A stretch of DNA of 38,722 nt from Sporichthyaceae bacterium. GTDB lineage: Bacteria; Actinomycetota; Actinomycetes; Sporichthyales; Sporichthyaceae. Shown in pieces: positions 1 to 38,722 of this stretch; within the stretch, counting starts at the first letter, position 1; each line of letters starts with the position of its first letter. Where the stretch lies: NCBI GenBank assembly GCA_036493475.1, contig DASXPS010000050.1:1-38722 (forward strand). The letters run 5' to 3'. A program made the translations under genes and the position numbers. The notes beneath the pieces are model-generated. The model did no database searches. It had not been told where the DNA came from and worked only from the letters and a program-made list of their open reading frames with translations.

Positions 1-152
1 CTCGCGAAGATTGCCGAGGCCACGCGCGCCTTGGTGTCCTGGGCCACGGCGACGAGCACGATGCCCGCGATCACCGATGCCGGAAATATCCCCAGGTGCA
101 GCCAACCGCGAAGCCGCGGTTTGACCACCGCCTCCACCCGATCCAGCACCAT
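1..152 (-). CDS. Hemolysin III family (TrhA/PAQR-like) membrane protein, N-terminal part only
   Basis: The first 50 codons of a gene that runs off the left edge of the window, starting at the ATG complementary to 150-152. The visible protein begins MVLDRVEAVVKPRLRGWLHL and continues into a hydrophobic helix (FPASVIAGIVLVAVA). The KPRLRGW-(L/I)H start followed by a first membrane helix is typical of actinobacterial hemolysin III proteins, a PAQR-related seven-helix membrane family whose biochemical role is poorly settled. Its position, divergent from a Z-prenyl diphosphate synthase, matches the Rv1085c/Rv1086 pair of mycobacteria. The conserved His/Asp metal-site residues lie outside the window, so activity cannot be judged. 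Confidence 0.75.
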   Translation of the reverse strand, partial: MVLDRVEAVVKPRLRGWLHLGIFPASVIAGIVLVAVAQDTKARVASAIFA

Positions 153-164
153 CGTCACACCCCC

Positions 165-185
165 AGGTTACGGTACCGTAGGTTA
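165..185. promoter_or_regulatory. Palindromic operator-like site in the divergent promoter
   Basis: A perfect 12-bp palindrome, TACGGTACCGTA at 169-180, is framed by two direct AGGTTA hexamers (165-170 and 180-185). On the minus strand the first hexamer reads TAACCT, placed to serve as a -10 box for the hemolysin III gene. A symmetric site over a divergent promoter suggests a dimeric, TetR-type repressor, but the regulator is not in the window. Confidence 0.45.
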
Positions 186-228
186 GCGCGACGCGAATCA
201 ACACGGCCGGGGGAATGGCCCCAGGCCG

Positions 229-234
229 TATGGT
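229..234 (+). promoter_or_regulatory. Leaderless -10 box TATGGT of the prenyl synthase gene
   Basis: TATGGT lies 6 nt before the GTG at 241 and no Shine-Dalgarno sequence is present. This matches the actinobacterial leaderless pattern (TANNNT 6-8 nt before the start) and is the main argument for the 241 start. Confidence 0.5.
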
Positions 235-240
235 GATCGC

Positions 241-1053
241 GTGTCCGCGCGGTCCGCTCTGCGAGCAGCTCGAGTACCGGCGCGGGAGGTGCGCGCCCGG
301 TTGAAGGAATTGGCCTACCGGGCTTATGAACGGCGGCTGACCGGGCGGCTGCCCGCGGACCGAGCGCCACGCCACGTCGGGGTCATCCTGGATGGCAACC
401 GCCGCTGGGCCAAGGCGGCCGGCGGACGGCCCGAACACGGCCACCAGGCCGGTGCGGACAAGATCCACGAATTGCTGCGGTGGTGCGCCGACGCCAACGT
501 CGAATTGGTCACGCTGTGGTTGCTGTCCACTGACAACTTGACCCGGCCGGCCGAGGAACTGCAGCCGCTGTTGCGGATCATTGAACGCACGGTGAGCGAG
601 CTGGTCGCCGCCGGTTGGCGGGTGCATCCGGTGGGCGCGGTGGACCTGCTGCCCAGCCAGACCGCGCGGGTGCTCAAGGACGCCGCGGACGCGACCGCCA
701 ACAACCCCGGTCTGATGGTGAATGTGGCGGTCGGGTACGGCGGTCGGCGGGAGATTGCCGATGCGGTGCGCTCGCTGTTGCACGAGCAGGCCAAGCGGGG
801 CACCTCGATCGAGGAACTGGCCGAGGTGCTCGACGTCGAGCACATCGCCGAGCACCTCTACACGCGCGGCCAACCCGATCCGGACCTGGTCATCCGAACC
901 TCCGGTGAACAACGGCTGTCCGGTTTCCTGCTCTGGCAGAGCGCGCACTCGGAGTTCCACTTCTGTGAAGTGCATTGGCCGGATTTCCGGCGGGTCGATT
1001 TCCTGCGGGCATTGCGCGAGTACGCGCGTCGGGACCGGCGTTTCGGCGGCTGA
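241..1053 (+). CDS. Short-chain Z-isoprenyl diphosphate synthase (UppS family, Rv1086-like)
   Basis: A 270-residue cis-prenyltransferase that condenses isopentenyl diphosphate onto an allylic diphosphate. The pyrophosphate-binding motif ILDGNRRWA carries the catalytic Asp51, and the family signature DLVIRTSGEQRLSGFLLWQ is near the C-terminus. At the chain-length position after the second core strand the sequence is W-L-L-S-T (Leu94), as in mycobacterial Rv1086 (the short-chain Z,E-farnesyl diphosphate synthase), where UppS enzymes that make long chains have a small residue. A short product is therefore inferred. Rv1086 is also next to a hemolysin III gene. The 241 GTG start is supported by a leaderless promoter; homologues begin near residue 15, so a GTG at 289 is the alternative. 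Confidence 0.88.
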   Translation: MSARSALRAARVPAREVRARLKELAYRAYERRLTGRLPADRAPRHVGVILDGNRRWAKAAGGRPEHGHQAGADKIHELLRWCADANVELVTLWLLSTDNLTRPAEELQPLLRIIERTVSELVAAGWRVHPVGAVDLLPSQTARVLKDAADATANNPGLMVNVAVGYGGRREIADAVRSLLHEQAKRGTSIEELAEVLDVEHIAEHLYTRGQPDPDLVIRTSGEQRLSGFLLWQSAHSEFHFCEVHWPDFRRVDFLRALREYARRDRRFGG

Positions 1054-1060
1054 CAGAGTC

Positions 1061-1082
1061 CCGACATGTCCTGACATGTCGG
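1061..1082 (+). terminator. Inverted repeat after the prenyl synthase gene
   Basis: Two 10-nt arms (CCGACATGTC at 1061-1070 and GACATGTCGG at 1073-1082) form a perfect inverted repeat around a 2-nt centre, starting 7 nt after the stop codon. Each arm also contains the 8-bp palindrome GACATGTC, so the site is a tandem palindrome. With no T-tract it could be an actinobacterial terminator hairpin or a protein-binding site. Confidence 0.4.
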
Positions 1083-1336
1083 TCGTGCCGGCATCCACCG
1101 TTCGGTCGGAGATGGCGTGTCAGCCGGATTTCGCCACACCTGCGGCGTACCGTCGAAGGCGTCGGAGCGCATTCCTGCGGTCCGATCCGGGAGGCCGTCG
1201 TTGCCCACAAAGCAGCGGTTCTTCTCCGCCGATGTTTGGCTGAGAAAGGGGCCGGTACCGGGCCCCTGTGGCCACGACCGGTTCAGCGCTGAGACCCTGC
1301 GCGGCGTCGGTACCCCATCCGCGCCCGGAGCGCATC

Positions 1337-2665
1337 GTGGCCAATGCAAGTCGTCGCCGCCCGCCCAGGAACGCCCGCCGCACCTACGTCCTGGACACCA
1401 GCGTTCTGCTCTCCGACCCCCGGGCGATGACCCGGTTCGCTGAGCACGAGGTCGTCATCCCGATCGTCGTCATCACCGAACTCGAGGCCAAGCGCCACCA
1501 CCCCGAACTCGGCTTCTTCGCCCGTTCCGCGCTGCGCATGCTGGACGAGTTGCGCATGGAGCACGGCCGGCTCGACTCGCCGCTGCCGGTCAACGACGCC
1601 GGCGGCACCCTGATCGTCGAGCTCAACCACACCGATGTCGACGTGCTGCCGCCCGGCTTCCGCCTCGGTGACAACGACACCCGCATCCTCGCCGTGGCAC
1701 GCAACTTCGCCGCCGAGGGCCGCGAGGTCACCGTGGTCTCCAAGGACCTGCCGATGCGGGTCAAGGCCTCGGCGGTGGGGCTGATCGCGGAGGAGTACCA
1801 CGCGGACCTGCCGGTCGAGGCCGGCTGGACCGGCATCGTCGAAGTGGACGTGCCCTCCAGCGCCCTCGATCAGCTCTATCACGATACCGAGATCGAGCTT
1901 GACGCAGCGTCAGACATGCCGTGCCACACGGGTTTGGTGTTGCTCTCCGAACGCGGCTCGGCGCTGGGCCGGGTGCTGCCCAACAAGAAGGTGCGGCTGG
2001 TCAAGGGCGACCGGGACGCATTCGGGCTGCGTGGACGCAGCGCCGAACAGCGCATCGCGCTGGATCTGCTGCTGGACCCCGAGGTGGGCATCATGTCCAT
2101 CGGCGGGCGGGCCGGTACCGGCAAGTCCGCGCTGGCCATGTGCGCGGGCCTGGAGGCGGTGATGGAGCGCCGCCAGCACCGCAAGGTCCTGGTGTTCCGT
2201 CCGCTCTACGCCGTCGGCGGGCAGGACCTGGGCTACCTGCCGGGTTCGGAGTCGGAGAAGATGGCGCCCTGGGCACAGGCGGTGTTCGACACCCTCGGCG
2301 CGCTGGTCGCGCCGGAGGTGGTTGAGGAGGTGCTGGCCCGCGGCATGCTCGAGGTACTGCCGCTCACCCACATCCGCGGCCGCTCGCTGCACGACGCGTT
2401 CGTCATCGTCGATGAGGCGCAGTCGTTGGAGCGCAACGTGCTGCTCACCGTGCTCTCCCGGATCGGCGCGGGCTCCCGCGTCGTACTCACCCACGACGTC
2501 GCGCAGCGCGACAACCTGCGGGTGGGTCGACACGACGGCGTGGTCGCGGTGGTGGAGACGCTCAAGGGCCACCCGCTGTTCGCGCACGTCACGCTGACCC
2601 GCTCCGAGCGTTCCCCGATCGCCGCCCTGGTCACCGAGATGCTCGAAGCCCCCATCGAGCACTAA
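1337..2665 (+). CDS. phoH2: PhoH family protein: PIN RNase domain fused to PhoH ATPase (PhoH2)
   Basis: A 442-residue PIN-PhoH protein, in mycobacteria an ATP-dependent RNA helicase/RNase. The N-terminal PIN domain shows acidic active-site residues in [11 protein letters not shown] (Asp20), [20 protein letters not shown] and VVSKD. The C-terminal PhoH domain has a Walker A motif [10 protein letters not shown] (about residues 256-265) and Walker [10 protein letters not shown] (about 357-365). I prefer the GTG at 1337 because GGAG precedes it by 6 nt and homologues start a few residues before [11 protein letters not shown]; an in-frame GTG at 1268 would add 23 residues but sits against a GC-rich hairpin with no binding site. 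It is convergent with fumC, as part of the block conserved with the Rv1095-Rv1099c region. Confidence 0.93.
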
Positions 2666-2691
2666 CCCGACCCCCCGACCACACCGCCACC

Positions 2692-2741
2692 GTGGCGTCC
2701 GAAGAAGAGTGTCCGCGCACCCTCACTTCGTCGGACGCAAC
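2692..2741 (+). repeat. 50-nt palindromic repeat, copy A
   Basis: First of three 50-nt elements. Consensus in fragments: GTTGCGTCCGAAGAA, then nAGTGTCCGGGCACCC, then ACACTTnTTC and GGACGCAAC. The outer arms are inverted repeats; here the left arm reads GTGGCGTCCGA and the right TCGGACGCAAC. It lies between the convergent ends of phoH2 (stop 2663-2665) and fumC (stop 2748-2750), so it could act as a two-way terminator. A G-rich tail follows the right arm, as in the other copies. Confidence 0.85.
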
Positions 2742-2747
2742 GGGGTT

Positions 2748-4139
2748 TCAGGGGTGGGTCATGCGCTGGACGTCCAGGGCGGCATCGAGGTCGGCAGCGG
2801 TGATGCGGCCGGCCTCGACGTGCCCGCGGGCGATGACCACCTCACGGATGGTGCGCTTCTCCTTCAACGCCTGTTTCACCACCGCGGCCACCTCCTCATA
2901 GCCCAGGGCCCGGTTCAGCGGGGTAGCGATGGACGGTGAGGACTCGGCCAGCTCGCGGCAGTGCTCGACGTTGGCGGTGATGTCGGCAACGCAGCGCGCG
3001 GCCAGTAATCGGCAGGCATTCGCCAGCAGCCGGATCGAGCCGAGGCTGTTGCGGGCCAGTACCGGCAGCATCACGTTGAGCTCGAAATTGCCTGCGGCAC
3101 CGGCAAAAGCGACGGTCGCGTCGTTGCCGATCACCTGCGCGCAGACCATCGAAACGGCTTCGGGTACTACCGGATTCACCTTGCCGGGCATGATCGAACT
3201 GCCCGGCTGTAGGTCCGGCAGGTTGATCTCGCCCAGGCCGGTTCGTGGGCCGGAGCCCATCCAGCGCAGGTCGGTGCAGATCTTGTAGAGCCCGACGGCG
3301 ATGGTGCGCAGCTGCCCGGACAGCTCGACCAAACCGTCGCGGGCGCCCTGCGCCTCGAAGTGGTTGCGCGCCTCGGTGAGTGGCAAGCCGGTGGTCCGCG
3401 CGAGATCCGCGATGACCTTGGCGGCGAAGCCGGGCGGGGTGTTGATGCCGGTGCCCACCGCGGTTCCGCCGAGGGGCAGTTCGGCGAGGCGGGGTAGCGC
3501 GGCGTGCAGTCGTTCGATGCCGTTGCGCACCTGTGTCGCGTAGCCACCGAATTCCTGACCCAGCGTCACGGGCGTGGCGTCCATCAGGTGCGTGCGGCCG
3601 GACTTCACCACGTCGACGTACTCCGCCGCCTTGGCGCCCAGCGCAGCGGTCAGTATCTCCAGCGCCGGCACCAGGTCGTGCACCACTGCCTCGGTGGCGG
3701 CGACGTGGATGGAGGACGGGAACACGTCGTTGGACGACTGCGAGGCGTTCACGTGGTCGTTGGGATGCACCGGCGCGCCCAGCCGCTCGGTGGCCAACGT
3801 GGCGATCACCTCGTTGGCGTTCATGTTCGATGAGGTCCCCGACCCGGTCTGGAACACGTCGACCGGGAATTCGGCGTCCCACTGATTGCCGGCCACCTCC
3901 TCGGCGGCGGCCACAATCGCTTTGGCGCGCTCGGCGTCCAGCACCCCGAGTTCGGCGTTCACCCGCGCCGCCGAGGCCTTGATCAGCCCCAACGCCCGGA
4001 TGTGCGCCGGCTCCAACCGTTCCCCGGACACCGGGAAGTTCTCCACCGCCCGCTGCGTCTGCGCCGCGTACTTGGCCGCCGCGGGCACCCGCACTTCGCC
4101 CATCGAGTCATGATCAACTCTGAACCCCTGTGCATCCAT
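2748..4139 (-). CDS. fumC: Fumarate hydratase, class II (FumC)
   Basis: A 463-residue oxygen-stable class II fumarase, interconverting fumarate and L-malate in the TCA cycle as a cytosolic homotetramer. Family motifs: [29 protein letters not shown] (the catalytic His region) and the superfamily signature [11 protein letters not shown] with the mobile-loop Ser. Two ATGs lie close together (4148 and 4139). The purine run GGGGAAGGA abuts the first but sits about 8-9 nt before the second, so the start is placed at 4139 ([16 protein letters not shown]). It corresponds to Rv1098c. A second, unrelated class I fumarase is encoded at 17602-19263. Repeat copies A and B flank the gene. Confidence 0.96.
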
Positions 4140-4176
4140 GCTGCCCATCCTTCCCCGCCCCTCCACGCCCACCTCC

Positions 4177-4226
4177 GTTGCGTCCGAAGATCGGTGGGTT
4201 CCCGGACACTCTTCTTCGGACGCAAC
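4177..4226 (-). repeat. 50-nt palindromic repeat, copy B (inverted)
   Basis: Exactly 50 nt, in the opposite orientation to copies A and C. The 12-nt arms GTTGCGTCCGAA and TTCGGACGCAAC are perfectly complementary. It lies between the divergent starts of fumC (4139) and the DUF559-like gene (4304), so it sits in or near both promoters. Read on the minus strand the interior is GAAGAGTGTCCGGG-AACCC, nearly identical to copy C. Confidence 0.88.
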
Positions 4227-4303
4227 GCGGGTTGGGAGAGGGCGGTTTTCCACAGTGCGACGATGTGCCCGCGCGGGCGTTGCCGGCCGGCGAGAGTTGC
4301 CGC

Positions 4304-5260
4304 GTGACCCTTGAGCCCTCCCGGCCCGCGCGGCGGGCGTTGCGTCGCCAACACGCAGCCGACGCGGCGAGAGATCAAGGCGGGCTGCTCGGCCTCAAGC
4401 AGCTGTACGCGTTGGGTTTCACTCGCTGGGAGGTTGAGGCCGAACGGCGCGCCGGGGTCTGGAGTCGACTGGGCCGCCAGAGCGTGAGCGTGGCGCCAGG
4501 CGACGCCCAACAACGCGAATGGTGGCGAGCCCTGCTCGAGGTCAGTCCATCGGCGGTGTTGGACGGGATATCCGCCCTGGTCGCCTCGGGCCTGCGTCAT
4601 GTCGAAGAGGATGCGGTGCATGTCGCGGTCCCGAAATCGGGGCGGCCGCGCCGCTGCAAGGACGTCCAGGTCCACGAGACCCGCCGCTACGAACAGGCGG
4701 CGGTGCTGCGCGACGGCGTGCCGCGCATGCGTCCGGCGACGGCCGCCGTCCACGCAGCGTTGTGGGCCAGGACGGATCGGCAGGCCGCCCTCTACGTGAT
4801 CGCTGCCGCCCAACAGCGGCTGTTCACCGCGGACGAGTTGTTGGTCGAAATCGACAAGATTCGGCGCCACGCGCGCCGGAAGCTGCTTCAGGGCCTGCAC
4901 CTCGATGTCCTCGGTGGCATCGAGGCCATGGGGGAACGCGACTTCGCGCGTCTCTGTGCCGAGCGCGGATTCCCCGTGCCGTCACGTCAGGTGACGCGAC
5001 GCACGTCGGCCGGCCGGGTGGTCTTCGACACCGTGTGGGACGACTTCGGACTGACCGTGGAGATCGATGGAATCCAGCACTTGGAGTTGGAGGCGTGGTT
5101 CGCGGACGCGTTGAAGCAGAACGAGGCGAGCATGTCCGGGCACACAGTGTTGCGAGTGCCGAGCGTTGCATTGCGCGTTGCCCCGGCGCCGTTTATGGAC
5201 CAGGTTGCAGCGGCATTGCGTCGGGGCGGGTGGATTGGCCGACGCAGACGCACCGCCTGA
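4304..5260 (+). CDS. AbiEi-like winged-helix plus DUF559/Vsr-like nuclease-fold protein
   Basis: A 318-residue protein of a type frequent in actinobacteria and usually annotated as hypothetical. The N-terminus ([20 protein letters not shown]) resembles the AbiEi-type antitoxin winged helix. The C-terminus ([18 protein letters not shown] ... [11 protein letters not shown]) resembles DUF559, a Vsr/restriction-endonuclease-like fold; Asp and Glu of the VEIDG strand and downstream Lys/Gln/Asn are candidate active-site residues. The substrate is unknown. The GTG at 4304 is chosen because GAGAG precedes it by 8 nt; the frame is open upstream but runs through repeat copy B. The gene is bracketed by repeat copies B and C in inverted orientation, and no such gene is known to me at this point in mycobacteria, so it may be acquired. 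Confidence 0.65.
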
Positions 5261-5264
5261 GCCC

Positions 5265-5314
5265 GTTACGTCCGAAGAACAGTGTCCGGGCACCCACACT
5301 TGTTCGGACGCAAC
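5265..5314 (+). repeat. 50-nt palindromic repeat, copy C
   Basis: A third 50-nt copy, in the same orientation as A and inverted relative to B. The left arm GTTACGTCCGAA pairs with TTCGGACGCAAC apart from one position. It lies between the convergent ends of the DUF559-like gene (stop at 5258-5260) and the cyclic-nucleotide-binding gene (stop at 5325-5327), a terminator-like position like that of copy A. The tail GGGGGTGGGG follows the right arm. Confidence 0.88.
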
Positions 5315-5324
5315 GGGGGTGGGG

Positions 5325-5771
5325 TTAGCGGTGCGCGGCCTCCGAGGCGCGCAGGCGTTGGGCGAGGAAGCGGCCGAGGTCGAGCAGCAGGAGCTGGGCC
5401 AACGGCGGGTCCGCCGCGGCGAGTTGCTCGAAGCTGGAGTAGCTGAGCACCAGCAGTTCGACATCACCGGCGGCGGCAATGTCCGCGGAGCGGGGCTGGC
5501 CGTCGAAAAACGCCACCTCGCCGATCACCGTGCCGCTGCCCACCCGGTGCGCGCCCGCGCCGGGGACTGTCACGTCAAGTTCACCACCCACCACCATCCA
5601 CAGTGCTCGGTCGTGATCGCCGGCCTTCACGATCGTCGAGCCGTTGCGGTGGTGGCGCGTCTCGCAGAACTTCTTGAAGTTCGACCATTGCCGCTCCGTC
5701 GCCCCGTCCAGAAACCCGATACCCGGCGCGGAGCTGCCGCGGATCACGGCGGCGTACGTGAAGTTGGCCAT
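5325..5771 (-). CDS. Stand-alone cyclic nucleotide-binding (CRP-like) domain protein
   Basis: A 148-residue protein consisting of one cNMP-binding beta-roll with short flanking helices and no DNA-binding helix-turn-helix. The phosphate-binding cassette is visible as GTVIGEVAFFDGQPRSADIAA, keeping the Gly-Glu and Arg-Ser residues that contact the cyclic phosphate, so ligand binding is plausible. The C-terminal helix (LLLLDLGRFLAQRLRAS) resembles the dimer helix of CRP. Without an effector domain it may act by protein contact. A leaderless -10 (TAGCAT) supports the ATG at 5771. Its partner is unknown. Confidence 0.78.
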   Translation of the reverse strand: MANFTYAAVIRGSSAPGIGFLDGATERQWSNFKKFCETRHHRNGSTIVKAGDHDRALWMVVGGELDVTVPGAGAHRVGSGTVIGEVAFFDGQPRSADIAAAGDVELLVLSYSSFEQLAAADPPLAQLLLLDLGRFLAQRLRASEAAHR

Positions 5772-5777
5772 GGCCGG

Positions 5778-5783
5778 ATGCTA
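5778..5783 (-). promoter_or_regulatory. Leaderless -10 box TAGCAT of the cNMP-binding gene
   Basis: On the minus strand TAGCAT is followed by 6 nt and then the ATG at 5769-5771. There is no Shine-Dalgarno sequence, consistent with a leaderless transcript. Confidence 0.45.
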
Positions 5784-5823
5784 GTGATCACCGCGACGGC
5801 AGACCACACGCCGTGCCGGTCGC

Positions 5824-6261
5824 TCAGCCCTGCAGCGCCAGGACGCCCACGACAACGAGCGCGGCGACCTTGACCACCTCGGCCCCGATGTAGAGCAGAT
5901 GCGCCTTCGAGCCGCCCGCGTCGACCCCGGACAGCACCAAGTCCGAGCGGCGGGTGAGGAGCGGGCGCACCCCGGCCAGCTGCACCGCGAGCACCAGCAC
6001 GGGCACGAACGCGGCCCAGGCCAGCCGGTCGCGGGTGTCGCCCCACAAAACCGCCGTGACCAGCCACAGCGCCAGCCCGACCTCGACCGCGTTCAGCGCG
6101 CGGAACACCAGCCGCCCGATGCCCAACCCGATGCGCAGATCCACGCCGGGCGCCCGGAACTTCAGGGGCGCCTCCAGGAAGGAGATCGCCAGCACCATGC
6201 CCAACCACAGGAAACCGGCGGCCGCGGCCGAAGCCGCGCCGCCGGTCAGCCCGTGATGCAT
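5824..6261 (-). CDS. Small four-helix membrane protein
   Basis: A 145-residue integral membrane protein with about four hydrophobic helices: AAAAGFLWLGMVLAISF, ALNAVEVGLALWLVTAVLW, AWAAFVPVLVLAVQLAGV and AEVVKVAALVVVGVLAL. The first loop contains FLEAPLKFRAPGVDLRIGLG, a conserved-looking motif seen in small uncharacterised bacterial membrane proteins; I cannot name a function. Its ATG overlaps the TAA of pckG (TAATG), so translation is probably coupled and it is very likely expressed with PEP carboxykinase. Confidence 0.65.
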   Translation of the reverse strand: MHHGLTGGAASAAAAGFLWLGMVLAISFLEAPLKFRAPGVDLRIGLGIGRLVFRALNAVEVGLALWLVTAVLWGDTRDRLAWAAFVPVLVLAVQLAGVRPLLTRRSDLVLSGVDAGGSKAHLLYIGAEVVKVAALVVVGVLALQG

Positions 6262-8096
6262 TACTCCGCGGCGGCGTCCAGCGCGGCGGCCACCCGACGG
6301 TGCGCGGCCCAGATCTCCTCGGGCAGCCCGTCGAACTGCTCCAGGTGGGTCTGGCGGTGCGCCATCTCCTGCTGCCAGCGGGCGTTGTCGATGGTCAGCA
6401 ACTTCTCCAGGTCACCATCGAGCAACTCGACGCCGGTCAGGTCCAGCTCGTCCGCGGTCGGAATGATGCCCACCGGGGTCTGACGACCCGTCACCTCGCC
6501 GTTGCGCAGCGCAAGCAGCCACAGCAGCGGACGCAGGTTGTCCCGGTAGCCCGGCCACAGGAAGTGCCCGTCGTCGCCGCGCTGGAACCAGTTCACATGG
6601 GCGAAGATCGGCTTCTCCTTGGCCGCGCCGACGATCTTCAGCCAGTGCGCTGCGTAGGCCGCCTCCGGGTAGGACATGAACGGGCGCATGGACATCGGGT
6701 CATAGCGCAGCTGACCCTCCACGCCCTCGGCGGCGAAGGTCGCCTCGGCGCCCAACGTCAGGCCGTCGTACACGCCCTCGGCGAGGTCGGTGATCGCGCG
6801 GATCAGCGGCTCGCGGTCGCGGGTACGGCCACCGAAGATGATCGCGTCGATCGGCACGCCCTTGGGGTCCTCGAAGTCGGTGGCGATGTTCGGCACCTTG
6901 GACAGCGTGGTGGTGAACCGGCTGTTCGGGTGCGCCCACGGCTCGCCCTCCCGCTCCCGGTCGGCGATCGGAGTGCCCTTCCAGTCCAGCCAGCCGTGCA
7001 CGGGCTCCGGCGGTTTGGGGGTGCGGCCCTCCCACCAGACCTCGCGGGTGTCCGGGTTGTAGGCGACGTTGGTGAAGATCGCCCCGGTGCCCGGCTCGAT
7101 GGAGCCCAGCGCGGTCGGGTTGGTGGTCTCGTTGGTGTCCTTGGCCACGCCGAACACCCCGAACTCGGGGTTGATCGCGTAGAGCTTGCCGTCGGAGGAG
7201 TCCACCCAGAGCCAGGCGATGTCGTCGCCGTAGAACTCGACGTGGTACCGGTCGCCCAGGTCATCCGGAGCCAGCATCATGGCCAGGTTGGTCTTGCCCG
7301 ACGCCGACGGGAAGCCACCACAGATGTGGTACTTGCGGCCGGTCTGCTTGTCGGTGATGCCGATCAGCATGAACTGCTCGGAGAGGAACTTGCCCGACGC
7401 CCAGCCGTCGTAGGACGCCTGGCGCAGGCCGTGCGCGATCTTGCCGAGCAGTGCGTTGCCGCCGTAGGACGACCCGTAGTGCAGGATCGTGCGCTCGTCG
7501 GCCACGGTGACGAACCAGCGCTGGTCCTGGTCGGTGCCCTGGCCGAGCTTCTCCAGGTCGCCGGTGACGTGCACGGCGCGCACGAAGCTGTTCGGGTCGG
7601 CCAGGGCGTCGATGTACTCCACACCCACCCGGGCCATGCGGATCATGTGCAGCACCACCGGGCGGCAGTCGGTGAGTTCCACACCCGCCGCGTAGGCCTC
7701 CAGCGGGGAGCCGGGCTGTGCCATCAGGTAGGGGATGACGTACATGGTCTTGCCGGCCGACGCGCCCTTCATCCGGTCGCGCTGGATCTCGGCCATTTCC
7801 GCGGAGGGCTTCCAGTTGTTGTAGGTGCCCTTGTCCGACTCCGAAGAGGTCGCGACGATGGTGCGCTCCTCGGAGCGCGCAGTGTCCTTGTAGTAACTGC
7901 GGGAGTAGTACAGCCCGTCGCCGGCCGGCTGCAGCTCACCCGCGGCCAGCGCCTCGGCGACCAATCGGTCGTCGTCGGCGGCGGACACCACCTCGACGCC
8001 CGCCGCGCCGGTGTGCTCGGCCCAGTGCTTGACGTACTCCCGCACGTACGGGTTCTTCAGGCCTGCCGCATCCAGTGCCGCGTCGACATCTGCCAC
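6261..8096 (-). CDS. pckG: Phosphoenolpyruvate carboxykinase (GTP)
   Basis: A 611-residue GTP-dependent PEP carboxykinase converting oxaloacetate plus GTP to PEP, CO2 and GDP. Evidence: the substrate motif YGSSYGGNALLGK, the P-loop GGFPSASGKTNLAMM (about residues 260-274), kinase-2 motif FYGDDIAW, the WEG and NSRFT motifs, and FVNWF-like AHVNWFQRGDDGHFLWPGYRDN. The usual reactive P-loop Cys (FPSACGKTN) is Ser266 here. I prefer the GTG at 8096, with GAGAGGG 10 nt upstream and homologues starting at this point (MADVDAALDAAGL-like); an ATG at 8120 would add eight residues but has no clear binding site. A strong hairpin lies in the leader. It is coupled to the small membrane protein downstream. 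Confidence 0.94.
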   Translation of the reverse strand: MADVDAALDAAGLKNPYVREYVKHWAEHTGAAGVEVVSAADDDRLVAEALAAGELQPAGDGLYYSRSYYKDTARSEERTIVATSSESDKGTYNNWKPSAEMAEIQRDRMKGASAGKTMYVIPYLMAQPGSPLEAYAAGVELTDCRPVVLHMIRMARVGVEYIDALADPNSFVRAVHVTGDLEKLGQGTDQDQRWFVTVADERTILHYGSSYGGNALLGKIAHGLRQASYDGWASGKFLSEQFMLIGITDKQTGRKYHICGGFPSASGKTNLAMMLAPDDLGDRYHVEFYGDDIAWLWVDSSDGKLYAINPEFGVFGVAKDTNETTNPTALGSIEPGTGAIFTNVAYNPDTREVWWEGRTPKPPEPVHGWLDWKGTPIADREREGEPWAHPNSRFTTTLSKVPNIATDFEDPKGVPIDAIIFGGRTRDREPLIRAITDLAEGVYDGLTLGAEATFAAEGVEGQLRYDPMSMRPFMSYPEAAYAAHWLKIVGAAKEKPIFAHVNWFQRGDDGHFLWPGYRDNLRPLLWLLALRNGEVTGRQTPVGIIPTADELDLTGVELLDGDLEKLLTIDNARWQQEMAHRQTHLEQFDGLPEEIWAAHRRVAAALDAAAE

Positions 8097-8128
8097 CGTG
8101 TTTGCACCCTCTCGAAGCATCCGGCCCG

Positions 8129-8158
8129 CCGTCCGCGACGCTTCGCGTTCGCGGACGG
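8129..8158 (-). promoter_or_regulatory. Strong stem-loop upstream of pckG
   Basis: Arms CCGTCCGCGA and TCGCGGACGG pair perfectly (10 bp) and the stem extends inward through CGC/GCG past one bulged T to a small TTC loop. It lies 33-62 nt before the GTG start of pckG on the minus strand. It could be a leader attenuator, a processing site or an operator. Confidence 0.45.
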
Positions 8159-8340
8159 TTCAGGTGGGTGGTCTGTTGGTCAGGGTAGGGCCCCTAGCCG
8201 GTTGTTTCGGCGCTGGGCCAACCTCACGACTGCGCCCCGTCGCGCAACGCTGTCATGCCGAGCGCCTCGCGAGTGCGTGCTCGCGGCGGACGTCGGGCGG
8301 GCCGGCAACGGCGGGTGGCGCGCCGGCACGGCCCAATCCT

Positions 8341-8370
8341 ACCGGTCGGTCACGGGTGACTCCGACCGGT
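8341..8370 (-). terminator. Terminator hairpin of the polyamide (sbn/NRPS) operon
   Basis: ACCGGTCGG (8341-8349) pairs with CCGACCGGT (8362-8370), and the stem continues with TCAC/GTGA across a 2-nt bulge, giving about 13 bp around a 2-nt apex. It lies 24 nt after the stop of the phosphopantetheinyl transferase gene, the last gene of the operon. No T-tract follows, which is common for actinobacterial terminators. Confidence 0.6.
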
Positions 8371-8393
8371 CATGCCCGCGTGTGGCGAAGACC

Positions 8394-9065
8394 TCAGGCC
8401 GCGGCGGCGCGGTACAGCAGGTCGGTGCCCTCGTGCTGCGTGACGGTGGGTAGCACGGTGCCCAGCACCGCCAGCGAACCCACGAAGCCGGGGCCGGGAT
8501 CCAGATCGACGACCCGCGCGGTGTCCGGGGGCAGGTCGCGAGGGTCGACGTCGAGACCGACGCCGAGCGCCTTGACCACGGCCTCGCCGCGGGTCCAGGC
8601 CCGCAGCAGGGCGCTCGCCCGGCCGGCGGGCGGCAGGGCGAGCCACCGATCCAGCTCGGGCGGGGTGAGCACCTGAGCGGCCAGCGCCTGGTCCACCCGG
8701 GTGTGTGCGAGGTCTTCCACGTCGATGCCCACCGGCACCGCTGCCACCGCCACGCCCACCCGCTCACCGGCGTGGGTCAGCGACAGTTCCAGCTCCCCGG
8801 AGGACAGCTGCGGCTTGCCGTGCGGTCCGCCACACTGCCGGCACTCCGAACGCAGCCGCAGTGCCGCGGGGTGCCGGCCCAGGGTGCGGCCCAGGACCAG
8901 TCGGGCCAGGGCGTGGGCGGTCAGGAAGCGGTCGCGGTCGGCGGGCCTGCGCAGTTGCCCGTAACGAGCACGCTCCGCGTCGTCGAGCAGGGCGAACAGC
9001 GCCGGGTCCGCACCGACCGGCGTCGCCCACCACACCCCGACCTGCGGGGCAGCCCCGGTACTCAC
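8394..9065 (-). CDS. 4'-phosphopantetheinyl transferase (Sfp type)
   Basis: A 223-residue Sfp-type transferase that moves phosphopantetheine from CoA to carrier-protein serines. The Mg-binding motif is GIDVEDL (Asp115, Glu117) and the second motif is WTRGEAVVKALG (Trp157, Glu161, Lys165), with Gly where Lys is commonest. SLTHAGERVGVAV matches the CoA-binding LSH region. The GTG start overlaps the TGA of sbnA (GTGA). As the last gene of the operon it probably activates both carrier domains encoded upstream (Ser785 of the NRPS and the Ser of the membrane protein's ACP). Confidence 0.9.
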   Translation of the reverse strand: MSTGAAPQVGVWWATPVGADPALFALLDDAERARYGQLRRPADRDRFLTAHALARLVLGRTLGRHPAALRLRSECRQCGGPHGKPQLSSGELELSLTHAGERVGVAVAAVPVGIDVEDLAHTRVDQALAAQVLTPPELDRWLALPPAGRASALLRAWTRGEAVVKALGVGLDVDPRDLPPDTARVVDLDPGPGFVGSLAVLGTVLPTVTQHEGTDLLYRAAAA

Positions 9066-10096
9066 CCCGCGCGCCGCCGCTGGTGCACGCTGCTGCTGCT
9101 GCGGTTGCGCCGGGGCACGGCCCCGGTGCGCGGCTTGTCCAGCACCAGGGCGTCCTCGCCGAACAGGTCCTGCACCCAGTTGGTCTGGTAGACGGTGTCC
9201 AGGTACCGCTCGCCCATGTCCGGGGCCAACGCCACCGCGGTGATGTCCCGGGTGTCGTTGGCGGCCAGCCAGTCCATCGCGCCGCTGACCACGGTGCCGG
9301 TGGAGCCGCCGAACAGGAAGCCGCGACGAGCCAGCTTGTGGCAGGTGCGGATGGTGTCCGCCTCCTCCACCATGACCACCTCGTCGATGTAGGACTCGTC
9401 CAGCTGCCCCGGGCGCACCGCAGTGCCCAGGCCGGGGATCATCCGGCGCCCGGGCGGGCCGCCGAAGGTAACCGAGCCGACGCTGTCCACCGCGATGATG
9501 CGCACCGGGCGGTGCCACTCCCACAGGAACCGGGCGCAGCCCATCAGCGTGCCGGTGGTACCGGCGCCGACGAACAGCACGTCGAGGTCGGGGAACTGCC
9601 GCACGATCGCCGACGCGGTGTGCTTGTAGTGCGCCTGCCAGTTGCCGGGGTGCTTGTACTGGTTCAACCACACGTAGCGGCGGTTGGAGGCCACCAGGTC
9701 CTGGACGAACTTGATCCGGGCGCCCAGCAGACCACCTTCGGCCTCCGGGTCGGCGTTGATGATGTGCACCTGCGCGCCGAGGGACTCCATCAGCCGACGG
9801 GTGGACAGGTTGCACCGGTAGTCGGTGACGCACAGGAACCGGTAGCCGCGGCTGGCCGCGATCATGGCCAGCGCCACGCCCAGGTTGCCGGACGAGGACT
9901 CGACCAGGATCGAGCCCTTGCGCAGCGTGCCGTCCCGTTCGGCTTGCTCCACCATCTCGCGCGCGGCCTTCAACTTCACCGAACCGGCGAAGTTGAAGCC
10001 CTCGCACTTCAGGTACAGCGGGGTGCCCAGAGCGCCGCGCAGGTCGACGTAGAGATCGTCGGTATTGAACTCTTGGGGGGTAGAGATCACGGTCAC
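9062..10096 (-). CDS. sbnA: SbnA-like N-(2-amino-2-carboxyethyl)-L-glutamate synthase
   Basis: A 344-residue PLP enzyme of the cysteine synthase fold. SbnA joins O-phospho-L-serine and L-glutamate to give ACEGA, the first step to L-2,3-diaminopropionate (Dap). The PLP lysine is Lys41 in FAGSVKLKAA, the Asn loop is SSSGNLGVAL and the phosphate-cradle motif is VGAGTTGTLMG. DYRCNLSTRRLMESLGA and GGSTGTVVSGA match the SbnA/VioB subgroup better than CysK. Start GTG at 10096 with AGGGA 7 nt upstream; sbnB ends 10 nt before. The C-terminal tail is rich in Arg/Ser and unlike the family core. Confidence 0.9.
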   Translation of the reverse strand: MTVISTPQEFNTDDLYVDLRGALGTPLYLKCEGFNFAGSVKLKAAREMVEQAERDGTLRKGSILVESSSGNLGVALAMIAASRGYRFLCVTDYRCNLSTRRLMESLGAQVHIINADPEAEGGLLGARIKFVQDLVASNRRYVWLNQYKHPGNWQAHYKHTASAIVRQFPDLDVLFVGAGTTGTLMGCARFLWEWHRPVRIIAVDSVGSVTFGGPPGRRMIPGLGTAVRPGQLDESYIDEVVMVEEADTIRTCHKLARRGFLFGGSTGTVVSGAMDWLAANDTRDITAVALAPDMGERYLDTVYQTNWVQDLFGEDALVLDKPRTGAVPRRNRSSSSVHQRRRAG

Positions 10097-10106
10097 GGCA
10101 GAGTCC

Positions 10107-11174
10107 CTAGTGTCGACGCAGTTCGTGGAAGAAGTCGTCTACAACATTCAGTGCCCCGGAGCGCGCCACCTGGTCGTGGACGAACTTGCCGACGGCCAGG
10201 TCGAGCACGCCGAGGCCGAACGGGGAGAAGATCACCGGGCGATCGGTGGGAATGCGCACCTGACCCGCCATCACATCGGCGAGCGTGCCGTCGATGAAGT
10301 CGCGGTTTCCGGTGAGTTTCTCGGCCAGGTGCGGCGACGTGTCCGCCTTCAGGCAGTGCTCGACGTCGTCCACGATGTTGGTCGAGTTCAGGATGATCTC
10401 GGGGGAGAGATCGCGCAGCGAGACGTGCAGGACCAACGGGTTGTGGTCGAACCACGCCGGGTCCTGGATGTGCGGTGCGCCCGCGATCGTGGCCAGCACG
10501 ACCATGTCGCAGGACCGGATCAGCTCCTCGGGGTCGGCGTGCACCTGCATGCGCGGGGCGCCCGTGCGGGACAGGTACTTGGCGAACCCGACGGTGCTCT
10601 CCGGGCTGAGGTCGTGCAGCGCGACGGACTCGAAGTCCCACCCGGTGGCGTGCAGGTAGGTGTGGATGTACCGCGCGATCAACCCCAGGCCGATGAAGCC
10701 GACCCGGCGCGGCCGCGGCCGGCCCCGGCTCAACCAGTCCGCGGCCGCCGCCGCGGAGGCGGCGGTGCGGGTGGCGCTGATGATCGAGCTCTCCAGGCAC
10801 GCGAACGGGTAGCCGGTCTCGTGGTCGTTGAGGATCAACACCGCCGAGGCGCGCGGAATGCCCGCGGCCACGTTCTCCGGGAAGCTGGAGATCCACTTGA
10901 TGCCGTCCACGCCGATGTCGCCACCGATGGAGGCGGGCAGCGCGATGATTCGCGAGCTCGGCTTGTCCGGGAAGCGCAGGAAATACGACGGCGGGTTCAC
11001 CGACTGGCCGGCACCGTGCCAGCGGTAGGTGTCCTCGACCAGGCGCACCACCTCCCGCTCCCGGCCGGTGAGCACATCGGCGACCTGACCGCCGCCGATC
11101 ACCCCGAAGGTCGGGACGATCGACGGGACCGTGGGCGTGGTGTTGTTCATGGAATCGGGCAGCAGCGCGGTCAT
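10107..11174 (-). CDS. sbnB: SbnB-like N-(2-amino-2-carboxyethyl)glutamate dehydrogenase
   Basis: A 355-residue member of the ornithine cyclodeaminase/mu-crystallin family. SbnB oxidatively cleaves ACEGA with NAD to L-2,3-diaminopropionate and 2-oxoglutarate. The Rossmann motif GFIGLGLIARYIH and the SbnB-type regions YFLRFPDKPSSRIIALPASIGG and GIKWISSFPENVAAGIPRASA are visible. It completes the Dap pathway with SbnA next door. The ATG at 11174 overlaps the stop of the oxygenase gene (ATGA); an ATG at 11150 (MNNTT) is the alternative start. Released 2-oxoglutarate is a cosubstrate of the upstream oxygenase. Confidence 0.92.
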   Translation of the reverse strand: MTALLPDSMNNTTPTVPSIVPTFGVIGGGQVADVLTGREREVVRLVEDTYRWHGAGQSVNPPSYFLRFPDKPSSRIIALPASIGGDIGVDGIKWISSFPENVAAGIPRASAVLILNDHETGYPFACLESSIISATRTAASAAAAADWLSRGRPRPRRVGFIGLGLIARYIHTYLHATGWDFESVALHDLSPESTVGFAKYLSRTGAPRMQVHADPEELIRSCDMVVLATIAGAPHIQDPAWFDHNPLVLHVSLRDLSPEIILNSTNIVDDVEHCLKADTSPHLAEKLTGNRDFIDGTLADVMAGQVRIPTDRPVIFSPFGLGVLDLAVGKFVHDQVARSGALNVVDDFFHELRRH

Positions 11175-12175
11175 CGACCCGTCACCTCGACAGTGGGCGA
11201 GCAGTCGGCCAGACGCACCGCGTCGGCCATGGCGACAAGCACCTCGCGCGGACCGGTGAAGGCCTCGCGGGAGTGGGCAGTGCGAATGTTGTCCACGACC
11301 AGCAGATCGCCGGCCTGCCACGGCTCGCGGCGGGTGTGCTGCTCGTAGATCTCCCCGAGCATGGTCACCGTGTCGGCGCTGATCTCGTCGCCGTTGCCGA
11401 AGCGGGTGTTGAACGGCAGGCCGTCCTGGCCATACTCGTCGACCAGGAAGTCGTGCACCTCTTCGGCCATCGTCCACTCGTTGAGAAACGCGACCTGGTT
11501 GAACCAGCAACGCTCACCGGTGACCGGGTGGCGGACGATCGCGCTGCGCCGCTGGCGGGTGCGCAGGCCGCCATCGGGCTGCCATTCGAACGCGATGGCG
11601 TTGGCCCGGCAGTAGGCCTCGACCACGCGGCGGTCCTCGGTGTCGAAGGCCTCCGACCAGTTGGCGCCGATCTCCTCGTTGTAGGAACGGGTGAGCAGCC
11701 AGCCCTCGCGCTCGAACCGCGCGACCAAGTCCGTCGGCATGGCCTTCAGCACCGCTGCGGCGTCGGCCACCGCGGTGGCGCCGCCCTCGTTCGGCGCGGT
11801 CAGGCAGGCGAACATCATCAGGCCGGGGAACTCCAGGGTGTAGCTCAGCTCGTGGTGCATGCACATCTGCTGGTTCGACGGCCATTTCGTCGAGGAGTAC
11901 ACGCCGTCCGGGTAGGAGCGGCGCGGCGCGAAGGACTCGCGCTCGGCCATCAGCGGGGCGCCGAGCTGGTTGAGCACAGCACCGACCTGCGCAGCGTCGC
12001 GCATGCCGAGGCCACGAACCAACACGGCGCCGTGGGCGGTCACGGCCTCACGCAGCGCCCAGCGGTTCTCGGCAGCCCAGGCCGTGGGGTCACCCGCGGC
12101 GTCGGCGTGCAACAGGGCGGGCCGACCGAGGGCGGTCTCGATGTCGGCGAGGAGGGTGCGGGCGGGGGAGGTCAT
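11171..12175 (-). CDS. TauD/TfdA-family Fe(II)/2-oxoglutarate dioxygenase (SyrP-like)
   Basis: A 334-residue non-heme iron oxygenase. The metal triad is the H-x-E motif in MCMHHELSY (His107, Glu109) with distal His301 in DNIRTAHSREAF; Arg310 in GPREVLVAM should bind 2-oxoglutarate. Glu replaces the commoner Asp in the first motif, which is usual in SyrP-like enzymes and argues for hydroxylation; halogenases have Gly or Ala there. Relatives hydroxylate amino acids, often bound to a carrier protein. In this operon a likely target is Dap or a Dap-thioester, but this is inference. AAGGAG lies 5 nt before the ATG. Confidence 0.85.
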   Translation of the reverse strand: MTSPARTLLADIETALGRPALLHADAAGDPTAWAAENRWALREAVTAHGAVLVRGLGMRDAAQVGAVLNQLGAPLMAERESFAPRRSYPDGVYSSTKWPSNQQMCMHHELSYTLEFPGLMMFACLTAPNEGGATAVADAAAVLKAMPTDLVARFEREGWLLTRSYNEEIGANWSEAFDTEDRRVVEAYCRANAIAFEWQPDGGLRTRQRRSAIVRHPVTGERCWFNQVAFLNEWTMAEEVHDFLVDEYGQDGLPFNTRFGNGDEISADTVTMLGEIYEQHTRREPWQAGDLLVVDNIRTAHSREAFTGPREVLVAMADAVRLADCSPTVEVTGR

Positions 12176-12187
12176 GCTGACTCCTTG

Positions 12188-14716
12188 TCAGTTACCACTG
12201 GACGAGGCCTCGGATTTCTCGGCGGAGAGCAGGTCGGGGGCAGATTCCGGTGCTGTCCGCTCGTCGAGCAACCGGGCCAGGTCAGTCAGAACCGGGCATG
12301 CGATGACCTCCTTGAGAGAAACCTGACGGTGCAGTGCGATGACCAGTTTCACGGCGGTCAGCGAGGTGCCGCCGCTTTCGAAGAAGTTGTCCCCACGACC
12401 AATCAGGTCCAGGTTGGTGTCCAGCACCTGTGCCCAGGCCGCGGCCACCCGCACCTCGGTGGCGCCCACCGGCGCCTCGCGGTCCGTGGTGGGTGCGTCG
12501 AGCTCGCCGGCCAGGGCGCCCAGGGCCTTGCGGTCGATCTTGCTGTTCGCGGTCAGCGGCAACTGATCGCGATGGTGCAGCACGGTCGGGACCATGTAGC
12601 CGGGCAGGGCCATGGCCAGGTGCTCGCGCAGCAGTTCGGTGGGCAGCGGCGCGGGTCCGGAGTAGAACCCGACCAGACGCTTGGTGGCCTCGGTGTCACC
12701 GACCACCACGACCGCGCCGTCGAACACGCCGGGCACCTGCAGCAGCCGGTTCTCGATCTCGCCGATCTCGATGCGGAAGCCGGCCACTTTCACCTGGTTG
12801 TCGCGGCGGCCGAGGAACTCCAGCTTGCCGTCCGGACGCCAGCGCCCGTGGTCACCGCTGCGGTAGAGCCGGGCGCCCGGTTGGTGCGGATCGGCCAGAA
12901 ACGCTGCGGCGGTCCGCTCCGGATCGTTGATGTAGCCGCGACCCACACACACTCCGGAGAACACGATCTCGCCGGGGGCACCCAGCGGCACCGGCTGCAG
13001 GTGCTCGTCGACCACGTAGACGGTGACGTTGGGAATGGGCGGGCCCAGCGGCACCCGGTCGGCATCCGGCACCACCCGCATCACCTCGTGGTTGGTGTCG
13101 TCCGAGGTTTCCGTCAGGCCATACGCGTTCACCATGGCGATGTGCGGCATAGCGGCGAACCAGCGCTGCACCAGCTCTTTCTTAACTGCTTCGCCGGTCA
13201 CCGACACGGTGCGCAGCGCGTCCAGCCGCCGCGGCGCGGATTCCAGGTGCGCCAGCACCGCGTCGAGGTAGGACGGCACGATCTGAAGTACCGTCACCTT
13301 GGACTCGTCCACGATCTGCACGAAGCGGGCCACGTCGAGGATGACGTCCTGCGGAATGATCACCGTGCGGGCGCCCACCAACAGACCGGAGATCAGCTGC
13401 CACAGCGAGATGTCGAAGCACTGCGGCGCGGTCTGCGCCACCGCGGTGCCCTCGGCCACGCCCAGGTCGTTGATCTTGGCCAACAGGTGATTGAGCATCC
13501 CGGCCTGCTCGCACATGGCTCCCTTGGGGGCGCCGGTGGAGCCGGAGGTGAAGTAGATGTACGCGAGTTGATCCGGTCCCACCTCGATGCCGAGGTCGGT
13601 GGGCGGGTGCCCCTCGCCGAGTGCATCGGCCACCTGCAGCACCTGCACGCCCGGCAGCGAGTCGAGGTCCAGGTTGGCGGTGCTGCCCGGCTCGGTGAGC
13701 ACGAAGCGGCACTCGGCGCGGGTCAGTGTGGTGGTGATCCGGCCGACGGGGAAGTGCGGCTCGATCGGCAGATACGCCCCGCCGGCCTTGAACACCGCGA
13801 GCACGCAGGCCATCCAGTCCGGCGTGCGCTCGCTGACCACCGCGACCACGTCCTCGCCGGACAGGCCCCGGGCCAACAGCGCCCGGCCCAACTGGTTGGC
13901 CCGGGCGTTGAGCTCGGCGTAGGTCCACCGGATCTCGCCCTGCTCCACGGCGACGGCGTCGGGGGAGGCGGCCACCCGGCGCTCGAACAGCTCGTGGAAG
14001 CGCGCGTCGGGTAGCTCCCGGGCGGGACCCGACATGGCCTGCAGCTGCAGCCGGCGCTCGTCGGCGCCGAGCAGTCGGGCCATGCTGTGCTCGGTGTCCG
14101 GTTTGGTCGCGGCCAGCGCCAGGGCAACCAGGTGGTAGCCCGCGATGCGCGCCGCGGCCATGCCGTCCAAGGCGTCGGTGCGGTGTGACACGACCAGGGC
14201 GTCGGTGTCCGGGTCGTACCCGACCGCGAGCACGCAGCCGTCGGACAGGTCCTCGTGGGCGCAGGTGGGGTCGGCGCTGATGTTCGGGTTGAACAGCACC
14301 TCCGAGACCGGGCCGGGAACGTTCAGCTCCGCACGCAGGGCCTCGACCTCGACGTGGGCGTTGGCACGCAGCGCGGCGGCGTGCCGCGCGATGTCGGTCA
14401 CCAGCGCCCGCCAGGTCGGCGGATCGGTGCGCAACGGTGCGGGTAGCGCCGCTGCGCCGATGGCCGGGCGGTACCGGGTCACCACGTCCCGTTCGCCGGA
14501 CAGCGCGACCAGCACGCGCGCGTGCGCGGCCAGCACGACGTCGGCCGGCGGCACCACCAACTCCGCGGCCAACCGGCGTACGGCGTCGGCCACCGGCGCC
14601 GGGATGGTGGCCCGGCACCGGGCGACCCCCGGCGTCGGGCTGCTCGTCCAGCGGGGCACCGAGGTGACCCCGCCGGCCGGCAATATCCGGCGCCAGTACT
14701 CGAGCTCCTTAGTCAC
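12188..14716 (-). CDS. Single-module NRPS: half condensation domain-A-PCP
   Basis: An 842-residue synthetase. Residues 1-210 resemble only the C-terminal half of a condensation domain (LEYWRRILP ... SEVLFNPN ... VVSHRTDALDG), with no HHxxxDG, so this domain is probably inactive or structural. The adenylation domain (about 235-735) has A3 IYFTSGSTGAPKGA, A5 NAYGLTET, A7 YRSGDHGRWRPDG, A8 GRRDNQVKVAGFRIEIGEIE and A10 Lys726. The specificity positions, read by hand alignment to GrsA, are D-I-W-Q-S-T-A-D-D-K; two acidic residues fit a diamino acid such as Dap, though the assignment is inferred. The PCP is DNFFESGGTSLTAVK with Ser785. No thioesterase is present. The GTG start overlaps the upstream stop (GTGA). 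Confidence 0.92.
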   Translation of the reverse strand: MTKELEYWRRILPAGGVTSVPRWTSSPTPGVARCRATIPAPVADAVRRLAAELVVPPADVVLAAHARVLVALSGERDVVTRYRPAIGAAALPAPLRTDPPTWRALVTDIARHAAALRANAHVEVEALRAELNVPGPVSEVLFNPNISADPTCAHEDLSDGCVLAVGYDPDTDALVVSHRTDALDGMAAARIAGYHLVALALAATKPDTEHSMARLLGADERRLQLQAMSGPARELPDARFHELFERRVAASPDAVAVEQGEIRWTYAELNARANQLGRALLARGLSGEDVVAVVSERTPDWMACVLAVFKAGGAYLPIEPHFPVGRITTTLTRAECRFVLTEPGSTANLDLDSLPGVQVLQVADALGEGHPPTDLGIEVGPDQLAYIYFTSGSTGAPKGAMCEQAGMLNHLLAKINDLGVAEGTAVAQTAPQCFDISLWQLISGLLVGARTVIIPQDVILDVARFVQIVDESKVTVLQIVPSYLDAVLAHLESAPRRLDALRTVSVTGEAVKKELVQRWFAAMPHIAMVNAYGLTETSDDTNHEVMRVVPDADRVPLGPPIPNVTVYVVDEHLQPVPLGAPGEIVFSGVCVGRGYINDPERTAAAFLADPHQPGARLYRSGDHGRWRPDGKLEFLGRRDNQVKVAGFRIEIGEIENRLLQVPGVFDGAVVVVGDTEATKRLVGFYSGPAPLPTELLREHLAMALPGYMVPTVLHHRDQLPLTANSKIDRKALGALAGELDAPTTDREAPVGATEVRVAAAWAQVLDTNLDLIGRGDNFFESGGTSLTAVKLVIALHRQVSLKEVIACPVLTDLARLLDERTAPESAPDLLSAEKSEASSSGN

Positions 14717-17343
14717 TCCTTGACCCCCACCGCGTGTGCCCCGGTCCCCTCGGGCCGGGGCAGCTCCCGGGCCGGATTGCCACCCCAGTACGCGCCGTCC
14801 GGAACCTCTTCGCCCTTCATCAGGAAGCTGTCCGCGGCCAACGCCGAACCGACCCCCGTCTGCACGCCGTAGTGCACGAACGCGCCGGGGCCGAGCGTGC
14901 AGCCACGTCCGATGCGGATGAAGTCGGACTTGAACGCACCGTCCTCCTGCGAGTGCGACTGCACGATCGAGGACACGTTCAGCACCGCTCCCGAGCCGAT
15001 CGTCACGAATGTCTTCTCCACCAACGCCACGCCGTCGTCGAAGACCCCGCGGCCCAGCCGGGCCCCCATCGCACGCCACAACCAGGGCTTCAACGGGGTG
15101 CCGTTGAAGATCTGCACGTACTGCTGGGTGGGCACCTTCCAGAAGCGCTCGTGCCGCCAGAACCGCCGGTCGTAGATGGATACGCCCCGCGGCGCCCAGG
15201 TGGACAGGAAGGTGACCGAGCGCTCCACGCTCAACCAATACGCGAGGCTGGCCGCCGCCAGGCCGAGATTTGCCAGACCCAGGCCGACCCAGGAAGAGTC
15301 TCGATAGAGCTGACCTGCCCAGTTTCCGTAGACGACGATGCCGAACACGTACAACCAACGCACAGTCAGGAAAAGGGCGATGGTGACCGCATTGTGCCGA
15401 TTCTTGCGGCGCAGTCCGATTCGCAGTCGCGCCGCGTTCTCCACCGCGAAGCCGGTGTCCCGGGCGACGGTGCGGGGGATCTCGAAGGCGGGCGAGCCGA
15501 GCAGCCCGACGCCGGAGCGGATCTCGCCCTCGGTCGGGACCGCGACCTTGGTGGCCAGCAGGCAGTTGTCGCCGGTACGGCCCTCGGCCGGATAGGCGAC
15601 GTTGTTGCCCAGGAAGTTGTTGCGGCCGATGTGCACCGGACGTACCCGGAACGACGTCGCGGAGAAGTCGGTGTTGAGCACGGACAGGCCGTCGGCGACG
15701 ACCGTGCCGGTGCCGATGTGCACCGTGAACGGTGTCTCGTGCTGCATGCGCTGACCGAAGTTGGTGCCGGTCTGCTCATACGGCTTGAGCCGGTAACCCA
15801 GCCGTCCCAGGTAGCCGACGATCGCCGAGCTGTCCCCGAACAGGAACGCGTAGAACTTGAGGTTGGTCAGCCGGGCCACCGCGCGCTGCAGGGTGTGCCG
15901 CCACCCGTAGATGGGGTACGTGCGTTCGGCCCGCACCGGCAGGCTGGCCAACCGGGCCACGGCGTAGAGCAGCGGCAGACCGACCAGCACCGCGCCGAAG
16001 AACACCACCGCGGAGGCCAAGGCCGCGCCGCGGAAGAAGCTCGGCGCGGCCAGGGATTCCCGGCCCCAACCGTGCAGGCCGACCAGTTGCTCGGTCGCCA
16101 TGCTCAACCCGACCGCGACGCCCAGACCCAGCGGGGCGGTGACGAACACGAAGGTCAGCACCTGGACCAACGCAAAGCGGAATCGGCGCACCCCGCCGAC
16201 CCGGCACGCCTCCGGCAACACCACCGGTGTGCCACCGGCCTGCGCCGGTGAGCCGTGCCAGCTCTGCCCGGAGGGGACGACCTGGCCGGGGTGCAACGAG
16301 GATGCGTGGCCGAGGTGGCCGCCGGTGCCGATCTCGGTGTTGATGTCCAGCACGGAGTTGTCGCCGACGACCGCGTCCGGCCCGATGCGCACGAAGCCCG
16401 TGCGGATCACGCCGGGCTGCGCGTGATACCCGGTCAGAACCGCGTCCTTGCGGATCACCGCGCCCGCGCCGATGGTGATGAGGTCGGTGCACACCGGGAT
16501 GTTGCGCGTCAGGATCAGCGCGCCCGGTCCCACCTTCGCACCGAGCAGGCGCAGGTACACGGCGAACAGCGGCGAGCCCATCATCAGGTGCAGCAAGGGG
16601 TTGCGCTGGGTCAGCGAGCGAACCAACCAGAACCGTAGATACGCGATCGACCACAACGGGATGTCGCGGGGTTTCCACCGACCGATCAGCAGCCATTTGG
16701 CCACGATCGGCAGCAGGAACAGCACGGCGACGCCGGCCCCGAGGAACCCAACCGTGCGCAGGTATTCCGCGGCGACGCCGTGCCCGGCGGTGATCCAGCG
16801 GAACCCGACCCGGCCTGCCACGGCGGCCGTGAACAGAGGCGCAATCAGAACGGCCAACTGGACCAGCGCGCACAGGAAGACCCGCAGCCGACCGGGCGGT
16901 GGCACAACCGGCACGGCCTGCTCCGGTATCGCCTCGGACTCGACGACGGGTGTGGCCTGCTCGGGCAGCGATTTCAACGGGCGGTAGTGCTCGCCGAGCA
17001 GCTCCGCGAGGTCCAGCAGGTCGTCACCGGCCCGGGCCGGAGCCGGGGGGCCGATTGTCGCGGCCGCCGTGGACGCGGCCGCGGCAACCGGGCCGACGGC
17101 GGCTGCCAGGGTGTTGACGGTGGAGTTTCCGTAGATGTCCTTCATCGACACCTTGGGCAGCGCGGGGCGCTTGCGCACTCGCGAGCAGAACTGCGCCATC
17201 AGCAGCGAGTCGGCGCCCAGGTCATCGAAGAAGTGCGCGTCGTGGCCGACCCCGTCGACATTCAGGAGTTCGGCGAGAATCTGCGCGAACTCCTGTGCGA
17301 GTGCGACGTCCGGTTCGGCGGTCGTCGTCGGATTCATGCCCAT
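14713..17343 (-). CDS. ACP plus six-TM, triple left-handed-beta-helix protein (poly-lysine synthetase terminal-domain type)
   Basis: An 876-residue membrane protein; numbering here is from an alternative GTG at 17361 (882 aa). Residues 15-90 form a carrier domain (FDDLGADSLLMAQF, Ser52). Three pairs of membrane helices follow (about 158-185 and 200-226; 396-420 and 446-472; 658-682 and 692-712), each followed by a hexapeptide-repeat left-handed beta-helix block (about 270-370, 545-640, 785-870). This 2TM-LbH plan, repeated three times, matches the C-terminal half of epsilon-poly-lysine synthetase (TIGR02353-type NRPS terminal domain), which links amino acids iteratively without a classical C domain. 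Here it is separate from the A domain. ATG at 17343 has GGAG 12 nt upstream. The Ala/Pro-rich stretch 90-155 is a linker. Confidence 0.88.
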   Translation of the reverse strand: MGMNPTTTAEPDVALAQEFAQILAELLNVDGVGHDAHFFDDLGADSLLMAQFCSRVRKRPALPKVSMKDIYGNSTVNTLAAAVGPVAAAASTAAATIGPPAPARAGDDLLDLAELLGEHYRPLKSLPEQATPVVESEAIPEQAVPVVPPPGRLRVFLCALVQLAVLIAPLFTAAVAGRVGFRWITAGHGVAAEYLRTVGFLGAGVAVLFLLPIVAKWLLIGRWKPRDIPLWSIAYLRFWLVRSLTQRNPLLHLMMGSPLFAVYLRLLGAKVGPGALILTRNIPVCTDLITIGAGAVIRKDAVLTGYHAQPGVIRTGFVRIGPDAVVGDNSVLDINTEIGTGGHLGHASSLHPGQVVPSGQSWHGSPAQAGGTPVVLPEACRVGGVRRFRFALVQVLTFVFVTAPLGLGVAVGLSMATEQLVGLHGWGRESLAAPSFFRGAALASAVVFFGAVLVGLPLLYAVARLASLPVRAERTYPIYGWRHTLQRAVARLTNLKFYAFLFGDSSAIVGYLGRLGYRLKPYEQTGTNFGQRMQHETPFTVHIGTGTVVADGLSVLNTDFSATSFRVRPVHIGRNNFLGNNVAYPAEGRTGDNCLLATKVAVPTEGEIRSGVGLLGSPAFEIPRTVARDTGFAVENAARLRIGLRRKNRHNAVTIALFLTVRWLYVFGIVVYGNWAGQLYRDSSWVGLGLANLGLAAASLAYWLSVERSVTFLSTWAPRGVSIYDRRFWRHERFWKVPTQQYVQIFNGTPLKPWLWRAMGARLGRGVFDDGVALVEKTFVTIGSGAVLNVSSIVQSHSQEDGAFKSDFIRIGRGCTLGPGAFVHYGVQTGVGSALAADSFLMKGEEVPDGAYWGGNPARELPRPEGTGAHAVGVKE

Positions 17344-17361
17344 CGGCGGCGTTTGCTCCAC

Positions 17362-17601
17362 GTTGTTGCGCGGTTAATGCAACCGAGTATGGGCGGGGGA
17401 TTCGATTTTTCGGAGGATTTCTCAGCTTTCCCAGCTGTGGAATTTCTGGGAGTGATCGAGATCCGGACAGCACAGACCCGACGATCGCGTATCTGCATCG
17501 TGTGTCGCGCAGCCGGCTCGGCCCCGGGTTTTTGCTGCGAATTTGCTGTCAATCTGGCCGCTGCAGAACAGGCCCGGCGGGTCCTGAGCCCGACCTTCGT
17601 T
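17362..17601. promoter_or_regulatory. Intergenic region with probable promoter of the polyamide operon
   Basis: A 240-nt gene-free stretch, with a segment (about 17390-17520) clearly richer in A/T than its surroundings. On the minus strand CATACT (complement of 17387-17392) could be a -10, and CGGTT-aatgc-AACCG (17371-17385) forms a small inverted repeat just downstream, possibly an operator. No -35 box is convincing. No coding potential is seen in this stretch. Confidence 0.3.
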
Positions 17602-19263
17602 TCACGCCGGCCGGACGCCCAACGGTATCGGGACAGACGTGTCCGCGGGGGCGAAGAAGTCATTGCCCTTGTCGTCCACGACGATGAAGGCCGGGAAGTT
17701 CTCGACCTCGATCCGCCACACGGCTTCCATGCCGAGCTCGGCGTACTCGAGAACCTCCACCTTCTTGATGCAGTCCTGTGCCAGGCGCGCGGCCGGCCCG
17801 CCGATCGAGCCCAGATAAAAGCCGCCGTGCTGGTGGCACGCGTCGGTGACCGCCTTGGACCGATTGCCCTTGGCCAGCATGATCATCGAACCGCCCAACC
17901 CCTGGAACTGATCGACGTAGGAGTCCATGCGGCCGGCCGTGGTCGGGCCGAAAGAGCCGGTGGCGTAACCTTCCGGGGTCTTCGCCGGACCCGCGTAGTA
18001 CACGGCGTGGTCCCGCAAGTACTGCGGCATTGCCTCGCCCGCGTCCAACCGCTCCTTGATCTTGGCGTGCGCGATGTCCCGGGCCACCACCAGTGATCCG
18101 CTCAACGCCAGTCGGGTCTTCACCGGGTGGCGGGACAACTCGGCGAGCACCTCGGGCATTCCTCGGTTGAGGTCGATCCGGACCACCGCGTCCTCGAGGT
18201 GATCCTCCGTCACCTCCGGCAGGTACTGCGCCGGGTCGCGCTCCAACTGCTCCAGCCAGATGCCGGACGGGGTGATCTTGCCGAGCACCTGGCGGTCCGC
18301 CGAGCAGGACACCGCAATCGCGACCGGACAGGACGCCCCGTGCCGGGGTAGCCGGATCACCCGCACGTCGTGACAGAAGTACTTGCCGCCGAACTGAGCG
18401 CCGATTCCATTGGCCCGGGTCAGTTCAAGCACCTTCGCTTCGAATTCCACGTCGCGAAATGCATGGCCGAGCATCGAGCCGGTCGGCGGGAGCGTATCCA
18501 GATATTTCGCCGATGCGTATTTGGCGGCTTTCAGGGTGAATTCCGCGCTGGTGCCGCCGATCACGATCGCCAGGTGGTACGGCGGGCAGGCCGCGGTGCC
18601 CAGCCCGCGGATTTTCTCGTCCAGCCAGGCCAACATGGACTTCTCGTTGAGCAGCGCCTTGGTCTCCTGGAAGAGCAGCGACTTGTTCGCCGAGCCTCCG
18701 CCCTTGGCCATGAACAGGAACTTGTACTCCCTCGCGTGGGCGGGATTGTCGTCGGCATAGACCTCGATTTGCGCGGGCAGGTTGTTGCCGGTGTTGTGCT
18801 CGTCCCACAGCGAGACCGGGGCCATTTGCGAGTAGCGCAGGTTGAGCCGGGTGTAGGCGTCGTAGACCCCGCGGGAAATCGACTCGGCATCCCCGCCGCC
18901 GGTGAGGACGTGCTCGCCGCGCTTGGCCATGATCACCGCAGTGCCGGTGTCCTGGCACATCGGCAGGATGCCGCCGGCCGCGATGTTGGCGTTCTGCAGC
19001 AGGTCGCGGGCCACGAACCGGTCGTTGCCCGAGGCCTCCGGGTCCTCGATGATCGCGCGCAACTGGGCGAGGTGCGCCGGGCGCAGGTAGTGCGCGATGT
19101 CGTGCATCGCCTCGGTCGTGAGCATGCCCAACGCCTCGGCGCCCACGTGCAGGAACTCGGTGCCACCCAACGACCGCACCTCGACACCGGCGCTGCCCAA
19201 CGACCGGTAGGTCGTGGTGTCCGGGCCGATGGGCAGCAGGTCGGTGTAAGCGAACTCGGGCAT
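17602..19263 (-). CDS. Fumarate hydratase, class I (4Fe-4S)
   Basis: A 553-residue single-chain class I fumarase with fused alpha and beta parts. It hydrates fumarate to malate with a 4Fe-4S cluster held by Cys103 (PMCQDTGTA), Cys226 (TAACPPYH) and Cys312 (GASCPVA), matching the E. coli FumA spacing closely. The beta part carries [26 protein letters not shown] and the KGNRSKAV motif. AGGAG lies 7 nt before the ATG. The class is oxygen-sensitive and unrelated to FumC, which this window also encodes. Having both suggests condition-dependent use, for example by oxygen or iron supply. Confidence 0.94.
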
Positions 19264-19340
19264 CCGTCGTCTCCTGGCCACAGGGAAGTGGCGACCAGGA
19301 TAAAAGAGGACGGATCGGGCCCATGGAGCGTCTGTCGGGC

Positions 19341-19844
19341 CTAGTCGTAAGCGCGGGGGTCGTAGTCCGACCAGTCAGGGATCGAGCCGTAGACGTAGAC
19401 CATGTCCCCGATGGACACGGCGTCGAACAGCTGCTTGGTCTCGCTCAGGTTGCGGGTGTTCACGCAGCCCAGTGACGAGCCGTTGTAGCCGTTCTTCGCG
19501 AAGTCGGCCGAGTAGTGGATCGCCTGCCCGCCGCTGAAGAACAGCGAGTACGGCATCGGCACGTGTGCGATCCGGGAGACGTGCTTGGCCTCCTTGTTGA
19601 ACACCTTGAACGTGCCGTTGCGGGTCGGGGTCTCGTCCGAACCGAAGCGCACGGCCATGCTCATTACCTTGTCGCCGTGCTCGAAGAGGGTGAGCTTCTC
19701 GTTGCTCTTGTCGACGCAGATCACCCGAGCGGCGGACTCGCACCTGGAGGGGATGTGTGCGGCGGAGGCGGCTGTGGCGAGGGGGACAGTGGCGAAGGCG
19801 GCGGTCGTCCCCGCCAGCGCCACGATACGGAGTCGATTGATCAC
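19341..19844 (-). CDS. Secreted L,D-transpeptidase (YkuD domain)
   Basis: A 167-residue exported protein with a signal peptide ([27 protein letters not shown]) and a YkuD domain. The active-site signature is HYSADF ... [14 protein letters not shown], with the catalytic Cys in S-x-G-C-V-N and the preceding His. Such enzymes make 3-3 peptidoglycan cross-links or attach proteins; this is a minimal one without Ig-like or LysM domains. The GTG at 19844 is preferred because a TACGTT -10 lies 7 nt upstream; an upstream in-frame start would add 14 residues before the signal peptide. Confidence 0.85.
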
Positions 19845-19857
19845 GTTATGTAACGTA
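19843..19857 (-). promoter_or_regulatory. Leaderless -10 and palindrome at the transpeptidase start
   Basis: TACGTT (complement of 19852-19857) lies 7 nt before the GTG. The same bases form ACGTTA-TG-TAACGT (19843-19856), a perfect inverted repeat running into the start codon. A protein bound there would block initiation of transcription and translation. Confidence 0.4.
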
Positions 19858-19893
19858 CGCGATGGATCGCCGATCGGTAGTGCCAAACGTCAT

Positions 19894-19911
19894 CGTTGCG
19901 TCGCCGCAACG
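19894..19911 (-). terminator. Hairpin after glpX
   Basis: CGTTGCG (19894-19900) and CGCAACG (19905-19911) form a perfect 7-bp stem with a TCGC loop, 4 nt beyond the glpX stop codon. Probably the terminator of the xseB-glpX transcript. Confidence 0.45.
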
Positions 19912-19915
19912 CTGC

Positions 19916-20953
19916 TCAGTCGAAGTCGACCAACGAGTACTCGCGCAGCTTGTGCAGGCTGTGCGTGCTTTCGATCAATCGCGTGGTGCCGGACTTCGAG
20001 CGCATGACCAGGGAGTGCGTGGTCGCCGAGCCGGCCCGATAGCGCACGCCACGCAACAGTTCGCCGTCGGTGATGCCGGTGGCGACGAAAAACGCGTTGT
20101 CCCCCCGCACCAGCTCGTCGGTGGACAGCACCGCGTCCAGGTCCAAGCCGGCGTCGATGGCCTTCTGCCGCTCGTCGTCGTCCTGCGGCCAGAGCCGGCC
20201 CTGGATCATGCCGCCGATGCACTTGATCGCACACGCCGCGATGATCCCCTCGGGGGTGCCGCCGACGCCCATCAACAGGTCGCAGCCGGTGCCCTCCGAC
20301 GCGGCCATGATCGCTCCGGCCACGTCGCCGTCGGTGAGGAATTTGATGCGTGCGCCGGTGGCCCGGATCTCCCCGGCCAGCTCCTGGTGGCGCTCGCGGT
20401 CCAGCAGCACCACGGTCACGTCGTGCACGTCGGAGTGCTTGGCCTTGGCCACCCGACGGATGTTCTCCGATACGGGTAGCCGGATGTCGACGACCTCCGC
20501 CGCCTCCGGGCCGGTCACCAACTTGTCCATATAGAACACCGCGGACGGGTCGTACATCGAGCCGCGCTCGGCAACCGCGAGCACGGACAGCGCGTTGTTC
20601 ATCCCCATCGCGGTCAGTCGGGTGCCGTCGATCGGGTCGACGGCGACGTCGCACTCCGGCCCGGAGCCGTCGCCCACGCGCTCGCCGTTGAACAACATCG
20701 GGGCCTCGTCCTTCTCGCCCTCCCCGATGACCACCACACCGTTCATGGCGACCGTGCCGATCAGGTGTCGCATGGCATTGACGGCCACGCCGTCGGCGCC
20801 GTTCTTGTCCCCGCGCCCGACCCATCGGCCGGCGGCCATCGCGGCTGCCTCGGTGACGCGGACCAGTTCCAGTGCCAGGTTGCGGTCCGGAGCCTCGGCG
20901 CGCACCTCCAGAGCCGCCGGGATGGACGAACCGCGCGTTCCCTCATTCACCAT
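19916..20953 (-). CDS. glpX: Fructose-1,6-bisphosphatase, class II (GlpX)
   Basis: A 345-residue class II FBPase, the main gluconeogenic FBPase of actinobacteria, hydrolysing fructose-1,6-bisphosphate with Mg or Mn. Metal-site motifs [13 protein letters not shown] and [10 protein letters not shown], and the substrate region [16 protein letters not shown], are present. The ATG at 20953 is preceded by GGGAGG at 7 nt and lies inside the end of xseB (11-nt overlap), so the two are co-transcribed. It corresponds to Rv1099c. With pckG in the same window this gives two committed gluconeogenic steps. Confidence 0.95.
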
Positions 20954-21173
20954 CGGACACCCTCCCGGCTTCGTGCGCGGCCAACCGTTCCCGCGCGCCG
21001 TCCAATCGCTCCCGGCAGATCTTCGCCAGGGACTCACCCTGTTCCCAGAGCGCGAGCGACTCCTCGAGCGTCAGACTGCCCGCCTCGAGCCGGGCGACAA
21101 CCTCGGTCAGCGCCTCGCGCGCCTGCTCGTAGCTCAGGCCGGGATCACTGTCTCCCACGCTGCCTGCCGTCAC
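20943..21173 (-). CDS. xseB: Exodeoxyribonuclease VII small subunit
   Basis: A 76-residue Xse[38 protein letters not shown] covers the conserved two-helix region that packs on XseA. The GTG at 21173 follows a TAGGGT -10 by 6 nt, so a leaderless transcript is likely. In most actinobacteria xseB directly follows xseA; here a GNAT gene on the opposite strand lies between them and xseB has its own promoter and leads glpX. Confidence 0.93.
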
Positions 21174-21176
21174 GGG

Positions 21177-21192
21177 CCCACCCTATGGTGGG
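21177..21192. promoter_or_regulatory. Compact bidirectional promoter for xseB and the GNAT gene
   Basis: The two start codons are only 23 nt apart. TATGGT (21184-21189, plus) lies 7 nt before the GNAT ATG and TAGGGT (complement of 21180-21185, minus) 6 nt before the xseB GTG; they share the central TA. The whole is an inverted repeat, CCCACC-CTAT-GGTGGG. Confidence 0.5.
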
Positions 21193-21196
21193 GCGC

Positions 21197-21670
21197 ATGC
21201 CTACCGTTCGTCGTGCCACCGCGCTGGACGCCGCCGAGCTCGTGCGGTTGCGGGAGATGTTGTTGATCGCGATGGGCCAGGACGTCGAGGAGTCGAACTG
21301 GCGGGGAAACGCGATGGCCCAGTTCGAGCAGCGCATCGCGCCCGGCGGTGACCTCACCGGGTTCGTGATCGACGGGGACAACGGGGAGCTCGCGGCCAGC
21401 GCGGTGGGGCTGGTGGTGACCTCGCTGCCGGGTCCGAATCGGCCGGACGGGCGTACGGGTTACCTGCTCAACCTGGCCACCGACCCCAAGTACCGCCGGC
21501 AGGGCAACGCGAGGGCGGTGGTCACCGCATTGTTGGACTGGTTCCACGGCCAGGGCGTCAAGCGCATCGAGCTGCATGCCAACGAGCGCGGCGAGATGCT
21601 CTATGCCCAGCTCGGCTTCACCGAGCACACCACCAAGGCGCTCACCTACGCGGAGCGCCGCCCGTTGTAG
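21197..21670 (+). CDS. GNAT family N-acetyltransferase
   Basis: A 157-residue GNAT enzyme. Motif A, the acetyl-CoA pyrophosphate loop, is visible as [26 protein letters not shown], and motif B as [14 protein letters not shown]. The acceptor substrate cannot be told. The ATG start is set by the -10 box 7 nt upstream. Its 3' end overlaps the 3' end of xseA by 29 nt on the opposite strand, and it interrupts the usual xseA-xseB pair. Confidence 0.85.
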
Positions 21671-22868
21671 CGCGTGCGGCCAGCGTGCCGCCGGCCAGTC
21701 GCAGGGTCAGTGCCTCCTCCGCCACCACATCCGATGGGTCCCGCAGCACGCTGCCGTCGGCGCGTTGCACGATTGCATACCCGCGGTCCAGCGTGGCTTG
21801 CGGGGACAACGCGCGGAGTTGTTCCCCCCGATGCGTCAGTTCGTCCGCGGCCCGGTCCAGGTGGTGCCGTACGCAGCGCAGCGCGCGGTCCCGCAACGAT
21901 TGCACGGCGTCGGCGCGGGCGAGGAATCCGCGGGCCGGATCGGCCAACGCCGGCCGGCCCAGTAAAGAGGTCAACCAGCTCTGCTCCCGGTCCAACCGAG
22001 TCGACACCGCGCGCCCGGCCCGGACCCACAACGCGTCGACCAATACCAGTTGCTCGGCCAGGTCGGGCACCAGCAGCTTGGCCGCATCGGTCGGCGTGGA
22101 CGCCCGCACGTCGGCGACGGAGTCGAGCAACGGGTTGTCCTGCTCGTGCCCGATCGCGCTGATCACCGGAGTGCGACAGGCCGCCACCGCCCGCAGCAGA
22201 GTCTCGTCGGAGAACGGCAGCAGGTCCTCCACCGAGCCGCCGCCGCGGGCGATCACGATGACCTCGACCGCGGGGTCGGCGTCCAGCTCGGCCAGTGCGC
22301 CGATCACCTCGGCCGCCGCGAACGGCCCCTGCACCGCCACCGGCCGGGTGTGGAACTGCACCGCCGGCCAGCGCCGACGGGCGTTGTCCACCACATCGTG
22401 CTCGGCCGCACTGGCCCGCCCACAGATCAGGCCCACGCCCGCGGGTAAGAACGGCAATCGACGCTTGCGCGCCGGGTCGAACAGCCCTTCCGCGGCCAAC
22501 AGCCGACGCAGCTGCTCGAGACGGGCCAGCAGGTCACCGAGGCCCACCGCACGGATCTGTTCGGCGGCAAAGGACAGTGAGCCGCGGGGGACCCAGTAGG
22601 TCGGGCGGCCGAAGATCACCACTCGGGACCCTTCGGTGACCTCGGGCACCACCTGTTCCAGCACCTGGCGGGGGCAGGTCACCTGCAGGGACACGTCCGC
22701 GATCGGGTCGCGCAACTGTAGGAACATCGTGGAGGTGCCGGGACGCCGGGTCAGCTGCGTAACCTGGCCCTCCACCCAGACCTTTCCCAGCCGCGCCACC
22801 CACTGTGCTATCAGGTGCGCCACCGTCCGCACCGGGACCGGGGATTCCGCGCTGGTCTGCAGGGCCAC
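21642..22868 (-). CDS. xseA: Exodeoxyribonuclease VII large subunit
   Basis: A 408-residue XseA, the catalytic subunit of the single-strand-specific exonuclease VII. The N-terminal OB fold ([19 protein letters not shown]) is followed by the nuclease region with [41 protein letters not shown] and [26 protein letters not shown], then the coiled-coil stalk and a C-terminal LDRGYAIV segment. The GTG at 22868 has no Shine-Dalgarno but a TAGCCT -10 at 7 nt. The subunit genes are split by the GNAT gene. Confidence 0.94.
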
Positions 22869-22875
22869 GCGGGCC

Positions 22876-22881
22876 AGGCTA
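22876..22881 (-). promoter_or_regulatory. Leaderless -10 box TAGCCT of xseA
   Basis: On the minus strand TAGCCT is followed by 7 nt and the GTG start, with no ribosome binding site. Confidence 0.5.
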
Positions 22882-23027
22882 GGGCCCTTCTCTCCACCAC
22901 AGCCGGACGCGGGCGCCGATGCGCGCCGGCTATCGGGCTTGGGAGACGGGCCCCGGGTCTCTCGTCTATATCGATGCGTTCACAGGTTGCGGCGCGCCTG
23001 TTGTGACCTTGGGTAGTCACCGACAGG

Positions 23028-23876
<849 letters not shown>

Positions 23877-23880
23877 CGCG

Positions 23881-24654
23881 ATGAGCACGGTGGCACTGCA
23901 GGCGGATGGCCTGTGCCTGCGATTCGGTGGCGTGGCCGCCTTGGACAAGGTCGGCTTCTCCCTGTCCGAGGGAACCGTCCACGCTCTGATCGGACCCAAC
24001 GGCGCGGGCAAGTCGACCTGCTTCAACGTGCTGTCCGGCGTGTACCGGGCCGACGCCGGCAAGGTGCAGTTGAAGGGTGAGGACGTCACCGGATTGCGGC
24101 CGCATCAGCTGGCCGGGCGGGGACTGGGTCGCTCGTTTCAGAACCTGGCGCTGTCGCTGCACTCGAGCGTGTTGGACAACGTCATGTTGGCCCGGCACTG
24201 CCGCACCCGCGGTGGGTTCCTGGCCGCGGGGGTGCGCTGGCCGTGGATGGTGCGCGAGCAGGCCCGACACCGCGCCCGGGCGGCGGAGATCTGTGCCTTC
24301 CTCGGTATCGAATCCCTGCTCCAGACCGCCGTCGGCGGATTGTCCTACGGCGACGCCAAGCGGGTGGACATCGCCCGCGCGTTGGCCACCGAACCTCACG
24401 TGCTGCTGCTCGATGAGCCCGCGGCCGGCATGAACGCCGGGGAGACCGCGGAGATGGGCGAGCTGATCGTCGCCGTGCGCAAGGCGCTGGACCTGTCGGT
24501 GCTCCTGGTGGAGCACGACATGAACCTGGTGATGGGGATCGCGGACCGCATCACCGTGTTGGATTTCGGCCGGGTGATCGCCGAGGGGACGCCGGCAGAG
24601 ATTCGAGAGGATCCCGAAGTGATCAAGGCGTATCTCGGTGAGGTGAGTGCGTGA
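23881..24654 (+). CDS. livG: Branched-chain amino acid-type ABC transporter ATPase (LivG)
   Basis: A 257-residue ATPase with Walker A GPNGAGKST, Q-loop RSFQNLALS, signature LSYGDAKRVDIARAL and Walker B LLLLDEPAAGMN followed by VEHDMNLVM. The signature has Tyr-Gly-Asp where many relatives have Gly-Gln-Gln; LSYGDAKR is common in LivG proteins. Its stop overlaps the livH start (GTGA), so it is coupled to the permeases. Confidence 0.93.
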   Translation: MSTVALQADGLCLRFGGVAALDKVGFSLSEGTVHALIGPNGAGKSTCFNVLSGVYRADAGKVQLKGEDVTGLRPHQLAGRGLGRSFQNLALSLHSSVLDNVMLARHCRTRGGFLAAGVRWPWMVREQARHRARAAEICAFLGIESLLQTAVGGLSYGDAKRVDIARALATEPHVLLLDEPAAGMNAGETAEMGELIVAVRKALDLSVLLVEHDMNLVMGIADRITVLDFGRVIAEGTPAEIREDPEVIKAYLGEVSA

Positions 24655-25529
24655 CGACGTTCATCCAGGTCGTGGTTAACGGGCTGGGCAAGGGCGCGGT
24701 GTATGCGCTGCTGGCGCTCGGCTTCGTGATCATCTTCAAGGCCAGCGGTGTGCTGAACTTCGCGCACGGCTCGCTGGTGCTGCTCGGCGGCTACGTCACC
24801 GTGCGCACCCAGAACGACCTGCACTTCATCGGCTCGGCGATCCTCGGCGTGGTTGCCGCCGCGGTCGGCGCGCTGGTGATCGAACGGGTTCTGGTCTCTC
24901 GCCGACCGCTCGCCGATCCGATCTCACTTGCCCTGCTCACCATCGGCGTTGACGTGGTCATGAGCGAGGAGATCATTCGGCGCCTCGGCCTCGAGATCCC
25001 CTTCCTCGGCCAGCCGTACGACGGCAAGCCGGTGCACATCGGGTCCATCGCGCTGTTCCGCACGCAGCTGATCGCCCTGGGGGTGGGCGTGGTGCTGGTC
25101 GGCGCGTTCTTCCTGGCCTTCCGGTTCACCGCCTGGGGCTTGGCGATGCGCGCGCAGGCGGAGAACCGGGAAGCCGCGGCCCTGATGGGGATCCGCAGTG
25201 GTCGGGTTACCGCGATCGCCTGGATGGTCGCCGGTGTACTGGCCGGCGTCGCGGTGCTGTTCCTGGCCACCCAGGACTTTTCCGGTGCCGGCTTGTCGCG
25301 CAGCACGCACGCGGTGGCCCTGGTCGCCTTTCCCGCCGCAATCATCGGTGGGCTGGATTCCACCGGCGGCGCGATTGTGGGGGGCGCGATGGTGGGGCTC
25401 GCCGACTCGATGAGCGCCCAGTACATCTCCTACGACTTCTCCAAGATCGCCGTGTACATCGTGATGTTGGCGGTGCTCATCGTCGCTCCCGCCGGGTTGT
25501 TCGGCACCAGGGAGCGAACCCGTGTCTGA
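24651..25529 (+). CDS. livH: Branched-chain amino acid-type ABC transporter permease (LivH)
   Basis: A 292-residue permease with about eight membrane helices. Family features: VVNGLGKGAVYALLALGFVI at the start, the KASGVLNFAHGSLVLLGGY motif, and the EAA-like coupling region RAQAENREAAALMGIRSGRV. The end, DFSKIAVYIVMLAVLIVAPAGLFG, is typical of LivH. It overlaps livG by 4 nt and livM by 8 nt. Confidence 0.93.
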   Translation: MTTFIQVVVNGLGKGAVYALLALGFVIIFKASGVLNFAHGSLVLLGGYVTVRTQNDLHFIGSAILGVVAAAVGALVIERVLVSRRPLADPISLALLTIGVDVVMSEEIIRRLGLEIPFLGQPYDGKPVHIGSIALFRTQLIALGVGVVLVGAFFLAFRFTAWGLAMRAQAENREAAALMGIRSGRVTAIAWMVAGVLAGVAVLFLATQDFSGAGLSRSTHAVALVAFPAAIIGGLDSTGGAIVGGAMVGLADSMSAQYISYDFSKIAVYIVMLAVLIVAPAGLFGTRERTRV

Positions 25530-26685
25530 CGATCTCGTCCTGGCCGACGACGATCTCGACGAGGAGCCGGTGTCCTCACATCGGCGGAGTGCGGCCCGGT
25601 TCCTCGACCGCACGATGTTCGGCCGCGCGGTGATCCTGGCCGTGATCGCCATCGCGGTGCTCACCCCGCCGATGTACCTGGGCCCGTCCTGGATGCGGGT
25701 TGGCTCGTACGTGATGATCGGCGCGGTCGGCGCCATCGGACTGACTCTGCTGACCGGGCAGGCCGGCCAGCTGTCGCTGGCCACGCCCTTCTTCATGCTT
25801 GTCGGCGGCATCTCGTACTGCGTGCTCGGCGCGCAGGACACGTCGCGAGCTGTCGGTTTCGGGTGGCCGTCGCTGCTCGCATTGGTCGGCGCGGTGCTGA
25901 TCTCCTCGGTGCTCGGGCTGGCCTTCGCCCCGGTGGCGGGGCGGGTCCGCGGGGTGTACCTCGGCGTGGCCACGCTGTCGCTGGTCTATGTCGGGTTGTA
26001 CGCCGGGCAGCGCTGGACGAAGTTGTCCGGTGGTACCGCCAACGGTCGCCCGACGCCGGACCTGAACCTCTTCGGCATCACGTTCCTACACCAGGACAAC
26101 CGCGAGAAGAGGATTTGGTACCTGTTCCTGGCATTCACCGTGCTGGCCTACCTATTGGCCCGCGGCGCCGTGCGCAGTCGGCCGGGCCGGGCCTGGCGCG
26201 CCATCCGGGACAACGAATCGGCCGCCGCGGCCCTGGGCGTATCAGTGAAACGAGTGCGCAGTGAGGCCTTCGCCATCTCCTCCGGCTACGCCGGTCTGGC
26301 GGGGGTGATGACCGTGCTCTGGTACCGCCTGACGAAGCCCGACGAGAGCGAGTTCGCCGGCACCTACAGCATTCCGGTGGCGATTGCCTTCCTGGCGATG
26401 ATCCTCATCGGTGGACTGGGTTCAGTGGGCGGAGCCATTGCGGGCTCCGCTCTGGTCAACGGGTTACCCGGTGCCATGACGTTGTGGATCGGGAGCAATC
26501 ATTTGTTTGGATCGGGAGACACCGCAGTCACCCCGGTCATTTTCACGGCCTACGTGTACGGCGCGGCCGTCGTGTTGGTTGTCCTGTTCGAACCCGGTGG
26601 ACTTGCGGCTCTGGGGCGCCGGGGATTCCTCTTGCTCCATCGCAGTCCACTCGGTCCGTTTCTCCCACCTCCGAAAGGAAACTGA
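25522..26685 (+). CDS. livM: Branched-chain amino acid-type ABC transporter permease (LivM)
   Basis: A 387-residue permease with about ten membrane helices after a charged N-terminal extension of some 35 residues (DDLVLADDDLDEEPVSSHRR). The conserved GAVGAIGLTLLTGQAGQLSLATPFF and the coupling region GRAWRAIRDNESAAAALGVSV are present. Start GTG overlaps livH. The substrate-binding protein gene follows after 5 nt. Confidence 0.92.
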   Translation: MSDDLVLADDDLDEEPVSSHRRSAARFLDRTMFGRAVILAVIAIAVLTPPMYLGPSWMRVGSYVMIGAVGAIGLTLLTGQAGQLSLATPFFMLVGGISYCVLGAQDTSRAVGFGWPSLLALVGAVLISSVLGLAFAPVAGRVRGVYLGVATLSLVYVGLYAGQRWTKLSGGTANGRPTPDLNLFGITFLHQDNREKRIWYLFLAFTVLAYLLARGAVRSRPGRAWRAIRDNESAAAALGVSVKRVRSEAFAISSGYAGLAGVMTVLWYRLTKPDESEFAGTYSIPVAIAFLAMILIGGLGSVGGAIAGSALVNGLPGAMTLWIGSNHLFGSGDTAVTPVIFTAYVYGAAVVLVVLFEPGGLAALGRRGFLLLHRSPLGPFLPPPKGN

Positions 26686-26690
26686 GCTCG

Positions 26691-27974
26691 ATGCGCAGAT
26701 CACCGAAACTCATGGCCCTCGCGATGTCGGGCGCCCTCATGTTGGCGGCGTGCGGTGGTGGGGGCAGCGGCAACAACGCGAGCGCGACCAGCGCACCCGC
26801 GGGTGGCACCACCGGTGCCGACGGCGTCAAGATGGGTCCCGGCGTCACCGGCGACACCATCACCCTGGGTGTGATGGCGGACCTCAGCGGTCCGTTCAAG
26901 GAGTTGGACACCGGCATCCAGGCCGGCCACAAGATGTGGGTCGACGAGGTCAACAAGAAGGGTGGCGTCTGCGGCCGGCAGATCAAGCTGGAGACCCTGG
27001 ACCACGGCTACAAGGCCGACACGGCGACCATCCAGTTCCCGACCATCGAGCCCAAGGTCGCCGGCTTCATGGAGATCCTCGGCTCCCCGGTCATCGCGGC
27101 GCTGTTGACCGACATCAACGACAAGAAGGTCACCACCGAGGCCGTGTCCTGGGCCTCGACGCTGCTCGACCAGCCCTACGTCACGATCGTCGGTACCACC
27201 TACGACCTCGAGATGATCAACGTCCTCGACTACTTGATGGGCGAAGGCAAGATCAAGAAGGGCGACAAGATCGGGCACATCTACATCGACGGCGAGTACG
27301 GCGGCAACGGTTTGCTCGGCTCGCAGTACTTCGCCAAGCAGAACGGCATGACGATCGTCGAGGGCAAGGTCACCGCCACCGACGCCGACATGACGAGCGT
27401 CATCACCAAGTTCAAGAGCCAGGGCGTCAAGGCGATCGCGCTGACCACCACCCCGACGCAGACCGCGTCGGCCGCCGCGAAGAACGTGGCACTCGGCCTG
27501 AACGTGCCGATGGTGGGCAACAACCCGTCGTTCGCGCCCGCGCTGCTGGACACCCCGGCGGCGGCCGCGTTGAGCAAGCTCACCGTCGCCCAGAGCGCGG
27601 TGCCCTACGAGTCCCCGCTGGCCAAGATGAAGGAGCTGCGGACCGAGTTCACGAAGGACAACCCGAAGGTCAAGCCCAATTATGGCGTGGGCTTCGGCTA
27701 CGCGATGGGCGTGATCTGGGGGCAGACGCTGACCAAGGCGTGCGCCGCCAAGGACCTGACCCGCGACGGCATTCACACCGCGATCACCAGCATCAGCAAC
27801 CTGTCCACGGACAAGCTGGTGGCGAACCTGGACTACACCAAGCCCGGTTCCCCGCCGTCCCGCTCGGTCTACCTCATGACCCCCGACAAGGCGACGCCCG
27901 GTGGGATGAAGCAGATCAAGGCGCTCAGTGAGTCCGCGGACGCCAAGACCTACAAGGCGCCCAAGGAGCAGTAA
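26691..27974 (+). CDS. Periplasmic-type substrate-binding lipoprotein of the Liv transporter
   Basis: A 427-residue type 1 solute-binding protein (Peripla_BP_6 family). The signal sequence ends in the lipobox LMLAAC with Cys21 as lipidation site, followed by a Gly/Ser/Ala/Thr-rich linker to residue 50. The binding domain starts at GDTITLGVMADLSGPFKELD. The true ligand could be a branched-chain or other amino acid, an amide or a short-chain acid. It is the last operon gene, with AAAGGA about 12 nt upstream and a strong terminator after it. Confidence 0.9.
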   Translation: MRRSPKLMALAMSGALMLAACGGGGSGNNASATSAPAGGTTGADGVKMGPGVTGDTITLGVMADLSGPFKELDTGIQAGHKMWVDEVNKKGGVCGRQIKLETLDHGYKADTATIQFPTIEPKVAGFMEILGSPVIAALLTDINDKKVTTEAVSWASTLLDQPYVTIVGTTYDLEMINVLDYLMGEGKIKKGDKIGHIYIDGEYGGNGLLGSQYFAKQNGMTIVEGKVTATDADMTSVITKFKSQGVKAIALTTTPTQTASAAAKNVALGLNVPMVGNNPSFAPALLDTPAAAALSKLTVAQSAVPYESPLAKMKELRTEFTKDNPKVKPNYGVGFGYAMGVIWGQTLTKACAAKDLTRDGIHTAITSISNLSTDKLVANLDYTKPGSPPSRSVYLMTPDKATPGGMKQIKALSESADAKTYKAPKEQ

Positions 27975-27990
27975 CTAACCACCGCCCGTG

Positions 27991-28027
27991 ACAAGGGGCC
28001 GTCCGCTCGACGCGGGCGGCCCCTTGT
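27991..28027 (+). terminator. Strong rho-independent-like terminator of the liv operon
   Basis: A 16-bp stem, ACAAGGGGCCGTCCGC (27991-28006) with GCGGGCGGCCCCTTGT (28012-28027), one G-T wobble and a TCGAC loop, starts 17 nt after the stop codon of the binding-protein gene. Confidence 0.85.
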
Positions 28028-28070
28028 GGTGAGTTAGCGTTGTCGGTGAACCATGCGAGGGGAGTCCGCC

Positions 28071-29210
28071 GTGGCCGTCGATCGTCTGCTGCCCACCGCC
28101 GAGGCCCGTGACCTGCTGGCATTGGCCCGGGAAGTGGCCGAGAAGGAACTTGCCACTCGGGTGGACTCCTACGAAGCCGAGGAGGCCTATCCGGACGGGC
28201 TGTTCTCGATCATGGGAGAGGCCGGACTGCTCGGGTTGGCTTACCCCGAGGAGTGGGGCGGCGGCGGTCAGCCGTACGAGGTGTACCTGCAGGTGCTCGA
28301 GGAGTTCGCGGCTCGCTGGGCAGCAGTGGCGGTGGCCGTCAGCGTGCACTCGTTGGCCGGACATCCGCTGGTGCAGTTCGGCAACCCGGCCCAGCAGGAA
28401 CGGTGGCTGCCGGACATCGCCACCGGCGCGGTGATCGGCGGATACAGCCTGTCCGAGCCGCAGGCGGGGTCGGACGCGGCCGCGCTGAGTTGTAAGGCGA
28501 CCAAGACCGAGACCGGGTTCCGGATCACCGGGACCAAGGCCTGGATCACCCACGGCGGTCGCGCCGACTTCTACGCGTTGTTCGCCCGCACCGGTGAGGG
28601 TTCCCGCGGGATCTCCTGCTTCCAGGGGCCCGGCGCCGCGGATGGTCTGATCTTCGGTCGGCCCGAGGCGAAGATGGGCCTGCACGCGATCCCCACCACC
28701 GCGGCCTTTTACGACGGGGTGGACCTCGACGCCGACCGCCTGGTCGGCGACGAGGGACAGGGCCTGGAGATCGCGTTCTCCGCGTTGGACGCGGGCCGAC
28801 TGGGCATCGCCGCGATCGCGACCGGCATCGCGCAGGCCGCGATGGACGCGGCCACGGTCTATGCCAAGCAGCGCACGACGTTCGGTCAGCGGATCATCGA
28901 CCACCAGGGCCTGGGCTTCCTGCTGGCCGACATGGCCGCGGCGGTGGACAGCGCCCGGGCCACCTATCTGGACGCGGCCCGGCGCCGGGACGCGGGCCGC
29001 CCGTACAGCCGCAACGCCAGCGTCGCCAAGTTGATCTGCACCGACGCGGCGATGAAGGTGACCACCGACGCGGTGCAGGTGTTCGGTGGATACGGCTACA
29101 CCCGCGACTTCCCGGTGGAGCGCTACATGCGGGAGGCGAAGATCACCCAGATCTTCGAGGGCACCAACCAGATCCAGCGGTTGGTGATCAGCCGCCACCT
29201 ATCGCGCTAG
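28071..29210 (+). CDS. Acyl-CoA dehydrogenase
   Basis: A 379-residue FAD-dependent acyl-CoA dehydrogenase forming 2-enoyl-CoA from acyl-CoA and passing electrons to ETF. Motifs: GGYSLSEPQAGSDAAAL (FAD-binding strand region), ITGTKAWITHGG, RTTFGQRIIDHQG, VFGGYGYTRDFPVERYMREAKI and the catalytic-Glu segment QIFEGTNQIQR. Chain-length preference cannot be read by eye; location after a Liv transporter hints at branched-chain substrates but this is weak. Start at GTG 28071 with GGGGAG 6 nt upstream, rather than the ATG at 28053. Its end overlaps the convergent cupredoxin gene by 12 nt. Confidence 0.93.
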   Translation: MAVDRLLPTAEARDLLALAREVAEKELATRVDSYEAEEAYPDGLFSIMGEAGLLGLAYPEEWGGGGQPYEVYLQVLEEFAARWAAVAVAVSVHSLAGHPLVQFGNPAQQERWLPDIATGAVIGGYSLSEPQAGSDAAALSCKATKTETGFRITGTKAWITHGGRADFYALFARTGEGSRGISCFQGPGAADGLIFGRPEAKMGLHAIPTTAAFYDGVDLDADRLVGDEGQGLEIAFSALDAGRLGIAAIATGIAQAAMDAATVYAKQRTTFGQRIIDHQGLGFLLADMAAAVDSARATYLDAARRRDAGRPYSRNASVAKLICTDAAMKVTTDAVQVFGGYGYTRDFPVERYMREAKITQIFEGTNQIQRLVISRHLSR

Positions 29211-29699
29211 CGCTCCGTGGTTGGGCGGGCGTCCCGGACCCCAGACGCTGCCCCCGGACCAGTCGTCGGAGGGCGGAGAGGTGCGCTGGCGCGCGCCGAC
29301 CCGGATGGTGCCGCGCATGCCGTGCTGCAGCGTGCAGACGTAGTGGTAAATGCCCGGCCGCCAGAACCGGAAGGTGAACCTGTCTCCCTGGTGCAGCACC
29401 TGATCCTCGGTGCCGAACGGCTCCGGGCCGTCGACCGCCTCGATGTTGTGCGAGACCTCGTCGGTATTGGTCCAGGTGACCTTGTCCCCGACGTGGATCC
29501 CGACGTCGTCGGGGGTGAAGTGGTTGTCGGAGATCACCACGGCCTGACTGAGGTCGGCGGTGCTGGGATGGGCCTGCGCGGGGGCGGCGCCGCCGGCCAC
29601 GGCGAGCGCGGCGCAGCCGAGGACGGCCGCGCCCGCGGCCGCGAACCGGCCGGACAGGTGCAGGCGCCTCGGCGCGCGGTGCGAGCGGTTCGGCGTCAT
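29199..29699 (-). CDS. Exported cupredoxin (plastocyanin/azurin-like)
   Basis: A 166-residue exported protein. After a signal peptide (FAAAGAAVLGCAALAVAGG ... AQA) a single type I copper domain follows: FTPDDVGIHVGDKVTWTN, then the first ligand His in VSHNIEA and the loop YVCTLQHGMRG holding Cys, His and Met. A complete ligand set suggests a blue copper electron carrier or copper-binding protein at the cell surface. The ATG at 29699 is preceded by GAGGTGG. A 40-residue polar tail rich in Ser/Gly/Pro follows the domain. A second cupredoxin gene lies upstream on the same strand. Confidence 0.88.
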   Translation of the reverse strand: MTPNRSHRAPRRLHLSGRFAAAGAAVLGCAALAVAGGAAPAQAHPSTADLSQAVVISDNHFTPDDVGIHVGDKVTWTNTDEVSHNIEAVDGPEPFGTEDQVLHQGDRFTFRFWRPGIYHYVCTLQHGMRGTIRVGARQRTSPPSDDWSGGSVWGPGRPPNHGALAR

Positions 29700-29751
29700 T
29701 GGGCCCACCTCGACGGTTCGGGACACATCCCGGCCAGCGTAAGTGCGCGAG

Positions 29752-29777
29752 GGGCCCGGACCGTGGCATCCGGGCCC
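29752..29777 (-). terminator. Hairpin between the two cupredoxin genes
   Basis: GGGCCCGGA (29752-29760) and TCCGGGCCC (29769-29777) form a perfect 9-bp stem around an 8-nt loop, 20 nt beyond the stop of the upstream cupredoxin gene. Probable terminator, implying that the two cupredoxin genes are separate transcripts. Confidence 0.6.
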
Positions 29778-29797
29778 TGACGCGGGGGCGTGTCGGT

Positions 29798-30823
29798 TCA
29801 GGGGCCGGGGCTGTGGCCGCCCGAGGCGAGCGAGGTGGCCATCATCTGGAGCATCGCCTGGTGCGAGGAGATCCAGGTCGGGGCGTCATCCACGATGTCG
29901 GTGACCTGACCGTTCACCGACTTGCTCCAGTGCGCGGCGTCCATGTGCTGCATGAACACGCCGGTGCCCGGTGCGGCGCCCAACGCGCTGTTCTTGCCGA
30001 CGAACGGGTCGAGCATCATGCGGAACATCGCCAGGTGGGACTTGTTCCAGGTGTCGAAGTTGGAGATGTCGGAGGCCTGTTCCATCGGCGAGCGGTTCCA
30101 GTGCGCAGCGTCCATGTGCTGCATGAAGACCCCCGCCATCGGTGCCTGGCCGAGCGCGCTGGACGGACCAACCTCGGGATCGAGCATCATCCGGAACAGC
30201 GCCTCGTGGGTCTTCAGCCAGGTGTCGAACTCGGCGATGTCCTGCACCTGAGCGCCCGGCCCGCGGCTGAAGTGCGCGGATTGCATGTGCGCCATGAACG
30301 GGTTCACCGCACCGGAGATCGGGTCGTCGGCCGGCTTTGTCGCCGGGGCGGCGGGTGGCGCCGCGGCCGGGGCTGCGCCCGTCTCGTGTGCCATGCCCGG
30401 CATGTCCTGGTCGGGCTTGGGAGCGGGCGCGCCCTTGTCCGCCACGGTGACGGTGCCGGTCATGTCCGGGTGCACGGCGCAGTAATACTTGTAGAGACCG
30501 GGTTGGGTGAAGGTATAGGTGAACGACTTCCCCTTGGCGAACACACCCGAGTCGAATTTGACCGGCGCAGATGTGGTGGTCACCGTGTGCGGAACGTCGT
30601 CCTCATTGGTCCAGGTCACCGCCTGACCCACCGTCACGGTCAATGCAGACGGCATGAATGCGTTCTTCTCGATCGGCACCATGGCCGGCTTGGCCGCCGC
30701 GGTGTGCAAGGTCGGGGCGGACGCGGTGTGCGTCATCGCGCCCGCGGCCGTCGCCCCGCCGAGCAGCAGACCCGTCGCCGCCACCAGCGCCGCGGCGGTT
30801 CGGGGTACAACGTGGGTGCGCAT
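29798..30823 (-). CDS. Exported cupredoxin with three C-terminal 57-residue repeats
   Basis: A 341-residue exported protein. Signal peptide (about 1-28), then a cupredoxin domain (about 45-128) with copper ligands His79 (VPHTVT), Cys115, His118 and Met121 (YYCAVHPDMTG). A Pro/Ala-rich linker (about 130-172) leads to three tandem repeats starting at residues 176, 233 and 290, a period of exactly 57. Each begins FM-x-HM-x-x-AH(F/W) and contains a TW-x-x-(S/T)H-x-A-(M/L)-(F/L)-x-MM segment; the third is slightly shorter. The repeats are rich in Met and His, so extra copper binding is possible but unproven. I do not recognise the repeat family. AAGGAG lies 7 nt before the ATG. Confidence 0.82.
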   Translation of the reverse strand: MRTHVVPRTAAALVAATGLLLGGATAAGAMTHTASAPTLHTAAAKPAMVPIEKNAFMPSALTVTVGQAVTWTNEDDVPHTVTTTSAPVKFDSGVFAKGKSFTYTFTQPGLYKYYCAVHPDMTGTVTVADKGAPAPKPDQDMPGMAHETGAAPAAAPPAAPATKPADDPISGAVNPFMAHMQSAHFSRGPGAQVQDIAEFDTWLKTHEALFRMMLDPEVGPSSALGQAPMAGVFMQHMDAAHWNRSPMEQASDISNFDTWNKSHLAMFRMMLDPFVGKNSALGAAPGTGVFMQHMDAAHWSKSVNGQVTDIVDDAPTWISSHQAMLQMMATSLASGGHSPGP

Positions 30824-30971
30824 CTAAGGGCTCCTTCGAAGCAGTGGTCGGACAACTGCTATCGAAAGACACATCAGGACGCCGACGGTTTCCCGCCGGT
30901 TGCCGGCAGATCAGATAGTCGGCACGAATACCGTCCATTTGTTACCGAACGCGCACTGATCTGACGACACG
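30824..30971. other. Intergenic region upstream of the repeat cupredoxin
   Basis: A 148-nt gap between ispH (end) and the repeat-cupredoxin gene (start), both on the minus strand. It must hold the promoter of the latter. GGAAAC followed at about 17 nt by GTCTTT is seen on the minus strand and could be an ECF-sigma promoter, but the match is weak. Confidence 0.25.
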
Positions 30972-31937
30972 TTAGGCGCGATTGGCCGCCTTGAGCCCGC
31001 GGCGCAACTCCGGCGGCAGCGCGAACAGCAACGACTCCTCGGCCGCGGTGACCACCTCGACATCGCGGAATCCCCGCGCCGCTAGATGGGCGAGCAGGTC
31101 GGTGACCAGGATCTCCGGCACCGAGGCCCCGCTGGTCACCCCGATCGTCTGCACCCCGTCCAGCCAGGCATCGGCGACCTCCCCTGCCCGGTCCACGAGA
31201 TGGGCCGCCGCCGCCCCGTACTCCCGGGCCACCTCGACCAGGCGCACGGAATTCGAGGAGTTGCGTGAGCCGACCACGATGACCAGGTCGGTGCGCGGCG
31301 CAATCGCCTTCACCGCCTCCTGGCGGTTCTGCGTGGCGTAACAGATGTCGTCGCTGGGCGGGTCCAGCAGCGCCGGGAAGCGCTCGCGCAGCTTGGCCAC
31401 TGTCGCGAGCGTCTCGTCGACGGAGAGCGTCGTCTGGGACAGCCAGGCGACCCGCTGCTCGTCCTTGACCACGATGTTGGCCACGTCGTCCGGCCCGTCG
31501 ACCAGATGAATGTGCTCGGGGGCCTCGCCGGAGGTGCCGATGACCTCCTCGTGCCCCTCGTGGCCGATCAGCAGGATGTCGTAGCCGGCCGCGGCGAACC
31601 GGCGGGCCTCGTTGTGCACCTTGGTGACCAGCGGACAGGTGGCGTCGATGGTCCGCAGCGAGCGGGCCGCGGCCTCCTGGTGCACGACGGGGGCCACCCC
31701 GTGCGCGGAGAACACCACGACGGCGCCCTCCGGGACCTCCTCGGTCTCCTCGACGAAGATCGCGCCCCGCTCCCGCAGCGTGGCCACCACCTGCTGGTTG
31801 TGCACGATCTCCTTGCGCACGTAGACCGGCGCCCCGTGCAGTTCCAGCGCCCGCTCGACGGCCTGCACGGCGCGGTCTACGCCTGCGCAGTAACCGCGCG
31901 GCGCGGCCAGCAGCACGCGGCGAATGGGCTCGGTCAT
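30972..31937 (-). CDS. ispH: 4-hydroxy-3-methylbut-2-enyl diphosphate reductase (IspH/LytB)
   Basis: A 321-residue Fe-S enzyme, the last step of the MEP pathway giving IPP and DMAPP. Cluster ligands are Cys17 ([12 protein letters not shown]), Cys101 ([11 protein letters not shown]) and Cys199 ([10 protein letters not shown]). Substrate-binding His residues in [16 protein letters not shown] and [10 protein letters not shown], and GSRNSSNS, are conserved. A TACGAT -10 box lies 7 nt before the ATG inside the end of rmuC, so a leaderless transcript is likely despite the 4-nt spacing to rmuC. It corresponds to Rv1110 (lytB2) and supplies the isoprenoid units used by the Z-prenyl synthase at 241. 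Confidence 0.96.
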
Positions 31938-31941
31938 GTAC

Positions 31942-33039
31942 TCAATCGTAGGTGGCCGAAGCCTCTGGAATGAGTTCGGGCGCTGTAGCGGGCCGAGCGG
32001 CCACTGAGATCCCGCGGGGCGCGGGCAGGTCCTCGGACACCACCCCGAGGTGGTGCAGGCGGCGCGCGGAGACCAGCACCCGCGTCTCCAGCGAGGCGGT
32101 CGCGGCGTTGTAATCGCTGACCGCGCGGCTCAGTGAGCGACCCAACCGGTCCACGTGCTCGCCCATCGTCGACAGCCGCCCGTAAAGCTCCCGACCCAGC
32201 TCGAATACCTCCCGGGCATGCGTGGTCAGCGACTCCTGCTGCCACCCCCAGGCCACCGTACGCAGCATGGCCACCAACGTGGTCGGGGTGGCGATCAACA
32301 CCCGGTGCGTCATCGCGTGCTCGAGCAGATCCGGATCGTGCTCCAGCGCCGGGGCCAGGAACGCCTCGCCGGGCAGGAACAGCACCACGAACTCCGGGCT
32401 GCCCGCCACCCGCGCCCAGTACTGCTTGTCCGCCAATTCGTCGACGTGCGCGCGCAGCCGCCGTGCGTGGGCGCGCAGCCGCTCCCGGCGCTGGGTGTCG
32501 CCGGTGCATTCAGCGGCCTCCAGGTAGGCGGTCAGCGACACCTTGGCGTCCACCACCACGCAGCGTCCGCCGGACAGCCGGACCACCAGATCCGGGCGCA
32601 GTACCCCGTCGGGGGAATCGAGGTGCACCTGTTCGTCGAAGTCGCAGCGTTCGGCCAGCCCGGCCAGTTCCACCACGCGGCGCAACTGCAGTTCACCCCA
32701 GCGGCCGCGGGCCTGCGGCGCGGACAGCGCGCCGGCCAAAGCGGCGGTCTGCTCGGTGAGCTCCTGGCAGCCGGTGTGGAACAGCTCCACCTGTTCCCGC
32801 AACGCGCTGTAGGCGCCCACCCGAGCGTTCTCCAGCTCGCGTAGCCGCCCCTCCACCCGGTCCAGACAGTCCCGCAGCGGGGCGTGCGCCAGGTCCACTA
32901 ATGCGGCGCTGTTCGCGCGCAGCGCCCGCGCGGAGAGGTTCTCGAACTGCCCGGCGGCCAGTGAACGGCCCAGCAGCAGCCCCGCGCCCAGCCCGAGCAG
33001 CACCCCGAGCAGCAGCGCGAGCGCCCATGCGTTGTTCAT
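31942..33039 (-). CDS. rmuC: RmuC family DNA recombination-limiting protein
   Basis: A 365-residue RmuC protein. An N-terminal membrane anchor ([20 protein letters not shown]) is followed by a helical region and the RmuC nuclease-like core: [64 protein letters not shown] and [24 protein letters not shown]. The DAK motif resembles PD-(D/E)xK nucleases. In E. coli RmuC limits inversions at short inverted repeats. The frame is open far upstream, but the ATG at 33039 puts the anchor at the N-terminus. It ends 4 nt before ispH. Confidence 0.9.
31945..31950 (-). promoter_or_regulatory. Leaderless -10 box TACGAT of ispH
   Basis: On the minus strand TACGAT is followed by 7 nt and the ispH ATG. It lies within the last codons of rmuC. 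Confidence 0.5.
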
Positions 33040-33154
33040 GCGGTCACCGTGCCGGCCGCATCCGACAGTTTCGTGTGGAGTGCACGGGATCTGTGGATTA
33101 CCGGCGAACGGATCGGTGGCGGGGTTAAGGTCGCCGGCGGAGGGCGATCTGGCC

Positions 33155-33988
33155 ATGTGGCGAAGTCGGTGGCGCGCCGCGCTGGGTACGGGCGCGCTGG
33201 TGTTGTCCACGGCGGTGCCCGCCGGGGCGGCGACCGGCACGGATGCCACCGCCTGGCCGACCTCGATGGCCGCCGTGGGAGACTCGATCAGCCGCGCCTT
33301 CGATGCCTGCGGATTCTTTCGGGATTGTCCGCCGCGCTCCTGGAGCACCGGCACCGACTCGCGGGTGGACAGCCTGCGCACTCGATTGGCCGCGGCATCG
33401 GGTCACGACGTGGCGGCAGTCAACCTGGCGCACACGGGCGTGGGGGTAGCGGCGTTGTCCGACCAGATCGCGCAGGCGGTGCCGGCCAAGGTCGACTACG
33501 TCACCATCGACATCGGCGCGAACGACGCCTGCGCAGACTCGGTCCCGGATATGACCTCGGTGCCCACCTTCCGCACGCAACTGCGGGCGGCGCTGGGCGA
33601 CCTGCGCAGGGACCTGCCGCAGGCCCGGGTACAGATCATCAGCATCCCGGACGTCAACCGGCTCTGGGAGATCGCGCACACCCACCGGCTGGCCCGGTTC
33701 ACCTGGACCAAGGCCCACATTTGCCAGTCGTTGCTGGCCGACCCGTTGAGCACATCCGCCGCTGACGAGGCCCGTCGGGCCACCGTCGGCCGGCAGGTGG
33801 ATTCCTACAACGCCGAGCTGGCCGCCGCCTGCGCCGACTACGGGCCGACCTGCCGCTGGGACGGCGGCGTGGTGCACGGCACTCGCTTCACCTTCCACCA
33901 GCTGTCCAAGTGGGATTACTTCCATCCCAATGTGTACGGGCAGCGGGCGCTGGCGGAGGTCGCCTGGAGGGCCGGCTTCTTCAGCTGA
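33155..33988 (+). CDS. Secreted SGNH/GDSL hydrolase
   Basis: A 277-residue secreted esterase-type protein. Signal peptide MWRSRWRAALGTGALVLSTA ... AGA, then SGNH blocks: AAVGDSISRAF (Ser44, block I), TIDIGANDACADS (block III with Asn) and DYFHPNVYGQ (Asp254 and His257 of the triad). Several Cys pairs suggest disulfides. It resembles actinobacterial secreted lipases and esterases; the substrate is unknown. The ATG at 33155 puts the signal peptide at the start, with GGAGG about 11 nt upstream. It ends 16 nt before ychF. Confidence 0.86.
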   Translation: MWRSRWRAALGTGALVLSTAVPAGAATGTDATAWPTSMAAVGDSISRAFDACGFFRDCPPRSWSTGTDSRVDSLRTRLAAASGHDVAAVNLAHTGVGVAALSDQIAQAVPAKVDYVTIDIGANDACADSVPDMTSVPTFRTQLRAALGDLRRDLPQARVQIISIPDVNRLWEIAHTHRLARFTWTKAHICQSLLADPLSTSAADEARRATVGRQVDSYNAELAAACADYGPTCRWDGGVVHGTRFTFHQLSKWDYFHPNVYGQRALAEVAWRAGFFS

Positions 33989-33990
33989 CA

Positions 33991-33996
33991 TAGGCT
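33991..33996 (+). promoter_or_regulatory. Leaderless -10 box TAGGCT of ychF
   Basis: TAGGCT lies 8 nt before the GTG start of ychF, just after the stop codon of the SGNH hydrolase gene, with no ribosome binding site. Confidence 0.5.
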
Positions 33997-34004
33997 TTCC
34001 GCTC

Positions 34005-35090
34005 GTGACCTTGACCATCGGAATCGTCGGTCTGCCCAATGTCGGCAAGTCGACGCTGTTCAACGCGTTGACCCGCAACGACGTGCCGGCCACCAACTAC
34101 GCGTTCTCCACGGTGGAGCCGAACGTCGGAGCCGTCGGGGTACCCGACCCGCGGTTGCCGGTGCTCGCCGAGATGTTCGACTCGGTCAAGGTGATCCCGG
34201 CCACGGTCAACTTCGTGGACATCGCCGGGGTGGGCAAGGGTGCCTCGGAGGGTGCGGGGCTGGGCAACAAGTTCCTCGCCCACATCCGCGAGTCCGACGC
34301 GATCTGCCAGGTGATCCGGGTGTTCGCCGATCCGGACGTGGCGCACGTGGACGGTGAGGTCAACCCCAAGTCGGACCTGGAGACCTTGAACACCGAGCTG
34401 ATCCTCGCCGACCTGCAGACCATCGAGAAGGCAATGCCGCGGCTGGAGAAGGAGACGCGGCTGTCCAAGGAGCTGGCCCGGGAGAACGCGGCGAAGTTGG
34501 CCGCGGCGCACGAGGCCCAGGAGGTGCTGTACTCCGGTCGCACCATTTACGCGGCCGGCCTGGACACCGCCCCCCTCTACGACCTGCACCTGCTGACGGC
34601 CAAGCCGTTCCTGTATGCGTTCAACCTCGATTCCGACCAACTCGGTGACGAGGCATTGGCCGGGCAATTGCGTGAGCTGGTGGCCCCGTCGGAGGCCATC
34701 CTGCTCGACGCCAAGTTCGAGGCGGAGTTGATCGAGCTCGACGAGGCCGACGCCGCCGAGCTGCTCGCGTCCACCGGGCAGGCCGAGTCCGGACTGGACG
34801 TACTGGCCCGGGTCGGTTTCGCCACCCTGGGCCTGGCCACCTATCTCACCGCAGGGCCCAAGGAGGCCCGGGCGTGGACGATCCGTCAGGGCGCCACCGC
34901 CCCGGAGGCCGCCGGGGTGATCCACTCCGACTTCCAACGCGGCTTCATCAAGGCCCAGGTGGTCTCCTACGACGACCTGATCGCCGCGGGCTCGATGAAC
35001 GAGGCCAAGGCCCGCGGCCAGGTGCGCATCGAGGGCAAGGAGTACGTGATGCGCGACGGCGACGTCGTCGAATTTCGTTTCAATGTTTAG
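34005..35090 (+). CDS. ychF: Redox-regulated ATPase YchF (Obg-family)
   Basis: A 361-residue Obg-family P-loop ATPase that binds ribosomes. G1 GLPNVGKSTLFNAL, G3 FVDIAGVGKGASEG, an NKF-containing stretch, a coiled-coil arm around ELARENAAKLAAAHEAQEVL and the C-terminal TGS domain (EARAWTIRQGATAPEAAGVIHSDFQRGFIKA ... VEFRFNV) are all present. It corresponds to Rv1112. The last eight codons (GTC GAA TTT CGT TTC AAT GTT TAG) use AT-ended codons unlike the rest of the gene, and a GC-rich synonymous copy of the same codons lies 1.1 kb downstream at 36183-36206. The present 3' end was probably supplied by an inserted element. Confidence 0.96.
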   Translation: MTLTIGIVGLPNVGKSTLFNALTRNDVPATNYAFSTVEPNVGAVGVPDPRLPVLAEMFDSVKVIPATVNFVDIAGVGKGASEGAGLGNKFLAHIRESDAICQVIRVFADPDVAHVDGEVNPKSDLETLNTELILADLQTIEKAMPRLEKETRLSKELARENAAKLAAAHEAQEVLYSGRTIYAAGLDTAPLYDLHLLTAKPFLYAFNLDSDQLGDEALAGQLRELVAPSEAILLDAKFEAELIELDEADAAELLASTGQAESGLDVLARVGFATLGLATYLTAGPKEARAWTIRQGATAPEAAGVIHSDFQRGFIKAQVVSYDDLIAAGSMNEAKARGQVRIEGKEYVMRDGDVVEFRFNV

Positions 35091-35105
35091 TTGCGGTCTG
35101 GCATC

Positions 35106-35137
35106 TGACGCCCTGTTGCCTCGCGTATCCGGCGTCA
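35106..35137. repeat. Inverted repeat just inside the ychF-end insertion
   Basis: TGACGCC (35106-35112) and GGCGTCA (35131-35137) are perfect 7-nt inverted repeats separated by 18 nt, starting 16 nt after the ychF stop. It could be a weak terminator for ychF or a recombinase arm-binding site of the element. Confidence 0.3.
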
Positions 35138-35175
35138 ATGCGGCCGTCAGTGATCACCAGCTCTGATGTGATGGC

Positions 35176-35553
35176 GTGGTGCGCTCCCTTTTCGTGTTCC
35201 CGGCCCTGTGCCGCGGCGAGGTGTTACGGCGTCTAGCGGTCGCCAAAGTGAGGACAGACCTTCCCATCGGAGTCACCGAGCCTGACCGACAGGTCCTGGT
35301 GTGGGCCGAACTTGTCGAGGATCTCTCTGCGGCCGACGTCACCTCCGACGACATCGTCGAGTTGGAGCGTGTTGCGGGCTTCCGTCCGGGGTGGGGGATT
35401 GAGATTGCCATCTCGGGCCACTTCGAGGACTGGCGGCAGCGGGACTTGCGGACGCTCACGACGTGGCTTCTCTCGGAAGGCGGGTGTGCGACGTCCATCG
35501 AGCTGGACGAGTTCAAGACTGCTGAAGAGTGGAGCGAGCACTGGGCCGGCTGA
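35176..35553 (+). CDS. Hypothetical protein within the ychF-end insertion
   Basis: A 125-residue acidic protein that I do not recognise. It contains a Trp-rich C-terminal half (GWGIEIAISGHFEDWRQRDL, TTWLLSEGG, EEWSEHWAG) and no signal peptide, membrane helix or clear motif. The start is uncertain: GTG at 35176 or 35179, or a GTG near 35248 (VRTDLPIGV). No good ribosome binding site is visible at 35176. Codon use is less GC-biased than in the neighbouring housekeeping genes, in keeping with acquired DNA. Its location next to a toxin-antitoxin pair suggests element cargo. Confidence 0.5.
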   Translation: MVRSLFVFPALCRGEVLRRLAVAKVRTDLPIGVTEPDRQVLVWAELVEDLSAADVTSDDIVELERVAGFRPGWGIEIAISGHFEDWRQRDLRTLTTWLLSEGGCATSIELDEFKTAEEWSEHWAG

Positions 35554-35581
35554 CGTTGCGGTGCTCGTCGCGCGCCCGGAG

Positions 35582-35587
35582 TAGCCT
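35582..35587 (+). promoter_or_regulatory. Leaderless -10 box TAGCCT of the toxin-antitoxin operon
   Basis: TAGCCT lies 6 nt before the antitoxin ATG at 35594, with no ribosome binding site. The toxin is then translated from a downstream overlapping start. Confidence 0.5.
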
Positions 35588-35593
35588 GAGCGC

Positions 35594-35815
35594 ATGGTGA
35601 ACCCCGCCCTGCAATCGGCGATCGACGCGATGAGCCTGGATGAGCGGTTGGAGCTCGTCGAGTACATCGAGAGCACCGTCGAGTCCTCGCCGATTGCCGT
35701 GACCGAGGCGCAGAGGGCGACGATCCAGTCCCGCGCAGCAGAGCTCGCGGCGGACCCTTCCATCGGGCTTGCCAGAGACGAGCTCGAGGCCCGGATCGGT
35801 GAGCGCTGGAAGTGA
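35594..35815 (+). CDS. Addiction-module antitoxin (RelB/ParD-like, TIGR02574-type)
   Basis: A 73-residue protein of the addiction-module component family: ALQSAIDAMSLDERLELVEYIESTVES is the typical helical N-terminus (x-x-LS-x-x-ER-x-x-LVE-x-I-x-x-S), followed by a toxin-wrapping C-terminal segment (ELEARIGERWK). Its TGA overlaps the GTG of the toxin gene (GTGA), the usual coupling. As in the family, it would neutralise the toxin and probably repress its own promoter with the toxin as co-repressor. Confidence 0.82.
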   Translation: MVNPALQSAIDAMSLDERLELVEYIESTVESSPIAVTEAQRATIQSRAAELAADPSIGLARDELEARIGERWK

Positions 35816-36144
35816 CAGGCCGCCGCCTGATCTTTCATCCGGGCGTGGCAGGTGACCTGGCGGCGATTCTCGACTACTACGGAAGCCGTGATCCGGCCCT
35901 GCCTGCACGATTCCGTGTGCGTCTGGCAGAGCAGCTCGATCGCCTGGAGTCGTTCCCCGAGTCCGGCGCCGTCCTGTTCGAGTCCTACCGGCGCGTCATA
36001 CTCAAGCGATTTCCCTATCTGGTCGTGTACTTGCTCGCGGCGGACCAGATCCTCGTGCTGGCGGTGGTGAGCTACCGCCGCAACCCAACCTGGGTGGAAA
36101 GAACCGTTTCGCAGCGCTCCGAGGAGCCATCAACCAACGGCTAG
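35812..36144 (+). CDS. RelE/ParE-family toxin
   Basis: A 110-residue toxin of the RelE/ParE superfamily. The pattern is FHPGVAGDLAAILDYYGSRDPALPARFRVRLAEQLDRLESFPESG, then the beta strands VILKRFPYLVVYLLAADQILVLAVVSYRRNP. Whether it cleaves mRNA on ribosomes (RelE) or inhibits gyrase (ParE) cannot be told; the LKRFPYLVVY pattern is common in ParE-type toxins. It pairs with the overlapping antitoxin and is the only recognisable function inside the insertion. Confidence 0.82.
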   Translation: MTGRRLIFHPGVAGDLAAILDYYGSRDPALPARFRVRLAEQLDRLESFPESGAVLFESYRRVILKRFPYLVVYLLAADQILVLAVVSYRRNPTWVERTVSQRSEEPSTNG

Positions 36145-36167
36145 GGTGTTGCCCTGATGACGTTGTT

Positions 36168-36206
36168 CGACGTCGGAACGCTGTGGAGTTCCGCTTCAAC
36201 GTCTGA
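36168..36206 (+). pseudogene. ychF: Displaced original 3' end of ychF (integration scar)
   Basis: CGACGTCG at 36168-36175 is followed by 7 nt and then GTG GAG TTC CGC TTC AAC GTC TGA (36183-36206). Translated, this is VEFRFNV-stop, identical to the last seven residues of YchF. Seven of 24 bases differ from the present ychF end, and all seven coding-codon differences are synonymous or in the stop codon. CGACGTCG also occurs at the matching place in ychF (35060-35067). The GC-rich codons match the host, so this is probably the native end, displaced when the insertion carried in its own copy. Confidence 0.7.
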
Positions 36207-36207
36207 C

Positions 36208-36408
36208 TCAGCCGGCGCGCTCGGCGCGGCGGTACTCGTCCAAGGCGTCCGGGGGGATGTGGGCGATTCCCTCCACCATCACCGATCGGACGCGTCGTTC
36301 GATGACGGCTTTTGCGAGCTCAGGCCCGGGGATACCGGTGGCGCGAGCAGCTTCGACGAGAGTGAGCAGACCGAGACGATGAGCCTTCTCGGCAATGGAT
36401 TCGGACAT
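36208..36408 (-). CDS. Small excisionase-like HTH protein
   Basis: A 66-residue protein. LTLVEAARATGIPGPELAKAVIERRVRSVMVEGIAHIPPDALDEYRRA resembles the excisionase/MerR-like winged helix (a helix-turn-helix, then a basic wing and an I-P-x-x-A-L-x-E-Y ending). It would bind DNA as a small regulator or antitoxin-like factor. It begins 1 nt after the stop of the 57-residue gene (TGAGATG), with GGGGAGGGAGG upstream, so the two form one operon. It ends 2 nt from the displaced ychF end, convergent with it. Confidence 0.62.
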   Translation of the reverse strand: MSESIAEKAHRLGLLTLVEAARATGIPGPELAKAVIERRVRSVMVEGIAHIPPDALDEYRRAERAG

Positions 36409-36409
36409 C

Positions 36410-36583
36410 TCAGCCTCCCTCCCCGAAGAGTTTACGGTGGAGAACCACGATCTGATGCTCGATGCCGGCGAGCGGGCTCAGCGCCTCGAACTCGCGCAAC
36501 GGTTCGCGCGCACTCTCGAGGTCCCACAGGAGGGTTGCCGCTTCATCCAGGTCGTAGGTGACCGTAGCGGGTGGTTCGGTCAT
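36410..36583 (-). CDS. Hypothetical 57-residue protein in operon with the HTH protein
   Basis: A 57-residue acidic protein (MTEPPATVTYDLDEAATLLW ... IEHQIVVLHRKLFGEGG) that I do not recognise. It appears alpha-helical, with a Leu-rich middle. Support as a gene comes from the very tight junction with the downstream HTH gene and the lack of any competing gene. A regulator of its partner, or a very small toxin, is possible. Confidence 0.5.
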   Translation of the reverse strand: MTEPPATVTYDLDEAATLLWDLESAREPLREFEALSPLAGIEHQIVVLHRKLFGEGG

Positions 36584-36823
36584 GCCTGACGCTCTGCCGG
36601 ATCGTGCAAGGCGCGAACATAAACACAGCCACCGACACTTCGGCGACGCGCGGATGCGTACGACGGGGGACGCCTGAATCAGCCGCCACGGCCGTGCCCA
36701 GCGAAGGTTAGGAATGCAAGTCGAAACAGCTGAGGTGCGACACGCCGTTCGCGCCGTCACTCCTGTTCCAATATGCATCCCGGGCCGACGGGGCCCGGGC
36801 CCAGCGTCTGCGGGGGTGAAGCC
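36584..36823. other. Intergenic region before the reductase gene
   Basis: A 240-nt stretch between two divergent units, with no convincing gene. It contains a perfect hairpin, CCCGGGCC (36779-36786) with GGCCCGGG (36792-36799) and a 5-nt loop, ending 24 nt before the reductase GTG; this could be a leader structure or a terminator. The composition is less GC-rich around 36730-36780. Confidence 0.4.
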
Positions 36824-37381
36824 GTGCTGAACTTTTCGATGGGCGTCTCGGTGGACGGGTTCATCACCGACCGTGAGGGCGGGATCGGGTGGACGCCGCC
36901 GGACGAGGAGCTGTTCCGTTTTCACCTCGCGCGGGTGAGCGAGCTCGGCGCCGTGCTGCTTGGCCGCAAGCTCTACCAGACCATGCTGGTGTGGGAGACC
37001 GACCTTTCGTTGCGCGACGACGAGGCCGGTGCCGCGTTCGCCGAGATCTGGTGCGCGCTGCCGAAAGTCGTATTCAGCCGCACGCTGGAAAGCGTGCAGG
37101 GCAATGCGCGGCTCGCGCAGGGGTCGGTGGCCGAGGAGGTTGTCGCGGTGCTCGGCGCGACCGACCGGGACGTGGAGATCGGCGGCGCCGGCCTGGCCGC
37201 GGCGGCGATCGAACTCGGCCTCGTCGACGAGTTCCGGATCTTCCGCTACCCGGTCCTCGTCGGGGGCGGCACGCCCTTCCTGGCGCCGGTCACCGAAAGC
37301 GTTGTGCTGGACCTCGTGGAGACCCGGGCGTTCGGCTCGCGGGTGATCTACGAGCGCTACCGGCGCGCGCCGGCTCCCTGA
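36824..37381 (+). CDS. Dihydrofolate reductase / RibD C-terminal-like reductase
   Basis: A 185-residue protein of the RibD_C/DHFR-like family of stand-alone NADPH reductases. N-terminal LNFSMGVSVDGFITDREGGIGW, the GAVLLGRKLYQTM segment, the nucleotide-binding VEIGGAGLAAAAIELGLVDEFRI and the FRYPVLVGGGTPF motif are all typical. Members of this group are rarely true folate enzymes; the substrate is unknown. The GTG at 36824 has GGGGGTG 5-6 nt upstream. Its 3' end overlaps the convergent DinB-like gene by 25 nt. Confidence 0.82.
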   Translation: MLNFSMGVSVDGFITDREGGIGWTPPDEELFRFHLARVSELGAVLLGRKLYQTMLVWETDLSLRDDEAGAAFAEIWCALPKVVFSRTLESVQGNARLAQGSVAEEVVAVLGATDRDVEIGGAGLAAAAIELGLVDEFRIFRYPVLVGGGTPFLAPVTESVVLDLVETRAFGSRVIYERYRRAPAP

Positions 37382-37863
37382 TCCGCGGCAGCGGCCTTCA
37401 GCTGTTCGACCAGGATGTCGCCGTGGCCCGCGTGCCGAGCCAGTTCGGCGATCATGTGCGCGTAGATGTAGCGCAGGTTCACCGGGCCGAAGCGCCACTC
37501 GAACTGCTCGTCGAGGCCGTGCTGCGCAGCCACCTCGCGCGAGTGCTCGCAGGCGGCCAGGAAGGCCGAACGCACCGAGGCGATGGTGTCCGCGGGCTCG
37601 AGCACGAAACTCTCGTCGATGGTCTCCGGCAGGCCCACCTCGGCCCGCGAAACGCCTGCCACCCGCGAGTGGAACCAGATCTTCTCCGCGAACGTGGCGT
37701 GCTTGACCAGCGACAACGGCGTCGTCAGCGACGGGACCAGCCGCGCCCGGGCGGTGGTGTCATCGAGGTCGGCGAGGATGCCCACGATCTCGTCCCGTTG
37801 CACATCGAGCAGGCCCTCGAGCACCGCCCGCTCGCCGGCCACGAAGGCTTCCGGTCGAATCAC
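37357..37863 (-). CDS. DinB family protein (DUF664)
   Basis: A 168-residue four-helix-bundle protein of the DinB/DUF664 type: LEGLLDVQRDEIVGILADLDDTTARARLVPSLTTPLSLVKHATFAEKIWFHSRV, and a C-terminal LRYIYAHMIAELARHAGHGDILVEQL. The His residues (VKH, AHMI, RHAGH) fit the metal site of this superfamily, whose members are putative thiol-dependent transferases. The GTG at 37863 has GGAG 5 nt upstream and overlaps the stop of the HNH gene (GTGA), so it is coupled to that gene. Confidence 0.82.
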   Translation of the reverse strand: MIRPEAFVAGERAVLEGLLDVQRDEIVGILADLDDTTARARLVPSLTTPLSLVKHATFAEKIWFHSRVAGVSRAEVGLPETIDESFVLEPADTIASVRSAFLAACEHSREVAAQHGLDEQFEWRFGPVNLRYIYAHMIAELARHAGHGDILVEQLKAAAADQGAGARR

Positions 37864-38236
37864 GCCGTCTCCAACGCGGATGCGGGGTCGGGATCGAGCG
37901 CTGTGCACAGGACGCGCAGGATTTCGGCTTGCTTGATCAGGAACGCGCCCTCGTCGAGCTTCTTGCGGCGCAGCCACGCGGTGACCTCGGTGTTGCACTT
38001 GCTCGCGTTGCAGGAACGGCAGGCCGGACGACGTTGACCAGGGTGTAGCGGCCGCCGACAGAGATCGGCAGGGCGCAGTCCTTCTGCAGGTGTTCGTCCT
38101 GCTTGTGGCAGTAGGCGCAGCCGCCCCAGGCCGTCTTCAGCGCCGCCCATTGGGCCTCCGTCAGGTCGTGTTCGACCCTGGCCATCCGACGCTTGCGGCG
38201 TCGGGCGTAGACGGCGGTTTTGCTTCGGGAGACCAC
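37860..38236 (-). pseudogene. HNH endonuclease family gene with a -1 frameshift
   Basis: The first frame, from GTG 38236, reads MVSRSKTAVYARRRKRRMAR ... WGGCAYCHKQDEHLQKDCALPISVGGRYTLVNVV. The second frame continues ACRSCNASKCNTEVTAWLRRKKLDEGAFLIKQAEILRVL to a stop at 37860. Together they make one HNH protein of about 125 residues with two CxxC zinc pairs (CAYC and CRSC). The frames join if one G is added to the GG at about 38025-38026 (plus strand), where VVPACRSC would be expected. A single-base deletion or a sequencing error explains this. The gene is coupled to the DinB-like gene. An ATG at 38185 is an alternative start. Confidence 0.7.
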
Positions 38237-38722
38237 GTTTCGAGCGTAGGGCGCTCGAGCTCGTCGACCCAGGCTTCGTGCTCGCGACGCGCCCAGTCCA
38301 CCGGGACATTTCCGGTGCGCATCGCGCGCAGCGCGACCGGGTCGCGCAGTGCGAAGGAGAGATGGCCGAGGACGAGCACGCCGAGGCCGAGGGCGAACCA
38401 GTCGTGGGTGAAGGTCGCGCCGCTGCGCCAGGACAACCGGGTCCAGTCGTGGAAGTACATGACGGCGCCGGTCAGGAACAACGTGCCGATCGCCCCGGCA
38501 GAGGCGGCGGCGTTGAGCTTCTGACCCGCGTTGAACTTGCCCACCCGGATCTCGCCGTTGCGGCGGGTTGGCGAGCGCAGCCAGCGCCGGTCATCGGCAG
38601 CGAAACGGTTGAGCCGGCCCAGATCGTCGCGGTAGAGGCGCGAGGCCAGCCCGGCCAACAGCGGGACGGGCAGCGCGAAGCCAGACCACACGTGGATCTG
38701 CCGGACCGTATGGCGATGTCCG
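38161..38722 (-). CDS. Cytochrome b561 / formate dehydrogenase gamma subunit-like protein, C-terminal part
   Basis: The C-terminal part of a membrane cytochrome b, open through the right edge of the window. The start codon lies outside; the frame continues upstream of the GTG at 38691 as HRHTVRQIHVWSGFALPVPL. Membrane segments around VWSGFALPVPLLAGLAS, LNAAASAGAIGTLFLTGAVMYF and HDWFALGLGVLVLGHLSFAL carry heme-ligand-type His residues (QIHVW, THDWF, LGHLS), and GKFNAGQKLNA is a family motif. It probably passes electrons between quinone and a partner dehydrogenase or reductase, which is not in view. Its tail overlaps the HNH gene start by up to 76 nt. Confidence 0.8.
   Translation of the reverse strand, partial: GHRHTVRQIHVWSGFALPVPLLAGLASRLYRDDLGRLNRFAADDRRWLRSPTRRNGEIRVGKFNAGQKLNAAASAGAIGTLFLTGAVMYFHDWTRLSWRSGATFTHDWFALGLGVLVLGHLSFALRDPVALRAMRTGNVPVDWARREHEAWVDELERPTLETWSPEAKPPSTPDAASVGWPGSNTT

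Follow-up and report, generated by a model that had tools for sequence, protein, structure and literature searches.

A diaminopropionate operon in which a Pls-type membrane protein lacks its own adenylation domain

Introduction

The poly-diamino-acid synthetases known so far are single chains, in which the protein's own adenylation (A) domain fixes the monomer. A stretch of 38,722 nucleotides from a Sporichthyaceae bacterium (contig DASXPS010000050.1 of GenBank assembly GCA_036493475.1; the whole stretch is called the window below) encodes a membrane protein related to these synthetases that has no A domain, followed by a gene for a nonribosomal peptide synthetase (NRPS) that has one. The locus raises the question of how such a membrane protein is supplied with its monomer, and what kind of product results.

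Organization of the operon

The operon consists of six consecutive genes on the minus strand, running from 17343 to 8394 in the order TM, CAT, TauD, SbnB, SbnA and PPTase. We use TM for the protein composed of a carrier and a Pls/PosA terminal domain, and CAT for the half-C-A-carrier NRPS. The first five genes are referred to as the core parts, and the PPTase is the sixth gene in the window. The features are as follows:

14713..17343 (-): TM, membrane polymerase half without an adenylation domain, 876 aa (TIGR02353, PF00550 and structure model); carrier at about 17095-17289, Pls/PosA terminal domain at 14770-16872
12188..14716 (-): CAT, NRPS; half-C at about 14012-14716, A at about 12539-13987, carrier at about 12266-12451
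11171..12175 (-): TauD/TfdA-type Fe(II)/2-oxoglutarate oxygenase (PF02668)
10107..11174 (-): SbnB-type 2,3-diaminopropionate biosynthesis dehydrogenase (TIGR03944)
9062..10096 (-): SbnA-type 2,3-diaminopropionate biosynthesis PLP synthase (TIGR03945)
8394..9065 (-): phosphopantetheinyl transferase, PPTase (PF01648)
8129..8158 (-): 10-bp inverted repeat with a 10-nt loop (read from the sequence)

GTGA overlaps join TM (17343-14713) to CAT (start 14716) and SbnA to PPTase (start 9065), and an ATGA overlap joins TauD to SbnB (start 11174). Gaps of 12 and 10 nt separate CAT (end 12188) from TauD (start 12175) and SbnB (end 10107) from SbnA (start 10096), respectively. The preliminary description of this DNA, which had proposed a one-strand operon of six genes joined by GTGA/ATGA overlaps or gaps of 10-12 nt, is thus accurate at every junction. 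It had also placed a hairpin after the operon. The inverted repeat is indeed present at 8129-8158, but it has no T-run, and a terminator scan found none. Since the repeat sits 8 nt before the start of the PEPCK gene, it may belong to that gene, and its status as an element of the operon is uncertain.

The operon is flanked by a fumarase gene (17602-19281) upstream and, on its downstream side, by the PEPCK gene (6261-8120). In two genomes of the same family, the fumarase and PEPCK genes are adjacent, with spacings of 392 and 174 bp, and the operon therefore looks like an insertion at their junction; its GC content (0.70) shows no marked difference from that of the window (0.69). In a third genome of the family (L146 2277-6684), the two genes are approximately 4.4 kb apart, with two-component-type genes between them. 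The junction, which is occupied by this operon in the window (8120-17602) and by the two-component-type genes in L146, may be an insertion hotspot. The L,D-transpeptidase-type (YkuD) gene upstream of fumarase (window 19341-19886) is apparently unrelated to the operon.

The membrane protein has a complete Pls/PosA terminal domain

The profile of the Pls/PosA terminal domain (TIGR02353) matched aa 158-858 of TM at 621 bits (cut-off 423), and the PF00550 carrier profile matched aa 19-83. In the terminal domain, the predicted transmembrane helices occur in three pairs, together with three left-handed beta-helix blocks; similarly, in the structure model the carrier precedes a unit of two long helices and one beta-helix that occurs three times. 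PF00550, TIGR02353 and the structure model therefore agree with the original reading of the protein as an ACP, six transmembrane helices and three LbH blocks, and the TIGR02353 search of 14713-17343 suggested with that reading returned a strong match. The carrier serine (Ser46) is invariant in 42 aligned sequences. The terminal domain is of full length, and its conserved columns are as in two synthetases with an intact A domain, L020 and L140. A Foldseek search with the whole TM protein yielded weak beta-helix and carrier matches, with no solved Pls domain among them.

The three transmembrane pairs and three beta-helix blocks are shared with the epsilon-poly-lysine synthetase Pls and the poly-ornithine synthetase PosA (PMC10522769). 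However, each of these is a single protein whose A domain lies in cis and has a code with Asp in position 1 and Glu in position 3, whereas TM starts with a carrier, the A domain is encoded by the next gene, and the code of CAT lacks the Glu at position 3.

CAT is a half-C-A-carrier protein with a code two readable positions from that of a Dab-activating domain

Profile searches found AMP-binding (272 bits), AMP-binding_C and PP-binding domains in CAT. An AlphaFold2 model of the preceding half-C, comprising the first 235 residues (pLDDT 92.6), aligned with residues 271-522 of 2jgp, the C-terminal lobe of an NRPS condensation domain (VIA Z 23.2). The half-C of the proposed half C-A-PCP protein is thus real. 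The two-lobed condensation fold with its HHxxxDG motif is absent, the C-terminal lobe alone being aligned, and in relatives the Pfam Condensation profile gave a weak match at approximately positions 189-279 of 456. Because the lobe bearing HHxxxDG is missing, the half-C should not condense. It is conserved all the same, with 14 columns invariant across 51 sequences, and we therefore regard this lobe without an active site as probably a docking or structural piece. At locus L094, the half-C lobe is kept as a free ORF of about 200 aa.

We read the A-domain code from the core motifs of the window protein and carried it to the relatives by alignment. The code was DIWQSTADDK in 63 of 71 sequences, including that of the window, and DIWQSTTDDK in seven; one sequence was truncated. 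PvdL E2-C3-A3 was among the best PDB matches to the A domain, and its aligned stretch contains DIWELTADD, which agrees with the CAT code at 7 of the 9 positions that could be read; the two differences, E to Q and L to S, lie in the pocket. Since PvdL makes Glu-D-Tyr-Dab, with Dab as the third residue (PMC12195549), its A3 takes Dab. The similarity of the codes, together with the presence of SbnA and SbnB, makes a Dap-sized diamino acid the likely substrate of CAT. As CAT has Trp in place of the position-3 Glu that marks A domains of the Pls family, this call rests on the analogy with PvdL, with two code changes. The code fits a short diamino acid, neither an aromatic nor a non-amino-acid substrate, in line with the specificity expected in the preliminary description. 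A literature search for these Stachelhaus codes gave nothing relevant. The corresponding module 3 (Dab) of the pyoverdine synthetase PvdL (PDB 9lcq/9up2) differs from CAT in having a full condensation domain instead of the C-terminal lobe only.

A thioesterase (PF00975) is fused to CAT in 50 of 77 loci holding the CAT carrier, and is absent from CAT of the window, genus-mate L017 and L019. Among the aligned relatives, the catalytic residues of A, T, TE and TauD are invariant. One locus (L021, G006:C14) contains two CAT genes, two TM pieces and one TauD on a contig cut at its ends, and is possibly a duplicated cluster.

Predicted supply and possible oxidation of diaminopropionate

SbnB and SbnA exceeded the NCBIfam equivalog cut-offs (TIGR03944, 424 versus 327 bits; TIGR03945, 378 versus 350 bits), and their genes are adjacent, which upholds the assignment of SbnA/SbnB-type 2,3-diaminopropionate (Dap) synthesis to this operon. 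Unlike the staphyloferrin B system, to which SbnA and SbnB belong, the operon contains no staphyloferrin assembly genes, and Dap would instead pass to the NRPS/Pls system. The PPTase matched PF01648 at 51 bits; among the loci examined, just 7 have a relative of this gene inside the cluster or close to it.

TauD matched PF02668 at 149 bits, and its HxE...H iron ligands and 2-oxoglutarate-binding Arg (H107, E109, H301 and R310) are invariant in 84 sequences. The wording "hydroxylated Dap" used earlier for its product needs care. Plain hydroxylation of Dap at C3 would give a carbinolamine, which should be unstable and lose ammonia unless the 3-amine is acylated. TauD may therefore act instead on a unit bound to a carrier or held in an amide, which it would oxidize or desaturate; the candidate steps are desaturation, oxidation at C2 and oxidation of a unit already in amide linkage.

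The gene set is widespread and the Pls-type membrane protein has lost its own A domain

A profile built from four TauD sequences found 353 relatives in a species-level genome collection, and the best 80 of the 353 were fetched; because relatives were gathered via TauD, the sample is biased toward TauD-bearing loci. All five core parts occurred together in 66 of the loci examined, the window included, which is far beyond chance. The search of other genomes proposed at the outset for the six-gene order recovered this core set. The hosts were mostly Streptomyces and Pseudonocardiaceae, and also included Actinoplanes, Actinomadura and the Chloroflexota genus Ktedonosporobacter. No other generally conserved neighbor genes were found around the five core parts in these loci. 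In Ktedonosporobacter rubrisoli (L085) the cluster has a different gene order, and points to transfer across phyla.

We also considered 61 genomes of one genus (that of G058). These contained 20 TIGR02353 frames of 812-1002 aa, too short for an A domain, and 17 of the 20 A-less TM genes were located within approximately 6 kb of a TauD gene of the operon family. At four loci (L072, L077, L087 and L094), TM and TauD occur without SbnB, alongside a separate carrier and a stand-alone A domain of another kind (code DASVATMRSK), so the membrane domain is perhaps not restricted to Dap. No characterized member of this cluster was found in the open literature searched, and a literature search on split poly-beta-lysine synthetases of the PblA/PblB type gave nothing relevant.

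We then compared the state of the A domain in TM. Among 68 loci with CAT beside TM, TM was A-less in 63, carried an eroded A domain in 5, and carried an intact one in none. The eroded copies have neither the YTSGSTGxPKG core nor the A10 motif. Three of them (L054, L078 and L096) read DFECLAVVT, DFECLFVVT or DFECLAVVS, i.e. residues of the poly-Dap/Dab type; a fourth reads DCQCLSVVT, and in the fifth (L066) the code is no longer readable. According to PMC10522769, Phe at code position 2 is typical of PDAP/PDAB synthetases, and Glu at position 3 is conserved throughout the family. The eroded A domain of L096 is 62.6% identical over 444 aa to the intact A domain of L140 (code DFECLSVVTK). None of 31 intact cis-A synthetases had CAT nearby, within flanks of mostly about 1.5 kb (wider for L139, L140, L142, L144 and L020 only). 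The term "split" given to the operon at first accordingly describes the arrangement correctly, in that the A domain and the membrane half are on separate proteins and the latter is led by its own carrier, but the case is not a one-off, and it is really a loss or erosion of the polymerase's A domain, replaced by a half-C-A-T protein of another A-code class.

Two apparent exceptions were discarded. Proteins in Pseudonocardia relatives, first taken by length as intact Pls (A-T-TM), had eroded A domains on motif checks, and L100, which looked like a long TM protein, has an extension without A motifs that overlaps SbnA in another frame. In the TM genes of L066 and L096, the eroded A domain is followed by duplicated carriers in tandem, ahead of the membrane domain.

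The membrane-domain tree sets the classical Streptomyces synthetases, which have the Lys code DAESIGTVVK, apart in a distant clade. L020 (7050-11186) is a full synthetase with this Lys code and a membrane domain near the operon type, far from classical Pls; its sequence suggests that A domains may have been exchanged between polymerase lineages.

Probable loading in trans and alternative explanations

In the window genome, one A domain exceeded the TIGR01733 cut-off, namely that of CAT (391 bits; the next scored 201). Two TIGR02353 proteins of this genome, TM and a second protein (L015 7636-10863, G000:C204) with two carriers, have no A domain and between them hold at least three carriers. With a single A domain over the cut-off for at least three carriers, loading by CAT in trans is the simplest reading. 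Loading of the TM carrier by CAT is deduced from the lack of alternatives, and enzymes of the acyl-CoA-ligase type could also do it. In the genus-mate, the only other A domain over the NRPS cut-off (L148 2179-5235, G001:C63) reads as part of an A-carrier-reductase protein.

We consider it probable that this is a poly-amino-acid system in which a Pls-type polymerase, having lost its own A domain, receives its monomer in trans; the monomer is probably L-Dap. From their families, SbnA and SbnB would produce L-2,3-diaminopropionate, which CAT, judging by its code, would activate and hold on its own carrier. The A domain of CAT, or a transfer from carrier to carrier, would also supply the N-terminal carrier of TM, and the PPTase would arm both carriers. 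TauD would oxidize the unit either on a carrier or once the amide has formed. As in Pls, the conserved membrane domain would build an oligomer or polymer by linking units via their side-chain amines. A further possibility, which we put forward tentatively, is that the polymerase outsourced activation so that TauD can oxidize Dap before or during polymerization; this would define a widespread class making a new family of oxidized Dap polyamides. Its producers would amount to approximately 30% of Streptomyces species, judging by about 18 of the 61 sampled genomes.

A-T/oxygenase/TE sets serve beta-hydroxylated amino acids. By comparison, CAT and TauD (with TE where there is one) could make a modified Dap that is released or passed on as a cap, starter or side chain, while TM uses plain Dap from another ligase, giving a capped, mixed or comb-like polymer such as poly[beta-(Dap-Dap)]. 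The frequent fusion of TE to CAT is as compatible with a released monomer or small product as with a polymer, two carriers are present on two proteins, and the eroded A domains show that TM once loaded its own unit of the Dap/Dab type. Moreover, the comb-like polymer poly[beta-(Dap-Dap)] is known (cited in PMC10522769 and PMC9606270) and is a candidate product; no gene cluster for it was found in the literature searched. However, the window genome has no second A domain over the NRPS cut-off, CAT of the window has no TE, and the erosion of the cis A domain suggests that the second supply was given up; we regard this division of labor as doubtful.

It is unlikely that TM ligates only once and the product is a small Dap metabolite (a dipeptide or a cyclized form) oxidized by TauD. 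The five-gene unit without other generally conserved neighbors, the common TE and the tightly linked oxygenase would suit such a product, but the full-length terminal domain retains the conserved columns of L020 and L140, and the characterized members polymerize (PMC10522769). Least probable is that an ordinary poly-Dap synthetase was divided between two proteins and that TauD has nothing to do with the product. Poly-Dap is indeed known, from a synthetase with these parts on one chain (PMC4668381), but CAT, with its different A-code class and half-C lobe, is not the missing front half (CAT as a detached Pls front half was rejected for the same reasons), five relatives still carry eroded remains of the true front half, and TauD is linked in 17 of 20 cases.

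Trans loading can also be set against described systems. The poly(L-diaminopropionic acid) synthetase PDAPs of Streptomyces albulus PD-1, with NjxA/NjxB (PMC4668381), resembles the operon in that Dap comes from a pair of cysteine-synthase-like and ornithine-cyclodeaminase-like enzymes and the terminal domain after the carrier is of the type found in TM. It differs in that the A domain, carrier and membrane domain are on one protein whereas the A domain of the window is on a separate one, the Dap genes are away from the synthetase, and no oxygenase or half-C-A-T protein is described. In streptothricin biosynthesis, diamino-acid chain growth uses an A domain outside a single-chain synthetase (the stand-alone ORF19; PMC9606270), as proposed here; however, ORF19 elongates alone on a tethered scaffold, whereas the window has a Pls-type membrane domain.

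If trans loading is correct, it would represent a lineage in which a membrane polymerizing domain accepts units whose preparation and modification take place on other proteins. The Pls terminal domain, which is still poorly understood, could then be tested apart from an A domain, and the class would be open to new monomers. The family is common in Streptomyces, and its gene arrangement is widespread rather than peculiar to one locus.

Phylogenetic position of the window proteins

In the TauD tree, the window and genus-mate sequences nest inside the operon family. In contrast, their TM proteins cluster with A-less orphan TM genes from both genomes and fall outside the clade formed by the other operons, which also holds the intact L020 and L140. 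We therefore rejected the idea that TM of the window is an ordinary member of the operon clade. The trees suggest that the TM gene may have been replaced in the lineage of the window, or may have diverged rapidly; long branches make the placement unsure. The second TIGR02353 gene of the window genome (L015) adjoins a YCII-family gene, and similar orphan pairs are found in the genus-mate (L016 and L018).

Follow-up and report, generated by a model that had tools for sequence, protein, structure and literature searches.

Overlapping predicted leaderless promoters in the 23 nt between xseB and a divergent GNAT gene of a Sporichthyaceae bacterium

Organization of the xseB-GNAT locus

We analysed a stretch of 38,722 nucleotides (hereafter the window) from a genome of 4.27 Mb assembled in 217 contigs. 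On the minus strand, xseA (22868-21642), xseB (21173-20943) and glpX (ATG at 20953) were found in this order, and a GNAT acetyltransferase gene carried on the plus strand forms an inverted insert between xseA and xseB. The 5' part of glpX overlaps the 3' end of xseB, and the two genes are likely to lie on one transcript. The features of the locus are as follows.

19916..20953, minus strand: glpX (PF03320; start read from the sequence)
20943..21173, minus strand: xseB, exonuclease VII small subunit, GTG start (PF02609, E 8.5e-18; NCBIfam xseB above cut-off)
at or next to 21173, minus strand: predicted transcript start of xseB
21174..21196, unstranded: divergent intergenic region of 23 nt, GGGCCCACCCTATGGTGGGGCGC, with both predicted promoters (from the sequence; start codons from protein family matches and relatives)
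21177..21192, unstranded: CCCACC-CTAT-GGTGGG symmetry, read as two TAnGGTGGG promoters facing apart and not as an operator
21180..21185, minus strand: TAGGGT, putative -10 element of xseB with a 6-nt spacer to the GTG (from the sequence; TANNNT at 6-7 nt in xseB loci)
21184..21185, unstranded: TA step common to both boxes, -12T/-11A of each (from the sequence)
21184..21189, plus strand: TATGGT, putative -10 element of the GNAT gene with a 7-nt spacer to the ATG (from the sequence; NANNNT at 6-7 nt in linked loci)
21197..21670, plus strand: GNAT acetyltransferase gene (PF00583, E 1.3e-12), whose transcript is predicted to start at or next to 21197
21642..22868, minus strand: xseA (PF02601)

The sequence-only reading had placed two leaderless promoters here, and its coordinates, hexamers, spacers (7 nt on the plus strand, 6 nt on the minus strand), shared TA and CCCACC-CTAT-GGTGGG symmetry all match the sequence. 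The two predicted -10 elements are opposed and overlap, which is the arrangement of a bacterial bidirectional promoter, and each gene has a TANNNT element 6-7 nt before its start codon, which is that of an actinobacterial leaderless gene. Measured from the start codons, the predicted starts are 24 bp apart. A second in-frame ATG is present at 21185, upstream of the GNAT ATG and within the box; the start at 21197 was favoured because the counterpart of this ATG is out of frame in a same-genus relative.

At the other end of the insert, the 3' ends of the GNAT gene and xseA are convergent and overlap by 29 nt (21642-21670), so that their transcripts would be antisense there. A consensus scan of positions 20600-21800 found a terminator-like site at 21239-21254 (1 versus 0.3 expected).

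Conservation of the two boxes

The leaderless signal was measured in 539,764 bases of the same genome (the window and 40 further stretches), in which 481 ORFs with a length of 60 codons or more had a coding-like GC content by codon position. In place of gene-finder calls, every in-frame start close to the 5' end of an ORF was counted. TANNNT preceded an in-frame start with a spacer of 6 nt in 26 of these ORFs and of 7 nt in 14, as compared with a mean of 3.9 and a maximum of 9 at the other spacers from 0 to 30 (5-8 excluded). The accessible text of PMC10937400 describes the same TANNNT motif for leaderless transcription start sites (TSSs) of M. tuberculosis.

We then compared 40 xseB loci, made up of the 30 best matches of a 379-genome list and of loci from other searches; 16 duplicate or overlapping loci had been removed, loci were chosen by best hit, and the counts carry no phylogenetic weighting. 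TANNNT was found 6 nt before xseB in 16/40 loci and 7 nt before it in 8/40 (24/40 together), and in at most 4/40 at every other spacer from 0 to 35. The boxes read TAGGGT, TAAGGT or TAGGCT, both with and without a GNAT gene at the locus. No TANNNT was present 5-8 nt before xseB in 16 of the 40 loci. In two genomes of the same family that have no GNAT gene there, xseB lies next to xseA, whose stop codon is overlapped by the box.

A separate observation concerns the f18 genomes (L146, L147, L149, L150, L152 and L153), where xseB lies directly 3' of xseA and its ATG is preceded by TAGGGT or TAAGGT at a spacer of exactly 6 nt. This position suggests a candidate internal leaderless promoter for xseB.

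Of the two promoters, that of xseB is conserved more widely. A contig search with the single GNAT protein returned no confirmed relative, and a search with a GNAT alignment returned 20 loci. NANNNT was found 6-7 nt before the GNAT gene in 15/16 xse-linked loci; the full TANNNT was found in only 3/16, G being common at -12, and NANNNT also occurred at a spacer of 12 in 6/16. The same-genus relative retains TATGGT, 6 nt before the GNAT gene. In a tree of 43 GNAT proteins (16 xse-linked, 27 unlinked), two label changes were needed, with weak deep support (45/58), so that the xse-linked genes may have had one origin or more than one. Together, the conservation of the boxes and the genome-wide TANNNT peak lend comparative support to the prediction of two leaderless promoters.

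The distance between the xseB and GNAT start codons varied widely among the 13 loci in which it was measured, a set that leaves out the linked loci L043, L059 and L064 (xseB start unclear, or other DNA between the genes). It was 23 nt in the window, 113 in the same genus, 18, 19 and 18 in f11, 50, 50, 51 and 50 in f16, and 0, 0, -2 and 59 in the remaining loci. None of the other 12 loci, the same-genus genome included, showed sharing of the TA step. In the three f11 loci the NANNNT boxes overlap by five bases, with -7T and -11A pairing reciprocally, which is the commonest geometry in the accessible text of PMC10268837 on bidirectional promoters. In L039 and L040 there is no gap between the two start codons, and each box falls within the coding sequence of the partner gene; in L075, which has no box at 6-7 nt, the start codons overlap. 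Each promoter tends to persist while the distance between them drifts. The abutting or overlapping start codons of L039, L040 and L075 read CACGTG or CATG.

Recurrence of the shared-TA geometry

The geometry of the window was counted as a pattern made of a start codon, 6-7 nt, a box, the shared TA, a box, 6-7 nt and a start codon. In the genome of the window it was found at 6 places, versus 4 for a reversed control (TA to AT, RTG to GTR) that is not composition-matched and 1 when both spacers were lengthened by 3 nt. Only two of the six places are flanked on both sides by real genes: the window itself and C217:36337-36365 (L159:1938-1966), where a glpK gene (NCBIfam GlpK above cut-off) and a methyltransferase gene diverge from 23 nt containing TAGGGT and TAGAGT with a shared TA. 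In the 540-kb sample, back-to-back sites at most 60 nt apart numbered 3, versus a mean of 0.95 after Markov resampling; at 22-24 nt there were 2, versus a mean of 0.45 and a maximum of 2 in 40 resamples.

Over 98 genomes of the class, 522 shared-TA places were found as compared with 117 when the spacers were shifted by 3 nt to 9-10, with more shared-TA places in 87 genomes, fewer in 4 and equal numbers in 7. The reversed control, again of unmatched composition, gave 359 places. In G054 and G014, picked for their enrichment after the counts were known, there were 11 and 8 shared-TA places and none in the reversed control; 16 of these 19 places, to which the coding test was applied, are flanked on both sides by frames whose GC3 is coding-like. 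For the 18-bp geometry (TANNNTA), 198 places exceeded the 46 obtained with shifted spacers but not the 443 of the reversed control. In the genome of the window the shared-TA pattern, as a bare string, is barely beyond chance. The boxes in their context are clearly beyond it, since each stands exactly at the start of one of two real genes that diverge, with a spacer kept in relatives.

A preference for sharing the TA over non-overlapping boxes was considered and rejected. With spacers of 6 nt on both sides, six genomes contained 20 non-overlapping pairs (gaps of 0-30 nt) versus 14 shared-TA pairs (a single geometry), and because the shared form requires two fewer fixed bases this comparison gives no evidence of selection. 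TA is its own reverse complement. A box on one strand therefore brings with it the -12T and -11A of a box on the other strand, which then lacks no more than its -7T, and ease of mutation suffices to account for the recurrence of the geometry.

A probable bidirectional promoter and its alternatives

From the sequence, spacing, conservation and recurrence described above we infer that the 23 nt probably act as a bidirectional promoter of the ~23-bp class, in which two -10 elements of the housekeeping sigma factor share -12T and -11A. The housekeeping-sigma polymerase would occupy one -10 element or the other, in one orientation at a time, and would initiate at or next to each start codon, so that both mRNAs would be leaderless and be translated as such. 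At ordinary promoter strength, xseB-glpX and the GNAT gene would both be expressed in the same cell, and interference between the two directions would matter only if one of them were strongly activated. Close divergent leaderless genes would reach this geometry repeatedly, because one promoter already gives two key bases of the other.

Bidirectional promoters have been defined by divergent TSSs 7-25 bp apart, 18 bp being the commonest distance and 10 and 23 bp also common (accessible text of PMC10268837 and PMC12825309). The window resembles the ~23-bp class studied by the Grainger laboratory (same sources) in its opposed overlapping -10 elements and its predicted starts 24 bp apart. It differs from that class in that each predicted start falls on a start codon, so that the mRNAs would be leaderless, and in that promoter sequence would take up all of the intergenic region. 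The term 'leaderless' is absent from the accessible text of PMC12825309. Our literature searches found no match for 'xseB' with 'leaderless' and, by title and start of abstract, no paper on doubly leaderless bidirectional promoters. Like actinobacterial leaderless genes in general, both genes have TANNNT 6-7 nt before the start codon, where the genome-wide peak also lies; unlike the usual case, the two promoters overlap and face apart.

With a gene inverted between xseA and xseB, which are neighbours in same-family relatives, the locus resembles a noncontiguous operon. In contrast to such an operon, xseB carries its own conserved box, and transcription through the inverted GNAT gene would therefore not be required. 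An independent xseB promoter would allow expression of xseB-glpX despite the GNAT gene between xseA and xseB.

Among the alternatives, the one that survives best is leadered transcription of one or both genes, from promoters located farther upstream in the coding sequence of the partner, with the G-rich run acting as a ribosome-binding site. GGTGGGG and GGGTGGG are indeed located 5-12 nt before the starts, and the 16/40 xseB loci that have no box at the start could be read in the same way. However, the G-run is not kept where the box is, the spacers being TCTTGTC in G002 and G003 and GACCCG before the GNAT gene in G001, and the scan of positions 20600-21800, a consensus scan only, detected neither a sigma-70-like -35/-10 pair nor a promoter-like site. 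We therefore regard leadered transcription as unlikely.

Slightly less probable still is a regulatory switch, in which sharing of the TA makes transcription of xseB-glpX and of the GNAT gene mutually exclusive, as the sequence-only reading had proposed. Its premise holds: the geometry of the boxes, together with the steric exclusion stated for bidirectional promoters in the accessible text of PMC12825309, rules out simultaneous binding of two polymerases. The same text reports that, in E. coli, strong activation of one direction can lead to repression of the opposite one, interference being seen only after such activation, and that 5/5 E. coli bidirectional promoters tested were too weak at basal level to compete (PMC12825309). 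Exclusive binding does not therefore imply exclusive expression. Moreover, neither the same-genus relative (113 nt) nor any of the 11 other measured linked loci shares the TA, although the boxes of three of them (f11) overlap in a different way. The proposed exclusive transcription is thus unsupported, and the start-codon gaps in relatives rule out mutual exclusion as a conserved property of the locus.

A dimeric regulator that controls both genes through the symmetric sequence as its operator is highly improbable: the sequence contains a perfect 6-bp inverted repeat centred on the overlapping boxes, but CCCACCNNNNGGTGGG occurs at one place in the 4.27-Mb genome, as does its reversed control, the repeat is missing at the orthologous place in the G001, G002, G003 and f11 loci, and one arm matches the spacer of the xseB promoter, TAGGGTGGGC, also found in f18 genomes without a GNAT gene there. 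With neither a conserved palindrome nor repeated genomic copies, the operator reading was discarded and the symmetry did not hold up as a separate signal; both promoters read TAnGGTGGG and, facing apart, yield it unaided.

Elsewhere in the same genome, a long and nearly perfect inverted repeat was noticed at about 1350-1390 of L102 (G000:C18), at an in-frame start of an ORF that by eye resembles a winged-helix nucleotidyltransferase. This repeat is possibly an operator.

Returning to the proposed bidirectional promoter, the idea that its arrangement is general stands evenly balanced. Actinomycetes may repeatedly pack divergent genes round doubly leaderless promoters, the overlap geometry setting how far apart the start codons lie (22-24 nt for a shared TA, ~18-20 nt for -7T/-11A pairing), with L039 and L040 as the extreme. 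'Start codon - promoter - start codon' would then be a recurrent element of many independent origins. If so, in many divergent gene pairs of Actinomycetes no regulatory region could be set apart: ~29 bp would hold both promoters and both translation starts. Promoter geometry could then improve start-codon calls for such pairs, which would also be natural tests of the coupling of expression by overlapping promoters.
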